Shown here piece by piece: positions 1 to 64,000 of a stretch of DNA of 64,000 bases. The stretch's first letter is position 1. The number at the start of each line of letters is the position of its first letter. The notes under the pieces were generated by a model, which had not been told where the DNA came from, did not search any database, and saw only the letters and a list, made by a program, of their open reading frames with translations. The DNA lies in NCBI GenBank assembly GCA_020444275.1, contig JAHLLG010000004.1, forward strand, positions 186,001 through 250,000. Reading direction: 5' to 3'. The position numbers and the translations under genes are program-made. The DNA is from Bacteroidota bacterium (lineage in GTDB: Bacteria > Bacteroidota > Bacteroidia > Bacteroidales > UBA12077).

Positions 1-1
1 T

Positions 2-1405
2 TATGAATTAACTAAGATTGGAATATTAAATAATGTTCTTATTAACCTACATAATCAATTTGGTGATTATTTATCTGTAAATCAAAAATTTTATAGTTCA
101 GAAGATGTTATTAATGAATCTTTTAAAGCTAATCAAGAAATAGTTTTACAAAATTTACAGGATAACATATTTCTTGTTAATAAAACTAATGACAGTGAAA
201 TATTTGAAGAAATTTTTAACAAATTAAAGTCATTAAATATCCAATTAAAAAAATCTTCAAAGATTAAATCAACACAACCTAATATACAGCTAATCCATGA
301 TAAAGAATACTACCAAAAATATTATTCAAAGGATTTATATCAGAAATCTACAAGCGACACTCCTATTCAAAATTTAACATTGCAGCAATTCATTAATTAT
401 AAAAAGACATCGAAAACCACAGAACCATTGCTATTTAAGATTTTAAATGAGTTAAGTATCAAAAATAATATTTGTAAAAAAAGAATAACATTATTTGATT
501 GGGAAAGCCTAGGGATGCCTTATAAAATACACCTTGGTTATAAAAAAGTAGATTATATAAAAGATGAAAAGCAAGAAACATTTTTCTTTCTTACAATTTA
601 TCCTGATGGTTATCTTGAATATAATGCACTTACTCCTAATCTTTTTTCAAGTGAACTACACTGGAAGTTATTAGAAATTTATAAAAGCTATAATTATTGT
701 AAAGATAAAATTGAAGCAGTAATTATTACAGATAATGGAGATGTTAACTTAATATTGAGAACGAATTTCCAAACCTATCCAGACTTAAAAGGAGTTAATG
801 GATATGTTATGGAAGGAGTTGATGTCAAAGATTTTAATATTAGTAAAGAAAACCTTTTAAAAAAGATTGAGACTTTCATAAATGAAAATGACGAAGAGAA
901 AATTAATCCTATAAAAGAATTTAAGAAAATAATTATCTCAAATCCGTCTGATAACATTGATGGTGAATTTCTTGTTAACGAATATAAAAAACTTGGTAAG
1001 TCAAAAATCATATTTGAGTTTAATAAATACTTCAAAGACATATTTAATGTTTGGCTAAGACATGCAGTTAAGAATAAAGAAGTTACAGAAAAATACTACA
1101 GTGCTTTAGTTGATATTTCAATTGCCAAAACTCATGAAGGAGTCTTTTATTGGGCAAATAAAGCGATGAAAGATACTCAAGGGAAATTCTTAAAATCAAA
1201 TATAATTAGAAAGATCGAAGTTGTTCAAGGTGAAGAATTTTCCTTAAAATTATTAATGAAGACATTAAATGTAGCTTTTGTAAGAATAAATGCCCCAACA
1301 GTACTTCCGTTCCCGGTAAAGTTATTAAATGAATATGTAAATAATTATGAACGACCTATAATCAATGATACAGGAGACTTTTTAAATAACTTGAAATTAA
1401 AATAA
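2..1405 (+). CDS. unrecognised protein, 5' end outside window, upstream of hsdR
   Basis: The reading frame is open from base 2 without a stop, so the gene starts left of the window; at least 467 codons are present. A TTG at 380 is not a convincing start because the frame continues upstream of it. The protein is Lys/Asn/Ile-rich, has no signal peptide or obvious membrane segment, and shows no motif I can assign. It has an N-terminal helical, charged part and a middle part rich in aromatic beta-like segments. It stops 2 nt before the hsdR ATG, so the two are almost certainly co-transcribed. It does not resemble HsdM (no DPF/NPPY methylase motif) and I see no HsdS-type recognition domain. A role linked to the restriction system is inference from position only. 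Confidence 0.75.
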   Translation, partial: YELTKIGILNNVLINLHNQFGDYLSVNQKFYSSEDVINESFKANQEIVLQNLQDNIFLVNKTNDSEIFEEIFNKLKSLNIQLKKSSKIKSTQPNIQLIHDKEYYQKYYSKDLYQKSTSDTPIQNLTLQQFINYKKTSKTTEPLLFKILNELSIKNNICKKRITLFDWESLGMPYKIHLGYKKVDYIKDEKQETFFFLTIYPDGYLEYNALTPNLFSSELHWKLLEIYKSYNYCKDKIEAVIITDNGDVNLILRTNFQTYPDLKGVNGYVMEGVDVKDFNISKENLLKKIETFINENDEEKINPIKEFKKIIISNPSDNIDGEFLVNEYKKLGKSKIIFEFNKYFKDIFNVWLRHAVKNKEVTEKYYSALVDISIAKTHEGVFYWANKAMKDTQGKFLKSNIIRKIEVVQGEEFSLKLLMKTLNVAFVRINAPTVLPFPVKLLNEYVNNYERPIINDTGDFLNNLKLK

Positions 1406-1407
1406 CT

Positions 1408-4400
1408 ATGAATACTCCATCATTCAAAGAAGATCACATTAGCCAAATACCTGCTTTGCAGTTTTTGCAAAATATTGGCTATACATATCTTTCTCAGGAA
1501 GAAGCAATGCAATACAGAAAAGGTAAAACAACCAATATATTGCTTGAAGATATTCTTAGAACTCAGCTAAAAGAAATTAATTCTATTAAAGTCAGTTCTA
1601 CAAAGACAACGGTATTCAGCGATTCAAATATTGAGACAGGTATTGTTGCACTTAAAGAATTACCAATGAATGAAGGGTATATTTCTGCAAGTGAAACCCT
1701 ATATAACTTATTGACACTAGGAAAATCGCTTGAACAAAGTATTGATGGAGATAAGAAAAGTTTTACACTTCAATACATTGATTGGAAAAAACCTGAGAAC
1801 AATGTTTTTCATGTTACAGAGGAATACAACGTAATGCGAAGTACGAGTAAAGATCATTATCGACCTGATATTGTACTATTTATTAATGGTATTCCTGTTT
1901 GCATTATTGAATGTAAACGTCCTGATATGAAGGAGCCTATTCAACAAGCTATTTCACAACATTTAAGAAATCAACATGAAGATGGAATCCGTTCATTATA
2001 TGTTTATAGTCAATTATTATTAAGTATTGCCACGGATTCAGCATCTTATGCTACAAATGGAACACCTGAAAAGTTTTGGGGACAGTGGAAGGAAAAGTTT
2101 ACTTCAAAAGATGATGAGAGATCATTTAAAGATGAGATATTAAGATTAAAAAACAGTTCATTACTTGAAGACAAAAAGAAACGCTTATTTGGTGATCGTT
2201 TTCGCTACATACGCAAATACTTTGACCTTTTAGAAAAAGAAAACATACTTCCGACTGTTCAAGATGAATATTTGTATTGTCTATGTAAACCAGATAGATT
2301 AATGGATTTAATCTATAATTTCATACTCTACGATGCAGACCAAAAAAAAGTAACTCGATACCAACAATACTTTGCAATAAAAAAAACAATGCGAAGAATA
2401 ACGACTCTCGATGGAGGAAAGCGTAAAGGAGGTGTTATTTGGCACACACAAGGAAGTGGAAAGTCGCTTACAATGGTAATGTTAGCACAAGCCATTGCAT
2501 TGGAGAAATCTATCCTTAATCCTAAAATAATACTCGTTACTGATCGAGTAGACTTGGACGACCAAATAACAGGTACATTTAGAAAGTGTGGATTATTTGT
2601 AGAGAATGCAACAACAGGTCAAAGATTAGTTGATTTACTTCAAAGTAAAAGTGATGCAGTAGTTACTACGGTAATTAATAAATTTGAGGCAGCAGTTAAA
2701 AAGATAAAGAATCCATTAGATTCACATGATATTTTTGTTTTAGTTGATGAAGGACATCGTACTCAATATGGTAGTTTTAATATTCAAATGCAACGTACCC
2801 TGCCCAATGCTTGTTTTATTGCAATGACTGGTACACCATTAATGAAAAAAGAAAAAAATACAGCAGTAAAATTCGGTGGAATTATTGATGCTTATACAGT
2901 AGATCAGGCTGTTAAGGATGGAGCAGTTGTTCCATTACTTTATGAAGGAAGGCATGCAATGCAAAAAGTTAATGCAAACCCAATAGATAATTTCTTTAAT
3001 ATGATTTCAGAACCTCTTTCCGATTATGAGAAAGCAGATTTGAAAAAGAAATTTAGCAGAGCCGACCAATTAAACATTGCAGACCAAAAGATATATGCAA
3101 TTTGTTGGGATATTAGTCTTCATTATAGGGACAACTGGCAAGGTACTACACCTTTTAAGGGTCAAATAGTTTGCCAAAATAAAGATGCAGCAATACGTTA
3201 TAAAAACTATTTAGATAATATTGGAATTGTTTCAAGTGATGTGCTTATTTCACCTCCTGATGTTCGAGAAGGTGAAGATTCTGCATTTGGTAAAACAAGT
3301 GATCTGGTGAAACAATTCTGGGAAAAAATGATAGATGAACATGGTAATTCTAAAAAGTATGAGAAAAACATTATTAATAGATTTAAAAACAATGATCGTC
3401 CAGAGATAATAATAGTAGTAGATAAACTACTCACAGGTTTTGATGAGCCTAAAAATACGGTTTTATATCTTACTAGAAGCCTTAAAGGTCATACCTTATT
3501 GCAAGCAATAGCAAGAGTTAATAGAGTTAGTCCTGATAAAGAATATGGTTACATTATTGATTATTATGGTGTACTTGGGGAATTGGATTCAGCTCTTGAA
3601 TTATATTCTTCATTAGAAGATTTTGAAGAAAGCGATTTGATAGGAACACTAACTAATATCAATGAAGAAATAAAGAAACTACCACAAAAACATTCCGAGG
3701 TTTGGGATATATTTAAGTCAATATCAAATAAGAGAGATGCCGAAGCTTATTCACAATTGTTGCGGGATGATGCTGTCCGAGTTATATTCTATGATAAATT
3801 AGCAAAGTTTGCTAGAATACTAAAATTGGCATTATCTTCTATTCAGTTTCATAATGAAACAGACCCTAAAACAATTGATCGATACAAAGATGATTTAGCA
3901 TTTTTCTTAAAATTAAGAGTTTCAGTTATTCAAAGATATTCTGATAAGGTAGACTATAAGCAATATGAAGGTCAAATTCAAAAATTGATTGATACGCATG
4001 TACAGACTGATGAAGTAAAATCAATAACTGAACTTGTGAATATTTTTGATAAAGAAAAGTTTCAGGAGGAAGTTGAAAAAACTATGGGAGAAGCTGCAAA
4101 AGCAGATAAGATTGCTTCCAGAACAGCAAAACATATTACTGAAAAGATGGAGGAAGACCCTGCTTTTTATAAGAAGTTCTCACAGATGTTAAAAGAAGCC
4201 ATCAAGGAATATGAAGAACATAGAATATCAGAAACAGTTTATTTGAACAGAGTTAGGGAAATCATGAATGCTGTGCTATCTCATACAGACAAGGAGATGC
4301 CAAAAGAGTTGATAGACCGAGAAGTGGCTCAGGCATTCTATGGGTTAAACCTTGAAATGTTATCTGAAAAAGTAAATGATAAGACAATATTAAATAGTAT

Positions 4401-4635
4401 ATCTGTAGCCTCTGCAATAAGTATTGACGATATAGTGCAAAGTACAGTTTTAGATAATGGAAAACCTATTGTTGACTGGCAGTTAAAATCCAATATTACT
4501 GGTAAATTATTAATTGATATTGGTGATTACCTAATTGATGAGGTAAGGGATAAATATAATATAGAGTTATCTTTTGATGATATGGATAGGTTATCAGAAA
4601 AATGTATATCAGTTGCTAAAATAAGGTATAAATAA
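1408..4635 (+). CDS. hsdR: type I restriction enzyme, R (endonuclease/translocase) subunit
   Basis: The 1075-aa length is typical of HsdR, the motor and nuclease subunit that cuts foreign DNA after ATP-driven translocation. An N-terminal PD-(D/E)xK nuclease is visible, with D154 followed by E168-C-K170. A superfamily 2 helicase follows: Walker A GSGKS at 349-353, the DEGH box at 447-450, and a TGTPL motif shortly after. The C-terminal third is helical, as expected for the domain that contacts the methylase. No HsdM or HsdS lies in the window; they may lie to the left, beyond the partial gene. The gene starts 2 nt after the preceding stop and its own stop overlaps the next ATG, so it sits inside an operon. 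Confidence 0.95.
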   Translation: MNTPSFKEDHISQIPALQFLQNIGYTYLSQEEAMQYRKGKTTNILLEDILRTQLKEINSIKVSSTKTTVFSDSNIETGIVALKELPMNEGYISASETLYNLLTLGKSLEQSIDGDKKSFTLQYIDWKKPENNVFHVTEEYNVMRSTSKDHYRPDIVLFINGIPVCIIECKRPDMKEPIQQAISQHLRNQHEDGIRSLYVYSQLLLSIATDSASYATNGTPEKFWGQWKEKFTSKDDERSFKDEILRLKNSSLLEDKKKRLFGDRFRYIRKYFDLLEKENILPTVQDEYLYCLCKPDRLMDLIYNFILYDADQKKVTRYQQYFAIKKTMRRITTLDGGKRKGGVIWHTQGSGKSLTMVMLAQAIALEKSILNPKIILVTDRVDLDDQITGTFRKCGLFVENATTGQRLVDLLQSKSDAVVTTVINKFEAAVKKIKNPLDSHDIFVLVDEGHRTQYGSFNIQMQRTLPNACFIAMTGTPLMKKEKNTAVKFGGIIDAYTVDQAVKDGAVVPLLYEGRHAMQKVNANPIDNFFNMISEPLSDYEKADLKKKFSRADQLNIADQKIYAICWDISLHYRDNWQGTTPFKGQIVCQNKDAAIRYKNYLDNIGIVSSDVLISPPDVREGEDSAFGKTSDLVKQFWEKMIDEHGNSKKYEKNIINRFKNNDRPEIIIVVDKLLTGFDEPKNTVLYLTRSLKGHTLLQAIARVNRVSPDKEYGYIIDYYGVLGELDSALELYSSLEDFEESDLIGTLTNINEEIKKLPQKHSEVWDIFKSISNKRDAEAYSQLLRDDAVRVIFYDKLAKFARILKLALSSIQFHNETDPKTIDRYKDDLAFFLKLRVSVIQRYSDKVDYKQYEGQIQKLIDTHVQTDEVKSITELVNIFDKEKFQEEVEKTMGEAAKADKIASRTAKHITEKMEEDPAFYKKFSQMLKEAIKEYEEHRISETVYLNRVREIMNAVLSHTDKEMPKELIDREVAQAFYGLNLEMLSEKVNDKTILNSISVASAISIDDIVQSTVLDNGKPIVDWQLKSNITGKLLIDIGDYLIDEVRDKYNIELSFDDMDRLSEKCISVAKIRYK

Positions 4636-5330
4636 TGAGTTCATATATTCAGTTCGGTTCAAAGCAGATAGAGTATCAGTTAAAGTATTCTGAACGAAAA
4701 ACATTAGGAATAACAGTTAATCCTGACCTATCGGTTTTAATTAAAGCTCCTTTAAATACTCCAATACAAAAGATCGAAGAAAAACTTTTAAATAAGGCGT
4801 CATGGATTATAAAGCAACAAAGCTTCTTTTTGTCATTCTTCCCTAAATCACTTCCCAAAAAATATGTTAGTGGTGAAACACACCTCTATTTGGGTAGACA
4901 GTATCGTTTAAAGATTGAAAAAAGTAAAGAGACATCGGTAAAGCTGAAAGGTAAATATCTAATTGTTAAGACTCCTGACAAAGGGAAAACAGAAAAATTA
5001 GTAAAAGGGTGGTATTTAAAAAATGCTAAAACAAAGTTTCATGAATATACTGAACCCTTAATTGAGCAGTTCAGGAAATACAATGTTGAACCTGAATCAT
5101 TAGTAATTCGTGATATGCCAACTCGTTGGGGAAGTTGCACACCAAAAGGAAAAATAATTTTAAATCCAGAACTTATAAAAGCACCCAGAGGTTGCATAGA
5201 ATACGTTATTATACACGAATTATGTCATTTAGTACATCATGATCACACAAAGAGATTTATAGACCTGCAAACTAAAGAAATGCCTAATTGGGAAAGGTGG
5301 AAAACTAAGTTAGAAGACTTGCTAAAATAA
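4635..5330 (+). CDS. YgjP-like (DUF45) zinc metallopeptidase-family protein
   Basis: This 231-aa protein has the zinc-binding HELCH motif at 194-198 followed by H204 (within VHHDHTKRF), as in the YgjP/WLM family of small cytosolic metalloproteases. The N-terminal half carries the family's beta-rich region, and RWGSC near residue 166 is the usual family motif before the HExxH helix. Its ATG overlaps the hsdR stop by one base (TAATG), showing translational coupling. YgjP-like genes are common neighbours of type I restriction genes, but their role there is not established; control of HsdR levels by proteolysis is a possibility only. Family assignment is firm, function is not. Confidence 0.9.
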   Translation: MSSYIQFGSKQIEYQLKYSERKTLGITVNPDLSVLIKAPLNTPIQKIEEKLLNKASWIIKQQSFFLSFFPKSLPKKYVSGETHLYLGRQYRLKIEKSKETSVKLKGKYLIVKTPDKGKTEKLVKGWYLKNAKTKFHEYTEPLIEQFRKYNVEPESLVIRDMPTRWGSCTPKGKIILNPELIKAPRGCIEYVIIHELCHLVHHDHTKRFIDLQTKEMPNWERWKTKLEDLLK

Positions 5331-5449
5331 TATACATATTATATGGTCTTTTTAAATAGACAAATATTGACTATAAAAACACACAATTAATTTAAACAAT
5401 TTTTACTATCTTTATGTAAGAAAAGACGTTTAAATTAACATTTGTAAAT

Positions 5450-6049
5450 ATGGTGTATGCATATGTAAGGGTTTCATCCGACAAACAATCTCTGGAAAAT
5501 CAGGAGTACGAAATATATAAATATGCGGATAATAATAAACTGAAAATCCAAAAGTGGGTAAAGGAAACCATTAGTTCAAGAAAAAAGATTGAAGAAAGGG
5601 AGTTATTTAACCTCATCCAAAAACTTAATGCAGATGATATACTATTGGTTTCTGAAATTTCAAGATTAGGTCGTAACATAATGGAAGTTATGAATCTGCT
5701 CAAAGAGTGCATGGAAAAAGATGTAAAGGTGTACTCTATAAAAGAGAATTATAAATTAGGTAATAATATTGAATCAAAAGTTCTTGCTTTTGCATTTAGT
5801 CTGTCTGCTGAGATAGAAAGAGACCTTATTTCACAGAGAACTAAAGAAGCATTAGCCAGAAAGAAAAGTGAAGGTAAAACTCTTGGCAGACCTAAAGGAA
5901 GTCTTTCTAAAGAAACGAAATTGTCTGGTAAGGAAATTGAAATTAAAGAATTACTAGATAAAAAAGTATCTTTAAGTGCTATTAGTAGAATTTATGGAGT
6001 ACATAGAATAACAGTTAAAAATTTTGTAGATAGCAGAATATTAAATTAA
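5450..6049 (+). CDS. serine recombinase (resolvase/invertase family)
   Basis: The 199-aa protein has the small serine-recombinase layout. An N-terminal catalytic domain carries YVRVS (catalytic Ser probably S9, Arg R7) and the ISRLGR and EIERDLISQRTKEA segments of the family. The long E helix is followed by a GRPKGS linker and a C-terminal helix-turn-helix (about residues 160-199). Members of this family in Bacteroidetes (Mpi-like) invert promoters or hsdS cassettes. This one stands 120 bp after the restriction operon, but no matching inverted repeat pair is evident in the window. Its substrate could lie left of the window. It may instead be a resolvase of the island. Confidence 0.92.
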   Translation: MVYAYVRVSSDKQSLENQEYEIYKYADNNKLKIQKWVKETISSRKKIEERELFNLIQKLNADDILLVSEISRLGRNIMEVMNLLKECMEKDVKVYSIKENYKLGNNIESKVLAFAFSLSAEIERDLISQRTKEALARKKSEGKTLGRPKGSLSKETKLSGKEIEIKELLDKKVSLSAISRIYGVHRITVKNFVDSRILN

Positions 6050-6134
6050 TTTTGGAATACAGATCAAAACAGTTTTAAATGACATAAACAAGTAAAAGAG
6101 GAAGATATATAACATATTAGTCGCTGACATTTTC

Positions 6135-6277
6135 TTAGACTGAAAAATCGCCAATTTTTATGCACCAGAGAAAATGATCTAAGTGGCGTCCAGTATGGGC
6201 GCACCTTGATCGTATCTGGTGCTAGGTTCTGGCGAGCCTTCAGTCTGATACAGTTTCAGGGATGCGCCTCTTTTTTT
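6135..6277 (+). ncRNA. candidate structured RNA: nested long hairpin with oligo-U end
   Basis: Four helices nest inside one another: 6135-6144 with 6239-6248 (10 bp), 6148-6153 with 6230-6235 (6 bp), 6162-6169 with 6215-6222 (8 bp, GCACCAGA/TCTGGTGC), and 6183-6191 with 6197-6204 (8 bp, one bulged G, AGTAT loop). Two pairs are G-U wobbles that work only in a plus-strand transcript. A run of seven T follows at 6271-6277, before the ATG at 6295. The segment is clearly richer in G and C than its surroundings. It could be a free small RNA, a cis-acting leader of the next gene, or a folded recombination site. No known family is recognised, and pairing was done by eye. Confidence 0.5.
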
Positions 6278-6294
6278 AAATAAAATTTGAAATT

Positions 6295-7671
6295 ATGAAA
6301 CATACTGGATTAATTATTTTATTGATTATTGCATCAAAGCTTTGTATAAGTCAGACAATAAAAAACTATAAAGGTGATTTTGGAAATGGTAAAGCATCAT
6401 ATACTTATTATGACAATGAAGACTATGAAAGAGTTTTTCATGGAAGCTTCGAGTATACAAGTAAATCGCCAGCGTTAATAAAAGGAATTGTTTACACCTC
6501 ATCAACAAAAGTTAATGGCAATTTTGAAAAAGGAGAAAAAACAGGTCGATGGTCATTAAATACTAATGTGTTAGACGATAACGACAATGTACTTAAAAAC
6601 ACAAAAGTCGATGGTAAATACATTAATGGAAAACCAACAGGTGTCTGGCAGATAGTTTATATAAATACTAATACTGGTGATACGACTAATAGTAAAATTA
6701 AATATTCAAATGATGGAAATTTAAAAGAATTTCAAGCTGATAAGATTGATGGTAGTTTCAATGATAATGGGAAATTTGATGGAAAATGGAGAGGTGTTTA
6801 CTGGAATAATCAGGATGAAAAAATGGAGCGGGTATATGAATTTAACAACGGAATTGTTTTAAAATGTATCACAAGAGAATTTGAAACAGGTGAAATAACA
6901 GACAGATATGATATAACTGCTCTTGTGAATGACTTTTATTCAAATTACAATCAAGAACTAAACTATTCTCACATTAATGGTAAATTCTACACTCTTGAAG
7001 AGGTCAATTTTACTCAGAATAGCTATTTAAACCCTGAGGAAGATTATGTACACAACTTATTAAGTATTCTTATAAATTGGTTGCCAGAACCGTTTTACTG
7101 GATTAATGGCAGAGATGAAAATAAATCATATTCTTTCGAGAATATTATTAAGGAAATATCCAAAGATGAATTAATAGCTTTATACAATAAATCCAATAAA
7201 TCGGATAAACTTATTGACAGTTTGATACTTGCACAAGAGAACATTAATCAACAAAGGATTCTTGAAGAAAAACAAAAAGAACAACAGGAACTCGAAATAA
7301 AAAAGGAAAAACAGGAAAGAAATCAAAGACATGCAGACTTGCTTTTAAAGTATGGTAGTGCTTACACCTTTACTCGAAGTGAATATGAATCCAAAAGTAA
7401 AAATAAAGCATATGAAATTCTTTTGCAGGATTTTTTCAAATGTGATGGTGAAGGATATGAATTATCCCAATGTATTGAAGGTAAATTGAAAGAAAAAGGA
7501 ATTAATATTAATAGCAGGATTCAAAATGAAGATACATTTAATGAATTAGTAAGAATTGACAGTTTTATACTCAAAGTAAAAAACGCATTAGAGAATCTTG
7601 ATAAAGAATCAGAAAAGCAATTAAAAAAAGCTAAAAATACTCAAGAAGTGAAACACATTCTAAGTTTATAA
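6295..7671 (+). CDS. secreted protein with MORN-like repeats and coiled coil
   Basis: The 458-aa product starts with a signal peptide (hydrophobic stretch 5-18, likely cut after the Ser-Gln-Thr region near 20). Three or more YwqK/MORN-like repeat units of the pattern G-x-F/Y-x-x-G-K-x-x-G-x-W occur between about residues 70 and 175. A highly charged Glu/Lys/Gln coiled-coil segment spans about 310-345 and a helical C-terminal part follows. It probably sits in the periplasm or on the cell surface. The ATG lies just after the structured RNA candidate, with an A-rich leader. No enzyme motif is visible and the role is unknown. Its presence between defence genes may be chance cargo. Confidence 0.8.
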   Translation: MKHTGLIILLIIASKLCISQTIKNYKGDFGNGKASYTYYDNEDYERVFHGSFEYTSKSPALIKGIVYTSSTKVNGNFEKGEKTGRWSLNTNVLDDNDNVLKNTKVDGKYINGKPTGVWQIVYINTNTGDTTNSKIKYSNDGNLKEFQADKIDGSFNDNGKFDGKWRGVYWNNQDEKMERVYEFNNGIVLKCITREFETGEITDRYDITALVNDFYSNYNQELNYSHINGKFYTLEEVNFTQNSYLNPEEDYVHNLLSILINWLPEPFYWINGRDENKSYSFENIIKEISKDELIALYNKSNKSDKLIDSLILAQENINQQRILEEKQKEQQELEIKKEKQERNQRHADLLLKYGSAYTFTRSEYESKSKNKAYEILLQDFFKCDGEGYELSQCIEGKLKEKGININSRIQNEDTFNELVRIDSFILKVKNALENLDKESEKQLKKAKNTQEVKHILSL

Positions 7672-7949
7672 TACTAGCCTTTTTGCAATAGGGTAACTTC
7701 TCACCTATTACACCTGAATAATTTAGGTCATGTGCATTATTAGAATTGAATTATTCAACATCCACAGGTTTTAAGTTCTATTTTAAAACCAAGAAGATTG
7801 CTTCAAATATTATGTAAAATTTGATTACTTTTATATATAAAGAAATTATTTATCTGTTTTGCACCAAAGTTTGTGCTGTTCAAGGATATTTACTACAACA
7901 AAGTTAGTTGTCAAACTTTTAAAAGAGAGCCTTACACATAAAAAACACA
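7672..7949. other. hairpin-rich intergenic region before the five-gene cluster
   Basis: No coding region is seen. Three local inverted repeats occur: AATAGG with CCTATT near 7687-7709, CCTGAA with TTTAGG near 7711-7725, and GGTTTTAA with TTAAAACC near 7768-7791. None is followed by a clear T run. The region should hold the promoter of the gene at 7950, but I find no full TTTG-N19-TAnnTTTG match. Confidence 0.4.
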
Positions 7950-8807
7950 ATGAAAATTGTCTCATGGAACATAGGTGAATACGGAAAAAGATGTAACACT
8001 TTCCCAATAAAATTTAGAGTTCTTCGTGACTTGATTAGAACTGAGAATGCTGATGTTTTCTGTATAATTGAAGGAACTCAATCTCAGAAACATAATAGAT
8101 TATTGAAGTATTTATTTAAACTCGAGAATTATACTTGTTATTATGATCCTTCTATACCAAAGAAAAGAAATGATGAATTTGATTGGAATGACTATGATAC
8201 TTATGGTATAAAAATATTTATAAATAATACTTCTAATTTTGGAATCCCAAACCTTGACCCAAGTACTGTTTTATTTAAAGGACGATTATTAAAATTAGAG
8301 ATTAACAATTATTTATTTGTCTTTTTACATAGAAATAGGAGTGCTGAAAACTATGATCAAGATCAATATATGAGACAAATAAAGAGATGGGTAACAAGTC
8401 GACAAAAAGATAGGATTAAAAATGTTTATATAATTGGAGATTTTAATTTAAGTATATGGGACGAAAAGTATTTCTCTGAAAAATCAGGATATATTCGTAC
8501 TAGTGTTATCTATCGCCAGTATGAGTTAAGAGTAAAAGAAAACTCAGGTATTGATTTTTTTAATCCTATAATTGAAGTGATCAACAAGAAAAACCAGCTT
8601 AATCTAGGTGGAACATATTATGGGAATAAAAAATATGGCTGGGCAATATTAGATTATATCCTTGTTAAAAATTGGGGCGATAATACTACTTCTATTGATA
8701 TTTTAACTTCATCCGAAAACTATGAGTTAATAAACAGCAATGAAAATACCAACAAATACATAAACCATAATTTTGATCATTTACCTATTAAACTTCAAAT
8801 TTCATGA
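7950..8807 (+). CDS. endonuclease/exonuclease/phosphatase (EEP) fold protein
   Basis: The 285-aa protein shows the EEP superfamily signature along its whole length: SWNI at 5-8, a metal-binding Glu in the CIIEG segment near 41, FLHRNR near 125, GDFNLS near 163-168, LDYIL near 235 and the terminal DHLPI near 277. Such proteins are Mg-dependent nucleases or phosphodiesterases. No signal peptide is present, so it should act in the cytosol. Its stop overlaps the start of the next gene by 4 bp (ATGA), and it heads a run of five same-strand genes with gaps of 24-33 bp. Placement next to Shedu and TIR genes suggests nucleic-acid cleavage in defence; the substrate is unknown. Confidence 0.88.
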   Translation: MKIVSWNIGEYGKRCNTFPIKFRVLRDLIRTENADVFCIIEGTQSQKHNRLLKYLFKLENYTCYYDPSIPKKRNDEFDWNDYDTYGIKIFINNTSNFGIPNLDPSTVLFKGRLLKLEINNYLFVFLHRNRSAENYDQDQYMRQIKRWVTSRQKDRIKNVYIIGDFNLSIWDEKYFSEKSGYIRTSVIYRQYELRVKENSGIDFFNPIIEVINKKNQLNLGGTYYGNKKYGWAILDYILVKNWGDNTTSIDILTSSENYELINSNENTNKYINHNFDHLPIKLQIS

Positions 8808-9220
8808 AAACTCTTGATTTATCATATTTAAACATTCCTGAAGAACATCCAGTTATAGAACTGCTGAAAGGATATGGCGGACAAATTTCAAATAAAACGA
8901 ATCATTATATTACTTACATATGGGCTACAGGAACAGGCATTAATACCGACGAGATTCGTTCTTTTTCTTTTTATCTAGTAGCTCCAGAAATAGACAGACA
9001 GCATAAACTGATTTCGATTGATTATGAAGATATCGCTACTTTAAAAGTGATTTTATGGCCATTAGATTCAAGCCCTGAACATTTTGAAGTCAAAATAAGT
9101 AAAGGTGATCTTAATAATCTTGATGAAAAATTATTTGATATTTTTAATCATCAAGAAACAAGAAAAATATTAACTCATTTCCTAAAACAGACATTAATAA
9201 AGTTACAACTGAGAAAATAG
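8804..9220 (+). CDS. unrecognised 138-aa protein coupled to the EEP nuclease
   Basis: The ATG overlaps the stop of the EEP gene by 4 bp, so translation is coupled and a physical partnership is likely. The product is small and acidic, with alternating beta-like segments in the first 100 residues and a Lys-rich helical C-terminus. There is no signal peptide, membrane segment or catalytic motif that I recognise. An inhibitor, a specificity factor or a sensor for the nuclease are all possible. The A-rich stretch and 24-bp gap to the Shedu gene keep it inside the same transcription unit. Confidence 0.8.
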   Translation: MKTLDLSYLNIPEEHPVIELLKGYGGQISNKTNHYITYIWATGTGINTDEIRSFSFYLVAPEIDRQHKLISIDYEDIATLKVILWPLDSSPEHFEVKISKGDLNNLDEKLFDIFNHQETRKILTHFLKQTLIKLQLRK

Positions 9221-9244
9221 ATGTTGTTAATTATCTAAAATATA

Positions 9245-10573
9245 ATGCAAAAACCAGCTCAATACACAAGAAAAGTTACGAGAGGAGATACAATTATTGT
9301 ATACTCTAAATCATTCAATGTTACCGAAAAGGGTTTGAGAAATGCCCAAGCTTATGAAAAGAATGTTTCTACAAAACAAGTAAAAGGTGAAAAACTAAAT
9401 TGTAAAATAGATAAAAAGGACAAAACTATTATTGTATTTACACCAAACAACTTTCCATTGCCTCATTTTAAAATCATTGGAACTACTTCATTATCGAGGG
9501 TAAAGGGAACATATTCTAACACAGGAGCTTTTTATAAAGGATTTGGTGATATAATTCAGGAAATAGCAGAAAGTATTTCTAACCTAAAAGAATTAAATAT
9601 TGACTATACAAAAGATGCAGAAACAACTATCAGAAAGTACCGTAAAAATCGTTTCTTAACTATTAGTGAGAAGGACTACAACTATATGCACGGACTGTTT
9701 CAAACTGAGAAAAAGCTTAGCTCTGATAATTCAAAGGTTGAAATAATAAAATACCTTCAACAAAGAATTCCAGATATTGAAGTCGAGCAAAAGAAAAGTA
9801 AAGAAATTGTTTCCAAGGATTTTAAAAATTTAATCTTCCATGAAGTATTAAATGATCTAAACAAGAAACAAGTCAAAGATTTATTATTTCAACTTTATGA
9901 CCAATATTATGATGTAATTGATTCTAAAATAGAATTATTTAAAGAAACGGATACATACAAATTGGATTATATCATTAATGAATATGAGAAGAATTTAAAA
10001 GAACACTCTAGTGATGAAACTACGTGGCAATTATTTTTTGAAGAAAATTTCAGCATCATTAATCCTAGTTATAAATATGTAATAAGGGAAGTTGATACAA
10101 TTTTTAATGATCTTGACATAGAAGCAGATAAAAGACCAATAGATTTTATTGTTGTTGATATATATAATAGTATTGAGTTAATTGAGATAAAAACTCCAAG
10201 TGCCCCAGTAATATCTTCTAATAAAGACAGAAACAATTACTATTTAGTTCACAATTGCACTAAAGCATGTACTCAACTTGAAAAGTACTTATTATGTTTT
10301 GAACGAAATCACGAAGAAGTTGAAAAGCTGGTTAAAAGAAAGATTTCAAAAAAATATGGGCTTAGACAAAAAGATATCAATCTCTTAACAACAAAACCAA
10401 AAGCTAAATTAATTATTGGAAAATTAGAACCTATAACAAAAAAGAAATCAAGACATCAGGACTTTCTGTTACAGCGTCATAGTTTTAAAAACATTGAGCT
10501 TATTACATATGATGAAATTTTAAAGAGCTTAAAAGAAATTAAGCGTGAATTAGATTCTAGAAAAAAGAAGTAA
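9245..10573 (+). CDS. sduA: Shedu-family antiphage nuclease (DUF4263)
   Basis: The C-terminal half of this 442-aa protein carries the DUF4263 PD-(D/E)xK nuclease. A conserved ETTWQLFFEENF segment (about 259-270) is followed by D300 in PIDFIVVD, then E314-I-K316 in the strand that ends in a TPSAPV turn. Next comes the helix with the AcTQLEKYL pattern that carries the family Gln. SduA alone is an established Shedu antiphage protein; it forms oligomers and cuts DNA. The N-terminal 230 residues are the variable region thought to sense the phage signal; here they hold beta-rich and coiled segments without a recognised domain. It is third in the five-gene cluster. Confidence 0.88.
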   Translation: MQKPAQYTRKVTRGDTIIVYSKSFNVTEKGLRNAQAYEKNVSTKQVKGEKLNCKIDKKDKTIIVFTPNNFPLPHFKIIGTTSLSRVKGTYSNTGAFYKGFGDIIQEIAESISNLKELNIDYTKDAETTIRKYRKNRFLTISEKDYNYMHGLFQTEKKLSSDNSKVEIIKYLQQRIPDIEVEQKKSKEIVSKDFKNLIFHEVLNDLNKKQVKDLLFQLYDQYYDVIDSKIELFKETDTYKLDYIINEYEKNLKEHSSDETTWQLFFEENFSIINPSYKYVIREVDTIFNDLDIEADKRPIDFIVVDIYNSIELIEIKTPSAPVISSNKDRNNYYLVHNCTKACTQLEKYLLCFERNHEEVEKLVKRKISKKYGLRQKDINLLTTKPKAKLIIGKLEPITKKKSRHQDFLLQRHSFKNIELITYDEILKSLKEIKRELDSRKKK

Positions 10574-10606
10574 AACATTTTAATACCAAAAATATAAGAC
10601 TCAAAA

Positions 10607-11458
10607 ATGAAAGATTGGAAGGCTTTTATATCTCATGCTTCTGAAGACAAAGAGCAATTTGTTAGAAAGCTATATCATTATTTAACAAAGCTAGGACTAA
10701 AGATATGGTATGATGAATTCACTTTAAAGGTAGGTGATAGCTTATCAAAAAGTATTGACATTGGTTTGAAAGATTCCGAATATGGAATTGTTATTATAAG
10801 CAAAGCTTTTTTAGAAAAGAATTGGACGGACTATGAATATCGTTCTCTATTGACTAGAGAAATTAATGGAGAAAAAGTCATTTTACCAATTTGGTATAAT
10901 ATTACAAAAGAAGAAATCTCAAAATACTCACTTTACCTTGTTGATAAGTTTGCAATAATTGCAACTGAAAATAATATCAATCAAGTTGCTCTTAAACTAC
11001 TTGAAGTTATTGAACCAAACATTTATAAAAATATTAGTAGGTATTTATATTATAAGAAACTTATTAGTGAAGCTGAACCTTCTACTGCAAAAAGCGGTGA
11101 ATTTAAACCATCAGAAATAAGACATGAAAAATTAAATAAGTCCTTAGTCAATAGAAGTGAAATATTATATGAGCTAATTTTTAAACCTTTTTTTGGACAC
11201 AAGGACTTAGAAGAAACCCTAGATGGTTTTAAACGGGATTTATATCCAAGTAGAGAAATTCAAGTTTGGGAAGCTATATTGGCAGTATATTTAATTTATT
11301 CTCAAAAAAAAGAAATTACAGATTATGTTTTATTAAAAGATATTGTAATGCACTTGGTATATTTTTCAACTGGGAATGTATATGATAAAACATATTTAGA
11401 AACAGAGCAACTTCTTGAGTTGATGGAAATGCTTAATCAGAGAATGAAAGATTTATAA
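10607..11458 (+). CDS. TIR-domain protein, probable NAD-consuming defence effector
   Basis: Residues 1-125 form a TIR domain: AFISHASEDK at 5-14, an IWYDEF strand with the family's Asp, and VIISKAFLEKNWTDYEY, in which E77 fits the catalytic Glu of NADase TIR domains. The remaining 160 residues are helical, with no recognised fold. Bacterial TIR proteins deplete NAD or make signalling nucleotides on infection. Here the protein follows Shedu by 33 bp and precedes a DUF4365 gene by about 30 bp. No SAVED, STING or SIR2-like partner is seen, so it is not an obvious Thoeris or CBASS member. Confidence 0.88.
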   Translation: MKDWKAFISHASEDKEQFVRKLYHYLTKLGLKIWYDEFTLKVGDSLSKSIDIGLKDSEYGIVIISKAFLEKNWTDYEYRSLLTREINGEKVILPIWYNITKEEISKYSLYLVDKFAIIATENNINQVALKLLEVIEPNIYKNISRYLYYKKLISEAEPSTAKSGEFKPSEIRHEKLNKSLVNRSEILYELIFKPFFGHKDLEETLDGFKRDLYPSREIQVWEAILAVYLIYSQKKEITDYVLLKDIVMHLVYFSTGNVYDKTYLETEQLLELMEMLNQRMKDL

Positions 11459-11488
11459 TTACAGTTGGTAATAAACACAGAGAATAAC

Positions 11489-12571
11489 ATGACTACTAAA
11501 TGGACACAAAATAAAAAGACTGAATTTCTAGGTGTTGATTATGTTGCTCAAGTAATAAATAAATCAAATTCAATATTTAATAAGGTTGATGGTTCCAATG
11601 ATATTGGATTAGATGGTTATATTGAATTTATAGAAAATGAATCTGCAACAGGGTTATGTGTTGGAATTCAGATAAAGTCAGGTAATTCTTATCAATCAGC
11701 AAATAAAGAATTTGCTGTAATTACAGCAGATGTAGATCATTTTGAATTCTGGAAAAGTCACATTTTACCTATTGCAGGTGTAGTCTATATTCCAGAAGAT
11801 GATATAGCATATTGGATTGACCTATCAACCTTCTTAAAAGACAATGATTTAAAAGGACCTTACACGATTAGAATTTCAAAAAAGAGTATTTTTACACATG
11901 AGACCTTTTCAGAGTTTTATAAAAATTTTATTGCTTATAAGAATAAATATAATACAGATTGGAATTTTGGTAAAGCATTAAAAGGATTACTTCCTATAAA
12001 AGATAGAGATACTAGAATTGAATCAATAAAATCACTCTTTTACTTTCATAGAAATGATATTGAAAGTTGGTACTACATTATAAATCAATTCATGATTGAA
12101 GATGATTTTGATGTTGAAAATGTAATTATATTTACATTAAGGCACGTAATTAGTCATGGAGATATCTTCTGGCATAAAGGTAATTTTGTTAATGATTCTG
12201 TTCGAAGTTTTGCAAGAGGATTAATTAAAGACAAATTCTCAAAAAAAGAAATTGCAAAACTAGTTAGGCATATTGATGAGGGAGGTATCACTAGAGGAAG
12301 TATGGGACAAAATATTTATCCTATCATTGATCTAGTAACAGAGAAGATTGATTTTCTCAAAAATGTCATACTTGATAAATCCACAGATGATAATTCGAGG
12401 ACATGGGCAGGTGTTATTTTGATAAATGAATTTCAACAATATGATATTGATAGAGCAATTAAGTTTGCTGAAAGTATGATATATAACTTTCCTGATTCAG
12501 AGAATACTGAACAATTTGAATTAATTCGAGATAGTTTAAGAAATGATGGCTTTGTAGATTTTACAGGCTAA
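11489..12571 (+). CDS. DUF4365-domain protein, PD-(D/E)xK-like nuclease fold
   Basis: I place the start at the ATG at 11489 (360 aa) because the in-frame TTG 24 bp upstream would add a poor N-terminus close to the preceding stop. The first 150 residues match the DUF4365 pattern: conserved TEFLGVDYV, then D42 in DIGLDG and Q61-I-K63 in the IQIKSG strand, a variant of the restriction-nuclease active site. The C-terminal 200 residues are helical and resemble HEAT-like repeats. It is last in the five-gene cluster, 40 bp before the stop of the oppositely oriented integrase gene. A role in DNA recognition or cleavage is inferred from fold and company. Confidence 0.82.
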   Translation: MTTKWTQNKKTEFLGVDYVAQVINKSNSIFNKVDGSNDIGLDGYIEFIENESATGLCVGIQIKSGNSYQSANKEFAVITADVDHFEFWKSHILPIAGVVYIPEDDIAYWIDLSTFLKDNDLKGPYTIRISKKSIFTHETFSEFYKNFIAYKNKYNTDWNFGKALKGLLPIKDRDTRIESIKSLFYFHRNDIESWYYIINQFMIEDDFDVENVIIFTLRHVISHGDIFWHKGNFVNDSVRSFARGLIKDKFSKKEIAKLVRHIDEGGITRGSMGQNIYPIIDLVTEKIDFLKNVILDKSTDDNSRTWAGVILINEFQQYDIDRAIKFAESMIYNFPDSENTEQFELIRDSLRNDGFVDFTG

Positions 12572-12611
12572 AACTAAATCTATTGTATTTCTTGGCATTC
12601 CAGATTTATTA

Positions 12612-13859
12612 CTAAGTCTTCTTCCTAAACTTAGTAAGGTGATTTGAAGATTTCTTTTTAACATCGAACCCAAAACTACCAAGATATTTCTCAGTAGTCT
12701 GTGTCGAACTATGACCCAGTTGTTCCTTAATAAATTCTGCGGTCATTCCTGATTGCATCATAACAGTTGAATAAGTATGGCGAGCTACATAGGTTGTTAG
12801 TTTAACTGGAATATTAAGCTTGTCTCCTATTTCCTTCATATACTTATTGATTGATTTGGTTGATTGATGAATCCTTTCATAAATTTGTTTGTCTGATAAA
12901 CCTTCTCTAAGTATTGGAAAAACATACTTATCTTTCAGTATAGGTTTATTCCCCCACTTTTCTATGATAGACCTTAGATCATCTGTTAAAGCAGCCTCTA
13001 TTGGCTCTAAATCCTTTTTTCTAGAGTTTGCTGTTTTTGAACGAATATAAACTATAGCTTGGTTAGTAATGTTTTTGTATTTCAATAGTGCCATATCTTT
13101 CACATTGATACCATTACATAAATATGAGAAAATCCAAAGATCTTTTGCTTTATCTTCTGATGAAAATGGGATAGTCTGGTAGTTGAATATTTTCTCAATA
13201 TCATCTATTGATATCGCTCTCTTTTTATTTCTACTAGATGGGATATTATACTTTGATTTGCCAAATGGATATATTTTATTATTTATAACACCCTCTTTGT
13301 GTGCATAATTAAAAATAACCCTTAATGGACGTAGATAAATACCAACAGTTGATATTGATTTCCCGCATTTAATCATCCACTTTTCATAAGCTTTCAGAAA
13401 ATGTTCTGTAATATCAATAAATTCAACATTTTCATTATTGCAAAATTCAAATATTGAGTTTTTGCTACAAACAAAAGTTTGGGCATAGCTGTAACGCCCT
13501 TCTGCTTCAAGTTTTCTAATATATTGATTATAGACTTCTTTAACTAAACCCGCAGAACTAAATTGAATCTTTAGATATTTCTCAAACTGCTCTAAAGAAA
13601 AGAACTGAAGGCTTTGAATAATTTCATTTGCCTTAGCTTCTATAGCCTCCAGTTTTAGCTTTATTTGTTTTAACTCTCCACGAGGTTTAGGTGAAAATAC
13701 TTTGTCAAAATCTTCTTGTGTAAGGTCAAATTCTGTTACAAAATATTTTTGTTTTCTCTTATGTGTTACTCGAAGTTTAACGGGGTGTTTCTCATTTTTC
13801 TTTTTGTAACGTGTATCAAGAATTATAGCAGTGGTTGCCGCTGGTTTCATATTTTTCAT
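12612..13859 (-). CDS. int: tyrosine recombinase (integrase) of the island
   Basis: The 415-aa protein has the Bacteroidetes integrase layout: an N-terminal arm-type DNA-binding domain (about 10-90), a SAM-like core-binding domain (about 105-195) and a C-terminal catalytic domain. Visible catalytic parts are the Lys strand (YIRSKTANSRKK), VARHTYSTVM with the second Arg, LGHSSTQTTEKYLG with His and the nucleophilic Tyr. The usual first Arg (in TGLR) is replaced, the segment reading CNGINVKD. The related CTnDOT integrase also lacks that Arg, so activity is still plausible. It points away from the attachment site, only 129 bp from it, as expected for the enzyme that integrated the element. Confidence 0.95.
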   Translation of the reverse strand: MKNMKPAATTAIILDTRYKKKNEKHPVKLRVTHKRKQKYFVTEFDLTQEDFDKVFSPKPRGELKQIKLKLEAIEAKANEIIQSLQFFSLEQFEKYLKIQFSSAGLVKEVYNQYIRKLEAEGRYSYAQTFVCSKNSIFEFCNNENVEFIDITEHFLKAYEKWMIKCGKSISTVGIYLRPLRVIFNYAHKEGVINNKIYPFGKSKYNIPSSRNKKRAISIDDIEKIFNYQTIPFSSEDKAKDLWIFSYLCNGINVKDMALLKYKNITNQAIVYIRSKTANSRKKDLEPIEAALTDDLRSIIEKWGNKPILKDKYVFPILREGLSDKQIYERIHQSTKSINKYMKEIGDKLNIPVKLTTYVARHTYSTVMMQSGMTAEFIKEQLGHSSTQTTEKYLGSFGFDVKKKSSNHLTKFRKKT

Positions 13860-13953
13860 ACAATTTACATACTTTTTGAAATAAATTTGGAAAATTGCGC
13901 AACTATATCATATTGGAAATAATCCTAATGGCTTGATTAACAAACTATGTACA

Positions 13954-13973
13954 AAAATATCAAAAAATATCAA
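13954..13973. repeat. two tandem 10-bp repeats between integrase gene and attachment site
   Basis: The unit AAAATATCAA occurs twice in direct succession with 10-bp period, so both copies face the same side of the helix. It lies 16-35 bp from the attachment core. Arm-type integrase or accessory-factor binding sites are typically found here, but such AT-rich repeats also occur by chance. Confidence 0.4.
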
Positions 13974-13988
13974 AATTACAATCAGATT

Positions 13989-14031
13989 ACTCATAATCAG
14001 GGGGTCCCTGGTTCGAGCCCAGGTGGGCCCA
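13989..14031 (+). other. attR: attachment site: duplicated 3' part of a tRNA-Met(CAT) gene
   Basis: The sequence reads as the tRNA 3' half: anticodon loop CTCATAA with anticodon CAT, stem strand TCAGG, variable loop, T stem-loop CCTGG-TTCGAGC-CCAGG, acceptor strand TGGGCCC and discriminator A. The bases to the left do not complete the anticodon stem (expected CCTGA is absent) and no D arm or acceptor 5' strand is present, so this is not a functional tRNA. It is the copy left by integration into the 3' end of the tRNA gene. The intact tRNA should lie beyond the left edge. Calling it attR assumes the plus-strand view. Confidence 0.85.
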
Positions 14032-14038
14032 CAGGCTT

Positions 14039-14068
14039 AAAGGAGATACTGTAAAGTGTCTCCTTTTT
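14039..14068 (+). terminator. rho-independent terminator, original tRNA terminator
   Basis: An AAAGGAGA stem strand (14039-14046) pairs with TCTCCTTT (14059-14066), the inner GT/AC pairs extend it, and a T-rich tail follows. It lies 8 bp after the tRNA 3' end and fits the terminator of the tRNA gene before the island split it away. It may also serve mtnP on the other strand, since the stem is symmetrical. Confidence 0.7.
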
Positions 14069-14082
14069 ATTTTTTAGTGATA

Positions 14083-14835
14083 TTATGACTCGATTTTCTT
14101 CAATGTCGCTAACAACAAATCGATCACATGATGCACATTCTGGTTAAATATCTCGATAATCTCCCGCCACGAAACAGGTTCTTCATCGGTTTTCCAACAA
14201 TCGAAATCGGTGCTCATGGCCACAGCAGCATACGGAATCTCAAGTTCGTTAGCTAAAATAACTTCCGGAGCTGTCGACATGTTAATTACATCGGCACCCC
14301 ACATGCGAAACATGTTGGATTCGGCACGGGTCGAGAATCGGGGTCCTTCTATACTCACTACGGTTCCTTTCTTGTGATAAGTAAGTTTTAATTCATGGGC
14401 TGAATCGATAAGCAACTTTCTTAGGTTGCTATCGAAAGGATCGGCCATTACGGTATGTTTCATTTCTCCCGGCTCAAACGCTTCAAAAAAAGTGGTTTTT
14501 CGGTGTTTGGTAAAATCTATAAACTGGTCTAAAATAACCAGGTGCCCCCGGTCAATTTTTTCGCGCAAGCTGCCGCATGCTGTGGTGGCTAAAATAACAT
14601 CACATCCTTGTTCTTTTAAAGCCCAGATATTAGCCCGGTTATTTACCTGTGTGGGTGGAATGGTATGTTTTTTCCCGTGTCGAGATAAAATAACAACATC
14701 CACATTACCAATTTTTCCGCAGGTTAATTCCGAAGTAGGCTCACCATAGGGCGTTTCTACTTTTATAATTTGTGGTGATTTTAAAATGTTGGGATCTTCC
14801 AGTCCCGATCCTCCAATGATTGCAACTTTTGCCAT
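14083..14835 (-). CDS. mtnP: S-methyl-5'-thioadenosine phosphorylase
   Basis: The 250-aa protein phosphorolyses 5'-methylthioadenosine (MTA) to adenine and methylthioribose-1-phosphate. Family motifs are clear: IIGGSGLED at the N-terminus (phosphate loop), LSRHGKKHTIPP, NNRANIWALK, ATTACGSL, EGPRFSTRAES, and MSTAPEV followed by STDFDCW at the substrate pocket. STAPEV with a TDFD segment favours MTA phosphorylase over purine nucleoside phosphorylase. It is the last gene of a minus-strand cluster, starting 1 nt after the aldolase stop. It acts in the cytosol, clearing MTA from polyamine or S-adenosylmethionine use. Confidence 0.94.
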   Translation of the reverse strand: MAKVAIIGGSGLEDPNILKSPQIIKVETPYGEPTSELTCGKIGNVDVVILSRHGKKHTIPPTQVNNRANIWALKEQGCDVILATTACGSLREKIDRGHLVILDQFIDFTKHRKTTFFEAFEPGEMKHTVMADPFDSNLRKLLIDSAHELKLTYHKKGTVVSIEGPRFSTRAESNMFRMWGADVINMSTAPEVILANELEIPYAAVAMSTDFDCWKTDEEPVSWREIIEIFNQNVHHVIDLLLATLKKIES

Positions 14836-14836
14836 G

Positions 14837-15454
14837 TTATATTTTGTTATAATAGTTTACTAAAATGGTGTTCGCTTCAACTAATGATTTTCCATAGGTA
14901 ATAATCCCTTCCGGATGCCCTCCCATAATAATAATTCCTGAACTTTGATGGGCATATTTTTTTATTTCCAGGGCCATTTCCGGAGTTCCGAATTCAGCTT
15001 TTCTGTTGGTTGTGGGTAAATCCATTAAGTAACAGTTCCACATATCTTTATGGTGGACATGTATAACGGTATTCACCTTAGGATTAGCATCATAAATAAT
15101 GGCATGGCTTAGCGATTCCGAAGAAGCTTTGGTTAATCCCTTGCATGTTACGTGATTATGTTGAATATCGAAACCGGTTACCAGCGCATAATGTTCTTTT
15201 TTGAGATCTTTGAGTCCTCCCGTGGCACTTCCCGAAATAATAAACTGGTTTTGCTGATACCGGATACTGATATTTCCAAATCCTATTCCGTCGGGATACT
15301 GTCCGATGAATCCCAGGTCGAAAAGCTTTTTTCTGTACGAATTCAGCGCCATGTAGTCGTCATCACTGAAATCGAAAGGTTTTTGATTCCAGTTTAAATT
15401 AAATTTTATGTATCCTTCTTTCATTCTCCGAAGCTTTAGCGAAGGAGAAATCAT
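14837..15454 (-). CDS. class II aldolase/adducin-family protein of MTA metabolism
   Basis: The 205-aa protein has the zinc-dependent class II aldolase pattern: GNISIR for phosphate binding, the ASSESLSHAIIYD helix with the catalytic acid, the IHVHHKDMW zinc ligands, and a third His in MGGHPEGI. Start 15454 is supported by an AGGAG box 5 nt upstream; the later Met has poorer spacing. Sitting between mtnA and mtnP, it should act on methylthioribulose-1-phosphate. It would do so either by dehydration (MtnB role) or by cleavage to dihydroxyacetone phosphate and methylthioacetaldehyde (DHAP shunt aldolase). No mtnC, mtnD or mtnE lies nearby, which mildly favours the shunt. The choice cannot be made from the sequence alone. 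Confidence 0.85.
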   Translation of the reverse strand: MISPSLKLRRMKEGYIKFNLNWNQKPFDFSDDDYMALNSYRKKLFDLGFIGQYPDGIGFGNISIRYQQNQFIISGSATGGLKDLKKEHYALVTGFDIQHNHVTCKGLTKASSESLSHAIIYDANPKVNTVIHVHHKDMWNCYLMDLPTTNRKAEFGTPEMALEIKKYAHQSSGIIIMGGHPEGIITYGKSLVEANTILVNYYNKI

Positions 15455-15505
15455 TTTTCTCCTAATTTATATTTCATTTTCTTGGTCTTTTTATTTTTAA
15501 TTAAG

Positions 15506-15667
15506 GAGACTGTCCAAAAAGCAGTCATTCCAAACGAAGTGAAGGAATCTTTAAGTTTCATTGGTCTGATAATAAATAGATTACCTGCCTGCTGCAGGCA
15601 GGCTTCTTCTCCCGATAAATATCGGGATCATCGTAATGACACTGCTTTTTCCTTTTTGGACAGCCTC
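15506..15667. repeat. MITE-like palindromic repeat, 162 bp
   Basis: The ends are inverted repeats: GAGACTGTCCAAAAA at the left against the complement of TTTTTGGACAGCCTC at the right, continued inward by CAGTCATT and AATGACACTG-type pairing. Inside are two perfect hairpins: CCTGCCTG/CAGGCAGG at 15584-15602 and CCCGAT/ATCGGG at 15611-15626. The left part carries an ATTCCAAACGAAGTGAAGG stretch of a kind seen in dispersed bacterial repeats. It fills most of the mtnA-aldolase gap and ends 4 bp before the mtnA stop. It holds no real gene and no transposase, so it would be mobilised in trans. Confidence 0.8.
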
Positions 15668-15671
15668 TAAA

Positions 15672-16760
15672 TTATTTCAATTTCCCAATTTCATCTTTAT
15701 TCGCTTTACAAACCCCTTTTTCAGTAATCAAAGCCGTTACATACTTTGCCGGTGTAACATCAAAACCATAATTCAAAGCAGGGCTGTTTTCCGGGGTTAA
15801 TCGTACCCGGGTAATTTCATCATTATGCCAACCTTCTATATATTTTACTTCATCTTCGCTGCGTTGTTCAATGGGAATATTTTTGATGCCATCATCCATG
15901 GTAAAATCAATGGTCGATAAAGGCAGGGCAACATAAAACGGAATATGATTATCATGCGCTGCCAATGCTTTTAAGTACGTTCCGATTTTATTGGCCACAT
16001 CGCCATTGGCGCTGGTTCGGTCGCTACCTACGATAACCAAATCTACCATGCCTTTTTGCATCAGTAAACCTCCGGTATTATCGGCAATTACGGTATGCGG
16101 TACACCGTGTTGTTCCAGTTCATAGGCTGTTAAGCGTGCTCCCTGGTTTCGTGGCCGGGTTTCATCAACCCAAACATGCAGTTTAATTCCTTTTTCGTGG
16201 GCCAGGTAAATAGGAGCAGTGGCTGTTCCATAATCGACACATGCCAGCCAGCCTGCATTACAGTGTGTTAAGATATTTACCGTATCTCCTTTTTTTGCTT
16301 TGGCAATTGCTTCAATAAACGGAAGGCCATGTTCACCTATCAATCTGCAATTTTCAATTTCATCTGCCTTGAGTTGATTTGCGGTATCTAATGCGATCTG
16401 AATTTTTTCCTGTAAGCTGTTGCCCTTTTTGATTTGATCCAGGATGAGATCGATGGCAAATCGTAAATTAACAGCCGTAGGCCTCGACGAAGCCAAATAA
16501 CCGGCCATATTTTGTATTGTGTCTTCGGATGGATCGGTTAGGTTTACCAGCCCCAAATACATGCCATACGCAGCCGTAACCCCAATTAAAGGAGCACCGC
16601 GCACCCACATCTCTTGAATGGAAATATACGCATCTTCGAGCGTTCTTAAATCCTGGGTTTTAAAATCGAAAGGTAAAAACCGCTGATCAATGATTTGTAT
16701 GGTTTTTGGATCACCCTCTTTAACCCAGATGGTATGATAATGTTTGCCGTTAATTTTCAT
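15672..16760 (-). CDS. mtnA: S-methyl-5-thioribose-1-phosphate isomerase
   Basis: The 362-aa enzyme converts methylthioribose-1-phosphate to methylthioribulose-1-phosphate. It shows the eIF2B-like isomerase motifs: the RGAPLIGVTAAYG segment, SSRPTAVNLRFA, THCNAGWLA with the active-site Cys, DETRPRNQGARLTA, and GSDRTSANGDVANKIGTY with the catalytic Asp. It is first in the mtnA-aldolase-mtnP set. The palindromic repeat follows its stop directly and may act as a transcript-end or stability element between it and the downstream genes. Confidence 0.95.
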   Translation of the reverse strand: MKINGKHYHTIWVKEGDPKTIQIIDQRFLPFDFKTQDLRTLEDAYISIQEMWVRGAPLIGVTAAYGMYLGLVNLTDPSEDTIQNMAGYLASSRPTAVNLRFAIDLILDQIKKGNSLQEKIQIALDTANQLKADEIENCRLIGEHGLPFIEAIAKAKKGDTVNILTHCNAGWLACVDYGTATAPIYLAHEKGIKLHVWVDETRPRNQGARLTAYELEQHGVPHTVIADNTGGLLMQKGMVDLVIVGSDRTSANGDVANKIGTYLKALAAHDNHIPFYVALPLSTIDFTMDDGIKNIPIEQRSEDEVKYIEGWHNDEITRVRLTPENSPALNYGFDVTPAKYVTALITEKGVCKANKDEIGKLK

Positions 16761-16840
16761 GCATCATGATTTTTGATAAAAGTAACAAAAGATCAAGAAA
16801 TCTTCACAGGATTTTTATTTTTGTACTCTAAAATTATGTT

Positions 16841-17470
16841 ATGCAAAGCAAATACATCAAAAATATCATCTTAGACCTGGGTGTTGTAATTATTAATATT
16901 GATTCGGACAGAACGGTGCAGGCCATGAAAAATCTGGGGTTCGAAAATTTTGAGAAGAGCTATACACTTTTTAAGCAGGTCGACCTGTTCGATAAACTGG
17001 AAAAAGGACAAATAACGCCGGATGAATTTCGAAGTAAGCTTCGCGAGCAGTTGCCAAATCATGTGAGTGATGAAAATATAGATAGGGCCTGGAGTGCCAT
17101 GTTGCTCGATTTTCCGAAGTCGCGAATAGATTTTATACAGGAGTTAGGCAAAAAATATACGCTCTATTTGTTGAGCAATACCAATGAAATACACTATAGG
17201 CAGTATATACGTGATTTTAAACAAACTTTTGGCTTTGAGTTTAACAGTTTATTTAAGAAGACCTACTATTCGCATCAGGTTGGAATGCGCAAACCGGAGC
17301 CGGAAATTTATGAATATCTTATACGCGATAGTGGAATTAATCCGCAGGAGTCGTTGTTCGTTGATGATTTGCAGGTAAATCTACAGGAAGCAGAAAAAAC
17401 CGGAATACAAACCCAATGGATTAATCCGGAAAATGGCAATGATATCGTAACGACCTTACATGGATTTTAG
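16841..17470 (+). CDS. HAD-family hydrolase, YihX-like phosphatase
   Basis: The 209-aa protein starts with IILDLGVVI, in which D12 is the HAD nucleophile and the usual DxD second Asp is replaced by Gly, as in YihX-type HAD-IA hydrolases. Later motifs are LLSNTNEIH (motif II Ser/Thr), a Lys in MRKPEPEIY (motif III) and LFVDDLQVN (motif IV acidic pair). YihX is a glucose-1-phosphate phosphatase, but substrates vary in this family. The gene is divergent from mtnA and its 3' end overlaps the next convergent gene by 15 bp. Confidence 0.9.
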   Translation: MQSKYIKNIILDLGVVIINIDSDRTVQAMKNLGFENFEKSYTLFKQVDLFDKLEKGQITPDEFRSKLREQLPNHVSDENIDRAWSAMLLDFPKSRIDFIQELGKKYTLYLLSNTNEIHYRQYIRDFKQTFGFEFNSLFKKTYYSHQVGMRKPEPEIYEYLIRDSGINPQESLFVDDLQVNLQEAEKTGIQTQWINPENGNDIVTTLHGF

Positions 17471-18430
17471 GATCCACACAGATTTTATTTCAGAAGTTTC
17501 TCTGAGCTTGTAGAGTTTTTTTAACGCCTCAGTTTCGTTGGTATAACTATAAATGGATATACGGATCAGGTTTTCACCCGATTTTATAATCTGTGGATCA
17601 TAGCCTTTTGTTCTAAGTTGATCTGAGAATTTCTCAGCATTTTCAATTCTTTTAAAACTACCTGCAATAATATGGAATTCGGAGTATGGAGATTTTGACT
17701 CTTGCTTTTGAGGTTCCTGATAAAACAGTGCATCTTTTTTATCTGTGTTATCATCAATCGAATGTACAATTAATGCTTTTAAGCTATCGGCTTTAGCAAT
17801 ACTATCCAGGTTTTTCTCTGTTATTTCTTTCAGACTTTTCTCAGTTGTTTTATTTTCGTGGGTATCTGTAGTAGCCAAAAAATCAAAGTTTGAGAAACCA
17901 TCTGTGTAGTACCAGCCGAATATACCAATAGCAATAAAGACCATTGCAGTAGCACTAATAAGGATTAATTTTTTACGCGATTTCGGTTTTTTTGCAGGCT
18001 TTTGGATAACCAGTTGAGCCGGTTGTTTTGTTGTAATGCTCTTTAATCCGAACGAGTCGGTTAGCAGGTTGGTTTCTTTACTTTGTGCAAACGAAATTTT
18101 ACCGCGTTTTTGAGATAAAATACCTATTTCGGGAAAAAGAATTGTTTTGCCCTGTTTTAGTTTGTATTGGGTGTCTTTTACAAAATCTGCCAGCGCTTTT
18201 TCTACATGTGCTTTTTCTGCGCTCTCTTTTTTTGCGATAAATTCAATCAACTGAGTGTCGCGATAAGAGTATTCCGGATTGAATGTAATTTTTTTTGAAG
18301 GAGGCAAGAATTTATTTTCGTTCACATCAAAAGCAGCAGGCTCATACTCAGACACAAAACCGCCTAACCCGGGGATGATCACTCCCTGGCTTGTAAACAA
18401 TAACTCTTTGATGTGCTCTTTAATATTCAT
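17456..18430 (-). CDS. HU-like (CCDC81-type) and SPOR domain membrane protein
   Basis: I start at the ATG at 18430 (324 aa) because the protein then begins with MNIKEHIKELL, the usual start of this Bacteroidetes family; the upstream in-frame extension looks non-coding. Two HU/CCDC81-like segments fill residues 1-135 (IIPGLGGFVSEY is typical). One transmembrane helix follows (about 158-178), then a charged linker and a C-terminal SPOR domain (about 250-324) that would bind denuded peptidoglycan at the septum. It may link division-site peptidoglycan with cytosolic DNA or protein partners; this is inference. A second ATG and the weak ribosome site leave the start somewhat open. Confidence 0.85.
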   Translation of the reverse strand: MNIKEHIKELLFTSQGVIIPGLGGFVSEYEPAAFDVNENKFLPPSKKITFNPEYSYRDTQLIEFIAKKESAEKAHVEKALADFVKDTQYKLKQGKTILFPEIGILSQKRGKISFAQSKETNLLTDSFGLKSITTKQPAQLVIQKPAKKPKSRKKLILISATAMVFIAIGIFGWYYTDGFSNFDFLATTDTHENKTTEKSLKEITEKNLDSIAKADSLKALIVHSIDDNTDKKDALFYQEPQKQESKSPYSEFHIIAGSFKRIENAEKFSDQLRTKGYDPQIIKSGENLIRISIYSYTNETEALKKLYKLRETSEIKSVWILKSM

Positions 18431-18573
18431 GCTGCGAATTGACTGAAACAAATATATAGAAAATAATGGTTTTGCAATAGTTGAACTGGCACATAAAATA
18501 AACAATTCATCAACCATTTAAAATATTTAAAATTATATGTATAAATTAGCACTTCATTAAAAAATGTATAGGT

Positions 18574-19605
18574 TTGAAAAATAAATTGGTTTTAGTTACA
18601 GGAGGCGCAGGCTATATTGGTTCGCATACTGCGGTAGAGTTAATGAATGAAGGTTATGATGTGGTTATTATTGATAACCTGTCGAACTCAGAAAAATCTG
18701 TATTGAATGGTATTGCTGAAATTACAGGCCGGAACCCGTACTTTGAGCAGTTTGATATCTGTGACAAAAAAAAGCTGGAAAACTTTTTCAGAGTATATAA
18801 AAAACTGGATGCAATCATTCATTTTGCAGCATATAAAGCGGTTGGTGAATCGGTTGAAAAGCCTTTGAAGTACTATCAGAATAATTTAAATACCCTCATG
18901 AATTTATTGGAGGGAATGGTAAAACATGAAGTACCTCACTTTGTGTTTTCATCATCGGCTACAGTTTACGGACAACCCGATGAGCTTCCGGTAACCGAAA
19001 CGGCTCCTTTTAAACCGGCAGATTCTCCGTATGGAAATACCAAACAAATTGCCGAAGAGATGATTCGCGATACAGTAAATGCCAGTCCTGGCCTTCAGGC
19101 AATATCCTTACGATATTTTAATCCTATCGGAGCACATCCGTCGGCATTAATTGGTGAACTGCCCAGAGGTGTGCCAAATAATTTGGTTCCATTTATTACC
19201 CAAACAGCAATAGGACTTAGAGAAGAGTTAAAAGTGTTTGGTGATGATTATAATACACCCGACGGAACAGCTATACGCGACTATATCAATGTGGTTGATC
19301 TGGCTAAAGCTCATGTTGTGTCGATTAAACGAATGATAGAGCATAAAAGCAAAGACCGTTTGGAAATATTTAACCTGGGCACAGGTAAGGGATCATCCGT
19401 AATGGAAATTGTCAAAGCCTTTGAAAAATCGACAGGAGTGAAGATAAATTATAAAATTGTTGGGCGAAGAACGGGTGATGTGGAATCGGTTTATGCCGAT
19501 ACAAAATATGCTAATAATGAGTTAGGTTGGAAAGCAGAAACTGGTCTGGAGGAAACATTACTTTCTGCCTGGAACTGGGAAAAGAATATTCGAAAGAAAG
19601 CATAA
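18574..19605 (+). CDS. galE: UDP-glucose 4-epimerase
   Basis: The 343-aa short-chain dehydrogenase-type enzyme interconverts UDP-glucose and UDP-galactose for polysaccharide and lipopolysaccharide synthesis. The NAD motif GGAGYIGSH is at residues 8-16. FSSSATVYGQP holds the catalytic Ser/Thr, and YGNTK the Tyr and Lys. The RYFNPIGAHPS and GTAIRDYINVVDL segments are GalE hallmarks. It begins with TTG; the nearby upstream ATG is out of frame, so TTG is the best start. It stands alone with a terminator after it, and the next gene is convergent. Confidence 0.96.
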   Translation: MKNKLVLVTGGAGYIGSHTAVELMNEGYDVVIIDNLSNSEKSVLNGIAEITGRNPYFEQFDICDKKKLENFFRVYKKLDAIIHFAAYKAVGESVEKPLKYYQNNLNTLMNLLEGMVKHEVPHFVFSSSATVYGQPDELPVTETAPFKPADSPYGNTKQIAEEMIRDTVNASPGLQAISLRYFNPIGAHPSALIGELPRGVPNNLVPFITQTAIGLREELKVFGDDYNTPDGTAIRDYINVVDLAKAHVVSIKRMIEHKSKDRLEIFNLGTGKGSSVMEIVKAFEKSTGVKINYKIVGRRTGDVESVYADTKYANNELGWKAETGLEETLLSAWNWEKNIRKKA

Positions 19606-19620
19606 TTCTTGATATTAAAT

Positions 19621-19654
19621 AAAAAAACGGAGAGTGTATTGCTCTCCGTTTTTT
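19621..19654. terminator. bidirectional terminator between galE and glmS
   Basis: AAACGGAGAG (19625-19634) pairs with CTCTCCGTTT (19642-19651) around a 7-nt loop. It has an A run before and a T run after, so it can end both convergent genes. Confidence 0.9.
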
Positions 19655-19674
19655 GTTTCTATTTTTTTGAAAAT

Positions 19675-21510
19675 TTATTCTACTGTTACTGATTTTGCAA
19701 GATTTCTTGGTTGATCAACGTTGCAGCTCCGCAATACTGCAATATGATACGATAATAGTTGTAAAGGAATCACGGTTAGCAGAGCGGAAAGTTCCTCTTT
19801 TGCTTCCGGAATTTCCAGCACATGATCAGCCATATTTCTGATAATTTTGTCTCCTTCGTTAACAATGGCAATTACAATACCTTTTCTTGCTTTAACCTCT
19901 TGTATATTATTTACAATCTTTTCGTACGATTTGTCTTTGGTTGCTATAACCACAACAGGCATTTTTTCATCGATTAATGCAATGGGTCCGTGTTTCATCT
20001 CTGCTGCCGGATAACCTTCCGCGTGGATATAACTGATCTCTTTTAGCTTAAGTGCGCCTTCCAATGCCACAGGGAATAAGTATCCTCTGCCTAAATATAG
20101 GAAGTTTGTCACATCTTTGTAAAGCTTACTAACTTCTAAATAATCATTGTTATGGGTTAAGATCTTTTCAATTTTTGCAGGCACATCATTCAGTTCATGA
20201 ATAAGCTCTGCAAAGTCTTTTTTGGATATTTGTTTGCGTTCTTTACCCAATGTCATGGCAATCATGGCTAAAACAGTAACCTGAGCCGTAAATGCCTTGG
20301 TTGATGCTACGCCAATTTCTGGTCCTGCATGGGTGTAAACTCCTGCATCTGTTTCTCGTGGTATGCTTGATCCCACTACGTTACAGATACCTAAAACGGT
20401 TGCGCCAGCCTGTTTTGCCAGTTTAATTGCAGCCAAGGTATCTGCAGTTTCACCACTCTGACTAATTGCAATTACCACATCATCTTCGTTAATAATCGGG
20501 TTTCGGTATCTGAATTCCGATGCATACTCAACTTCAACAGGGATTCTTGCCAAATCTTCTATCAGGTATTCCCCAACTAAACCGGCATGCCACGATGTTC
20601 CACAACCAATAATGATAATACGTTTCGCATGAATTAACTTATCCAATACATGGTGTAAGCCACCCAAATGTATTTCTTCTTTATCTAAAGAGACTCTTCC
20701 TCTAAATGTATCTAAAATCGATCTGGGCTGTTCAAAGATCTCTTTCAACATAAAGTGGTCGAACCCGTTCTTTTCAATTTCTCCTATGTCAAGATCAACT
20801 TGTTGTACCTTAGGTTCTAATTTATCATTTTTGATGGTTTTTAAGGTCATTCCATCATGACCTAAAATAGCAACATCATCATCGTTAAGATAAATAACGC
20901 TTTTGGTGTGTTCTACAATAGGAGTAGCGTCAGATGCTATGTAATATTCGCCTTCGCCCACTCCAATTACCAACGGACTACCTTTTCGGGCTGCAATCAA
21001 TTTATCGGGTTCATCTTTACAAATAATGGCTAATCCATAGGCCCCAACAACTTTTGATAAGGCTAATCGAACAGCTATTTCTGCACTAACCTGTCCTTTA
21101 ATATAAATGTACTCGATAAGGTTTGCCAATACTTCTGTATCGGTGTCGGTTTTAAACTCATATCCCCGGTCCATTAATCGCTCTTTAAGACGGCCATAAT
21201 TTTCAATAATACCATTATGAATTAAGGTAAAATGACCATTCATGGAGATGTGCGGGTGAGCATTGATATCGTTGGGTTCGCCATGCGTTGCCCATCTGGT
21301 ATGGCCTATGCCAATATTTCCTGTGATATCTTCGTTGAGAACATGTTTTTCTAAATCAGAAACCTTACCTTTTTTCTTAAATATTTTCACATCTTTATCT
21401 AGTAAAGATATACCGGCCGAATCATATCCTCTATATTCAAGTCTTTTTAATCCGTTTATTAAAATCGGATAAGCTTGTTTGTTTCCAATGTAACCAACAA
21501 TTCCACACAT
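19675..21510 (-). CDS. glmS: glutamine-fructose-6-phosphate aminotransferase (isomerizing)
   Basis: This 611-aa enzyme makes glucosamine-6-phosphate for peptidoglycan and lipid A. I start at 21510 so that the protein begins MCGIVGYIG, because the mature enzyme needs Cys2 as its N-terminal nucleophile; the longer frame would bury it. The glutaminase domain shows GHTRWATHGEPN and IHNGIIENY. Two SIS sugar-isomerase domains follow, with GCGTSWHAG, SQSGETADT and ASTKAFTAQ. The C-terminus ends in the usual LAKSVTVE. The start lies 4 nt after the DUF4270 stop, so the two genes are coupled; no glmS ribozyme-like leader fits in that space. Confidence 0.97.
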   Translation of the reverse strand: MCGIVGYIGNKQAYPILINGLKRLEYRGYDSAGISLLDKDVKIFKKKGKVSDLEKHVLNEDITGNIGIGHTRWATHGEPNDINAHPHISMNGHFTLIHNGIIENYGRLKERLMDRGYEFKTDTDTEVLANLIEYIYIKGQVSAEIAVRLALSKVVGAYGLAIICKDEPDKLIAARKGSPLVIGVGEGEYYIASDATPIVEHTKSVIYLNDDDVAILGHDGMTLKTIKNDKLEPKVQQVDLDIGEIEKNGFDHFMLKEIFEQPRSILDTFRGRVSLDKEEIHLGGLHHVLDKLIHAKRIIIIGCGTSWHAGLVGEYLIEDLARIPVEVEYASEFRYRNPIINEDDVVIAISQSGETADTLAAIKLAKQAGATVLGICNVVGSSIPRETDAGVYTHAGPEIGVASTKAFTAQVTVLAMIAMTLGKERKQISKKDFAELIHELNDVPAKIEKILTHNNDYLEVSKLYKDVTNFLYLGRGYLFPVALEGALKLKEISYIHAEGYPAAEMKHGPIALIDEKMPVVVIATKDKSYEKIVNNIQEVKARKGIVIAIVNEGDKIIRNMADHVLEIPEAKEELSALLTVIPLQLLSYHIAVLRSCNVDQPRNLAKSVTVE

Positions 21511-21514
21511 AAAA

Positions 21515-22834
21515 TTAATGTTTTGTATATGTAACCTCAAGTTTTATATTATTCCCTGATTTTAAGATTACCCTTTGTGGGTAATAATTATAATCGTAGC
21601 TATAGGTTGTCGCATTATAACTTGGTTTTTCTGCACTTATATAAAAGTTTGTGCTTTCAATATCCTGGTTAAATACTTTTACCAGATGTCTTGGAATATA
21701 AAAATGGTAGTAGTTATTTTCCTCATCGTATCTCCCATCAAATATTTTTACTCCTCTGCGCACATAATCTTCGCAATCTTTAACATAAACAAAGGAGCTG
21801 TCGGTATTATCATACGATAAGAATAAGAGGTTAGGAGGATAAAACTGGTCAAAATTATTATCCTTGTAAACAGGAATAAAAAGCTCTGCACTAAGCACAG
21901 AATATGCTGAATCGGTGTCTAACCATGAATCAAAGTTTGTAAGTGAAATCTTTGATTTCAAAACTGTTTCTCCCGGAATGCCTTGAACATATAGCAACTC
22001 ATCATTATCTTCTTCGGGGTTATTTAAATAATTCTCTGCCTGGGTGCCTGTAAAATCATTTGAGTAAGCAGCAAATCCGTGGCCACCTGAGAAAGAATAC
22101 GTAAAAGTTGTATCGTTGAAATAGAGAACCATTTTTGAATTGGCCGATGCAAAATTCGTTGTTACCAATCCTCCCGGTTCATTAATAAGATCAGGCATCA
22201 GGGCTATGCCATTAAATTCGTCTTTAAAATTAACTGATGAACTATAGGTAGCAGAGTCAGCCGAAGTTAATTTGCTTATGAAACTGTAGTTTAGGTTCAT
22301 TTTAATCGCTGTATCACCAAGGTATTTATTAAGACTACCGATAAATTCAGGATTAAAAGTAGTTATGTCTGTATTCGACATATATGAGCCATCTTCTTCA
22401 ATTTTCTCGCTTATTTCATATAGTCTGAAGTCAATATTGTTAAGCGCATCTCCATATAATGAATCGATCTGTATAAAAACAAATGCAGAATCAATAAAAA
22501 ATCCATTAAAGTAAGCATTGTAAATGTCGGGTAGGTATTGTCCAACATATGAACCTTTAAATTCACCAAAATGCTCATTGTCCTTAATTATTCCTAACGA
22601 ATAATAGGACATATTTGAAGTATTTATGGGTTCATCTTCGTACACACTTCCTTTAAATGTAAACGTTGAGTCGAAATGATATGTGAGTTTATCACTATCG
22701 GGCAATATTTCCGAACCAAGCGCACTCGGGTCCTCTTCACAGGAATAATTAAAAAGTAAAATAATTGAGAATAAAAATATTGCTAAAAATTGTCGAAGTA
22801 AATTTTTAGTTTTTAGTATATCTATTTTGTTCAT
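21515..22834 (-). CDS. DUF4270 family lipoprotein
   Basis: The 439-aa protein has a long hydrophobic signal ending in a lipobox-like FNYSCEE, so Cys is the likely lipidated residue. The body is beta-rich, with the DUF4270 opening (ALGSEILP, then a fixed-spacing YSLGIIKDNEHFGEFKGSY segment). The family is specific to Bacteroidetes and its function is unknown; a cell-envelope location is expected. It lies between the glycogen-synthase-like gene (6-nt gap) and glmS (4-nt gap), which makes a three-gene minus-strand operon. Confidence 0.88.
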   Translation of the reverse strand: MNKIDILKTKNLLRQFLAIFLFSIILLFNYSCEEDPSALGSEILPDSDKLTYHFDSTFTFKGSVYEDEPINTSNMSYYSLGIIKDNEHFGEFKGSYVGQYLPDIYNAYFNGFFIDSAFVFIQIDSLYGDALNNIDFRLYEISEKIEEDGSYMSNTDITTFNPEFIGSLNKYLGDTAIKMNLNYSFISKLTSADSATYSSSVNFKDEFNGIALMPDLINEPGGLVTTNFASANSKMVLYFNDTTFTYSFSGGHGFAAYSNDFTGTQAENYLNNPEEDNDELLYVQGIPGETVLKSKISLTNFDSWLDTDSAYSVLSAELFIPVYKDNNFDQFYPPNLLFLSYDNTDSSFVYVKDCEDYVRRGVKIFDGRYDEENNYYHFYIPRHLVKVFNQDIESTNFYISAEKPSYNATTYSYDYNYYPQRVILKSGNNIKLEVTYTKH

Positions 22835-22840
22835 AAAGTA

Positions 22841-23644
22841 TTACAGTATTTTATCATAAAAATTTGAGTAAGCTTCAATATACTCTTCTTCTGATTGGTA
22901 ATCCAGATAAGGCTTATCAGAGTTCTTAATATAACTTGATAATTCGGGATTTATTGTTTCGCTTCCAATTATTGTAGCATCCGACATATCAACAGCCAGC
23001 TTACTCAGATTAACATATGTAGGATCGTTTAGAATTTTTACGTCGTTTTTAGTTATGTTTTCGTATAAAAGCTTGTCTTTGAACTCTTTGTTTAAAGGTG
23101 CATTAAACTCATCGTTATATGCTGAATATACAATTTTAGAATTGGCAAAAAGAGGATCCTCATTATATGCTTTCTTTATGTATAACGGAACAAGCCCTGT
23201 GAACCAACCATGACAATGAATAATGTCCGGAGTCCAACGCAATTTTTTTACCGTTTCCAAAACTCCTCTGGCAAAGAAAATGGCTCTTTCATCGTTGTCT
23301 TCAAAATAATTGCCATTTTCATCCTGCAGTGTGTGTTTTCGCTGGAAATAATCCTCGTTATCAATAAAATAAACCTGCATTCGTGCAGCCTGGATCGATG
23401 CAACTTTTATAATTAATGGATGATCCGTGTCATTAATTATTAAGTTCATACCAGAAAGACGTATTACCTCGTGTAATTGATTACGTCGCTCGTTAATACA
23501 TCCAAATTTTGGCATGAATGTTCTTATCTCTCTTCCCTTCTCCTGTATACCCTGCGGTAAATGTCGACCAATTAAAGACATCTTACTTTCCGGAAGATAT
23601 GGTGTAATTTCTTGTGAAATAAATAAAACCTTTGTATTATCCAT
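22841..23644 (-). CDS. short glycogen/starch synthase-like protein (N-terminal domain only)
   Basis: Starting at the ATG at 23644 gives 267 aa; the track-like longer form would use a TTG four codons earlier. The sequence matches the N-terminal Rossmann half of family GT5 synthases: VLFISQEITPYLPES, then FMPKFGCINERR, and PDIIHCHGWFTGLVPLYIK. The C-terminal donor-binding half is missing, and the KTGGL loop that binds ADP-glucose is replaced by SKMSL. The protein ends cleanly before DUF4270, so this looks like a conserved short form and not a recent truncation. Catalysis is doubtful. It is divergent from panC. Confidence 0.8.
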   Translation of the reverse strand: MDNTKVLFISQEITPYLPESKMSLIGRHLPQGIQEKGREIRTFMPKFGCINERRNQLHEVIRLSGMNLIINDTDHPLIIKVASIQAARMQVYFIDNEDYFQRKHTLQDENGNYFEDNDERAIFFARGVLETVKKLRWTPDIIHCHGWFTGLVPLYIKKAYNEDPLFANSKIVYSAYNDEFNAPLNKEFKDKLLYENITKNDVKILNDPTYVNLSKLAVDMSDATIIGSETINPELSSYIKNSDKPYLDYQSEEEYIEAYSNFYDKIL

Positions 23645-23796
23645 CTGGAAATTCAATTAATTTAAACCACCGCAAAATTAGTAAAAATTTATGAATCATC
23701 AATAAATTACTGTTTTCATAAACTTATACTTACAATATATTGTTATTAATTGAAATATTATTTTTTACTTTGTTCGGTTAAATTTTACTTACTAAA

Positions 23797-24642
23797 ATGA
23801 AAATTGTTAAGAATAGTAAGGAGTTAGAAAGGGTTGTTGGCCAATTAAAAGTCCAAAACAGGTCGATTGGTTTTGTGCCAACTATGGGGGCATTGCATCA
23901 GGGACATTTGTCGTTAATGGAGTATGCCGATAAAGAAAACGATATTGTTGTAGTAAGCATTTTTGTTAATCCAACACAGTTTAACGACAAGAGCGACTAT
24001 GCAAAGTATCCTCGAATTTTAGAAAGCGATATTGAAAAGTTAAATAAAGTTAAATGTGATATAGTTTTTACGCCTGAAGAATCAGACATGTATCCGGAGG
24101 AAGATAAACGTCAGTTTGATTTCGGGAATTTGGATAAAGTAATGGAAGGCAAACATCGACCAGGACATTTCAGAGGAGTTGCTTTAATTGTAAGTAAACT
24201 TTTTGAAATGGTGAAGCCAGACAGAGCATATTTCGGAGAAAAGGATTTTCAACAAGTAGCTATTATTAAACATATAACAAAGCAATTGAAGTTTGATGTA
24301 GAAATTGTTTCCTGTCCAATAATTAGAGAAGAAGACGGACTGGCTATGAGTTCACGAAATATGTTGTTAACCAAAGCACAGCGTGAAAACGTTTCGTTAA
24401 TATCCGAAACTTTATTTGAGGCCAAAAAAATTGCAAAAAACAGTTCGGTATCGGAAACAAAGGATTGGGTCATTCGTACAATTAACGATAATCCGTTCTT
24501 AAAGGTAGAATACTTTGATATAGTTGATACAGAAACTCTTGAAACAATAAAGGAGTGGAGTCAGAATGTTGATAAAGTTGGATGCATCGCAGTTCATGTT
24601 GGAAATATTCGTCTCATAGACAATGTTAGATTTTATTCTTAA
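23797..24642 (+). CDS. panC: pantothenate synthetase
   Basis: The 281-aa enzyme joins pantoate and beta-alanine with ATP. It has the VPTMGALHQGHLSLM motif (HxGH, residues 28-42), FVNPTQFN, the MEGKHRPGHFRGV loop, FGEKDFQQ, and the MSSRN segment that holds the KMSKS-like site. It heads a plus-strand run and precedes panD, which makes its co-substrate beta-alanine, by 26 bp. A near-consensus -7 box (TTACTTTG) lies about 30 bp upstream in the divergent gap. Confidence 0.97.
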   Translation: MKIVKNSKELERVVGQLKVQNRSIGFVPTMGALHQGHLSLMEYADKENDIVVVSIFVNPTQFNDKSDYAKYPRILESDIEKLNKVKCDIVFTPEESDMYPEEDKRQFDFGNLDKVMEGKHRPGHFRGVALIVSKLFEMVKPDRAYFGEKDFQQVAIIKHITKQLKFDVEIVSCPIIREEDGLAMSSRNMLLTKAQRENVSLISETLFEAKKIAKNSSVSETKDWVIRTINDNPFLKVEYFDIVDTETLETIKEWSQNVDKVGCIAVHVGNIRLIDNVRFYS

Positions 24643-24668
24643 ATTTGTATTTAAATTAGGGTGTAGTT

Positions 24669-25019
24669 ATGAATATTGAAGTTGTTAAGTCGAAAATACA
24701 TAAAGTAACAGTAACTGAAGCTAACTTGCAATATGTTGGTAGTATTACTATTGATGAGGATTTAATGGAGGCTTCCAATATTATTGAGAACGAAAAGGTA
24801 CAGGTTGTCAATATAAATAACGGCGAGCGTTTAGAAACATATGTTATTAAGGGAGAAAAGGGATCAGGAGAAATTTGCTTAAATGGTCCTGCTGCCAGAA
24901 AAGCCACTGTGGGTGATGTAATTATTATCATATCTTATGCTTCGCTGGAGTTTGAAGAGGCAAAGAGTTTTAAACCTGTTTTAATATTTCCCGATACAGC
25001 AACTAATAAATTAGTATAA
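24669..25019 (+). CDS. panD: aspartate 1-decarboxylase precursor
   Basis: The 116-aa proenzyme cleaves itself between G24 and S25 (YVGSITID) to form the pyruvoyl cofactor that decarboxylates aspartate to beta-alanine. Also seen are [12 protein letters not shown] before the site and [13 protein letters not shown] after it, both family signatures. It sits between panC and the next gene with short gaps, so both steps of pantothenate assembly are expressed together. Activity of PanD often needs a maturation factor, which is not visible here. Confidence 0.97.
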
Positions 25020-25022
25020 TCC

Positions 25023-26039
25023 TTGAAACGAAAAATTATACGAGCACTTAATTTTTTTGTTTTCTTAACCATTGGTGTTATTCTGCTTTTTCTTGCATTT
25101 AAAGGGGTTGATTTTAATACCCTGGTTGATGATCTTAAAAGTGCAAACTACTACTGGGTTGGTTTATCATTATTATTTGCTTTCATAGGGTATATTAGCA
25201 GAGCTTATCGCTGGAAATTGCTTATTGAACCGCTAAATTATAATCCACCCGTAAAAAATGTGTTTTATGCACTCATGTTTGGCTATCTGGCCAATTTTGC
25301 ATTTCCTAGAATTGGAGAAATTAGTCGGTGTGGTTCATTAACCAAATCGGATAAAATTCCGATGGATTCGTTAATTGGAACCGTGCTAATAGAGCGTGCA
25401 ATTGATATGGTTGTATTGCTCTTATTACTGATTGTGATCTTCTTTGCTAAGATAGAATCCTTCGGATTGTTTATTAAAGAGAATGTTCTAATTCCCATAT
25501 CCAAAAAACTATTAAGTACCGTTGATTTCTCTATTTTTTACTGGTTAATCATTATTATTGTGATCGGGGCGGGTATAGGTCTGTTTTATTATTTCAGGAG
25601 AAAATTCAAACGTGTAAAGATTGTTATCAAAATACGCAAGATTATCAGAGGGGTAATATCAGGAGTTAAAACGGTAACAAAAATGCGAAGCCGATCTGCA
25701 TTTTTAATGCATACGCTCATTATTTGGCTGATGTACTTTCTTATGACCTATGTTGTTGTTTTTTCAATTCCAGCTACTCAATCATTACAACCCATCGATG
25801 GATTATTTTTACTGGTTATCGGAGGCTTAGGAATGGCTGCTCCTGTTCAGGGTGGCATAGGTGCTTTTCACTGGATTGTAACTATGGCATTATCACTTTA
25901 TGGTATTTCCAAATCAGATGGCCTTGTTTTTGCAACTATACAGCACGAGTCGCAAGCGATTTTAGCGATTTTTTTAGGAGCATTTTCTATCCTGATGTTA
26001 TTTATTAATTCTCGCCGTAAAAGAAAAAATATTCGTTAA
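25023..26039 (+). CDS. YbhN/AglD-type flippase-like integral membrane protein
   Basis: The 338-aa protein starts with TTG 3 nt after the panD stop. It has about eight transmembrane helices, for example near 10-28, 42-60, 118-140, 170-190, 232-250 and 290-330. It carries the UPF0104/LPG-synthase-TM pattern: RAYRWKLL after the second helix, ANFAFPRIGEISRCG, and the GGLGMAAPVQGGIGAFHW re-entrant-like motif near 265-285. The family is related to the membrane part of lysylphosphatidylglycerol synthase. No soluble synthase domain is present, so lipid-linked sugar or phospholipid movement is more likely. Substrate unknown. Confidence 0.85.
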   Translation: MKRKIIRALNFFVFLTIGVILLFLAFKGVDFNTLVDDLKSANYYWVGLSLLFAFIGYISRAYRWKLLIEPLNYNPPVKNVFYALMFGYLANFAFPRIGEISRCGSLTKSDKIPMDSLIGTVLIERAIDMVVLLLLLIVIFFAKIESFGLFIKENVLIPISKKLLSTVDFSIFYWLIIIIVIGAGIGLFYYFRRKFKRVKIVIKIRKIIRGVISGVKTVTKMRSRSAFLMHTLIIWLMYFLMTYVVVFSIPATQSLQPIDGLFLLVIGGLGMAAPVQGGIGAFHWIVTMALSLYGISKSDGLVFATIQHESQAILAIFLGAFSILMLFINSRRKRKNIR

Positions 26040-26057
26040 ATTTACTGTTTTATAAAA

Positions 26058-26558
26058 ATGTATAGTATGAATAAATTAGAGATTATTCAATCTAAAATTA
26101 TTGATATAGATCATGTTGAGCCTTTATTGACCTACTGGAATTTAAAAAATCAGAAGATTGTTTTTACAAACGGATGTTTTGATATTTTACATCGCGGGCA
26201 TGTTGAGTATCTTGCTCAGGCTGCCAGTCAGGGCGATGTCCTGGTAATTGGTCTAAATACTGATAGTTCTGTACGCAGAATTAAAGGTCCTAGTCGGCCG
26301 GTTCAGGATGAATATGCAAGAGCAATGTTGCTAGCTTCGTTAAGTTTTGTTTCGGCGGTAATTTATTTTGACGAAGACACTCCATACAACCTTATTAAAA
26401 GGGTGCAACCGGATATTTTAGTGAAAGGCAGCGATTATAAAGCAGAAGATATTGTGGGGTACGACATTGTAAAAGCCAAAGGAGGCGAGGTGGTTACTAT
26501 TGATTTTATCGATGGATATTCAACCACTTCAATCATTGAGAAACTGAAAAAGGACTAA
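26058..26558 (+). CDS. hldE2: D-glycero-beta-D-manno-heptose 1-phosphate adenylyltransferase
   Basis: The 166-aa nucleotidyltransferase activates heptose-1-phosphate for lipopolysaccharide core synthesis; it equals the C-terminal domain of HldE/RfaE. Motifs are FTNGCFDILHRGH (HxGH), GLNTDSSVRRIKGPSRPV, and the C-terminal DGYSTTSIIEKL. Two in-frame ATGs (26058, 26067) are possible starts. The kinase partner is not in the window. The next gene, radA, begins 1 nt after the stop. Confidence 0.93.
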   Translation: MYSMNKLEIIQSKIIDIDHVEPLLTYWNLKNQKIVFTNGCFDILHRGHVEYLAQAASQGDVLVIGLNTDSSVRRIKGPSRPVQDEYARAMLLASLSFVSAVIYFDEDTPYNLIKRVQPDILVKGSDYKAEDIVGYDIVKAKGGEVVTIDFIDGYSTTSIIEKLKKD

Positions 26559-26559
26559 T

Positions 26560-27927
26560 ATGGCAAAAGCAAAATCAGTTTATTTTTGTCAAAATTGTGG
26601 TGCAGAATCAGCCAAATGGATAGGAAGATGTCCTGCTTGTGGCGAATGGAATACCTATATAGAACAGAAAGTTTCCAAAGGAAATAAAAACACCGAGCCA
26701 TCCTATACATCTGAAAAGCAAGTCCCTCAAAAAATTAACGAAATAAAAAGCAAAAAAGAGGGGCGTATATCAACCCAAATCAAAGAGCTGGACAGAATTT
26801 TGGGTGGTGGTCTTGTGCCCGGATCAATGATCTTAATTGGTGGTGAACCCGGAATTGGAAAATCTACACTCTCTTTACAAGTAGCTCTGAAACTGGACCA
26901 TTTTAAGGTGCTATATATTTCAGGTGAGGAGAGTCCTCAGCAGATCAAAATGAGAGCTGAAAGACTTAGCCTAAATAATGATAATTGTTACATTTTAAGT
27001 GAAACTCTTCTTGAAAGTATTTTTACTCAAACTTTAAATATTTCTCCTGACCTCTTAATCATTGATTCCATTCAAACCTTATATTCTGAAAAGTTAGAAT
27101 CGTCAGCAGGCACGGTTTCTCAAATTCGCGAAACGGCGGCTTCATTGCTAAAATTTGCCAAAGAAAAGAATATTCCTGTTTTCCTGATAGGACACATTAC
27201 CAAAGAGGGTAATTTAGCCGGTCCCAAGGTTTTAGAGCATATTGTTGATACGGTGCTGCAGTTTGAGGGAGACCATAATCATATGTACCGGATTTTAAGA
27301 ACCACTAAAAATAGGTTTGGATCTACTTCAGAACTCGGGATTTTTGAAATGAATAATAAGGGATTGCGGGAAGTTCCCAATCCATCCGAAATCCTTATAA
27401 ATAACTCTGATGATAATTTAAGCGGAACTTCCATAGCATCGACCATTAACGGAGCAAGACCTTTGTTAATTGAAATTCAGGCTCTGGTAAGTTCGGCAGC
27501 TTATGGTACACCACAACGATCATCAACAGGTTTTGACAACCGACGATTAGGCATGTTATTGGCTGTTTTGGAAAAAAGAGCCGGATTCCGATTGGCTCAA
27601 AAGGATGTTTTTTTAAATATAGCAGGCGGAATTAAAGTCGATGATCCGGCAACTGACCTGGCTGTTATTGCTTCTGTTTTATCGTCGAATTTAGATCTCC
27701 CTATAGATAAGAATATTTGTTTTGCCGGAGAGGTTGGTTTAACAGGCGAAATTCGCCCGGTAACGCGGATCGATCAGCGAATAAGTGAAGCAAACAAACT
27801 GGGATTTACGAAAATTTACATCTCAAAATATAATGCCAAAGCTTTGGATGAATCCAAGTTTAAGATTCAGATTGTTAAAGTTTCCAGGGTCGAAGAACTT
27901 TTTAGATCACTGTTTAAAAGAAACTAA
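26560..27927 (+). CDS. radA: DNA repair protein RadA
   Basis: The 455-aa RecA-like helicase promotes branch migration in recombinational repair. The N-terminal zinc finger has C10-C13 and C24-C27. The ATPase domain shows GGEPGIGKST (Walker A) and LLIIDSIQT (Walker B). The RadA-specific TTKNRFGST motif follows. The C-terminal third is the Lon-protease-like domain (GGIKVDDPATDLAV, EVGLTGEIRPV). It is translationally close to hldE2 upstream and to the ABC ATPase gene 3 nt downstream. Confidence 0.97.
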   Translation: MAKAKSVYFCQNCGAESAKWIGRCPACGEWNTYIEQKVSKGNKNTEPSYTSEKQVPQKINEIKSKKEGRISTQIKELDRILGGGLVPGSMILIGGEPGIGKSTLSLQVALKLDHFKVLYISGEESPQQIKMRAERLSLNNDNCYILSETLLESIFTQTLNISPDLLIIDSIQTLYSEKLESSAGTVSQIRETAASLLKFAKEKNIPVFLIGHITKEGNLAGPKVLEHIVDTVLQFEGDHNHMYRILRTTKNRFGSTSELGIFEMNNKGLREVPNPSEILINNSDDNLSGTSIASTINGARPLLIEIQALVSSAAYGTPQRSSTGFDNRRLGMLLAVLEKRAGFRLAQKDVFLNIAGGIKVDDPATDLAVIASVLSSNLDLPIDKNICFAGEVGLTGEIRPVTRIDQRISEANKLGFTKIYISKYNAKALDESKFKIQIVKVSRVEELFRSLFKRN

Positions 27928-27930
27928 TTT

Positions 27931-29619
27931 GTGAAACTTCTTGAAGTAAAAAACATATCGTTATCGTTTAAAAATGGCCATGAGAAAAATGTGGTTCTTA
28001 AGAATGTGTCGTTCACATTAAATAAATCACAAACGATAGGTATTGTTGGTGAATCTGGTTCGGGTAAATCACTAACTGCTTTATCTATCATAAATCTTTT
28101 ACCTGTAAATGCAATCATGGAAAGTGGCGAGATTTTATATTATGAGAAGGATAAAGCTATAAATCTGCTCGAATTATCGCCTAACGATATATTGAAATGG
28201 AGAGGAAAACATATTTCCATGATTTTTCAGGAACCAATGACTTCGCTCAATCCATCATTAACCTGTGGATACCAGGTTGCTGAAGTGCTTTTGTTACATG
28301 AAAAAATTTCGCAAAAGAATGCCCGTAAGAAGGTAATGGAACTATTTCATGAAGTTAAACTTCCAAATCCTGAGCGGATTTTCAGGAGTTATCCGCACGA
28401 AATATCCGGAGGGCAAAAGCAACGGGTTATGATTGCCATGGCTATAGCGCTTAATCCTTCGGTATTAATTGCCGATGAGCCGACCACTGCACTGGATGTA
28501 ACAGTACAAAAAACTATTCTTGAATTGCTTAAAGAAGTGCAGAAAAAATATCATATGAGCATTATTTTTATTTCGCACGATTTGGGTGTTATATCTCAAA
28601 TTGCTGATAAAATACTCGTAATGTATAAAGGAGAGGTTGTAGAGCATGGAGATAATAGAAGTGTGCTTCATAATCCTAATCATCCTTATACAAAAGGTCT
28701 ACTGAATTGCAGACCGGAGCTCAGCGAAAAAAACAGGCGTTTACCAATTATTTCTGATTTTTTAGATTCTGAGGGAAAAACTAAGAAAAGTAAGCCTATA
28801 GGTTCTATGCAGAAAATAACTGAATTTGAGGAGGAGATTTTAAGGGTTAAAAATTTAAACAAGATTTATTTTGATAAGCCCGGTTTTTGGGGTAAATCAA
28901 AAGAAAGCAATACAGCAGTTCAGCAGTTTAGCTTTTCTGTTTATAAGGGGGAAACGCTGGGGTTAGTAGGTGAATCCGGATGTGGCAAAACAACATTGGG
29001 CAGGGTCATAACCCAGTTAATTGAAAAAACTTCCGGTGAGATTGAGTTTAAAGGAAAGTCACTGAACCGTTTGACTATAAAGGATCTAAAAAATTTTAGA
29101 AAAAGTGTACAAATTATTTTTCAGGATCCATATTCATCATTAAATCCGAAATTAACGGTTGGTGAAATGTTAACAGAACCTCTTGTGGTTCATAATCTCG
29201 TTAAATCGAAAGAAAAACGTAGGGCTAAAGTCGTACAAATGCTTCAGAAAGTGAGATTAAGCGAAGACAGTTATTCAAAATATCCGCATCAATTCTCGGG
29301 CGGACAAAGACAGCGCATTGTTATTGCCCGGGCTTTAATGTTAGAACCAGAGTTTATAATTTGTGATGAGTCGGTTTCTGCACTAGATGTTTCGGTGCAA
29401 GCCGAAATTCTGAATCTATTGAATGATTTAAAAGATGAGTTTAATTTAACCTATATTTTTATCTCGCATGATTTATCGGTTGTGAAATATATGTCGGATC
29501 GAATTATGGTGATGAAAGATGGCGCACTGGTTGAAATAAATAAAGCAGATGATTTATATCAATCACCTGCTTCAATATATACTAAAAATCTTATCGATTC
29601 GATTCCAACGATTAACTAA
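27931..29619 (+). CDS. fused double ABC ATPase, peptide/oligopeptide transporter type
   Basis: The 562-aa protein begins with GTG and contains two complete ATPase domains, as in YejF or DppD-DppF fusions. The first has Walker A GESGSGKS and the [14 protein letters not shown] signature. The second has GESGCGKT and [14 protein letters not shown]. Walker B strands are [10 protein letters not shown] and [10 protein letters not shown]. Each domain is followed by a peptide-transporter C-terminal extension (NPYTKGLL-type). No permease or binding protein is nearby, so the transported solute is open. The 3' end overlaps the convergent PBP1A gene by 4 bp. Confidence 0.92.
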
Positions 29620-31970
29620 AAGAACTCATCATCGTAATTAACCTCTTCTGTATTATTTTCCTGGTATTTATCACAATCTATTTCAACAGAAAAATTCAGT
29701 GGTTTTTCAAATTCATCTTCTTGAGTAACCGATACAATGGTTGAGTCGCTATATACTTTTTGCATATATAATGCGAATATCGGTAAGGCCATATTGTGCC
29801 CACCTCCTATAGTTGTTGCTTCAAAGTGTATGCTTCGGTCTTCACCACCAACCCATGTTCCTGAAACAAGATTAGGAGTAACACCCATAAACCATCCATC
29901 AGAATTATTTTGAGTTGTACCTGTTTTTCCTCCAATCTCATTATACATATTATATCTCCACCGAACTCTTCCTCCAGAACCTTCTTTAACTACACTTTGT
30001 AATAAATTTGTCATTAAGTATGCAGTTTGTTCACTGATAGCTTCATTCCTGGTTGCTGTAAACCGCGCTAAAACATTGCCGTTTTTATCTTCTATTCTTG
30101 TTACATAAATAGGTTCTGTATGAACTCCTTTATTGGAGAAGGTTGAATAGGCACCAACCATCTCTTCCAAAGAAATATCTGAAGTTCCAAGGAAAATTGA
30201 AGGTACTGCAGCAATTCTGCTTGTTATTCCCATTTTGCGCATAACATCGATTACTGAAACAGGATTGAACTGCTTAATTAACCACGCTGAGATATAATTT
30301 ACAGAGTGGGCTAATCCCCATTTTAAGGTAACCATTTGGCCGTCTTTACTCGATGGCCCTGAGTTTTTAGGAGTCCACGTAGTATCGTTGACCATAAATG
30401 TGCTAGGCACGTTAGGAACCATATGGCAAGGCGAATATCCTTCTTGCATAGCCAAAGTGTACAAGAAAGGTTTAATGGTTGAACCAACCTGTCGTTTCCC
30501 TTGCGTTATATGATCGTATTTAAAATGTTTGAAATTAGGTCCGCCAACATAGGCTTTCACATGACCATTATGCGGATTCATGGATAAAAAACCTGCACGT
30601 AGGAAATTTTTGTAATAGAGTAACGAATCTAGTGGAGTCATTATGGTATCTCGCTCTCCTTCCCATGAGAAAACAGTCATTTCAGTTGGAGTGTTAAAAA
30701 CAGCTTTAATAGAATCCATTTCCACACCTCTTCGTCTTAATGAGCGATATCTTTCTGTTCGACGAATGGCAAGGTCTATGATATCTTGCAGCTCTTCTTC
30801 GCTAAGCTCTCTATAATATGGTGCATTTGGATTGTTTTCTTGTTCTATATTAAAATCATTTTGCAACTCTCCGGCCAGATGCTCAACTACGGCTTCCTCT
30901 GCATATTTTTGCATCCGGGAATCAATCGTAGTATAAATTTTTAGTCCATCACGATACAGATCGTAATCTGATCCATCCGGCTTTTTATTCTTTTTACACC
31001 ATCCATATAATGGGTTGTTAATCCACTCTATAGAGTCGTTTCGATAATCCCGCCAGGAGAAGTAATTTTTTTTGTTTGGTTTGGATTTATTTAATGTTGT
31101 ACGAAGATATTCTCTAAAGTAAGTTGCTAATCCCTGATTATGATCCTGAACCTTATAATTCAGATCAATTGGGAGAATGCTTAATGAGTCAAATTCTTCA
31201 TTGCTTAAATAACCATACTTATTCATCTGACTAAGCACAACATTTCTTCTTAACTTGGATCTTTCCGGATGTCGAACCGGGCTATAATAACTTGGGGCTT
31301 TTAATAACCCAACCAATAACGCCGATTCTTCAACTTTTAACGAATCTGGAACCTTGTTGAAATATGTTTTTGCAGCAGACTTTATGCCATAGGTAATTCC
31401 ACCAAATGGCACTGTGTTTAGGTACATTCCAAGAATTTCTTCTTTCGTGTAGTTTCGTTCAAGTTTTACAGCGGTAACCCATTCTTTGAATTTTGAAATT
31501 CCCAGGTGAATATTTCTTCCCAACGATGTTTTGTAGGTTGTTGTATCTCTTGGGAAAAGATTTTTAGCCAGTTGCTGGGTTATGGTACTACCTCCTCCTG
31601 ATGATCTGTTATTCATTAAAATAGAATATACTAAAACACGACCTAAACCTCTAGCATCTATTCCTGAGTGTTTGTGAAAGCGAACATCTTCTGTTGCTAC
31701 AAGCGCATCAATAATGTTTTGAGGCAATTCTTCATATTCAGCATATGACCTGTTATCCCAAAATATTGTTCCAATTAAAACACTATCTTGCGAATAAATT
31801 TCGGAAGCTAAATTATTTTCCGGGTTTTCCAACTCTTCGAAAGTTGGCATTTTTCCCATCTTTTCAAAAGAGATTAATGTAAACAATAAAACGATTGTTG
31901 CTATTGGTATTGTAACCAGTGCCCAAAACAATCTGATGTAAAATTTTGTTGTAAATTTGATTTTGTTCAT
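29616..31970 (-). CDS. penicillin-binding protein 1A, bifunctional peptidoglycan synthase
   Basis: The 784-aa protein has an N-terminal transmembrane anchor (about 10-35). A GT51 glycosyltransferase domain follows, with EDVRFHKHSGID and GGSTITQQLAKNLF. The transpeptidase domain has an SxxK motif in GSTIKPFLY, the SxN motif SVN and the KTG motif in GGKTGTTQNNSDGWFMG. It polymerises and crosslinks peptidoglycan in the periplasm. It carries an acidic C-terminal tail (about the last 40 residues) with no known role. It is divergent from topA across about 120 bp. Confidence 0.95.
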   Translation of the reverse strand: MNKIKFTTKFYIRLFWALVTIPIATIVLLFTLISFEKMGKMPTFEELENPENNLASEIYSQDSVLIGTIFWDNRSYAEYEELPQNIIDALVATEDVRFHKHSGIDARGLGRVLVYSILMNNRSSGGGSTITQQLAKNLFPRDTTTYKTSLGRNIHLGISKFKEWVTAVKLERNYTKEEILGMYLNTVPFGGITYGIKSAAKTYFNKVPDSLKVEESALLVGLLKAPSYYSPVRHPERSKLRRNVVLSQMNKYGYLSNEEFDSLSILPIDLNYKVQDHNQGLATYFREYLRTTLNKSKPNKKNYFSWRDYRNDSIEWINNPLYGWCKKNKKPDGSDYDLYRDGLKIYTTIDSRMQKYAEEAVVEHLAGELQNDFNIEQENNPNAPYYRELSEEELQDIIDLAIRRTERYRSLRRRGVEMDSIKAVFNTPTEMTVFSWEGERDTIMTPLDSLLYYKNFLRAGFLSMNPHNGHVKAYVGGPNFKHFKYDHITQGKRQVGSTIKPFLYTLAMQEGYSPCHMVPNVPSTFMVNDTTWTPKNSGPSSKDGQMVTLKWGLAHSVNYISAWLIKQFNPVSVIDVMRKMGITSRIAAVPSIFLGTSDISLEEMVGAYSTFSNKGVHTEPIYVTRIEDKNGNVLARFTATRNEAISEQTAYLMTNLLQSVVKEGSGGRVRWRYNMYNEIGGKTGTTQNNSDGWFMGVTPNLVSGTWVGGEDRSIHFEATTIGGGHNMALPIFALYMQKVYSDSTIVSVTQEDEFEKPLNFSVEIDCDKYQENNTEEVNYDDEFF

Positions 31971-32023
31971 AATGCCATTTTTCGACCGGTGGTAAAATTA
32001 ATAAATAATATTTAATTGAAAAT

Positions 32024-32056
32024 TTTGAAGTTAAAATACTATTTATATTAATTTTG
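32024..32056 (+). promoter_or_regulatory. Bacteroidetes-type promoter for topA
   Basis: A -7 box TAATTTTG (32049-32056) fits TAnnTTTG and has TTTG (32024-32027) 21 bp upstream, close to the usual 19 bp. The predicted transcript start is about 30 nt before the topA ATG. Confidence 0.5.
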
Positions 32057-32091
32057 TCACGTTTTAGATATTCTTCAAAACCAAATAATTC

Positions 32092-34443
32092 ATGATTGAA
32101 AATTTAGTAATCGTTGAGTCGCCAGCAAAAGCAAAGACAATTGAGAAGTTTTTAGGAAAAGATTTTCAGGTAAAATCAAGCTTTGGACATATAAGAGATT
32201 TAGCCAAGAAGAACCTGGGGATTGAAATTGAAAATGATTATCAACCAAAATATATTGTTCCTGACGATAAGAAAGCAGTTGTAAAAGATTTAAAAAAGTT
32301 AGCAAAAGAAGCCAAGTTGGTTTGGTTAGCTTCCGATGAAGACCGAGAAGGAGAAGCTATAGCCTGGCATCTTATGAAAGAGTTAGATTTAGATCCTAAA
32401 AAGACTAAACGAATTGTTTTTCATGAGATTACCAAAGAAGCAATTCAAAAAGCTATTAAAAATCCGCGATCTATTGATGAAAATCTTGTAAATGCTCAGC
32501 AGGCTAGGAGAGTTTTAGACCGTCTGGTGGGTTTTGAATTGTCGCCGGTGTTGTGGAAAAAGGTTAAACCATCACTATCTGCAGGAAGGGTTCAGTCTGT
32601 TGCTGTAAAATTACTTGTAGAAAGAGAACGAGAAGTATTAAACTTTAAAAGCGAATCGTTTTTTAAGTTTACGGGCTTTTTTAATACCAAAGAGAAATCT
32701 GAACTAAAGGCAGATATAGCAAAGAAAATAAAATCGCCTGATGCAGCTAAAGAACTACTTGAAAAATGTAAAACAGCTGACTTTAAAGTAAGCAATGTAG
32801 TTAAAAAGCCAGGGAAAAAATCGCCTGCAGCACCATTTACAACTTCAACATTACAGCAGGAAGCAAGTCGAAAGCTTGGTTTTTCTGTTGCACAAACCAT
32901 GGCTATTGCTCAAAAGTTGTACGAATCAGGAAAAATTACATACATGAGAACCGATTCGGTTAATCTATCAACAATGGCGATTGGATCAGCAAAGAACGTT
33001 ATTCTTAATGAGTTTGGAGAAAAGTATCTGCAAACAAGAAACTTTAAAACAAAATCCAAGGGAGCTCAAGAAGCACACGAAGCGATTCGTCCAACCTTTA
33101 TCGAAAATCAAACCGTTTCTGGAACTGATAGAGAAAAAAGATTGTACGATCTGATATGGAAAAGAACTATTGCTTCACAAATGAGCGATGCGCAGCTCGA
33201 AAAAACTACGATTACGATCGATATATCCAATGATGAAAATAAATTTGTTGCCAATGGTGAAGTACTCAAGTTTGACGGTTTCTTAAAAGTTTATATTGAG
33301 TCAACAGATGAGGAAAATGAAGAAGAAACCAAAGGATTATTACCTGCCGTAAAGGTTGGTGAAAAATTAGATTATAAATCAATACAGGCAGTGGAGCGGT
33401 TTACGCACTATCCACCAAGATATACTGAAGCAAGTTTGGTTAAAAAGCTTGAAGAGCTGGGTATTGGACGTCCTTCAACATATGCTCCAACAATATCTAC
33501 GATTCAGAATAGAGGTTATGTGGTTAAAGAAGACAGGCCGGGAAGAGAAAGAAAGTATTCGTTATTGCTGTTAAAGGGAAATCAAATAAACGAAACAACC
33601 AAAACTGAAACCACAGGCGCCGAAAAAAACAAGCTATTCCCAAATGATATTGGAATGGTTGTGAACGACTTTTTAACTGATAATTTTGAGGATATTCTAA
33701 ACTATAATTTTACTGCATCAGTAGAGGAAGAGTTTGACCAGATTGCAAATGGTAAAACGGGTTGGTCAAAAATGATTGATAAGTTTTATAAACCATTTCA
33801 TAAAAATGTAGAAGATACCCTGGAAACCTCAAGCAGAAGTGTGGGTGAGCGTGTTTTGGGCGATGACCCGAAAACGGGAAAGCCGGTTACGGCCAAAATT
33901 GGCCCATATGGACCAATGGTACAAATCGGATCTAAAGATGATGAGGAAAAACCACGTTTCGCATCATTGCAAAGAGGACAACTTTTAGAAACCATAACTC
34001 TTGAAGAAGCGCTGGAACTATTTAAGCTCCCAAGAGAATTAGGTACTTATGAAGATAAAAAGGTAGTAGTTTCTATTGGAAGATTTGGGCCTTATGTAAG
34101 GCACGACTCAAAATTTGTCTCTTTGAAAAAAGAGGATAATCCGTATAAAATTGAATTAGACAGGGCCATTGAATTAATTGAAGAGAAACGCGAGAAAGAT
34201 CGAAAAAAAACGATAAAGGTTTTTGATGAAGAACCTGAATTACAAATTTTAAATGGTCGTTGGGGACCATATATCTCGTATAAGAAAAAGAACTTTCGAA
34301 TCCCTAAAGGAACAGATGCTGAGAAACTGACCCTAGAACAATGTAGAGATATTATTGAAGGTAATAGTAAATCTGAAAAGAAAACCAAAGCAAAAAAAAC
34401 TACAACAAAAAAAGCAAAAACAAAAAGTAAAAAGAAAAGCTAA
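32092..34443 (+). CDS. topA: DNA topoisomerase I
   Basis: The 783-aa type IA topoisomerase relaxes negative supercoils. The TOPRIM domain starts at LVIVESPAKAKTIEKFLG and has the SDEDREGEAIAWHL acidic motif. The catalytic Tyr is Y284 in ITYMRTDSVN. RPSTYAPTISTIQNRGY follows. The C-terminal region has repeated topoisomerase C-terminal units (GPYGPMVQ, GRFGPYVR, GRWGPYISY) in place of four-cysteine zinc fingers, then a Lys-rich tail of about 25 residues. A promoter-like box lies just upstream, and the next gene starts 10 bp after the stop. Confidence 0.97.
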   Translation: MIENLVIVESPAKAKTIEKFLGKDFQVKSSFGHIRDLAKKNLGIEIENDYQPKYIVPDDKKAVVKDLKKLAKEAKLVWLASDEDREGEAIAWHLMKELDLDPKKTKRIVFHEITKEAIQKAIKNPRSIDENLVNAQQARRVLDRLVGFELSPVLWKKVKPSLSAGRVQSVAVKLLVEREREVLNFKSESFFKFTGFFNTKEKSELKADIAKKIKSPDAAKELLEKCKTADFKVSNVVKKPGKKSPAAPFTTSTLQQEASRKLGFSVAQTMAIAQKLYESGKITYMRTDSVNLSTMAIGSAKNVILNEFGEKYLQTRNFKTKSKGAQEAHEAIRPTFIENQTVSGTDREKRLYDLIWKRTIASQMSDAQLEKTTITIDISNDENKFVANGEVLKFDGFLKVYIESTDEENEEETKGLLPAVKVGEKLDYKSIQAVERFTHYPPRYTEASLVKKLEELGIGRPSTYAPTISTIQNRGYVVKEDRPGRERKYSLLLLKGNQINETTKTETTGAEKNKLFPNDIGMVVNDFLTDNFEDILNYNFTASVEEEFDQIANGKTGWSKMIDKFYKPFHKNVEDTLETSSRSVGERVLGDDPKTGKPVTAKIGPYGPMVQIGSKDDEEKPRFASLQRGQLLETITLEEALELFKLPRELGTYEDKKVVVSIGRFGPYVRHDSKFVSLKKEDNPYKIELDRAIELIEEKREKDRKKTIKVFDEEPELQILNGRWGPYISYKKKNFRIPKGTDAEKLTLEQCRDIIEGNSKSEKKTKAKKTTTKKAKTKSKKKS

Positions 34444-34453
34444 TATTCTATAG

Positions 34454-35614
34454 ATGGACTTAAATGATTACTTTGATCCGATAAATATAAATTTAGAAAC
34501 GAGCTCATACATTGATGCTAACGAACAGATTTTGAATTTCATTTCAGTTCATACATTTGAACACAAAATTGAGAAAGTCGAAAGTGCAAATGTAGCCATC
34601 TTTGGAATTGTTAGTGAAAATGAAAATCAGAAAAAATACTCAGAACAAGGATTAGTAAAAATTAGAGAGTATTTCTACAGCTTGTCTGGTTTTAATAAAC
34701 AAATCAATATTTATGATTTGGGTAATTTTAAACAATGCAAAACGATTAAGGACCATAATGCCGGACTTCGAGATGTAATCTTAGAGTTGTTAATGCTGAA
34801 CGTTATGCCTGTTATCATAGGTGATGTTGATAATATCTTGTATCCTAACTACACGGCTTATCAAACACTGGATAAAAAGGCCAATCTGGTAAATATTGAT
34901 AGTAAACTTCGTATCATAGAAAACCGCGAAACGGAGTATAAATCTGCATTATGGAAAATATTAGTAGAAAACAGCGATTCGTTGTTCTTTTTTACCAATA
35001 TTGGATATCAGAAACACTTTGTAGGGCCCAAAGTGCTAAAATATCTTGATGATAAGTTGCATTTTGCTTATCGACTGGGATATATTAGATCGAATATAAA
35101 AGAGGTTGAACCCATATTTCGTGATGCGGATGTAATTGGCTTAAATATCGAAGCTGTACGACAATCAGATGCCTTTGGTCAGCAAAATGGTTCTCCCAAT
35201 GGATATTATGGTGAAGAAATTTGTCAGCTCTCGCGTTATGCTGGTATGAGTACTAAGTTATCATCATTTGGTGTATATAACTACTGTGTAGAAAACGATA
35301 AGAATTTCCAAACGGCTCATTTAATAGCACAAATTGTGTGGTATTTTATTGATGGATACACACATAAGGTAGAGGAATATCCATTAGAAAACACAAAAAA
35401 TTATAAAAAACACATTGTTAAGTTAGATGATTTTGAGAACGAGCTGGTTTTTTATAGCAGTAGAAGAACAAACCGGTGGTGGTTGGAAGTACCGTACGTA
35501 AATCCTGTATTAAACAAGCAAATCCTAGTATCATGTACCGAAGAAGATTATATCGATGCTACAAATGGTGATGTTCCTGAGCGCTGGATAAAATCCTTCC
35601 AGAAGATTAACTAA
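34454..35614 (+). CDS. arginase/formimidoylglutamase-fold protein lacking most metal ligands
   Basis: The 386-aa protein follows the ureohydrolase fold in spacing and order of strands. The manganese ligands are largely gone. The GGxH site reads G123-D-V-D126. The DAHxD site reads D149-S-K-L-R153, keeping only its first Asp. The SxDxD site reads L230-N-I-E233 followed by AVRQSD. A working binuclear metal centre is therefore unlikely, and a structural or regulatory role is more probable. It lies between topA and the type IX secretion genes. Whether it serves secretion is unknown. Confidence 0.75.
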   Translation: MDLNDYFDPININLETSSYIDANEQILNFISVHTFEHKIEKVESANVAIFGIVSENENQKKYSEQGLVKIREYFYSLSGFNKQINIYDLGNFKQCKTIKDHNAGLRDVILELLMLNVMPVIIGDVDNILYPNYTAYQTLDKKANLVNIDSKLRIIENRETEYKSALWKILVENSDSLFFFTNIGYQKHFVGPKVLKYLDDKLHFAYRLGYIRSNIKEVEPIFRDADVIGLNIEAVRQSDAFGQQNGSPNGYYGEEICQLSRYAGMSTKLSSFGVYNYCVENDKNFQTAHLIAQIVWYFIDGYTHKVEEYPLENTKNYKKHIVKLDDFENELVFYSSRRTNRWWLEVPYVNPVLNKQILVSCTEEDYIDATNGDVPERWIKSFQKIN

Positions 35615-35758
35615 GAATACTCGATAAATTATTTTGATAAAAAAATCACTCATTAGTAACTTTATTGTTTTTCATTAGTATAAAAGAAGTATCTTTATAA
35701 GGTTATGAACATTTAATTGTTTATAAAACTTGTATAGAAATATTATTTTTGTTTATTT

Positions 35759-35766
35759 TACTTTTG
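35759..35766 (+). promoter_or_regulatory. possible -7 box for the porP-gldKLMN operon
   Basis: TACTTTTG matches the Bacteroidetes TAnnTTTG box and lies 36 bp before the porP ATG, but no TTTG stands at the right distance upstream. The 167-bp gap after the previous gene is the only sizeable one before gldK. Confidence 0.35.
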
Positions 35767-35802
35767 CAATCTTTATTATAATTGAGGAATACAGAATTTA
35801 AA

Positions 35803-36738
35803 ATGAAAAAGTCAATACTAATTCTTTCTATATTTTTATTTGCTTCATTGTTATCAAAAGCACAACAGGATCCTCAATTTACACAAAATATGTATACTCA
35901 GTTGCTTATAAACCCTGGATATGCCGGAAGTGAGGATAAAATATGTGCATACGCCATACAACGAATTCAATGGGAAGGATTTGATGGAGCCCCATCAATA
36001 ACTACCTTTAATGTTGATGCAGCAATAAAAAAGCGATTCGGATTAGGGCTTTCTTTAGTAAACGACGAGTTTGGATTCAATAAAGATTTTAGAGTAAATA
36101 TCTCAATAGCTTATAAACAACCCATTGGAAACGGAAAGTTAGGTATAGGTATAAAATGGGGAGTAGCTAATTCTGCTATTGATTTGGGTGGTGCCGAATG
36201 GATCACACCTTCTGAACCTTACACAGCAGACCCAGCTATACCTGAAGATGGAAGCGAAGCAATGACTTATCTCGATTTCGGGTTTGGACTATATTACAAA
36301 ACAGAAGATTTATACCTGGGTATTTCATCAACACACCTTAATGAGCCCGAATATGATTTTGAAAAGGGCGCACCTGTATTGAAAAGACATTATTATATAA
36401 TTGCTGGTTATAACCTTCCGTTTGCAAATCCGTTATTAGAATTTAAACCAGGAGTTATGGTACAATCAGATGGTGTAAATTCGCAGCTGGGAATAAATGC
36501 ACTTCTCGCATACAATAAAAAGATATGGGGAGGCGTTTCTTTAAGAACGGATAATGCAATTTCAGGTATTCTAGGTGTAGAATTATTTAAGTGGGTTAAA
36601 GTAAGTTATTCTTACGATTTTGTTGTTTCAGAGCTTATGGGAAATAACAACGGAACGCACGAATTAATGATGGGGTTTTGTTTAGATGTTAAGAAAGAAA
36701 AAACACCAGAAAAGTATAAGAGTATAAGATTTTTATAA
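35803..36738 (+). CDS. porP: PorP/SprF family type IX secretion outer-membrane protein
   Basis: Start at the ATG at 35803 gives a clean signal peptide (KKSILILSIFLFASLLSKAQ) and a 311-aa protein; seven upstream codons from a TTG are rejected. The mature start QQDPQFTQNMYTQLLINPGYAGS is the family hallmark. The remainder is a beta-barrel pattern of alternating strands with Gly and aromatic residues. Members attach type IX secretion to the outer membrane or to surface adhesins. It heads the gldK-gldL-gldM-gldN set, 59 bp before gldK. Confidence 0.92.
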   Translation: MKKSILILSIFLFASLLSKAQQDPQFTQNMYTQLLINPGYAGSEDKICAYAIQRIQWEGFDGAPSITTFNVDAAIKKRFGLGLSLVNDEFGFNKDFRVNISIAYKQPIGNGKLGIGIKWGVANSAIDLGGAEWITPSEPYTADPAIPEDGSEAMTYLDFGFGLYYKTEDLYLGISSTHLNEPEYDFEKGAPVLKRHYYIIAGYNLPFANPLLEFKPGVMVQSDGVNSQLGINALLAYNKKIWGGVSLRTDNAISGILGVELFKWVKVSYSYDFVVSELMGNNNGTHELMMGFCLDVKKEKTPEKYKSIRFL

Positions 36739-36797
36739 AGATATTGATCTAATTTAAAGAATTATTGTTATTTTGCATACTAAATATTTAAAATATC

Positions 36798-38126
36798 ATG
36801 AAAAAATTACTTGTTGTTAGTATACTATTGGCAATCTCTTTTAGTTGTAGTAAGTACAATGCTGGAGAACTAACTGGAGTTCAGGGAAGAAAAGGATGGT
36901 TTGAGTCACAACCCTATGGGATGGTGTTCGTTCCTATGGGAAGTTTTAATATGGGACCCAGCGACCAGGATGTAGCCTGGGCAATGACAGCTTACCAGAA
37001 AACAGTTTCTGTAGATGCATTCTGGATGGATGAAACAGAGATAACTAATAATGAGTATCGTCAATTTGTATACTATGTTCGCGATTCAATAATGCGAAGA
37101 AAACTTGGGGAGCAAATTGAAGATTTTCTTATTGCTGAAGATGAGTTTGGAAATCCTATAGAACCACCTATTATAAACTGGGATGTTGAAATCGATATGA
37201 TGGATGAAGAACAGGCAGAAATTCTGGATGAACTTTATTTAGCAGAACATGAAAGGTTTTATCGTCGTAAAGAAATTGATACCAGAAAACTGATGTTTGA
37301 GTATTATAGAGTTGATATGCAACAGGCGGCAGCCAAATCAAACAGGTATAATTTTGACACAAAAGAATATACGGGCTCAGCAATAAATGCACAAGGAGAA
37401 AGGATGGATGTAGAAGATCGTTCTGCATTCGTATTAAGAGATGTAATTAACGTATATCCTGATACATTATGTTGGATTAGCGATTTTACTTATTCGTTTA
37501 ATGAGCCTTACACTAATATGTATTTCTGGCACCCTTCTTACGATAACTATCCCGTAATAGGTGTTACTTGGAAACAAGCAAGAGCTTTTGCTATATGGAG
37601 AACACAATATTTAAATAATGCATTAATGAGCAGTGGTGAAGGATTTGTTCAGGATTTTAGATTGCCTAACGAATCAGAGTGGGAGTATGCAGCGAGAGGA
37701 AACCTTGATTTATCTATGTATCCTTGGGGCGGTATGTATACCAGAAATAAACAAGGATGTTTCTTAGCTAACTTTAAACCATTACGAGGAAATTATGTAG
37801 ATGATGGTGGTATGATTCCTGTAGCAGTGGGTAGTTACTCTCCTAATGAGTACGGTTTATTCGATATGGCGGGAAATGTTTCAGAGTGGACAGGAAATGC
37901 TTTTGATGAATCCGCATACAGTTTTATGCACGATATGAATCCAGATTACAGATATGAGGCATTACCGGACGATCCTCCAGCAATGAAAAGAAAAGTAGTT
38001 CGAGGGGGGTCATGGAAAGATATTGGATACTATCTACAAAATGGTACAAGAACATACGAATTTCAAGATTCAGCAAAATCATATATTGGCTTTAGATGTG
38101 TTCGTTCATATCTTGGAGTTAACTAA
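36798..38126 (+). CDS. gldK: gliding motility/type IX secretion lipoprotein GldK (PorK)
   Basis: The 442-aa protein has a lipoprotein signal with Cys17 (ISFSCSKY). It has the formylglycine-generating-enzyme-like fold: FVPMGSFNMGP near the start, DETEITNNEYRQF, VIGVTWKQARAFAIWR, RLPNESEWEYAARG, and VVRGGSWKDIGYYLQNGTR at the end. GldK forms the periplasmic ring with GldN that holds the type IX machine to the outer membrane. An insertion of about 100 residues (near 100-200), rich in acidic residues, is characteristic of GldK and not of the enzymes. Confidence 0.96.
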   Translation: MKKLLVVSILLAISFSCSKYNAGELTGVQGRKGWFESQPYGMVFVPMGSFNMGPSDQDVAWAMTAYQKTVSVDAFWMDETEITNNEYRQFVYYVRDSIMRRKLGEQIEDFLIAEDEFGNPIEPPIINWDVEIDMMDEEQAEILDELYLAEHERFYRRKEIDTRKLMFEYYRVDMQQAAAKSNRYNFDTKEYTGSAINAQGERMDVEDRSAFVLRDVINVYPDTLCWISDFTYSFNEPYTNMYFWHPSYDNYPVIGVTWKQARAFAIWRTQYLNNALMSSGEGFVQDFRLPNESEWEYAARGNLDLSMYPWGGMYTRNKQGCFLANFKPLRGNYVDDGGMIPVAVGSYSPNEYGLFDMAGNVSEWTGNAFDESAYSFMHDMNPDYRYEALPDDPPAMKRKVVRGGSWKDIGYYLQNGTRTYEFQDSAKSYIGFRCVRSYLGVN

Positions 38127-38155
38127 TTAAATTAATAACTTAAAAGTTTCGGGTT

Positions 38156-39115
38156 ATGCTTAATATTTCAGAAATAGTTCAAAGCTCAGGTTGGAAGAAC
38201 TTCATGGCCAAGCTCTACGGATGGGGAGCTGCTCTCGTAATTCTTGGTGCTCTGTTTAAAATTAATCACTGGAAAGGTGCTACGGCAATGTTAGTTGTAG
38301 GTATGTTAACAGAGGTAATAATATTCTTCTTTTCTGCATTTGAACCAATGCACGAAGAGGTAGATTGGACTTTGGTATACCCGGAGTTAGCAGGCATTAG
38401 TGAAGATGAAGATTATATGCCGGACTCAAGAACCTCAACATCAAGAGGAGGAGGTACAGGTGCATTAGATGAAATGTTACAAAGTGCCGATATAGATCCA
38501 AAAGTACTTCAAGAATTAGGAAAAGGACTTAAAAATCTAAATCAAACAACCAAAAACATAGTTGAAGTTGCAGATGCGGCGCAGGCCACAAACCAGTTTG
38601 TCGATAATATTCAGGCTGCTTCTGAATCTGTATCTTCGATGACTGAAACCTATGGAGAGTCCGCAAGTAAGTTAAGTAGTTCGGTAGAAGGTTTGGTAAA
38701 CACATATAAGCAATCATCTGAAATTATTGATGAATCCAGTAAAAGTGCAGCAGAGCAATTTGCACAGGCAAGTGAAGGTTTTTTAAGTAATTACAAAAAT
38801 ATTGAAGAGAAAATTCAGGCGAATATTGAAATGATCTCAAGTGGAAACCAAACATATGGTGAAAAACTTGAATCTTTAAATAAAAATATTTCTGCTTTAA
38901 ATTCAGTGTATGAGTTGCAAATGCAAAGTACAAATGAGCATTTGAATAACTCAAAAACATTATTTGGAGAGTTAGACGGCATATTAAACAACCTAAAAGG
39001 GTCTGTTGAAGAAACAAATGTTTACAGAGAAGAGATTACAAAGTTAAATTCTAATCTTGCAGCTTTAAATAATGTTTATGGCAATATGTTATCTGCCATG
39101 AATTTAAATAAATAA
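38156..39115 (+). CDS. gldL: type IX secretion inner-membrane motor protein GldL (PorL)
   Basis: The 319-aa protein has two transmembrane helices (about 20-38 and 45-63) with the conserved LYGWGAALVILGALFKINHW segment. A long cytoplasmic part rich in coiled-coil sequence (about 130-319) follows. GldL forms the pentameric stator that, with GldM, turns proton flow into motion and secretion. An acidic residue in the second helix (TEVIIFFFSAFEP) fits the proton path. It lies 29 bp after gldK and 20 bp before gldM. Confidence 0.95.
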   Translation: MLNISEIVQSSGWKNFMAKLYGWGAALVILGALFKINHWKGATAMLVVGMLTEVIIFFFSAFEPMHEEVDWTLVYPELAGISEDEDYMPDSRTSTSRGGGTGALDEMLQSADIDPKVLQELGKGLKNLNQTTKNIVEVADAAQATNQFVDNIQAASESVSSMTETYGESASKLSSSVEGLVNTYKQSSEIIDESSKSAAEQFAQASEGFLSNYKNIEEKIQANIEMISSGNQTYGEKLESLNKNISALNSVYELQMQSTNEHLNNSKTLFGELDGILNNLKGSVEETNVYREEITKLNSNLAALNNVYGNMLSAMNLNK

Positions 39116-39135
39116 TTTAACGAAATCTAGCAGTT

Positions 39136-40770
39136 ATGGGTCACGGTAAAGAAACCCCCAGGCAAAAAATGATTGGTATGATGTATTTGGTGTTAACAGC
39201 TATGTTAGCATTAAATGTTTCTGCCGAAGTTCTAGATGCCTTTGATACTGTAGATAAAGGTCTGGTTAAAACGACAGAAATTTATACACAGAAAAACGAG
39301 GGACTGTACCAGGAGTTTAATCAACAATATGCCCAGAATCAACAGAAGGTAGGCCCTTGGAAAGAAAAGGCGGATGAGGTAAAAAGACGTTCTGATGAAT
39401 TAATTAATTATATTCAGGATATAAAAATTGAAATTATTACCGCCAACGGGCAAGGAGATCCTGAGGAAGGTGTTATTGGTGAAGAGGGAAAAATTCATGG
39501 AGATCACATTAAAGGTAAAGACAAATCGGATGTGGCCACAAATATAATGATTGGTGAACATGATGGAAAAGCTTTCGAATTAAGAAAGAAAATAGAGGAA
39601 TACAGAGAGTTTATGCTTGGTCTGGTTGACGAAGATAATCAATCACTTATTCATTCCATAACAACAAACCTGGATACAAGTGATCCGCCAAAAACAGACG
39701 ACGGTGAAAAGAAAGACTGGGAAACAAAGAACTTTTATGGATTGCCATTGGCAGCTGTATTTCCAATACTAACCAAAATGCAACTGGATATTAGAAATTC
39801 AGAGGCAGAGGTTGTTCAATATTTGTTTAATCAGATTTCAGCCGGATCTATTCCGTTTAATAAGTTGGAAGCAACAGTTATTCCAAATACCAGCTATGTA
39901 TTGCAAGGAAATGAATACAAAGCAGATGTGTTTATAGCTGCTTTTGATACAACAGCTGCCCCAATCGTATTAATAGGAGAATACGACTCTACATATAACG
40001 AAGAGACCGGATCATATGAATATGATATGGTTGGAAGATATGACTCTTTAGATGTTGTTAATGGTAGAGGTAAGTTTTCAAGAATGGGTCAGTCGTTAGG
40101 AACGCAAAAATGGGGTGGAATTATAAGATTAAAAGATCCTGACGGTAATTATATAACAAAAACGTTTGAACGCACTTACAATGTTGCCAAAGCAAATGTA
40201 GTTGTGTCTCCGGATAAAATGAATGTATTTTACGTTGGAGTTGATAATCCGGTTAGTATATCTATTGCAGGGGTTGACGGTGACAAAATTTCACCAAGCA
40301 TTACCAACGGAAGAATCAAACCCGTTTCGGCAGGAAAATATATCGTTAATCCCAAACGTCCGGGAAACAGTTTGGTAACAGTATTTGCAGAAATTGATGG
40401 TGTTCAAAAAAATATGGGAACAGCACCATTTAGAGTAAAAGGATTACCTGATCCAGTAGTGCAAGTTGCAGGGAAGAAAGGTGGCAAAATTGAACGTAAT
40501 GTACTAGCAGCTCAGACCGGTGTTTTTGCTGTTATGGAGGATTTTGATTTTGATTTAGAGTTTAAAATTATTGAGTTTACTGTCTCGACAACCGATCGAG
40601 GTGGTTATTATATTAGCGAAAGTACAAAGGGAAATATTTTTACTCCTTCACAAAAGGGATTAATTAAGAACTTAAGAAGGGGTCAAAGATTAAATATTGA
40701 AGATGTTAAAGCTATTGGTCCTGACGGAAGTGTGAGACCTTTGGCTCCAATAGTGTTTGAATTAATTTAA
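39136..40770 (+). CDS. gldM: type IX secretion periplasm-spanning protein GldM (PorM)
   Basis: The 544-aa protein opens with the typical GHGKETPRQKMIGMMYLVLT cap and one transmembrane helix (about 15-33). A helical D1 domain follows, then beta domains D2-D4 (FNKLEATVIPNTSYVLQGNEYKA; RVKGLPDPV) ending in a beta-rich C-terminus. The helix threads the GldL ring and the periplasmic dimer reaches toward GldK/GldN. All expected parts are present with normal length. Confidence 0.95.
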   Translation: MGHGKETPRQKMIGMMYLVLTAMLALNVSAEVLDAFDTVDKGLVKTTEIYTQKNEGLYQEFNQQYAQNQQKVGPWKEKADEVKRRSDELINYIQDIKIEIITANGQGDPEEGVIGEEGKIHGDHIKGKDKSDVATNIMIGEHDGKAFELRKKIEEYREFMLGLVDEDNQSLIHSITTNLDTSDPPKTDDGEKKDWETKNFYGLPLAAVFPILTKMQLDIRNSEAEVVQYLFNQISAGSIPFNKLEATVIPNTSYVLQGNEYKADVFIAAFDTTAAPIVLIGEYDSTYNEETGSYEYDMVGRYDSLDVVNGRGKFSRMGQSLGTQKWGGIIRLKDPDGNYITKTFERTYNVAKANVVVSPDKMNVFYVGVDNPVSISIAGVDGDKISPSITNGRIKPVSAGKYIVNPKRPGNSLVTVFAEIDGVQKNMGTAPFRVKGLPDPVVQVAGKKGGKIERNVLAAQTGVFAVMEDFDFDLEFKIIEFTVSTTDRGGYYISESTKGNIFTPSQKGLIKNLRRGQRLNIEDVKAIGPDGSVRPLAPIVFELI

Positions 40771-40786
40771 AATAAAAAATATAGCT

Positions 40787-41629
40787 ATGAAAAGATTTTT
40801 TGTTGTTTTAATTGTTTTGGGAATTATTGGGACTTTTTTTACAGAACAACAAAGCTATGCCCAAAATGTAGTTGATGGTGTATATGTAAAAGAGAATATA
40901 CCAGGGAAAAGACCTGTACCATATCCAGATCTAAGAGAAGCAGATGTTATGTGGACCAAGAAGATTTGGCAAATTATTGACTGTAGAGAAAAAATTAATC
41001 ATGCATTTTATTATCCAATTCAGGATATGGATGATCGAAAAAGCTTAATCAGTTTATTGATTTATGGTATAAATAACGAGGGTATAACTGCATATAAGGA
41101 TGATGAGTTTAAAGAACTGATGACAAGAGATGACGTGTATCGAGCATTTGATGCTTTACCTGACACTCAATTTGTGCCGGATCCAAATACGGGAGAACTT
41201 GTTGAAACAGTGATTGAAGGAGAAATAAAATATGATGAGGTTTATCAGTATGAAATAAAAGAACAGTGGTTTTTCGATAAGAAATATTCAAAAATGTTTG
41301 TAAGAACGTTAGCAATTTGTCCTGTTAGAAAATATCTCGACCTTGAAACAGGTCAGGAAAGAAAGCAGAGAACATTTTGGGTTTATTTCCCTGAAATCAG
41401 ACCATTGTTAGCAAATCAGGAGGTTTTTAACAGGCATAATGATGCACAGCGAATAAGTTTCGATGATATTTTCTTCCAAAGAAGATTTAATAGCTATATT
41501 GTAAGAGAAACCAACGTATACGACAACAGGGAAGTTAGAACTTATATGCAGGGATTAAATGTGTTACATGAAGCGGAAAAAATCAAACAGGAATTGTTCG
41601 AGTTGGAACATGATCTTTGGGAATATTAG
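40787..41629 (+). CDS. gldN: type IX secretion periplasmic ring protein GldN (PorN)
   Basis: The 280-aa protein has a signal peptide (hydrophobic 5-18, cut near SYAQ). The family core follows: PYPDLREADVMWTKKIWQIIDCREKINHAFYYP, ITAYKDDEF, then WFFDKKYSKMFVRTLAICPV and FWVYFPEIRPLLANQEVF. GldN pairs with GldK in the ring under the outer membrane. It is last in the operon and is followed by a strong shared terminator. Confidence 0.95.
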   Translation: MKRFFVVLIVLGIIGTFFTEQQSYAQNVVDGVYVKENIPGKRPVPYPDLREADVMWTKKIWQIIDCREKINHAFYYPIQDMDDRKSLISLLIYGINNEGITAYKDDEFKELMTRDDVYRAFDALPDTQFVPDPNTGELVETVIEGEIKYDEVYQYEIKEQWFFDKKYSKMFVRTLAICPVRKYLDLETGQERKQRTFWVYFPEIRPLLANQEVFNRHNDAQRISFDDIFFQRRFNSYIVRETNVYDNREVRTYMQGLNVLHEAEKIKQELFELEHDLWEY

Positions 41630-41659
41630 AGTTTCCAATTAATTATAAATATGATATAA

Positions 41660-41694
41660 AAAAGAAGAGAACGATTTCGTTCTCTTCTTTTTTA
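41660..41694. terminator. bidirectional terminator between gldN and infB
   Basis: A perfect 15-bp stem (AAAAGAAGAGAACGA at 41660-41674 with its complement at 41677-41691) has a 2-nt nominal loop, A-rich on the left and T-rich on the right. It can end both convergent operons. Confidence 0.92.
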
Positions 41695-41714
41695 TATGTA
41701 TTATATGAAATTTG

Positions 41715-44576
41715 TTATAGTTTCTTTTTAACTTCTACTTCCTGGTAGCCTTCTATAATATCTCCAACTTTAATATCATTAAAGTTCTCAACGTTAAGAC
41801 CACATTCATATCCTGATGCGACTTCTTTTACATCATCTTTAAATCGCTTAAGAGATCCAAGTTCTCCAGTATAAATTACAATACCATCTCTAATAACTCT
41901 AATCTTGGTGTTTCTGGTTATTTTGCCCTCTTTTACCATACATCCTGCAACGGTGCCCACTTTCTTAATTTTAAAGGTTTCTCTAACTTCTACAGTGGCA
42001 ACAATCTCCTCTTTGATATCAGGTGAAAGCATACCTTCCATTGCATCTTTAACTTCGTTTATGGCATCGTAAATTACAGAGTATAATCTAATATCGATTT
42101 CTTCCTTTTCTGCCAGTTTACGAGCGTTCATTGACGGACGTACCTGGAATCCGATAATAATTGCATTAGAAGCAGCAGCCAATAATACATCCGATTCTGA
42201 GATCTGTCCAACACCTTTATGAATGATGTTAACCTGAATTTCTTCGGTACTTAATTTAATTAACGAATCAGATAATGCTTCAATTGATCCATCTACATCA
42301 CCCTTAACAACAATATTGATTTCCTGGAAGTTACCAATTGCAATACGTCGACCAATTTCATCGAGAGTGATATGCTTTTGAGTTCGCATACTTTGTTCTC
42401 TTTGAAGTTGCTCTCTCTTGTTAGCAATTTCACGAGCTTCCTTATCACTATCCATGATATTAAACTTATCACCAGCTTGCGGAGCTCCGTTTAATCCAAG
42501 AATTTGCACAGGTGTTGCTGGTCCCGCTTCTTCAATTCTTTTTCCTCGTTCATTATACATAGCTTTAGCGTGACCAAAATAGCTTCCTGCTAATACAACA
42601 TCTCCAATTCTCAATGTACCGGCCTCAACCAGAATGGTTGAAATATAGCCTCTACCTTTGTCAAGCTCTGATTCAATTACTGTACCTAAGGCCTTTTTAT
42701 TTGGATTTGCTTTAAGGTCTAAAAGTTCAGCTTCAAGCAGTACTTTTTCTAGTAAATCACCAATATTTGTGCCTTGTTTTGCCGAAATATCCTGCGATTG
42801 ATATTTACCTCCCCATTCTTCAACCAGGTAGTTCATATTGGCTAATTCTTCTTTTATTTTTTCAGGATTAGCACCAGGTTTATCTATTTTATTTATGGCA
42901 AAAACTATTGGTACACCAGCCGCACTTGCGTGATTAATTGCCTCAACAGTTTGCGGCATAACATTATCATCGGCAGATACAACAATTATGGCAACATCTG
43001 TAACCTGAGCACCTCTGGCACGCATAGCAGTAAACGCTTCGTGACCTGGGGTATCAAGAAATGTGATTGTTTTACCATTATCAAGTTCTACACTGTATGC
43101 TCCGATGTGCTGTGTTATTCCTCCGGCCTCACCGGCAATTACATTGGCGTTACGAACATAGTCAAGTAGAGATGTTTTACCATGGTCCACGTGTCCCATT
43201 ACAGTTACAATTGGAGGTCTTGGCAATAGATCTTCATCTGCATCTTCTTCCTCTCTAATTGCTTCCTGAACATCAACACTAATAAATTCTACTTTATAGT
43301 TAAATTCATCTGCAACCAGAGCCATTGTTTCAGCATCAAGACGTTGGTTTATTGAAACCAATAATCCTAAGTTCATACAAACTGAAATTACATCAGTTGC
43401 AGGAACTTCCATCATTGCAGCAAGTTCATTAACCGAAACAAACTCGGTTACTTTTAAAACTTTTTTATCAGCTGCCTTTTTTTCTAGTTCTTGTTGTTGT
43501 TTCTGACTAATTGCTTCCCGCTTTTCTCGTCTATGCTTAGCTCCTTTAGATTTTCCTTTAGTTGTTAACCTTGCCAGCGTATCTTTAATTTGTTTTTGTA
43601 CGTCTTCTTCGCTTACCTCGGGTCGTAATTGTTTTTTCTTTTTCTTTCTGGATTTAAAATGTTCTTTATCTCCTTTTTTGTCGTGTTGCTGCCCTCCACT
43701 TTGTTTGTTATTTTGGACATCAACTTTTTCTTTATGTATGCGTTTGCGTTTTTTCTTTTTGTTTTTCTGATCATCAGATGATGCTACAGGCTCTTTTTTC
43801 TTTTCTTTTGGAGCTTGTTTTGGTAAATCAATTTTGCCTACCACGGTTGGACCAGATAATCTTTCAACAGATGACTTGTAAACCTCTGGCTCTGAAGTTT
43901 GTTCTTCAGGCTTAGATTCTGGCTTATCAGTTTCCTGTTTTTTCTCAGGCTTCTCTTTAGTCGTCTTATTTTCTGAAGTACTAGTTTTAGAGCTTTTCTC
44001 TGTTTTTTCTTCTATTTTCGCTTCTGTTTTCTCTTCTTCTTTTTGCTTTTTAGACCTTTTATCGGGTCTTGTTTTTTGGTTTAGAGAATCTAAGTCTATT
44101 TTTCCAACAACTTTTACTGGATCTTTTGGTGCATTTTCCTCTTTTTCCTCTTCCGTGTCCTTTGATTCATTCGATTCTGTTTGCGACTTTGGTTCTTCTT
44201 TTTCTTTAGCAGGTTCTTGTTTAACTGATTTCGTAGAGCTTACATCTTTTATTATTATTTCTTTATCAGAAGAAAATGACTCATCTTCATCATCATCTTC
44301 TTCTACACTTTCATCTTCTTCCTGAATGTCAGATATTGATACAGATTCTTTATTTGTTCTAAGCTGATTTAAACTTAGTTTCTCGGATTCTTTTTTAACA
44401 TCAATATCTGAACTGTATTCCTGAACTAATAAATTATATTGTTCAGGAGAAATCTTAGTGTTAGGATTAGAATCTATACTAAACCCCTTTTTATGAAGAA
44501 ACTCAACAATTGTTGATATTCCAACATTAAATTCTCTTGCTGCTTTACTTAATCGTGTTGCTTTACCTGTTACCAT
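41715..44576 (-). CDS. infB: translation initiation factor IF-2
   Basis: The 953-aa GTPase places initiator tRNA on the ribosome. The N-terminal IF-2 domain starts with [25 protein letters not shown] long low-complexity Lys/Glu/Ser region spans about 70-350. The G domain has [17 protein letters not shown] and NKID. C-terminal domains II-IV follow. The charged linker is longer than in Escherichia coli but usual for Bacteroidetes. It is third in the rimP-nusA-infB operon, after a 72-bp gap. Confidence 0.97.
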
Positions 44577-44648
44577 ATTATCTTTCTAAACCAATTTTTA
44601 ATATACCAAAAAACCGAATATCTGCTAATTTATAATTAAAGTATGAAA

Positions 44649-45887
44649 TTATTCAAATTCTGATTTAAAAATCTGAATTATATCATCAACTGTTTCTTCT
44701 TCTAAATCAGTTCTTTTAATTAAATCTTCGCGCGATAGTTCGAGAACACTTTTTGCTGTATCACAACCAACTGCTTTAAGTGCATCTAAAATCCATCCTT
44801 CTATTTCATCAGCAAATTCGTCAATACTTACATCCTCATCGTCTTCTTCGTCTGTTTCACGATAAACATCAATCTCATAGCCTGTTAGCTGGCTAGCCAA
44901 TTTAATGTTTAAACCACCTTTACCAATTGCTAATGAAACTTCTTCAGGAAGTAAATAAACATCGGCACGTTTTTCCTCTTCGTTTAACTTTATTGAGATT
45001 ATTTTGGCCGGGCTTAAAGCTCTTTGGATAAAAAGTTGAGTGTTACCCGTAAAATTAATTACATCTATATTTTCGTTTCTTAATTCGCGAACAATTCCAT
45101 GAATTCTTGAACCTTTCATACCTACACATGCTCCAACCGGATCAATTCTTTCATCGTATGATTCAACAGCTACTTTAGCTCTTTCTCCGGGAATTCTTAC
45201 AATCTTCTTAATTGTAATCAAACCATCAAAGATCTCAGGAACTTCTAATTCGAAAAGTCTTTCAAGGAAAACCGGGCTGGTTCTTGATAAAATAATTAAT
45301 GGATTATTGTTTTTCATTTCGACACGAACAACAACTGCACGAATTGTATCTCCTTTTCTGAAATAATCAGATGGTATTTGTTCTGTTTTTGGTAATATTA
45401 GTTCGTTGCCTTCATCATCTAGTGTAAGAATTTCCTTTTTCCACACCTGATATACTTCACCTGTTACGATATCACCAATTTTGTCTTTATATTTAATAAA
45501 AATATTATTTTTTTCAAGATCAAGAATTCGGTTTGTTAAATTTTGTCGTAATGCCAATATTGCTCTTCTACCAAAATCAAGCAATTTAACCTCGTCGGTT
45601 ACTTCTTCACCCACCTCATAATCTTCATCGATCTTTTTTGCTTCTTTTAATGTAATCTGAAGGTTAGGATCTTCAAAATCTTTTTCTTCAACAACCTCAC
45701 GGTTTCTCCAAATTTCAAAATCACCTTTATCGATATTAATGATAATATCAAAATTTTCGTCGGTTCCGAATTTTTTTAGTAACATATTACGGAAAACATC
45801 TTCCAGAACCGTCATCATTGTTGCACGATCAATATTCTTTAATTCTTTAAACTCAGAAAAAGTGTCGATCAAATTCAAATTTTCCAT
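44649..45887 (-). CDS. nusA: transcription termination/antitermination factor NusA
   Basis: The 412-aa protein has the NusA N-terminal domain, an S1 domain (about 135-200), then KH1 and KH2 with EIFDGLITIKKIVRIPGERAKVAV, DPVGACVGMKGSRI and LAIGKGGLNIKLASQLTGYEID. The C-terminal acidic repeats found in enterobacteria are replaced by a short HhH-like tail (about 355-412). It lies 22 bp after rimP, the usual order. Confidence 0.96.
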   Translation of the reverse strand: MENLNLIDTFSEFKELKNIDRATMMTVLEDVFRNMLLKKFGTDENFDIIINIDKGDFEIWRNREVVEEKDFEDPNLQITLKEAKKIDEDYEVGEEVTDEVKLLDFGRRAILALRQNLTNRILDLEKNNIFIKYKDKIGDIVTGEVYQVWKKEILTLDDEGNELILPKTEQIPSDYFRKGDTIRAVVVRVEMKNNNPLIILSRTSPVFLERLFELEVPEIFDGLITIKKIVRIPGERAKVAVESYDERIDPVGACVGMKGSRIHGIVRELRNENIDVINFTGNTQLFIQRALSPAKIISIKLNEEEKRADVYLLPEEVSLAIGKGGLNIKLASQLTGYEIDVYRETDEEDDEDVSIDEFADEIEGWILDALKAVGCDTAKSVLELSREDLIKRTDLEEETVDDIIQIFKSEFE

Positions 45888-45909
45888 TTTATCTTATATA
45901 TTTTCTTTT

Positions 45910-46377
45910 TTACTTAAACTTTATTACCACTTTGGTTGCTTTAACTTGGTCAAAATCAAACCAATGTTTTTCAATTACCGGTTGTTTTTTCTTTTTTCCT
46001 TCCACCTTTACCATTTTGGGTTCTTCTATTTCAAAACCATCATCGGTAACTTTAGACAAAGTTCCTTTAATTTTGATTCCCGATTTTGTTAATGTTTCAA
46101 CTTCTTTATTTAAGTTTTTTTGATATTGTTGAATTACCTTAAATGGTTCTGACAATCCTGCCGATGCTACCTCCAATTCAAAATCTTCTTCATCTCGATT
46201 TAAATTACTTTCAATTAATCGGCTTACTTCAACACAATCATCAATAGTAAATCCATCAATACTGTCAATTTCAACATTAATCTTATTCGACGAACTTACC
46301 TTGATATCAACAATAAAAGCATTTTTTTCTTTTATTGAATCATTAATTATATCTTTTATTCTTTCTTTTGTAATCAT
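45910..46377 (-). CDS. rimP: ribosome maturation factor RimP
   Basis: The 155-aa protein assists 30S subunit assembly. The N-terminal alpha/beta domain shows VDIKVSSSNKINVEIDS and GFTIDDCVEVSRLIE. The FELEVASAGLSEPFK segment is the family signature, and the C-terminal SH3-like domain follows. It is first in the nusA operon and is preceded by a clear promoter and a leader hairpin. Confidence 0.95.
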   Translation of the reverse strand: MITKERIKDIINDSIKEKNAFIVDIKVSSSNKINVEIDSIDGFTIDDCVEVSRLIESNLNRDEEDFELEVASAGLSEPFKVIQQYQKNLNKEVETLTKSGIKIKGTLSKVTDDGFEIEEPKMVKVEGKKKKQPVIEKHWFDFDQVKATKVVIKFK

Positions 46378-46400
46378 CTATTTCATAAGATAATAATAAA

Positions 46401-46416
46401 GGGGACTACGGTCCCC
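46401..46416 (-). promoter_or_regulatory. leader hairpin in the rimP-nusA-infB transcript
   Basis: A perfect GGGGAC/GTCCCC stem with a 4-nt loop stands about 20 nt after the predicted transcript start and 24 nt before the rimP ATG. On the transcript it is followed by UUUAUUAUUA, a weak U tract, so it may be an attenuator or a stabilising 5' hairpin. NusA autoregulation is possible but is inference. Confidence 0.5.
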
Positions 46417-46441
46417 TAACACAAATCAAGTATAATTGGCG

Positions 46442-46472
46442 CAAATGTATAAATAATCTTGGAAATAGCAAA
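46442..46472 (-). promoter_or_regulatory. Bacteroidetes consensus promoter for rimP-nusA-infB
   Basis: On the minus strand the sequence is TTTG, exactly 19 nt, then TACATTTG, a complete match to the TTTG-N19-TAnnTTTG consensus. The transcript would begin about 6-7 nt further on, near 46435, giving a leader of about 58 nt. Confidence 0.75.
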
Positions 46473-46641
46473 ATTATTGTCCTGAAAATTAGGGTTTTTA
46501 GTTAGAAGTAAGGTTAACGTTTTGTAACCAATGATAATATAAAAGACAAGGTTGTAAGATGAAGGATAGCAGTATTTACAATATAATTTGGTTTTAATTG
46601 TTCTTTTTCTTGTATTTTTGTTAGAAATTGGAGTTTACATA

Positions 46642-47874
46642 ATGAGTAAAAGTTGGCAAAATAAAAAGAAAATTGTTAATGATCCGGTGTATGGATTAAT
46701 AAGTATTCCATCTGAAATTGTTTATGATATTATTGAACACCGATATTTTCAACGTTTACGAAGAATTAAACAACTTGGTTTGACTGATTATGTTTACCCG
46801 GGCGCGGTTCATACCCGATTTCAACATACACTGGGAGCAGTTCACTTAATTTCGTTGGCTATAACTGTGCTAAAATCGAAAGGTGTAGAAATTACTGATG
46901 AAGAGGAAGAAGCAGTTACTTTGGCTATACTATTGCATGATATTGGACACGGCCCGTTTTCTCATACATTGGAAAAAAGAATTATATGTGAATACAATCA
47001 CGAAGAACTTTCTTTACTTTATATGGAAAGTTTAAATAAGGAATTTGGTGGTAAATTATCGCTGGCTATAAAAATATTTAAGAACGAGTATGATAAAAAG
47101 TTCTTACATCAGTTGGTATCTAGTCAATTAGATGTAGATCGCCTTGATTATTTGAGACGAGACAGTTTTTATACTGGTGTTTCTGAAGGAGTAATTAGTT
47201 CGGATAGAATAATTAAAATGTTGCACGTACATAATGATCAATTAGTTGTTGAAGCCAAGGGGATTCATTCTATTGAAAAGTTTTTAATTGCTCGCTGGTT
47301 AATGTATTGGCAGGTTTATTTGCATAAAACGGTGGTTTCTGCCGAGCAGCTTCTCATTAAGATATTTGATCGGGTAGGTGATTTAATGAAACAAAATAGC
47401 CCAGTTTATCTTAATCCCGAGCTAAAGTATTTTTTTAGTGAAAAAGTTGAGACCTCTGATATAAATGCCATACTGGATTATTTTTCTGTCATTGACGATG
47501 CTGATATTTTTAGTATGGCAAAGATTTGGGTAAATAGTTCAGATAAAGTGTTATCAGAACTTGCAAATCGTTTGTTAAACAGAAATTTATTCAAGATTGA
47601 AATTCAGGACCAACCTTTTGAATCAGGGAGAATTAATAATTTAAAGCAGATGGCTTCTAAGAATATGGACTTGAAGAACAATGAACTGGACTATTTCGTT
47701 TTTACAAATCATATTAGTAAAAATGCGTATAGTGCATTAGATGATAAGATACAGATATTATTTAAGGATGATATTCTTAAAGATGTTGCCGAAGCATCGG
47801 ATATGTTAAATACTTCGGTTTTATCGAAAATGGTACATAAATATTTTTTATGTTATCCTAAAGAACTGAGATAA
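46642..47874 (+). CDS. HD-domain phosphohydrolase, dNTPase/SAMHD1-like
   Basis: I start at the ATG at 46642 (410 aa, MSKSWQNKKKIVND) because a GGAG box lies upstream and the family begins there; the longer frame adds a hydrophobic stretch. HD motifs are clear: HTRFQHTLGAVHLI, LLHDIGHGPFSHTLE, and QLDVDRLDYLRRDSFYTG. These match the cytosolic HD family related to deoxynucleotide triphosphohydrolases. The substrate is not known. It precedes the lipid A genes but is separated from lpxD by a likely promoter. Confidence 0.9.
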   Translation: MSKSWQNKKKIVNDPVYGLISIPSEIVYDIIEHRYFQRLRRIKQLGLTDYVYPGAVHTRFQHTLGAVHLISLAITVLKSKGVEITDEEEEAVTLAILLHDIGHGPFSHTLEKRIICEYNHEELSLLYMESLNKEFGGKLSLAIKIFKNEYDKKFLHQLVSSQLDVDRLDYLRRDSFYTGVSEGVISSDRIIKMLHVHNDQLVVEAKGIHSIEKFLIARWLMYWQVYLHKTVVSAEQLLIKIFDRVGDLMKQNSPVYLNPELKYFFSEKVETSDINAILDYFSVIDDADIFSMAKIWVNSSDKVLSELANRLLNRNLFKIEIQDQPFESGRINNLKQMASKNMDLKNNELDYFVFTNHISKNAYSALDDKIQILFKDDILKDVAEASDMLNTSVLSKMVHKYFLCYPKELR

Positions 47875-47890
47875 ATCGGAATATAAATAC

Positions 47891-47898
47891 TAATTTTG
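47891..47898 (+). promoter_or_regulatory. possible -7 box for lpxD
   Basis: TAATTTTG matches TAnnTTTG and lies 30 bp before the lpxD ATG, but the upstream TTTG box is not convincing. It may allow lpxD-lpxC/fabZ-lpxA to be transcribed apart from the HD gene. Confidence 0.35.
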
Positions 47899-47928
47899 CG
47901 TTAGTTCATTACTAAAACGTATAGACAC

Positions 47929-48966
47929 ATGGAATTTACAGCGAAAACAATTGCCGAATTTTTACAAGGAGAAGTTATTGGTAATCCGGATACAAAAGTG
48001 AATAATGTAGCTAAAATAGAAGAAGCAACACCAGGAACGCTAGCTTTTTTAGCTAATCCAAAATACAACAAATACTTATATACAACAGAGGCATCAATTG
48101 TTTTAATTAATAAAGAGTTTGAAATTGAAAATGAGGTTTCAGCAACTTTAATTAAAGTTGAAAATGCCTATGAAAGTTTTGCTAAATTATTGGAGTTGGC
48201 GGAACAAGCACGACCGGTAAAACAAGGTATAAGCGACCTCGCTTTTATTGAAGAATCGGCAAAAATTGGAGACGGTGTATATATTGCTCCATTTGTTTAT
48301 GTCGGCGAGAATGTCGTAATCGAGAATGATGTTAAGCTGTATCCACATGTTTTTGTTGATGATAATGTAACTGTTAAAAAGAACTCAACACTTAATTCTG
48401 GAGTAAAAGTATATCATGAGTGTGTTATTGGAGAGAACTGTATAATACATGCCGGCGCAGTAATTGGTTCAGATGGATTTGGGTTTGCTCCCGATGAAAA
48501 TAATGTATACCGGAAAATTCCACAGTTGGGTAATGTAATAGTTGAAGATAATGTTGAAATTGGTTCCAACACAACTATAGATAGGGCTACAATGGGTTCG
48601 ACAATTATTAAACAAGGTGCTAAACTTGATAATTTAAATCAGATTGGACACAATGTTCAAATTGGTGAGAATACAGTAATTGCAGCACAAAGTGGTGTTG
48701 CCGGATCAACAAAAGTTGGAAAGAATTGTCAGTTTGGAGGGCAATCAGGTATTGCACCACATATTCAGATTGCCGATGGCGTTAAGGTAACACCACAAGC
48801 AGGGATTCCAAATACCATTAAAGAGCCCGGAAGTATTGTTATGGGAACACCTGCCTTCAATATTCGCGAATTCCAGAAATCATTTATTGTATATAAACAA
48901 TTACCTGATTTATTTAAGCGGGTCAAACAATTAGAAAACGAATTAGCTAAGCTAAAAGGGGAGTAG
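47929..48966 (+). CDS. lpxD: UDP-3-O-acylglucosamine N-acyltransferase
   Basis: The 345-aa enzyme adds the second acyl chain in lipid A synthesis. An N-terminal uridine-binding domain (LAFLANPKYNKYL) is followed by a left-handed beta-helix of hexapeptide repeats (about 105-290) with the NQIGHNVQIGENT catalytic His region. A short C-terminal helix completes it. Family length is normal. It is first in lpxD-lpxC/fabZ-lpxA; lpxB is not in the window. Confidence 0.96.
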   Translation: MEFTAKTIAEFLQGEVIGNPDTKVNNVAKIEEATPGTLAFLANPKYNKYLYTTEASIVLINKEFEIENEVSATLIKVENAYESFAKLLELAEQARPVKQGISDLAFIEESAKIGDGVYIAPFVYVGENVVIENDVKLYPHVFVDDNVTVKKNSTLNSGVKVYHECVIGENCIIHAGAVIGSDGFGFAPDENNVYRKIPQLGNVIVEDNVEIGSNTTIDRATMGSTIIKQGAKLDNLNQIGHNVQIGENTVIAAQSGVAGSTKVGKNCQFGGQSGIAPHIQIADGVKVTPQAGIPNTIKEPGSIVMGTPAFNIREFQKSFIVYKQLPDLFKRVKQLENELAKLKGE

Positions 48967-49084
48967 ATAACTAATTTTCTGATAACATATTATCATATTC
49001 GAAAATCTTATAAAGTAAATTAATAAGTTTTTTGTAACTTGCGACGATTTTTTTATCATTGAATATATTTTAAAGATTATACAT

Positions 49085-50476
49085 ATGTCGCAAATGCAAA
49101 AAACACTTCGTGCTCCTGTTTCCATAAAAGGAAAAGGTTTACACACCGGGTATGAAGTTTCAGTTACTTTTAAGCCTGCACCAGAAAATCACGGATATAA
49201 GTTTAAACGTATTGATTTAGATGGAGAACCAATTATTGAAGCCAATGCTGATAATGTGGTGGAGACATCAAGAGGTACTGTTTTGGAAGAAAATGGAGTT
49301 AGAATACATACAATAGAACATATGTTGGCTTCATTGGTTGGATTTGAGGTTGATAATGTTTTGATTGAGATGGAAGGTCCAGAAGCACCTATACTGGATG
49401 GAAGCGCCATAAAATATGTCGAAGCGATAAAATCGGTTGGTATAGAGGAACAAAGCATAGAGAGAAACTTCTATGAGATTAAAGAAAGAACAGTTTTTCG
49501 TGATGAAAAAAATAACGTTGAATTAGTTGCTTATCCTGATACAGAATTCTCTGTTGATGTTATGGTCGACTATAACTCCAAGGTTCTTGGTCATCAATAT
49601 GCATCGTATCATCCATCGCACGATTTTGAAAAGGAAATTGCTCCTTCAAGAACTTTTGTATTTTTCCACGAACTGGAGCAGTTGTTAAAGCATAACCTAA
49701 TTAAGGGTGGCGATTTACAAAATGCGATTGTGATCATGGAAAATGAAGTTTCGCAAGATGAATTAGATCGCATGGCTGACTTATTTAATAAACCTCATGT
49801 TAAAGTTAAAGAAGGGATTTTAAATAATGTTGATTTGCGTTATAGCAATGAACCTGCACGACACAAACTGTTAGATGTTCTAGGAGATTTAGCTTTAATT
49901 GGACAACCGATAAAAGGTAAGATTGTAGCTTCACGACCAGGACACTATGCAAATACTCAGTTAGCGAAGGTTATTAAAGAAACTATACGAAAAGAATTAT
50001 CGAGAATAGCCATACCAAAGTACGATCCAAATAAAGAGCCTTTATATGATATTAATCAAATAAAGCAGATGTTGCCGCATCGTTATCCGTTCTTGTTAGT
50101 TGACAAGATTATTGATATGGATGAAAAATCGGTAATCGGAATAAAAAACGTTACCAATAACGAGAATTTCTTTTTGGGGCATTTTCCACATGAACCGATT
50201 ATGCCTGGAGTTCTTCAGATAGAAGCGATGGCGCAGGTTGGTGGTATTCTAGCACTTAGTCAGGTTGATGATCCTGAAAATTATGGAACACTATTTTTAA
50301 AAATAGATAAAGTTCGATTTAAAAGAAAGGTTGGACCAGGTGATACGCTGATATTCAGGTTAGAATTACTTGCCCCAATTCGGCGAGGTTTGGTTAATAT
50401 GTTCGGACAAGCTTTCGTTGGAGACGAATTGGTGATGGAAGGTGAATTAATGGCACAAATTGCAAAAATTAAATAG
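49085..50476 (+). CDS. lpxC/fabZ: bifunctional UDP-3-O-acyl-GlcNAc deacetylase / 3-hydroxyacyl-ACP dehydratase
   Basis: The 463-aa protein is a natural fusion typical of Bacteroidetes. Residues 1-300 are LpxC: IKGKGLHTG, the zinc motif IEHMLASL, and HKLLDVLGDLALIGQPIKG. Residues 315-463 are FabZ: LPHRYPFLLVDKI, then GHFPHEPIMPGVLQIEAMAQ with the catalytic His and Glu. The first half commits the cell to lipid A synthesis and the second makes unsaturated acyl-ACP. The fusion may link fatty-acid supply with lipid A rate. Confidence 0.97.
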   Translation: MSQMQKTLRAPVSIKGKGLHTGYEVSVTFKPAPENHGYKFKRIDLDGEPIIEANADNVVETSRGTVLEENGVRIHTIEHMLASLVGFEVDNVLIEMEGPEAPILDGSAIKYVEAIKSVGIEEQSIERNFYEIKERTVFRDEKNNVELVAYPDTEFSVDVMVDYNSKVLGHQYASYHPSHDFEKEIAPSRTFVFFHELEQLLKHNLIKGGDLQNAIVIMENEVSQDELDRMADLFNKPHVKVKEGILNNVDLRYSNEPARHKLLDVLGDLALIGQPIKGKIVASRPGHYANTQLAKVIKETIRKELSRIAIPKYDPNKEPLYDINQIKQMLPHRYPFLLVDKIIDMDEKSVIGIKNVTNNENFFLGHFPHEPIMPGVLQIEAMAQVGGILALSQVDDPENYGTLFLKIDKVRFKRKVGPGDTLIFRLELLAPIRRGLVNMFGQAFVGDELVMEGELMAQIAKIK

Positions 50477-50485
50477 TTAATACCC

Positions 50486-51268
50486 ATGATTAGTGAATTA
50501 GCACATATACACCCCGAAGCAAAACTAGGTAAAAATGTAAAAATAGATGCATTTGCGTGGATTGACAAAAATGTTGAAATTGGTGAACACACTTGGATAG
50601 GGCCTAATGCAACGATAATGGAAGGGGCGAGAATTGGAAAGAATTGCAAGATTTTTCCTGGCGCAGTGGTATCGGCTATACCACAGGATTTGAAATTTAA
50701 AGGAGAAGAAACTACTGCCGAAATTGGCGACAATACAACATTACGTGAATGTGTTACCGTAAACAGGGGTACCGCTTCAAAAGGGAAGACTGTAATTGGA
50801 AACAATTGTTTATTAATGGCTTATGTTCATGTAGGTCACGATAGTATTTTACATAATAATATTATAATTTCCAATAGTACGAACGTTGCCGGGGAGATTG
50901 AAATTGATGATTTTGCTGTGATAAGCGGTGATGTTCAGATTCATCAGTTTGTGCATATTGGTGGTCATGTTATGATTTCGGGAGGATCTCTAGTGCGAAA
51001 GGATGTTCCACCGTATGTTACTGTAGCTCATGAACCGGTTTCGTATGTTGGAGTTAACTCAATTGGATTGCGTAGAAGAGGTTTTTCAAATGAAACCATT
51101 GGTCATATTCAGGATATTTATAGGGAAATATTTGTTAAAGAACAAAATGTTACTCAGGCACTTAAAAATATTGAGTCTGAGATAGAGCAAACAAAGGAAA
51201 GAGATTATATTTTAGATTTTGTTAAGAATTCTCAAAGAGGAATTATAAGAGGATATAATGGGGCTTAA
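50486..51268 (+). CDS. lpxA: UDP-N-acetylglucosamine acyltransferase
   Basis: The 260-aa enzyme carries out the first step of lipid A synthesis. It is a left-handed beta-helix with repeated IGENTxIG-like hexads, IHPEAKLGKNVKI at the start, MAYVHVGHDSILHNNIIISN holding the catalytic His, and a C-terminal helical bundle (SNETIGHIQDIYREIF). It starts 9 bp after lpxC/fabZ and its stop overlaps the convergent SiaC-like gene by 4 bp. Confidence 0.96.
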   Translation: MISELAHIHPEAKLGKNVKIDAFAWIDKNVEIGEHTWIGPNATIMEGARIGKNCKIFPGAVVSAIPQDLKFKGEETTAEIGDNTTLRECVTVNRGTASKGKTVIGNNCLLMAYVHVGHDSILHNNIIISNSTNVAGEIEIDDFAVISGDVQIHQFVHIGGHVMISGGSLVRKDVPPYVTVAHEPVSYVGVNSIGLRRRGFSNETIGHIQDIYREIFVKEQNVTQALKNIESEIEQTKERDYILDFVKNSQRGIIRGYNGA

Positions 51269-51777
51269 GATTGACGAATGGTTTCGAGTAGCTCAAAATC
51301 GCGCTCATGACCATTTCGTTTAATGGTTTCCCAATATCTTACTGATATTTCACCGACTTTGCCTGTTAGTTTATTTTTTACTTTCAGGCGTTTTTTTTGC
51401 TTTAATTCCACTTCTTTAACAATATATTCAAATGGAATATCGACCATTGATCTCAGGTCGTCACCGATTTCCTGGACTGTATCATCACCTTCTTCGTAAG
51501 TCCATAAAACTTTCATATCAAAACCTTTTATGTATTGTTCATTAAACGACCTGAGCATATCACATAAACGTTTTGTTGAACAGCTATTCAGATAGGATAA
51601 ATCTAACTCTATTTTAGTATACTTGGCAGGTTTCTTCAGGTAATTATTGATCCATTCTTCAATGGGTTTAAAAAATAAAATAATATTTTCGGGCATTAAT
51701 TGCCCTTCCATTTTTATAAAGCCTTCTTCTAGCTGAATATAAGGTGTGTCTAAAGATTTTTCAATGACCAGACTCAT
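51265..51777 (-). CDS. SiaC-like (DUF1987) regulatory phosphoprotein family member
   Basis: The 170-aa protein matches the SiaC/DUF1987 plan in its first 125 residues: an early TPYIQLEEG strand, EGQLMPENIILFFKPIEEWINNYL, then a LDLSYLNSCSTKRLCDML helix where the family has a phosphorylatable Ser/Thr in its NTSS motif. Here NSCST gives candidate Ser or Thr sites. SiaC controls a diguanylate cyclase in Pseudomonas, but no such enzyme is visible nearby. The basic C-terminal 45 residues are extra. Confidence 0.75.
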   Translation of the reverse strand: MSLVIEKSLDTPYIQLEEGFIKMEGQLMPENIILFFKPIEEWINNYLKKPAKYTKIELDLSYLNSCSTKRLCDMLRSFNEQYIKGFDMKVLWTYEEGDDTVQEIGDDLRSMVDIPFEYIVKEVELKQKKRLKVKNKLTGKVGEISVRYWETIKRNGHERDFELLETIRQS

Positions 51778-51862
51778 ACAAATAAACTAAAATGATTCAA
51801 GTTATTTTTTTATTACGTAATGTATTTAAATAAGTTACTTAACTGATCCTTCAAAATTATTT

Positions 51863-54800
51863 TTATTTCTTATTGAGAAATCGTTCCTTAACATTTAGCG
51901 ATTCAAGGTACTTTATTATTCTTCGTAATAGGTCTGTAAGTAGTGCTAAATATAATATTCCGGAAAGCACCCACATCATTAAAATGTTGTACCATAACGT
52001 ATCGATTTTCACATGATTTACAATTTTTAAAGGTGCATAAAAATGAGCTCGCCCAAAATTCGAAGTAGGTTCCATAAAAATGGGATCTTTTTTTTGCACT
52101 AACCTCCTGTTGCTTTCGTACACTTTACTTATTTCGTTTCGGTTAAGGACAATATCAGCCAAACTTTTATTGTAATGTGTTTGTTTGAAGTTAACAAAGC
52201 CATCCTGACCCATTTCACTCACCATTTCCTGATAGGTTTGTTCTCTTCTTTCTGTAGCTTTATCTTTTTCTTCAGATAAAAGGTTGTCTAATCGTACGAG
52301 ATATTGAAAGGTTCTTTCCATAACACTTTCGCTAAAATCTCTGGAATTAAGTAGGTGTATATATTGGAATGGAGGCATTTCATCTTCGGTAATCGAAATC
52401 ACTTCAAGTTCGTTAGCTACAATTCGTAAATCTCTTATTAAAGCCAGCGAATCCATACCGCTGTCTTTTCTTCGCATACAAAGGTTAAGTTTGGTTTGCA
52501 GTTCAGGAATCAGGAATGAAGTTTTATAATCGGCATTACTGATGATTTTTTCATCATTATAAAAAATTTCTTCAAATTCGTTTTCCTTAAATTGTTCAAC
52601 AGTTAAGGCTTCGTAAGCCCAGCGAGTTGTCATTAAGTTGCCAATAAGCGGAACATATGTGTGATTCGTAAAACTTTCATTTAAATCGTCGTAATGAATC
52701 ATAGCTCCTCCCAACAAGAGTTGAGGAACCAATATAAGTGGTATTAAAATATATATCGCAATAACCGAATCTAATCCTGAAGAGATATTTAAACCAATAA
52801 TATTTCCCATACAGGCAGCAGAAAATAGTATAAGCCAGTAAGGGATTAGCATACCCTGAATTTCCAGAATACTATTGCCAATTAATGTATACAGGAAAGT
52901 CTGTATTGCCGAAATTGTAAATAAAATAACAATTTTTGAGTTGATGTAACTAAACCAACTTAATTTTAAGAACGACTCGCGTTCAAGAATTCTTCGGTCT
53001 TTTATAATCTCTTCTGCACTTACGGTTAGTCCTAAAAATAGAGCTACAACAACAGCCATAAATAAGAATACCGGCAAATTTTTATTTTCGCCAAAAACGT
53101 ATCCTGTAGGAGTAATGTATTTGGTAAAAAAACCCAAAATAAGTGCTAGTAAAGGAGCTTCCAATAAATTAATAAGTAAATATTGGGTGTTGGTTAATTT
53201 AGAAAGAATGTTCCGCATGCTAAACACCTTAAATTGCCGAAGAAAATCAGGAATCTTAAAATCTGAATCGGGTAAAATGTTATCGCTATGCTTGGGTTCA
53301 ACTTTCTTTTCAATATTTTCTAAATACCTGTAATACCATGTTTCCGGAGATGTTTTCCGGATTTGCTTTTCTTTTCCGTACTCATTAATTTCTTTTTCCT
53401 CAACAATACGAAGTATTTGATCTGGATGGATAGTACCGCAGCAGGCGCATTCACTTTCAGCTGCATTTACAAGTGATGTTATGGTTTTAAAATATACAAT
53501 CGCATCAACGGGGTTGCCCTGGTAAATTGGATATCCTCCTTTATCTAAAATCCATAGTTTATCGAACAGTTTAAATATATCAGATGATGGTTGGTGAATA
53601 TTTGCAATAACCAATTTTCCTTTGTGGGCCTGCTGTTTTAGCAGGTTCATAACCTTTTCCGAATCCATTGATGATAGTCCTGAAGTTGGTTCATCAACAA
53701 AAAGAAGCTTAGGTTCGCGCATGAGCTCCAAACCAATGTTTAATCTTTTACGTTGTCCTCCACTAATGAATTTATTTAATGGGTTTCCTACCTGCAGGTT
53801 TCGGGCATCGTATAAATCAAGATCGATTAATACGGTATTAACTTTTTCAATGATTTGAGGTTCGGTAAAATCGCTGAAACAGAGTTTGGCATTGTAATAT
53901 AGATTTTGAAAAACGGTAAGTTCTTCAAAAAGTAAATCGTCTTGTGGAACAACACCAATTAAACCTGTTAATGAGCTGCTTCTTGAGTGAACCGAGTGTT
54001 CGTTAATAGTAATTTTTCCCGATGTTGGGCTTAATTTGCCACATAACAAGTTTAGCAATGTTGATTTACCTACACCGCTTCCTCCCATTATGGCGATCAT
54101 TTGTCCTGACTGCTCCGAGAAATTAAATTTTTGAATACCGTTTTTACTGTTTTTAAAATGAAATTCAACATCTTTACCACTGAATGTAAGTCTGTTTTCT
54201 TCTTCTTCAAGAATAAATTTTGATGAAATGTCGTAGTAATAAATGGAATCAATATTAGGGCCTTTAATTATTGAACCTTTGTTAAGAAAATAGGTCCGAC
54301 GGGATTTAATTTTTTGGCCTTCAATATATAAATTTAGTTCACCAGAATATCTAAATATAAATGATTGTATCGACTGAATATAAAAAACGATAATTTGTCC
54401 ATAGAGGTTTTCTTTATACAAGTGTTTGTACGGAATATTAACCTGTCCCTTTTTCTTTTTCATGATCCAGGCCAGATTATCAGACCACTCTCTTCGCTGA
54501 TTATCGATAACAAGAACTTTATCGCTATCTAGTTTTTCTGGGTTGCTTTCGAAAATGAATGATCTGAAATTGTTAAATTCACTTTCCGACAGACTAAATG
54601 ATTTGGAAACCGCTTTAATAAATTCAAACTCCTGTTCGGTTACCACATGATCTTCATAAACAAATTCTAGCAACTCAAGAAAAACGATAACACGTTCGTC
54701 TCGTAACAGGCCTTTTTTAATTTGGCTGCAAACATTCGAAATCTGGAAGGATATTAACGACTGGCTATCTTTTAAATCTTTTACGTCATCCTGATCAAGT

Positions 54801-54985
54801 TCTCTTTTATAAAATTCAAGGTAGTTATCGAATAATTTTAGATATTCCTCAATAAATTCCGGCGTTAAATATCGGTAAAGATATGCTTCAACAATTTTTC
54901 GTCCTTTGGCAGTAACTCCTTCGGGGTTAACATTTGCAACTATTGCAAAAAGGTGAATTAAGGCATTTAATATCGACTCGCTCAT
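51863..54985 (-). CDS. large ABCG-type ABC transporter with TerB-like N-terminal domain
   Basis: The 1040-aa protein has three parts. Residues 1-145 are helical and resemble a TerB-like domain (LRDERVIVFLELLEFVYEDHVVTEQEFEFI). Residues about 280-500 are an ABC ATPase with GGSGVGKSTLLNLLCG, the ISGGQRKRLNIGLELM signature and LLFVDEPTSGLSSMD. The C-terminal part holds an ABC2-type permease with about six helices and a long periplasmic loop (about 790-985) rich in Glu and Arg. A Cys pair motif ECACCGT lies near 513. The fused order ATPase-then-permease is that of ABCG half-transporters. The substrate is unknown. Confidence 0.88.
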   Translation of the reverse strand: MSESILNALIHLFAIVANVNPEGVTAKGRKIVEAYLYRYLTPEFIEEYLKLFDNYLEFYKRELDQDDVKDLKDSQSLISFQISNVCSQIKKGLLRDERVIVFLELLEFVYEDHVVTEQEFEFIKAVSKSFSLSESEFNNFRSFIFESNPEKLDSDKVLVIDNQRREWSDNLAWIMKKKKGQVNIPYKHLYKENLYGQIIVFYIQSIQSFIFRYSGELNLYIEGQKIKSRRTYFLNKGSIIKGPNIDSIYYYDISSKFILEEEENRLTFSGKDVEFHFKNSKNGIQKFNFSEQSGQMIAIMGGSGVGKSTLLNLLCGKLSPTSGKITINEHSVHSRSSSLTGLIGVVPQDDLLFEELTVFQNLYYNAKLCFSDFTEPQIIEKVNTVLIDLDLYDARNLQVGNPLNKFISGGQRKRLNIGLELMREPKLLFVDEPTSGLSSMDSEKVMNLLKQQAHKGKLVIANIHQPSSDIFKLFDKLWILDKGGYPIYQGNPVDAIVYFKTITSLVNAAESECACCGTIHPDQILRIVEEKEINEYGKEKQIRKTSPETWYYRYLENIEKKVEPKHSDNILPDSDFKIPDFLRQFKVFSMRNILSKLTNTQYLLINLLEAPLLALILGFFTKYITPTGYVFGENKNLPVFLFMAVVVALFLGLTVSAEEIIKDRRILERESFLKLSWFSYINSKIVILFTISAIQTFLYTLIGNSILEIQGMLIPYWLILFSAACMGNIIGLNISSGLDSVIAIYILIPLILVPQLLLGGAMIHYDDLNESFTNHTYVPLIGNLMTTRWAYEALTVEQFKENEFEEIFYNDEKIISNADYKTSFLIPELQTKLNLCMRRKDSGMDSLALIRDLRIVANELEVISITEDEMPPFQYIHLLNSRDFSESVMERTFQYLVRLDNLLSEEKDKATERREQTYQEMVSEMGQDGFVNFKQTHYNKSLADIVLNRNEISKVYESNRRLVQKKDPIFMEPTSNFGRAHFYAPLKIVNHVKIDTLWYNILMMWVLSGILYLALLTDLLRRIIKYLESLNVKERFLNKK

Positions 54986-55028
54986 TTATATTTATTTGGA
55001 ACAAAATTTAAGAAATTATTTAAACAAT

Positions 55029-55060
55029 AAAAAAGCTCATGCGAAAATTCCACATGAGCT
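55029..55060 (-). terminator. terminator after the lipoprotein gene
   Basis: On the minus strand AGCTCATG pairs with CATGAGCT around an 11-nt loop and is followed by TTTTTTATTG. It lies 23 bp after the stop of the gene at 55083. Confidence 0.85.
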
Positions 55061-55082
55061 ATTGTACAATTGGTATAAAAAA

Positions 55083-55928
55083 TTATAAAATAATCTTATT
55101 TCTAACCTTGTTTGTTTGTTCAATGATAGCCATTAGTTGTGCTTGAGTAATACCTGTTTCAGAAACATTGTCGTAAACTTCTTTGATAGGTTTTAAGTCA
55201 GTTAAAATAGACTGTATACTTTCATGTTCTTTATGTGGTTTCAAAAGTTCAACTAATTCGTTCAACGAAGTTTTCTGATGCATAATAACTTTAACCAGTT
55301 CAGGATTATGATAAACAGTTTCGGAAATGTTGCATGATATGTACATTGCTTCAACCCATGTACCTGCAAGAACAAGTAACGATAAATCTTCTTTATTATT
55401 TTTTACAAGATATTCATAAGTGTCATAGAACGATTGAGTAATAAGTTCTACAAGTTTATCTTTATTATCAATGTTTGCTTCAACCTGATCAACAAAGTTT
55501 ACTGAAAATGCCCCGGTTATGCCAAGTTCAACAACTAAATTTTCCGATGCATCCATGTAATTCATTACTTCTTGTTTCATGTTGTACGTACTTGCATAAC
55601 TTAAATCGGCACTATAAACACCTAAATTAATTGCCTGATCTTTTTCTGTAAAATACTTGTCAACATTACTGGTTTCGTTTGCTAAACCGATAATATAGCT
55701 TGCTTCAATATCATTAATCATTTCGGTAACCTCAAACGCTGTAGGTAATGGATATACAACTTCTTCTACTTTCTTTTGTAACTCTTCTTTATTCAACTTA
55801 CCATCTGATGATTTTTCATCAGTTGGTCCTCCTTTTTTACCACCTGAGCAATTCACAAGTGATACAATTAACATTCCTGATAATAAAACAGTTGTTGCTT
55901 TTCTGATGAAAGTTTTTAATGTTTTCAT
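55083..55928 (-). CDS. predicted lipoprotein of unknown function
   Basis: The 281-aa protein has a lipoprotein signal (VSLVNCSGGKKGG, lipidated Cys near 27) followed by a Gly/Lys/Ser-rich tether to about 45. The rest is all-helical with no known motif; a PTAFEVTEMINDIEASYIIGLANETS segment starts the folded part. Helical lipoproteins of this kind are common in Bacteroidetes. An envelope location is expected; function is not known. It has its own terminator, so it is probably a single-gene unit. Confidence 0.85.
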   Translation of the reverse strand: MKTLKTFIRKATTVLLSGMLIVSLVNCSGGKKGGPTDEKSSDGKLNKEELQKKVEEVVYPLPTAFEVTEMINDIEASYIIGLANETSNVDKYFTEKDQAINLGVYSADLSYASTYNMKQEVMNYMDASENLVVELGITGAFSVNFVDQVEANIDNKDKLVELITQSFYDTYEYLVKNNKEDLSLLVLAGTWVEAMYISCNISETVYHNPELVKVIMHQKTSLNELVELLKPHKEHESIQSILTDLKPIKEVYDNVSETGITQAQLMAIIEQTNKVRNKIIL

Positions 55929-56032
55929 TGATAATTATTTTTTAATTCTTTGATTTTTAAATATTCCCCAAATTAAAGCGGTTATTTTACCGGTGTAATT
56001 TACAGTTTTTTTAGTTATTTTCAATTTCAAAA

Positions 56033-56926
56033 TTAGAATAATTTTCGGTAACCAAAACCCCAAAGCTCGATTCTTTTTGCTAAATATCCAAAAAACAGAG
56101 TTGAAAAGAAGGTAATGGAACCATATACAACAGAAACCATTGCCATTTCATAATTGTTCAATAAAGTTTCGGCCACAAAAATACCAACAATGCTATTTTT
56201 TAATCCAACCTCAATACTAATGGTAAAATTGTTTTTACCTCCAAGGCGTAAGTTTTTTGCTAAAAGATAAACTACTAGCATTGATACAAAATTTAAAAGC
56301 AATGCCCAGGGAGCAATATTAATGAAGTTGTTTATGTTATTCCCGGAATTATTTTCATCAAAGAAAAGAATAACTATAAAAACAGATAGCAATATTGTTG
56401 GCAAAAGTATTCGCAAATACCTCTGTGCTTTTAAAGCAAACTGATAAAAGTAATGTCGAACAGACATGCCGATAAAGGTCGGGATAATAATAGTAAAGAA
56501 GATATTTATGATCGTATTCATCACATCAAGTTGAATACTTTTTTCTTCGCCAATAAATATAACCAATCCGAGGTTGACAATAAGAGGTAAGGTAACCAGG
56601 ATAATTAGGCTGTTAATTGCAGTTAACGAAATGGAAAGGGCCAGATTTCCTTTTAAAATGAGTGTAATAACATTTGTTGCAGATCCTCCGGCACATGCTG
56701 TAATTAATATAAAACCAACTTTTATAAACGGATTAAGATCAATAAAGCTGAACAGTATAAATGCAACTGATGGAAGAATAAAAACCTGGCTAATTATCCC
56801 TGTAATTATGGGTTTAGGATATCTGATAACATTCGTAAAGTCTCTTTTTTCTAGCGACAAACCCATTCCCATCATTATAATTGCTAACGATAATGGTAAT
56901 AGATATGTAGAAAAAAAATCCTGCAT
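56033..56926 (-). CDS. bile acid:sodium symporter (BASS) family transporter
   Basis: The ATG at 56926 (MQDFFSTYLLPLSLAIIMMGMGLSL) gives 297 aa and is preferred to a start nine codons earlier, since the first helix then starts properly. About nine or ten transmembrane helices are visible. The ITACAGGSATNVITLILKGN segment near 90-110 matches the family's sodium-site crossover, and GLKNSIVGIFVAETLL near 250 fits the second one. Family members carry organic acids, pantoate or sterols; the substrate here is open. Confidence 0.9.
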   Translation of the reverse strand: MQDFFSTYLLPLSLAIIMMGMGLSLEKRDFTNVIRYPKPIITGIISQVFILPSVAFILFSFIDLNPFIKVGFILITACAGGSATNVITLILKGNLALSISLTAINSLIILVTLPLIVNLGLVIFIGEEKSIQLDVMNTIINIFFTIIIPTFIGMSVRHYFYQFALKAQRYLRILLPTILLSVFIVILFFDENNSGNNINNFINIAPWALLLNFVSMLVVYLLAKNLRLGGKNNFTISIEVGLKNSIVGIFVAETLLNNYEMAMVSVVYGSITFFSTLFFGYLAKRIELWGFGYRKLF

Positions 56927-56980
56927 CTTTACGAAGTTAAATAACAATGGCAAAAATATAAAATAATCGTGTTATATAAA

Positions 56981-57013
56981 CAAAAGAGGAATAGTGTTAA
57001 ACTATTCCTCTTT
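56981..57013 (-). terminator. terminator after the AhpC/TSA-like gene
   Basis: AAAGAGGAATAGT (56983-56995) pairs with ACTATTCCTCTTT (57001-57013) around a 5-nt loop. On the minus strand it is followed by TTTTGTTT, 23 bp after the stop at 57037. Confidence 0.85.
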
Positions 57014-57036
57014 AATTTATTTGATGTGTAAAATAT

Positions 57037-57651
57037 TTATTTTTTGTAATTTTTATCTTTAATGGTACATCCTATAGCTTTCGTAAAATCAGGGTCTGGT
57101 TTTTCACCGTCCAATAAAGCATTTACTGCATTAGCGAGATATTTTTCGTCAACTTCTGATTCGTCTTTGTAATTATTGTCGATTGTTCCGATATACGAAA
57201 CAACAAACGTATCGTCTTCTTTATTGAGTAAATAAACATGTGGAGTTCTTTTTGCTCCAAAATTTTTATATATTTCCTGTGTTTCATCGAACAAATAAGG
57301 GAAGGGAAATCCTTTTTCTTTAGCGCGTTCTATCATTTTATCAAATGAATCTTCGGGTTGCAAAGCAGGATCGTTTGGGTTAATGGCAATTACCGGATAA
57401 CCTTTTTCTCTAAACATGTTATCGATTGCTATTATTCTATCTTCGTATGCTTTGGCATATGGACAATGATTGCAAGTAAAGATCACTATCGCACCGTTGG
57501 TTGCGTCTTCATAACTATACAGCGATATCATTTTCTGATCGATGTTTTCTAAAGTGAAGTCATCAACAGCATCACCAATAGTATACCCCTGAGCTTTTAT
57601 TCCTGTTACAGCTAGTAAAGCTATAACAATAGTTAAAACTGATTTTTTCAT
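57037..57651 (-). CDS. secreted thioredoxin-fold (redoxin/AhpC-TSA-like) protein
   Basis: The 204-aa protein has a signal peptide (hydrophobic 5-18, cut after GIKAQG). A thioredoxin-like domain follows: AVDDFTLENIDQ, then IFTCNHCPYAKAYEDR with a CNHC motif, and a cis-Pro segment GAKRTPHVYLL. This CxxC with a following Pro-Tyr-Ala is typical of the periplasmic redoxin family seen in Bacteroidetes. It may reduce or form disulfides or peroxides in the periplasm. It lies 33 bp after the TlpA-like gene, in the same operon. Confidence 0.88.
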   Translation of the reverse strand: MKKSVLTIVIALLAVTGIKAQGYTIGDAVDDFTLENIDQKMISLYSYEDATNGAIVIFTCNHCPYAKAYEDRIIAIDNMFREKGYPVIAINPNDPALQPEDSFDKMIERAKEKGFPFPYLFDETQEIYKNFGAKRTPHVYLLNKEDDTFVVSYIGTIDNNYKDESEVDEKYLANAVNALLDGEKPDPDFTKAIGCTIKDKNYKK

Positions 57652-57684
57652 AGTATTATTTTTTAGTTTTACATTTTATGGGAT

Positions 57685-58158
57685 TTATAGAAATTTGTTA
57701 AGTTCTTTATCCAGATCTTCAAAATCAAAAGATTGTTCGTAGAATTTGCGGTTTCTTTTATTGTATATTAATGTTGCTGGAATAGCTCCCGACCAATCTT
57801 TATTAACTTTATTAATCCAGGAATTACTATCGGGATCATCCAAAATAACAATATCTGGTTTAAGGTTATGATTATGTTTAAAGGAGGAAATTCTCGACTG
57901 TATATTTTCCCCAAAATCAAGACTAACCAGTATTATTTTAACCTTCTCATTTGAATATTTTTCAAATAGCTGGTTAAAAGCAGGCATTTCCTTAACACAC
58001 GGACGGCACCACGTTGCCCAGAAATTTACAACATAAACCGTATCATTCTGTTGGTTTAATAATGGTTCAAACTCATTAAATGTATAAACGGGAAAATCCT
58101 GCGCATGAATAGCAGAAAAGTTAATTAGCACAAAGAGGAAAAGTAATTTGATTTTCAT
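57685..58158 (-). CDS. TlpA-like thiol-disulfide oxidoreductase
   Basis: The ATG at 58158 gives a 157-aa protein with a good signal peptide (MKIKLLFLFVLINFSAIHAQ); the longer start eight codons upstream is rejected. The thioredoxin motif WATWCRPCVKEMPAFNQL holds the redox Cys pair, and GAIPATLIYN the cis-Pro. The short length fits a minimal TlpA/ResA domain. It probably keeps cytochrome or envelope thiols reduced. It is first of a two-gene operon with the redoxin gene. Confidence 0.92.
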   Translation of the reverse strand: MKIKLLFLFVLINFSAIHAQDFPVYTFNEFEPLLNQQNDTVYVVNFWATWCRPCVKEMPAFNQLFEKYSNEKVKIILVSLDFGENIQSRISSFKHNHNLKPDIVILDDPDSNSWINKVNKDWSGAIPATLIYNKRNRKFYEQSFDFEDLDKELNKFL

Positions 58159-58239
58159 AACTTTCACTTTGTTAATAAACATATTTATACCGAAAATGTT
58201 TTGATGAGTCTGAAGATCATTAAACTTTTCAAAAAACAG

Positions 58240-58260
58240 AATAGTCTAAGAATAGTCTAA
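58240..58260. repeat. tandem 11-bp repeat before the carboxypeptidase gene
   Basis: AATAGTCTAAG occurs with a second near-complete copy directly after it, about 20 bp before the ATG at 58279. It may be a regulatory site or a slippage product. Confidence 0.4.
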
Positions 58261-58278
58261 CTCATAAATACACTTATT

Positions 58279-60903
58279 ATGAATAAAAAAGAGATTTGGT
58301 TTAAAGCCATGAGCGCTTTATTGCTGATTTTATTCTTATTGATTAGCTCTAAAAATTTTGCACAGGTTATACCTGCACCTGAAAGTCATTTTGGATTTAC
58401 TCCGGGAACAGATCGTATGTTATTCAAATATGATGATTTGATTTCATACTTGCAGAAAGTAGAAAAAGTATCTCCAAAAATAAAACTAAAAGAGATTGGA
58501 ACTTCCCCGCATGGAAAGCCTCTTTATGTGGCATTCATTTCGTCCGAAGATAATATCAAAAATCTCGATAAATTAAAGGCAATTAATAAAGAACTAGCAC
58601 TGAATAATAATCTTACAAAAGAAAAAAGAGAGGAATATATTCGTGAAGGTAAGGCTTTTTTTCTTTTTACGTTATCGATGCACTCAAACGAGGTAGCACC
58701 TTCACAGGCATTGCCTTTAATAGCATATGAGTTCTTAACTACAGAGAATAAGGAAATAAAATCTTGGTTTGATAATGTGGTTTATATGGTAGTGCCGAAT
58801 CATAATCCCGACGGAATGGATATGGTGGTTGATCACTATAATAAATACAAAGGAACAAAATATGAAGGTTCCTCGTTACCTGGATTATATCATAAATATG
58901 TCGGACATGATAACAACAGAGATTTTGTAGCCCTTACACAGAGTGATACAAGAGCTATTTCTGATTTGTATACAACGGAGTGGTTTCCGCAAATAATGGT
59001 TGAAAAACACCAGATGGGATTCGGAGGCCCTCGCTATTTTATTTCGCCACCTCATGATCCTATTGCTGAAAATATTGATGCTGGAATCTGGAACTGGATG
59101 AAAATTTTTGGATCGAATACCATTACTAAAATGACCGATGCTGGTCTAAAAGGGATTACACAGAATTATCTGTTTGATGATTACTGGCCGGGAGCGACAG
59201 AAACCTGTATTTGGAAAAATGTTATCGGGATGCTTACTGAAGGAGCAAGTGTTAAGTATGCAACTCCAATATATATTGAGCCTAACGAACTTGGAGCATA
59301 TGGAAAAGGTATGAGCGAATATAAAAAGAGCATAAATATGCCTGAACCATGGGATGGCGGTTGGTGGCGATTGAGCGACCTCATGCAGTATGAAATAACA
59401 TCTACCAAAGCTTATTTAGAAACAGCATCGATTTATAAAGAAGAGATTTTAACCTTTAGAAATGACATTTGTAAAAAAGAGGTTCAAAAAGGCTTGAATC
59501 AACCACCTTATTATTATGTGTTTCCTTTGAAGCAGCATGATCAGAGTGAGCTGGTTGAATTAGTGAATTTATTGGATAAACATGGTATTGCCGTTTTTTC
59601 GCTCAATGATGATATAAATTACAACAATACGCAATTTCATAAAGGTGATATTATTGTTCCATTAGCACAAGCATACAGGGCTTTTATTAAAGAAATATTA
59701 GAATCACAGGTTTTTCCGGCCAGGCATTACACTCCAGGCGGAAAGCTTATTGAGCCTTACGATATAACATCGTGGTCGTTACCTTTACATAAAGGAGTTA
59801 CCGTTTATGAGATTAACGAAAATCAACAAAACTTTGATGGCAAATATACAGAGGTAGCTAAGCCATTTAATTTATTTTCAGAAGCGGAAGAGGATTACCA
59901 TGCAGTTGTATTAACAGTTCAAAATAATAACAGCTATAAAGTTGTATTTAAGGCATTGGTTGAAGGAGTAAAAGTAGAGCAAATTGAAGAACTTTATCGT
60001 GTTAAAGGGAAAGAAATACCAGCAGGAAGCTTTATTATTTATAAATCGAAAGGATTTGAGAAAGTGAAAGATCAGTTAAATTTCTCTCCATTGTATATTA
60101 ACGAAGAAGTGACTATAAAAAAAAGGAAGCTTGAACTACCAAGGATTGGCTTAATTGAATCGTACTTTCATGCTATGGATGCAGGTTGGACTCGATACGT
60201 GTTGGATTCATACAATATTCCATTTACATTATTGCGTCCCGAAGAGATAAAAGAAACAGATCTTAATAAGAATTTTGATGTTCTTATTATTCCTGATGAA
60301 TCAAAATCAGTATTGATTGAGGGAATTTATAAATCTGAAAATCAGCAGTATTTTATGAAATATCCTCCGGAATATATGAAGGGCATGGAAAAGGAAGGAC
60401 ACGAAAACATTCTTAAGTTTGTAAATAACGGAGGTATTGCTATCGCATGGCGCGAAGCTACAGAGCTTTTTACAGGGATTCAGAAATATGCTAGTAATGA
60501 TAAAATAAACGAAGAGTTTGAGCTGCCTGTAAAAGATATTTCAGACCAACTAGTGAAAAAAGGTTTTGCTTGTCCTGGCTCGTTGTTAAAAATTGAACTT
60601 AAAGAAAATCATCCGATAACTTATGGAATGCCGGCAGAAATTGGTGTTTTTCACAGAGAAGGACCCGTTTTCAGAACGTGGCAACCTTATTTTGATGTAG
60701 ATCGCAGAGTGATTGCTACCTTCCCGGAAAAGAACATATTAATGAGTGGATATGCAGAAAACGAAGAAATAATTGGAAATAAATCGTCCATTGTATGGTT
60801 GCAAAAAGGTAAAGGACAAATTGTGTTGTTTAGCTTTAGTCCACAGTTCAGGGCATCTACCCCTGCAACTTATAAATTATTATTTAATTCGATCTTACTG
60901 TAA
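58279..60903 (+). CDS. secreted M14-family zinc carboxypeptidase
   Basis: The 874-aa protein has a signal peptide (hydrophobic 12-25, cut near KNFAQ). A peptidase M14 domain follows, with the zinc motif H135-S-N-E138, NPDGMDMV and a DNNRDFVALTQSDTRA segment. A third ligand probably sits in VEKHQMGF. The C-terminal half has a glutamine-amidotransferase-like fold (about 620-870), common in large Bacteroidetes M14 proteins. It should work in the periplasm or outside on peptides. It has no sorting domain of type IX secretion at its C-terminus. Confidence 0.92.
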   Translation: MNKKEIWFKAMSALLLILFLLISSKNFAQVIPAPESHFGFTPGTDRMLFKYDDLISYLQKVEKVSPKIKLKEIGTSPHGKPLYVAFISSEDNIKNLDKLKAINKELALNNNLTKEKREEYIREGKAFFLFTLSMHSNEVAPSQALPLIAYEFLTTENKEIKSWFDNVVYMVVPNHNPDGMDMVVDHYNKYKGTKYEGSSLPGLYHKYVGHDNNRDFVALTQSDTRAISDLYTTEWFPQIMVEKHQMGFGGPRYFISPPHDPIAENIDAGIWNWMKIFGSNTITKMTDAGLKGITQNYLFDDYWPGATETCIWKNVIGMLTEGASVKYATPIYIEPNELGAYGKGMSEYKKSINMPEPWDGGWWRLSDLMQYEITSTKAYLETASIYKEEILTFRNDICKKEVQKGLNQPPYYYVFPLKQHDQSELVELVNLLDKHGIAVFSLNDDINYNNTQFHKGDIIVPLAQAYRAFIKEILESQVFPARHYTPGGKLIEPYDITSWSLPLHKGVTVYEINENQQNFDGKYTEVAKPFNLFSEAEEDYHAVVLTVQNNNSYKVVFKALVEGVKVEQIEELYRVKGKEIPAGSFIIYKSKGFEKVKDQLNFSPLYINEEVTIKKRKLELPRIGLIESYFHAMDAGWTRYVLDSYNIPFTLLRPEEIKETDLNKNFDVLIIPDESKSVLIEGIYKSENQQYFMKYPPEYMKGMEKEGHENILKFVNNGGIAIAWREATELFTGIQKYASNDKINEEFELPVKDISDQLVKKGFACPGSLLKIELKENHPITYGMPAEIGVFHREGPVFRTWQPYFDVDRRVIATFPEKNILMSGYAENEEIIGNKSSIVWLQKGKGQIVLFSFSPQFRASTPATYKLLFNSILL

Positions 60904-60920
60904 GCTTAAAAACTTAAATA

Positions 60921-60956
60921 AAAAGAGGTTAAAGTGTCACTTTAACCTCTTTTTTT
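60921..60956 (+). terminator. terminator after the carboxypeptidase gene
   Basis: GAGGTTAAAGTG and its complement CACTTTAACCTC form a 12-bp stem followed by a long T run. It lies about 20 bp after the stop at 60903 and separates it from the kinase gene. Confidence 0.92.
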
Positions 60957-60988
60957 CGTATATGCAGAATAAATTATATATTTATATA

Positions 60989-63667
60989 ATGAAATTACGA
61001 ATCTTAAAACGTAAACTGTTATCACTTCTGTTTTTGATTCCTCTGATGTCTTTGTCTCAGACAAACATTGATAGTCTTCAAAATTTACTTAATAAGACAA
61101 AGGGAGCAGACCGGCTTCCAATTCTAATTGATCTTTCGAAAGCACATAAAAGAGTATCACCGGAAAAGACTGTTACATATGCACTCGAAGCATTAAAGCT
61201 TGCCAAAGTAACAAACAATGAATTACAAATTGCTTCTGCTCTTGCACAGGCGGGCGACGGAAAGTTATTGCTTGGAACGTTAGATACTGCTGAGATATAT
61301 TATCGCCAGGCATTTGAAATATATAAAGAGCAAGACTATTTTGAAGGATTATCTGAATCTTATCTGGATTTAGGAAATATCTGTTTTTTTAATGCATCGT
61401 ACGATTCAGCAGCAATGTATTATGAGAAAGCGATTCGTGTCAAGTTGGATTTAGACGAAAATAAATCATTAGTTAGTCTTTATAATAATCTTGGAGCAGT
61501 ATATAAAAAAACTGGACAAACAGATTTAGCCATAGAAGCGTTAGAAAACTCATTAGAAATAAGTAATGAGTTTAATACTAATGTTAGCAAGGGGTTGGCA
61601 TTAATTAACCTGGCTAGTTTATATTTTAACCGGGGCGAGTTATTAAAAGCCATGAACTACAATTATGAAGCTTTGCAATTGGCCGAGGAAACCAATGATT
61701 TATATACTAAATCGAATGCGTTTACAAATTTAGGTAATATCTATTCCTTTATTGATGATTACGATAATGCTTTAAAATATCAAAAAATAGCACTGAATAT
61801 TGATAGAAAACTTAAAGATTGGGAAGGTATCATTACAGCCCATAATAATATTGGTAATATTTATCTTAAGATGAGTAAGTTGGATAGCGCTGAATATTAT
61901 TTTCTGGAAGCGTTAGAGCTGCATCGAATTAAGCATGTTAAGATTGATTTAGAAACTACCAATTATTATGTTGGAAAAGTTTATATGAACAAAAATAAGT
62001 ATAATGAAGCTTTAGAATATTTCAACCAATCTTTAAAAGCAAGCACAGAACTAAATGATATCATCTTAACGATAGATAATCAGATTGCAATAGGTGAGAT
62101 ATATATAGATAAAGGAGATTTTATAACAGCTGAGAAATATTTACTTGAAGCAATGGATTTGGTTGAAAAAAATCCTTATAAAGATGAGTACAAAATCTAT
62201 TTATTACTGTCAAAAATAAGTCAGAAAGAGAACGATGCTCCAAAAGCACTCACTTATCACATTAAATATTCTGTTTTAAAGGATTCGATAAATAGTGCTA
62301 AACGAGCTATTATGCTATCAGAATTAAAGTCATCTTATGAAATAACAAAACAGCAGGATAAAATTAATTTGTTATTAGAAAGTAGCACTTTACAAAAGGA
62401 AAAAATTCAAAAGCAAAAAGTTTTTCGAAATATTTTAATTGCTGGCTCTTCAATAATTCTTATTCTACTTATTTTTCAAATCATTAATTTTAGGAATAAG
62501 AAAAAAGCTAACCGGATACTTAAAAAACAGAACGATCAGATTCAAAAACAGAATATTGAAATAAAACAAAAAACAGAATATTTGAGTCAGGTAAATAAGG
62601 AGTTGGAAAAACTGTCTATTGCTGCAAGTCAAACAGATAATGCTATTTTGATTGCAAATTCAAAAGGTGAAGTAGAGTGGCTAAACGAAGGATATACCAG
62701 GTTGTACGGATATACCTGGGAAGAGTTTAAAAAGGAAAAAGGAACAAATATATTAAAGACTAGCTCTTATGCTGATATTAAAGAGGTGTTTCAACATGCA
62801 ATATCAGAAAAAAAGTCGCAAATGTATGAAGCCGAATTTACTTCAAAAGATGGAAAAGCATATCATATCCACACCACACTAACACCTATCTTAAACAACC
62901 AAAATGAGGTTATTCGGATCATTGCTATCGATTCTGATATTACTCAACTTAAAAAAGTTGAGAAAGAGTTAAAGCAACTATTGGTTACGAAAGATAAATT
63001 CTTTTCAATTATAGCACATGATTTAAAAAATCCTTTTAATTCGCTCATGGGATTAGCTCAACTTTTGGTATATGGATACGACCGATTAACACCTGAAAAG
63101 GTAAAGTACTTTCATAGTAACCTATATCAAATATCTAAAAATGGTTATGAGTTATTGATTAACTTACTCGAATGGTCAAGATCACAAATGGGAACTATCC
63201 AGTTTAAACCCGTTGAGATAAGTTTAGCTGCTTTAGTAGAAGAGACTTTTTCATTATATAACGGGAAGGCTTCCCAGAAGGAGATTAATCTCACAAATTC
63301 TGTTGATGAGAAATCTTTTGTGGTAGCCGATCAGAATATGTTAAAGACTATTTTAAGAAACCTGGTTTCAAATGCGCTTAAGTTTACTGAGCGAGGGGGT
63401 GCAATTGAAATTACCGAAATTAATAAAGATGATTTTAAGGAAATAACAGTAAGAGACACAGGTATAGGGATAGCACCTGATACGATTAATAAACTATTCA
63501 AACTTGATGAAAACTATACCTCCGAAGGAACAGAGGATGAAACAGGAACCGGTCTGGGTTTAATACTTTGTCAAGAGTTTGTTGAAAAACATGGAGGCAA
63601 AATTCGGGTGGAAAGTAAAGTCGGATTTGGGTCGAAGTTTATTTTTACTATTCCACTAAAAAAATAA
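60989..63667 (+). CDS. TPR-PAS hybrid sensor histidine kinase
   Basis: The start at 60989 (892 aa) gives a signal peptide (KLLSLLFLIPLMSLSQ) and avoids overlap with the upstream gene and terminator. Seven or eight TPR units span about 40-440 in the periplasm. A coiled coil follows and a transmembrane helix lies near 488-510. A PAS domain (about 545-655) precedes the kinase core. The core has the H box FFSIIAHDLKNPFNSLMG (H677), the N box VSNALKF, and the G boxes DTGIGI and GTGLGL. It has no receiver domain, so a separate response regulator must exist elsewhere. A hairpin after the stop ends the gene. Confidence 0.93.
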   Translation: MKLRILKRKLLSLLFLIPLMSLSQTNIDSLQNLLNKTKGADRLPILIDLSKAHKRVSPEKTVTYALEALKLAKVTNNELQIASALAQAGDGKLLLGTLDTAEIYYRQAFEIYKEQDYFEGLSESYLDLGNICFFNASYDSAAMYYEKAIRVKLDLDENKSLVSLYNNLGAVYKKTGQTDLAIEALENSLEISNEFNTNVSKGLALINLASLYFNRGELLKAMNYNYEALQLAEETNDLYTKSNAFTNLGNIYSFIDDYDNALKYQKIALNIDRKLKDWEGIITAHNNIGNIYLKMSKLDSAEYYFLEALELHRIKHVKIDLETTNYYVGKVYMNKNKYNEALEYFNQSLKASTELNDIILTIDNQIAIGEIYIDKGDFITAEKYLLEAMDLVEKNPYKDEYKIYLLLSKISQKENDAPKALTYHIKYSVLKDSINSAKRAIMLSELKSSYEITKQQDKINLLLESSTLQKEKIQKQKVFRNILIAGSSIILILLIFQIINFRNKKKANRILKKQNDQIQKQNIEIKQKTEYLSQVNKELEKLSIAASQTDNAILIANSKGEVEWLNEGYTRLYGYTWEEFKKEKGTNILKTSSYADIKEVFQHAISEKKSQMYEAEFTSKDGKAYHIHTTLTPILNNQNEVIRIIAIDSDITQLKKVEKELKQLLVTKDKFFSIIAHDLKNPFNSLMGLAQLLVYGYDRLTPEKVKYFHSNLYQISKNGYELLINLLEWSRSQMGTIQFKPVEISLAALVEETFSLYNGKASQKEINLTNSVDEKSFVVADQNMLKTILRNLVSNALKFTERGGAIEITEINKDDFKEITVRDTGIGIAPDTINKLFKLDENYTSEGTEDETGTGLGLILCQEFVEKHGGKIRVESKVGFGSKFIFTIPLKK

Positions 63668-63670
63668 AAA

Positions 63671-63698
63671 CCCTCGAAAGTCGAGGGCTAACCCTTTT
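63671..63698 (+). terminator. terminator after the histidine kinase gene
   Basis: CCCTCGA (63671-63677) pairs with TCGAGGG (63681-63687) around AAG and is followed by a mixed T-rich tail. The T run is not directly adjacent, so efficiency is uncertain. Confidence 0.65.
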
Positions 63699-63785
63699 GC
63701 AATTGTGAAAATTTACTTGTTGATAGCATACAAATAACCCTAAATTATTTCTTGCACGGGTTTACATTCTATAAAAAGAATCGTT

Positions 63786-63900
63786 TAAAAAAGAGGCGGA
63801 AGAATACATTCGAAAATCAGGTTCATCACATTTAAATCTCGGCTTAATTCTAGAGGCATATAATTAAAAACCTAATTTTGAATTACTCCTCCGCCTTATA
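63786..63900 (-). ncRNA. candidate structured RNA, minus strand, 6S-like rod shape possible
   Basis: Three nested helices are visible: outer 63887-63896 with 63794-63803 (10 bp), middle 63869-63883 with 63808-63823 (15 bp, one bulge), inner 63862-63867 with 63844-63849 (6 bp, 12-nt loop), with a 20-nt one-sided bubble. One wobble pair in each of the outer and middle helices is valid only in a minus-strand transcript (G-U there, A-C on the other strand). A T run follows on the minus strand (63787-63792). No reading frame is seen between 63668 and 64000, and no named family is recognised. Promoter not identified. Confidence 0.5.
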
Positions 63901-64000
63901 TATTGCTCTTGTTAGTATGATTAACTTCATAATATCTACCCTATATTCTTAAACTTTTTCTTGTTGTAAATGTTAGTAATAAAAACTTTTGAATTATGGC

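Follow-up and report, generated by a model that had tools for sequence, protein, structure and literature searches.

A gene cluster that begins at position 6295 of the window, the 64,000-nt stretch of Bacteroidota DNA analyzed here, is preceded by a conserved, structured RNA of about 180 nt. Judged by the compensatory changes present in its relatives, the fold of this RNA is under selection, and the family to which it belongs heads accessory genes; in the window it heads a defense cluster. Given its position and layout, we propose, with a probability of roughly 60%, that the RNA is the 5' leader of the cluster and would work as a transcription attenuator with a riboswitch-like arrangement. The proposal that it switches by attenuating transcription draws on the structure, the promoter motif, the co-oriented gene, the complementarity between tail and tip, and the U-tract, all of which are present in the sequences.

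Structure of the window element

Positions 6120-6277 of the plus strand are folded by RNAfold into a long hairpin that is interrupted at regular intervals. The nested hairpin of the preliminary description is thus confirmed as part of a larger object than first noted. Its helices of 10 bp (6135-6144/6239-6248, with one G-U pair), 6 bp (6148-6153/6230-6235), and 8 bp (6162-6169/6215-6222) have the lengths originally given; the fourth, also put at 8 bp, was approximate, because RNAfold yields 6 + 3 bp here (6174-6179/6208-6213 and 6181-6183/6205-6207), followed by an apical helix of 7 bp (6186-6192/6196-6202). An outer helix, 6094-6101/6267-6274, is present in longer folds of the window copy and has been left out of the conserved structure.

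The pairing is denser than chance would give, as had been claimed. The folding energy of the 143-nt plus strand is -59.0, compared with -36.2 +/- 3.8 for dinucleotide shuffles (z -6.0), and 0 of 200 shuffled sequences fold as well; the minus strand of the same stretch has a z of -5.3 relative to shuffles. For 189 nt (6090-6278), the corresponding values are -73.3 and, again for dinucleotide shuffles, -44.0 +/- 3.8 (z -7.7). In a scan of the whole window in 50-nt steps, the element is the strongest 150-nt fold on either strand. Furthermore, the hairpin lies, as first described, in a GC-richer patch (0.45 versus about 0.30 around it) of an AT-rich island that carries HsdR, SduA (Shedu), TIR, and DUF4365 genes, and between a recombinase gene (5450-6049), which encodes a serine recombinase, and a gene for a putative secreted protein (6295-7671).

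All parts of the window copy are given for the plus strand. A putative promoter (6023-6054) consists of TTTG at 6023-6026 and a -7 box, TAATTTTG, at 6047-6054, which overlaps the stop codon of the recombinase gene. A small 5' stem-loop, GUC-GCU-GAC, follows at 6120-6128, where many other copies have AAGCGTTAGCTT. The 5' strand of the P1 stem (6135-6144; helix 4 of the model) pairs with its 3' strand at 6239-6248, a helix seen both in the fold and in the alignments. The 5' box, AAAAATCGCCAATTTTT (6143-6159), has AAA...UUU flanks around a 6-nt core, and this core, UCGCCA (6148-6153), forms the core helix with UGGCGA (6230-6235), a pairing indicated by covariation that could represent either a nested duplex or kissing loops. 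The central hairpin P3/P4 (6162-6222; 6162-6183 with 6205-6222), which is present in the fold and supported by covariation, is capped by the tip hairpin (6186-6202), and the 3' box, AGGUUC-UGGCGA-GCCU (6224-6239), might form a hairpin of its own, H3 (AGG:CCU). The tail, GGATGCGCCTC (6260-6270), complements the tip's 3' strand (6197-6203), which could thus pair with it instead (GGCGCA:UGCGCC plus one G-U); in the window copy, the tip 3' strand reads TGGGCGCACC and the tail GGGATGCGCCTC. Directly 3' of the tail is a terminator-like U7 tract, the T7 tract of the preliminary description, at 6271-6277. The first gene after the leader encodes a 458-aa putative secreted protein without a Pfam match, and the co-directional genes that come next (7950-12571) encode an Exo_endo_phos protein, an unknown ORF, an SduA (Shedu) C-terminal domain, a TIR domain, and DUF4365.

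Covariation, strand, and distribution

Sequence searches with blastn gave no useful relatives: besides the window itself, the genus and family yielded two short matches (22 and 29 nt), and the phylum yielded short matches only, with E values of 0.003 or worse. Consequently, a covariance model was built from the single window copy. With a cut-off of E <= 0.1, this model located 21 places, spread over 17 other genomes, among 295 genomes of the order. In its best matches, the 5' arm has letters resembling AAAATCGCCAATTTT and the 3' arm letters resembling TTTGGCGATACC. A pattern containing both boxes then matched at least 120 loci in the GTDB genome collection. Both boxes are fixed in this pattern by construction, and their conservation in the pattern set is therefore uninformative; how the boxes vary was assessed instead from copies that a model had found.

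Compensatory changes in these homologues, on which, along with a transcript, the earlier proposal of a structured RNA was to stand or fall, strongly favor the structure. In an alignment of 75 rows that was fitted to a model, 90% of the cells pair and double changes occur at 52 of 54 pairs; the covariation score is 0.703, compared with 0.188 after shuffling (reached by 0 of 500 shuffles) and at most 0.095 for slid partners. It should be noted that alignments A5 and A6 were fitted to models descended from the window copy and favor its structure, whereas A4 was not so fitted, and that antisense rows were kept, two in A5 (window minus and L073 minus) and one in A6 (L051 plus). From a MAFFT alignment of 52 rows, made independently of the model, RNAalifold recovers P1 and the core helix only (15 pairs), and both sides have changed in 21-29 rows at seven of eight P1 pairs. 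Within P1 as modeled, double changes are found at 9 of 10 pairs.

In model-found copies, the 6-bp core covaries (TCGCCA/TGGCGA, CGACCA/TGGTCG, CTGGTA/TACCAG, CTTCGA/TCGAAG). Its 5' strand lies between AAA and UUU, and its 3' strand usually lies between GGY and RCC. The pairing of the latter flanks, H3, itself covaries (pairing runs of 4.49 versus 3.98 +/- 0.07 when shuffled between members), whereas the AAA:UUU pairing of H5 on the 5' side is mostly invariant (4.93 versus 4.68 +/- 0.06), and the H5 hairpin is weakly supported. For these reasons, it is possible that H5 and H3 form with their loops paired to one another, giving a kissing four-way junction; the alternative is a simple nested duplex.

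As was first suggested, the element probably acts as an RNA transcribed from the plus strand. Across all model pairs on this strand, there are 514 G-U pairs and 103 A-C cells, the latter being what is expected if the opposite strand folded. The core helix alone has 0 G-U pairs and 4 A-C cells; thus, the strand argument rests on the remaining stems. In addition, 113 of 200 copies have the motif TAnnTTTG with its start 25-110 nt upstream of the model, compared with 12.6 +/- 3.3 in shuffles that keep base composition rather than dinucleotides, and with 13 on the opposite strand. PMC6414381 and PMC9723704 give TAnnTTTG as the published Bacteroidetes -7 box consensus. Among 29 copies fetched from the phylum sample, 19 have the TAnnTTTG box and all 29 have a T-tract. 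The promoter motif has 7 matches in the window, where 3.9 are expected, so that the window's own match is weak when taken alone.

The family is widespread, occurring in Bacteroidota and some other bacteria, and apparently has not been described before. A second model, R2, was positive in 43 of 395 genomes and 28 of 171 genera of the phylum sample, the genome of the window included. The record titles among the pattern matches listed are mostly those of Bacteroidota, the others being Deltaproteobacteria, Desulfobacterales, further names of the Desulfobacterota type, Cloacimonadota, Ignavibacteria, Lentisphaeria, and one Clostridia. Matches per genome ranged from 1 to 8 in 14 chosen genomes, and the genome of the window has one; among the matches counted, a few are weak (E 0.001-0.007) and one is antisense. 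Three of 12 other chosen genomes have 20, 12, and 9, both sets having been picked as known or expected positives. In Millionella massiliensis (L270), an RNA copy (4261-4419) lies about 157 nt 3' of an RNase P RNA gene (3623-4104).

Only three pattern loci (L185, L186, and L187) are on viral contigs, and two of these are nearly identical; they head accessory-type genes, one of which reads like HSDR_N, and are perhaps prophage cargo. Phage sequences gave only chance-level matches to the window copy and one partial match to a different query. Searched with one Capnocytophaga copy, plasmids gave no match, and with window positions 5440-7700 as the query, the 20 best of 28 plasmid records match the recombinase part only.

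Rfam 15, whose library includes Flavo-1, gave no match to the window copy at the gathering score or up to E 10, none among 11 other loci, and none among 7 loci up to E 0.5. No earlier description of the RNA was found in the literature searched, mainly open-access papers. One comparison in that literature is Flavo-1 (Weinberg et al. 2010, cited in PMC9723704), which PMC9723704 presents as a computational RNA motif of Flavobacteriaceae with no known function. Like the RNA described here, it was found computationally and has some matches in transcribed 5' regions. However, Flavo-1 is reported there both sense and antisense to transcripts, whereas the new RNA is strongly co-oriented with the next gene, and the members searched matched nothing in Rfam, whatever the family name.

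Downstream genes and the boundary of shared DNA

Among the 123 pattern loci listed (three of them viral, two of these nearly identical), the next gene, as judged with our own ORF caller, is co-oriented with the RNA in 106 of 112 cases and opposed in 6, and 11 loci gave no such gene; upstream genes occur in both orientations, 72 versus 47. A further 50 places gave 45 of 48 co-oriented, 3 opposed, and 2 undetermined. When pairs of copies were compared for shared DNA of more than 150 nt (185 of 202 members were usable and 11 pairs fell below this cut-off), 52 pairs shared downstream DNA only, 16 upstream only, and 5 both; of these, 12, 5, and 3, respectively, are pairs within one genome.

These observations bear on the suggestion, also made in the preliminary description, that the element is an autonomous small RNA. 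Such an RNA would have its own promoter and terminator and act in trans, its neighbors having merely settled behind it, and this would fit the promoter motif and U-tract, the diversity of the neighboring genes, and the 16 pairs that share upstream DNA without downstream DNA. However, co-orientation of 106:6 and 45:3, the 52 pairs that share downstream DNA alone, start codons that lie only a few nucleotides past the tail in the class of small HTH-like genes, and as many as 20 matches in one genome make a trans-acting RNA unlikely, and less likely than a cis-acting leader.

What the RNA heads varies widely. First downstream ORFs, present at 133 of 142 loci, were divided by a simple sequence rule into 23 small HTH-like proteins, 49 with a signal-peptide-like start, and 61 others. 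"Small HTH-like" is our own label, since four such proteins checked separately gave no match, although HTH_26 in 3 of the 111 downstream proteins scanned by Pfam (the window's own added) lends it some help. Among the 25 commonest of 82 Pfam families listed, no family occurs in more than 4 of these 111 proteins. Long genes resembling those of surface receptors follow several copies of the Flavobacteriia type; in the one such gene scanned, at L229, the domains are TonB-dependent receptor Plug and CarbopepD_reg_2. In the same genus as the window, a copy in genome G015 lies about 2.7 kb from a resolvase-like gene and is followed by an ORF of 134 aa, a restriction gene of the HsdR type, and an ORF that by reading resembles HsdM. 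Thus, the RNA does sit among defense genes in the window, as the preliminary description implied, but a role confined to defense would not cover the relatives, which also head signal-peptide, outer-membrane, HTH-like, or unknown genes. In a distant host, Carboxylicivirga (L094), the RNA is followed by a relative of the 458-aa protein (30% over 218 columns); around five weaker homologues, the stretches fetched contain no RNA copy.

Several arrangements around individual copies may be recorded here. Window positions 1-13859 form a compact defense island (HsdR, serine recombinase, Exo_endo_phos nuclease, SduA, TIR, and DUF4365, along with a gene that we take from its sequence to be metalloprotease-like), at the end of which stands a minus-strand tyrosine integrase. 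In one genome, L259 and L260 head large proteins that have nearly the same signal peptide and different bodies. In L192 (1-4250), alternating repeated small genes, which might be a duplicated immunity-type array, stand before one RNA copy.

The order of promoter, structured RNA, U-tract, and gene would also suit an RNA antitoxin of a type III-like toxin-antitoxin pair. Against this, the RNA is a single unit without tandem repeats in 97 of 100 loci, and the downstream proteins span receptors to methylases; the ToxN family is absent from the 25 commonest of the 82 Pfam families listed. Consequently, an antitoxin appears extremely improbable.

In some pairs, shared DNA ends at the RNA itself. L045 and L064 are 87% alike over about 1.5 kb of upstream DNA plus the RNA (3.2 kb at 89% in longer stretches) and share nothing beyond it, and homology likewise ends near the U-tract in L101/L120, L067/L153, and L139/L145. 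Since the downstream DNA changes at its 3' end, the RNA is not bound to one gene; in some lineages, this end is thus also a boundary at which cargo is exchanged. The break does not fall at the U-tract in every case: L116/L164, L118/L183, L135/L182, and L075/L170 are alike for 50-100 nt past the last box. We read the boundary as the result either of recombination between repeated leaders or of capture behind a ready-made promoter and leader.

Such boundaries raise the question of whether the element acts as DNA, being a folded recombination site like the attC of integrons or the conserved edge of a mobile cassette. An integron attC is an imperfect hairpin at the edge of exchangeable cargo, which is also true of the present element. 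In addition, copies are dispersed within genomes, and paired copies occur: two nearby copies are found in L073, L125, and L139 among 100 loci, and two copies 1.2 kb apart in L191. However, unlike attC, the element has pairing and a conserved promoter motif that favor a plus-strand RNA, as well as a co-oriented gene downstream with upstream genes in either direction. Furthermore, no second copy lies elsewhere in the stretches scanned (up to 8 kb each), so no pair of RNAs flanks the cargo there; RAYT-type transposase motifs occur at only 2 of 142 loci and serine recombinase motifs at 7 of 142; and some pairs, as noted, remain alike past the last box. The recombination site put forward in the preliminary description is thus disfavored, even though cargo changes at the 3' end, and a DNA-level function of either kind is very unlikely.

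Two more specific links were considered and rejected. The RNA is not tied to the recombinase, since the nearest recombinase homologue (66%, in G002) has no hairpin beside it and no model match in 16 kb; scans of viral sequences gave one distant locus (28%) for the recombinase and none for the downstream protein. A link to RAYT genes was dismissed on the motif count given above. In L189, the cargo behind an RNA copy includes, at about 6309-6944 of the reverse complement, what by motif is presumably a REP-associated-tyrosine-transposase-like gene. In L073, a Cloacimonadota record, the two copies (1794-1942 and 2005-2153) are in tandem before a response-regulator-like gene.

Tail, tip, and a possible control module

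Throughout the family, the 3' end is organized as in the window. Of 202 copies, 195 have a T-tract after the tail, and the tail tends to complement the 3' strand of the tip hairpin and therefore to repeat its 5' strand. The tip x tail duplex has an average energy of -12.96 kcal/mol with a copy's own tail, compared with -8.68 kcal/mol with the tails of other members, and in 176 of 195 copies the own tail binds better than the mean; against tails that differ, its median rank is 0.079, and only 83 of 195 own tails reach a rank of 0.05 or better. Judged by sequence and pairing energies, the tip hairpin and the tail:tip helix are mutually exclusive, and the U-tract comes next. Because one strand thus has two partners, one of which gives a helix ending in a U-tract, the layout is that of a terminator/antiterminator pair.

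Based on this layout, the following mechanism is proposed. P1 closes a folded domain in which the two boxes pair with one another and the tip hairpin is apical. If the tail captured the 3' strand of the tip, the resulting GC-rich helix and U7 would stop RNA polymerase; if the tip hairpin held, polymerase would continue into the gene. The state of the boxes, whether H5/H3 kissing or one long duplex, would bias this choice, perhaps helped by a ligand or protein. Copies of the small-HTH class have their start codon only a few nucleotides past the tail; consequently, the same pairing could act on translation in those copies instead.

The proposed attenuator shares with riboswitches and other attenuators that have a terminator platform its place in a 5' leader, an upstream promoter motif, exclusive helices leading into a U-tract, and a covarying fold. 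It differs from them in that the family has no known ligand and heads unrelated accessory genes. Moreover, the strand used for the terminator here comes from the 3' half of the apical hairpin, and because the tip lies within the folded domain, the terminator helix would be a pseudoknot. A leader-peptide attenuator was rejected: upstream ORFs of at least 8 codons are found in 104 of 202 members, fewer than the 160.6 of controls shuffled for base composition rather than dinucleotides. A second hairpin with GGG in its loop follows the U-tract in 18 of 195 copies, compared with 5.2 +/- 2.1 in shuffles of the same kind; it is enriched but rare.

Several observations count against an attenuator. Most small-ligand aptamers conserve more nucleotides than this family, which has few conserved nucleotides besides the AAA, UUU, and CC of the boxes. 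Downstream genes without a common pathway would be odd for a metabolite sensor. In several Flavobacteriia copies, 230-550 nt separate the end of the model from the first sizeable ORF. The own tail is not always the best partner, 6 of 112 and 3 of 48 downstream genes are opposed, and the five weaker homologues of the 458-aa protein lack a copy in the stretches fetched. The change of downstream DNA at the RNA 3' end in L045/L064 and three other pairs, and the absence of G-U pairs from the core helix, also count against it.

The lack of a common pathway, the few conserved bases, and the several copies per genome would also be compatible with a leader that binds RNA polymerase or promotes processive antitermination through long AT-rich accessory operons. 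The put RNA and EAR antitermination elements are structured elements at the head of accessory operons, as the present RNA is. However, their layout is different, the tail that pairs with the tip before a U-tract being a feature of the present RNA, and an antitermination leader would have no need of a tip-repeating tail and a U-tract. Thus, we regard a put- or EAR-like leader as quite unlikely.

Taken together with the attenuator hypothesis, the distribution of the RNA allows a broader, and doubtful, suggestion: that the family is a portable control module, a single ancient RNA switch that combines a four-way junction of kissing loops with a terminator in the form of a pseudoknot, which bacteria have multiplied to as many as about 20 copies per genome and set before accessory genes (those for surface proteins and receptors, restriction systems, and defense clusters), has a 3' end that serves as the point of cargo exchange, and might place unrelated genes under one signal. 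The RNA itself is well supported, is found in about one in nine of the sampled genomes of the phylum, and has no Rfam match; it would thus represent a new regulatory class. Its study could provide a handle on how the bacteria that carry it may switch accessory genes such as restriction systems, TonB-dependent receptors, and defense islands.
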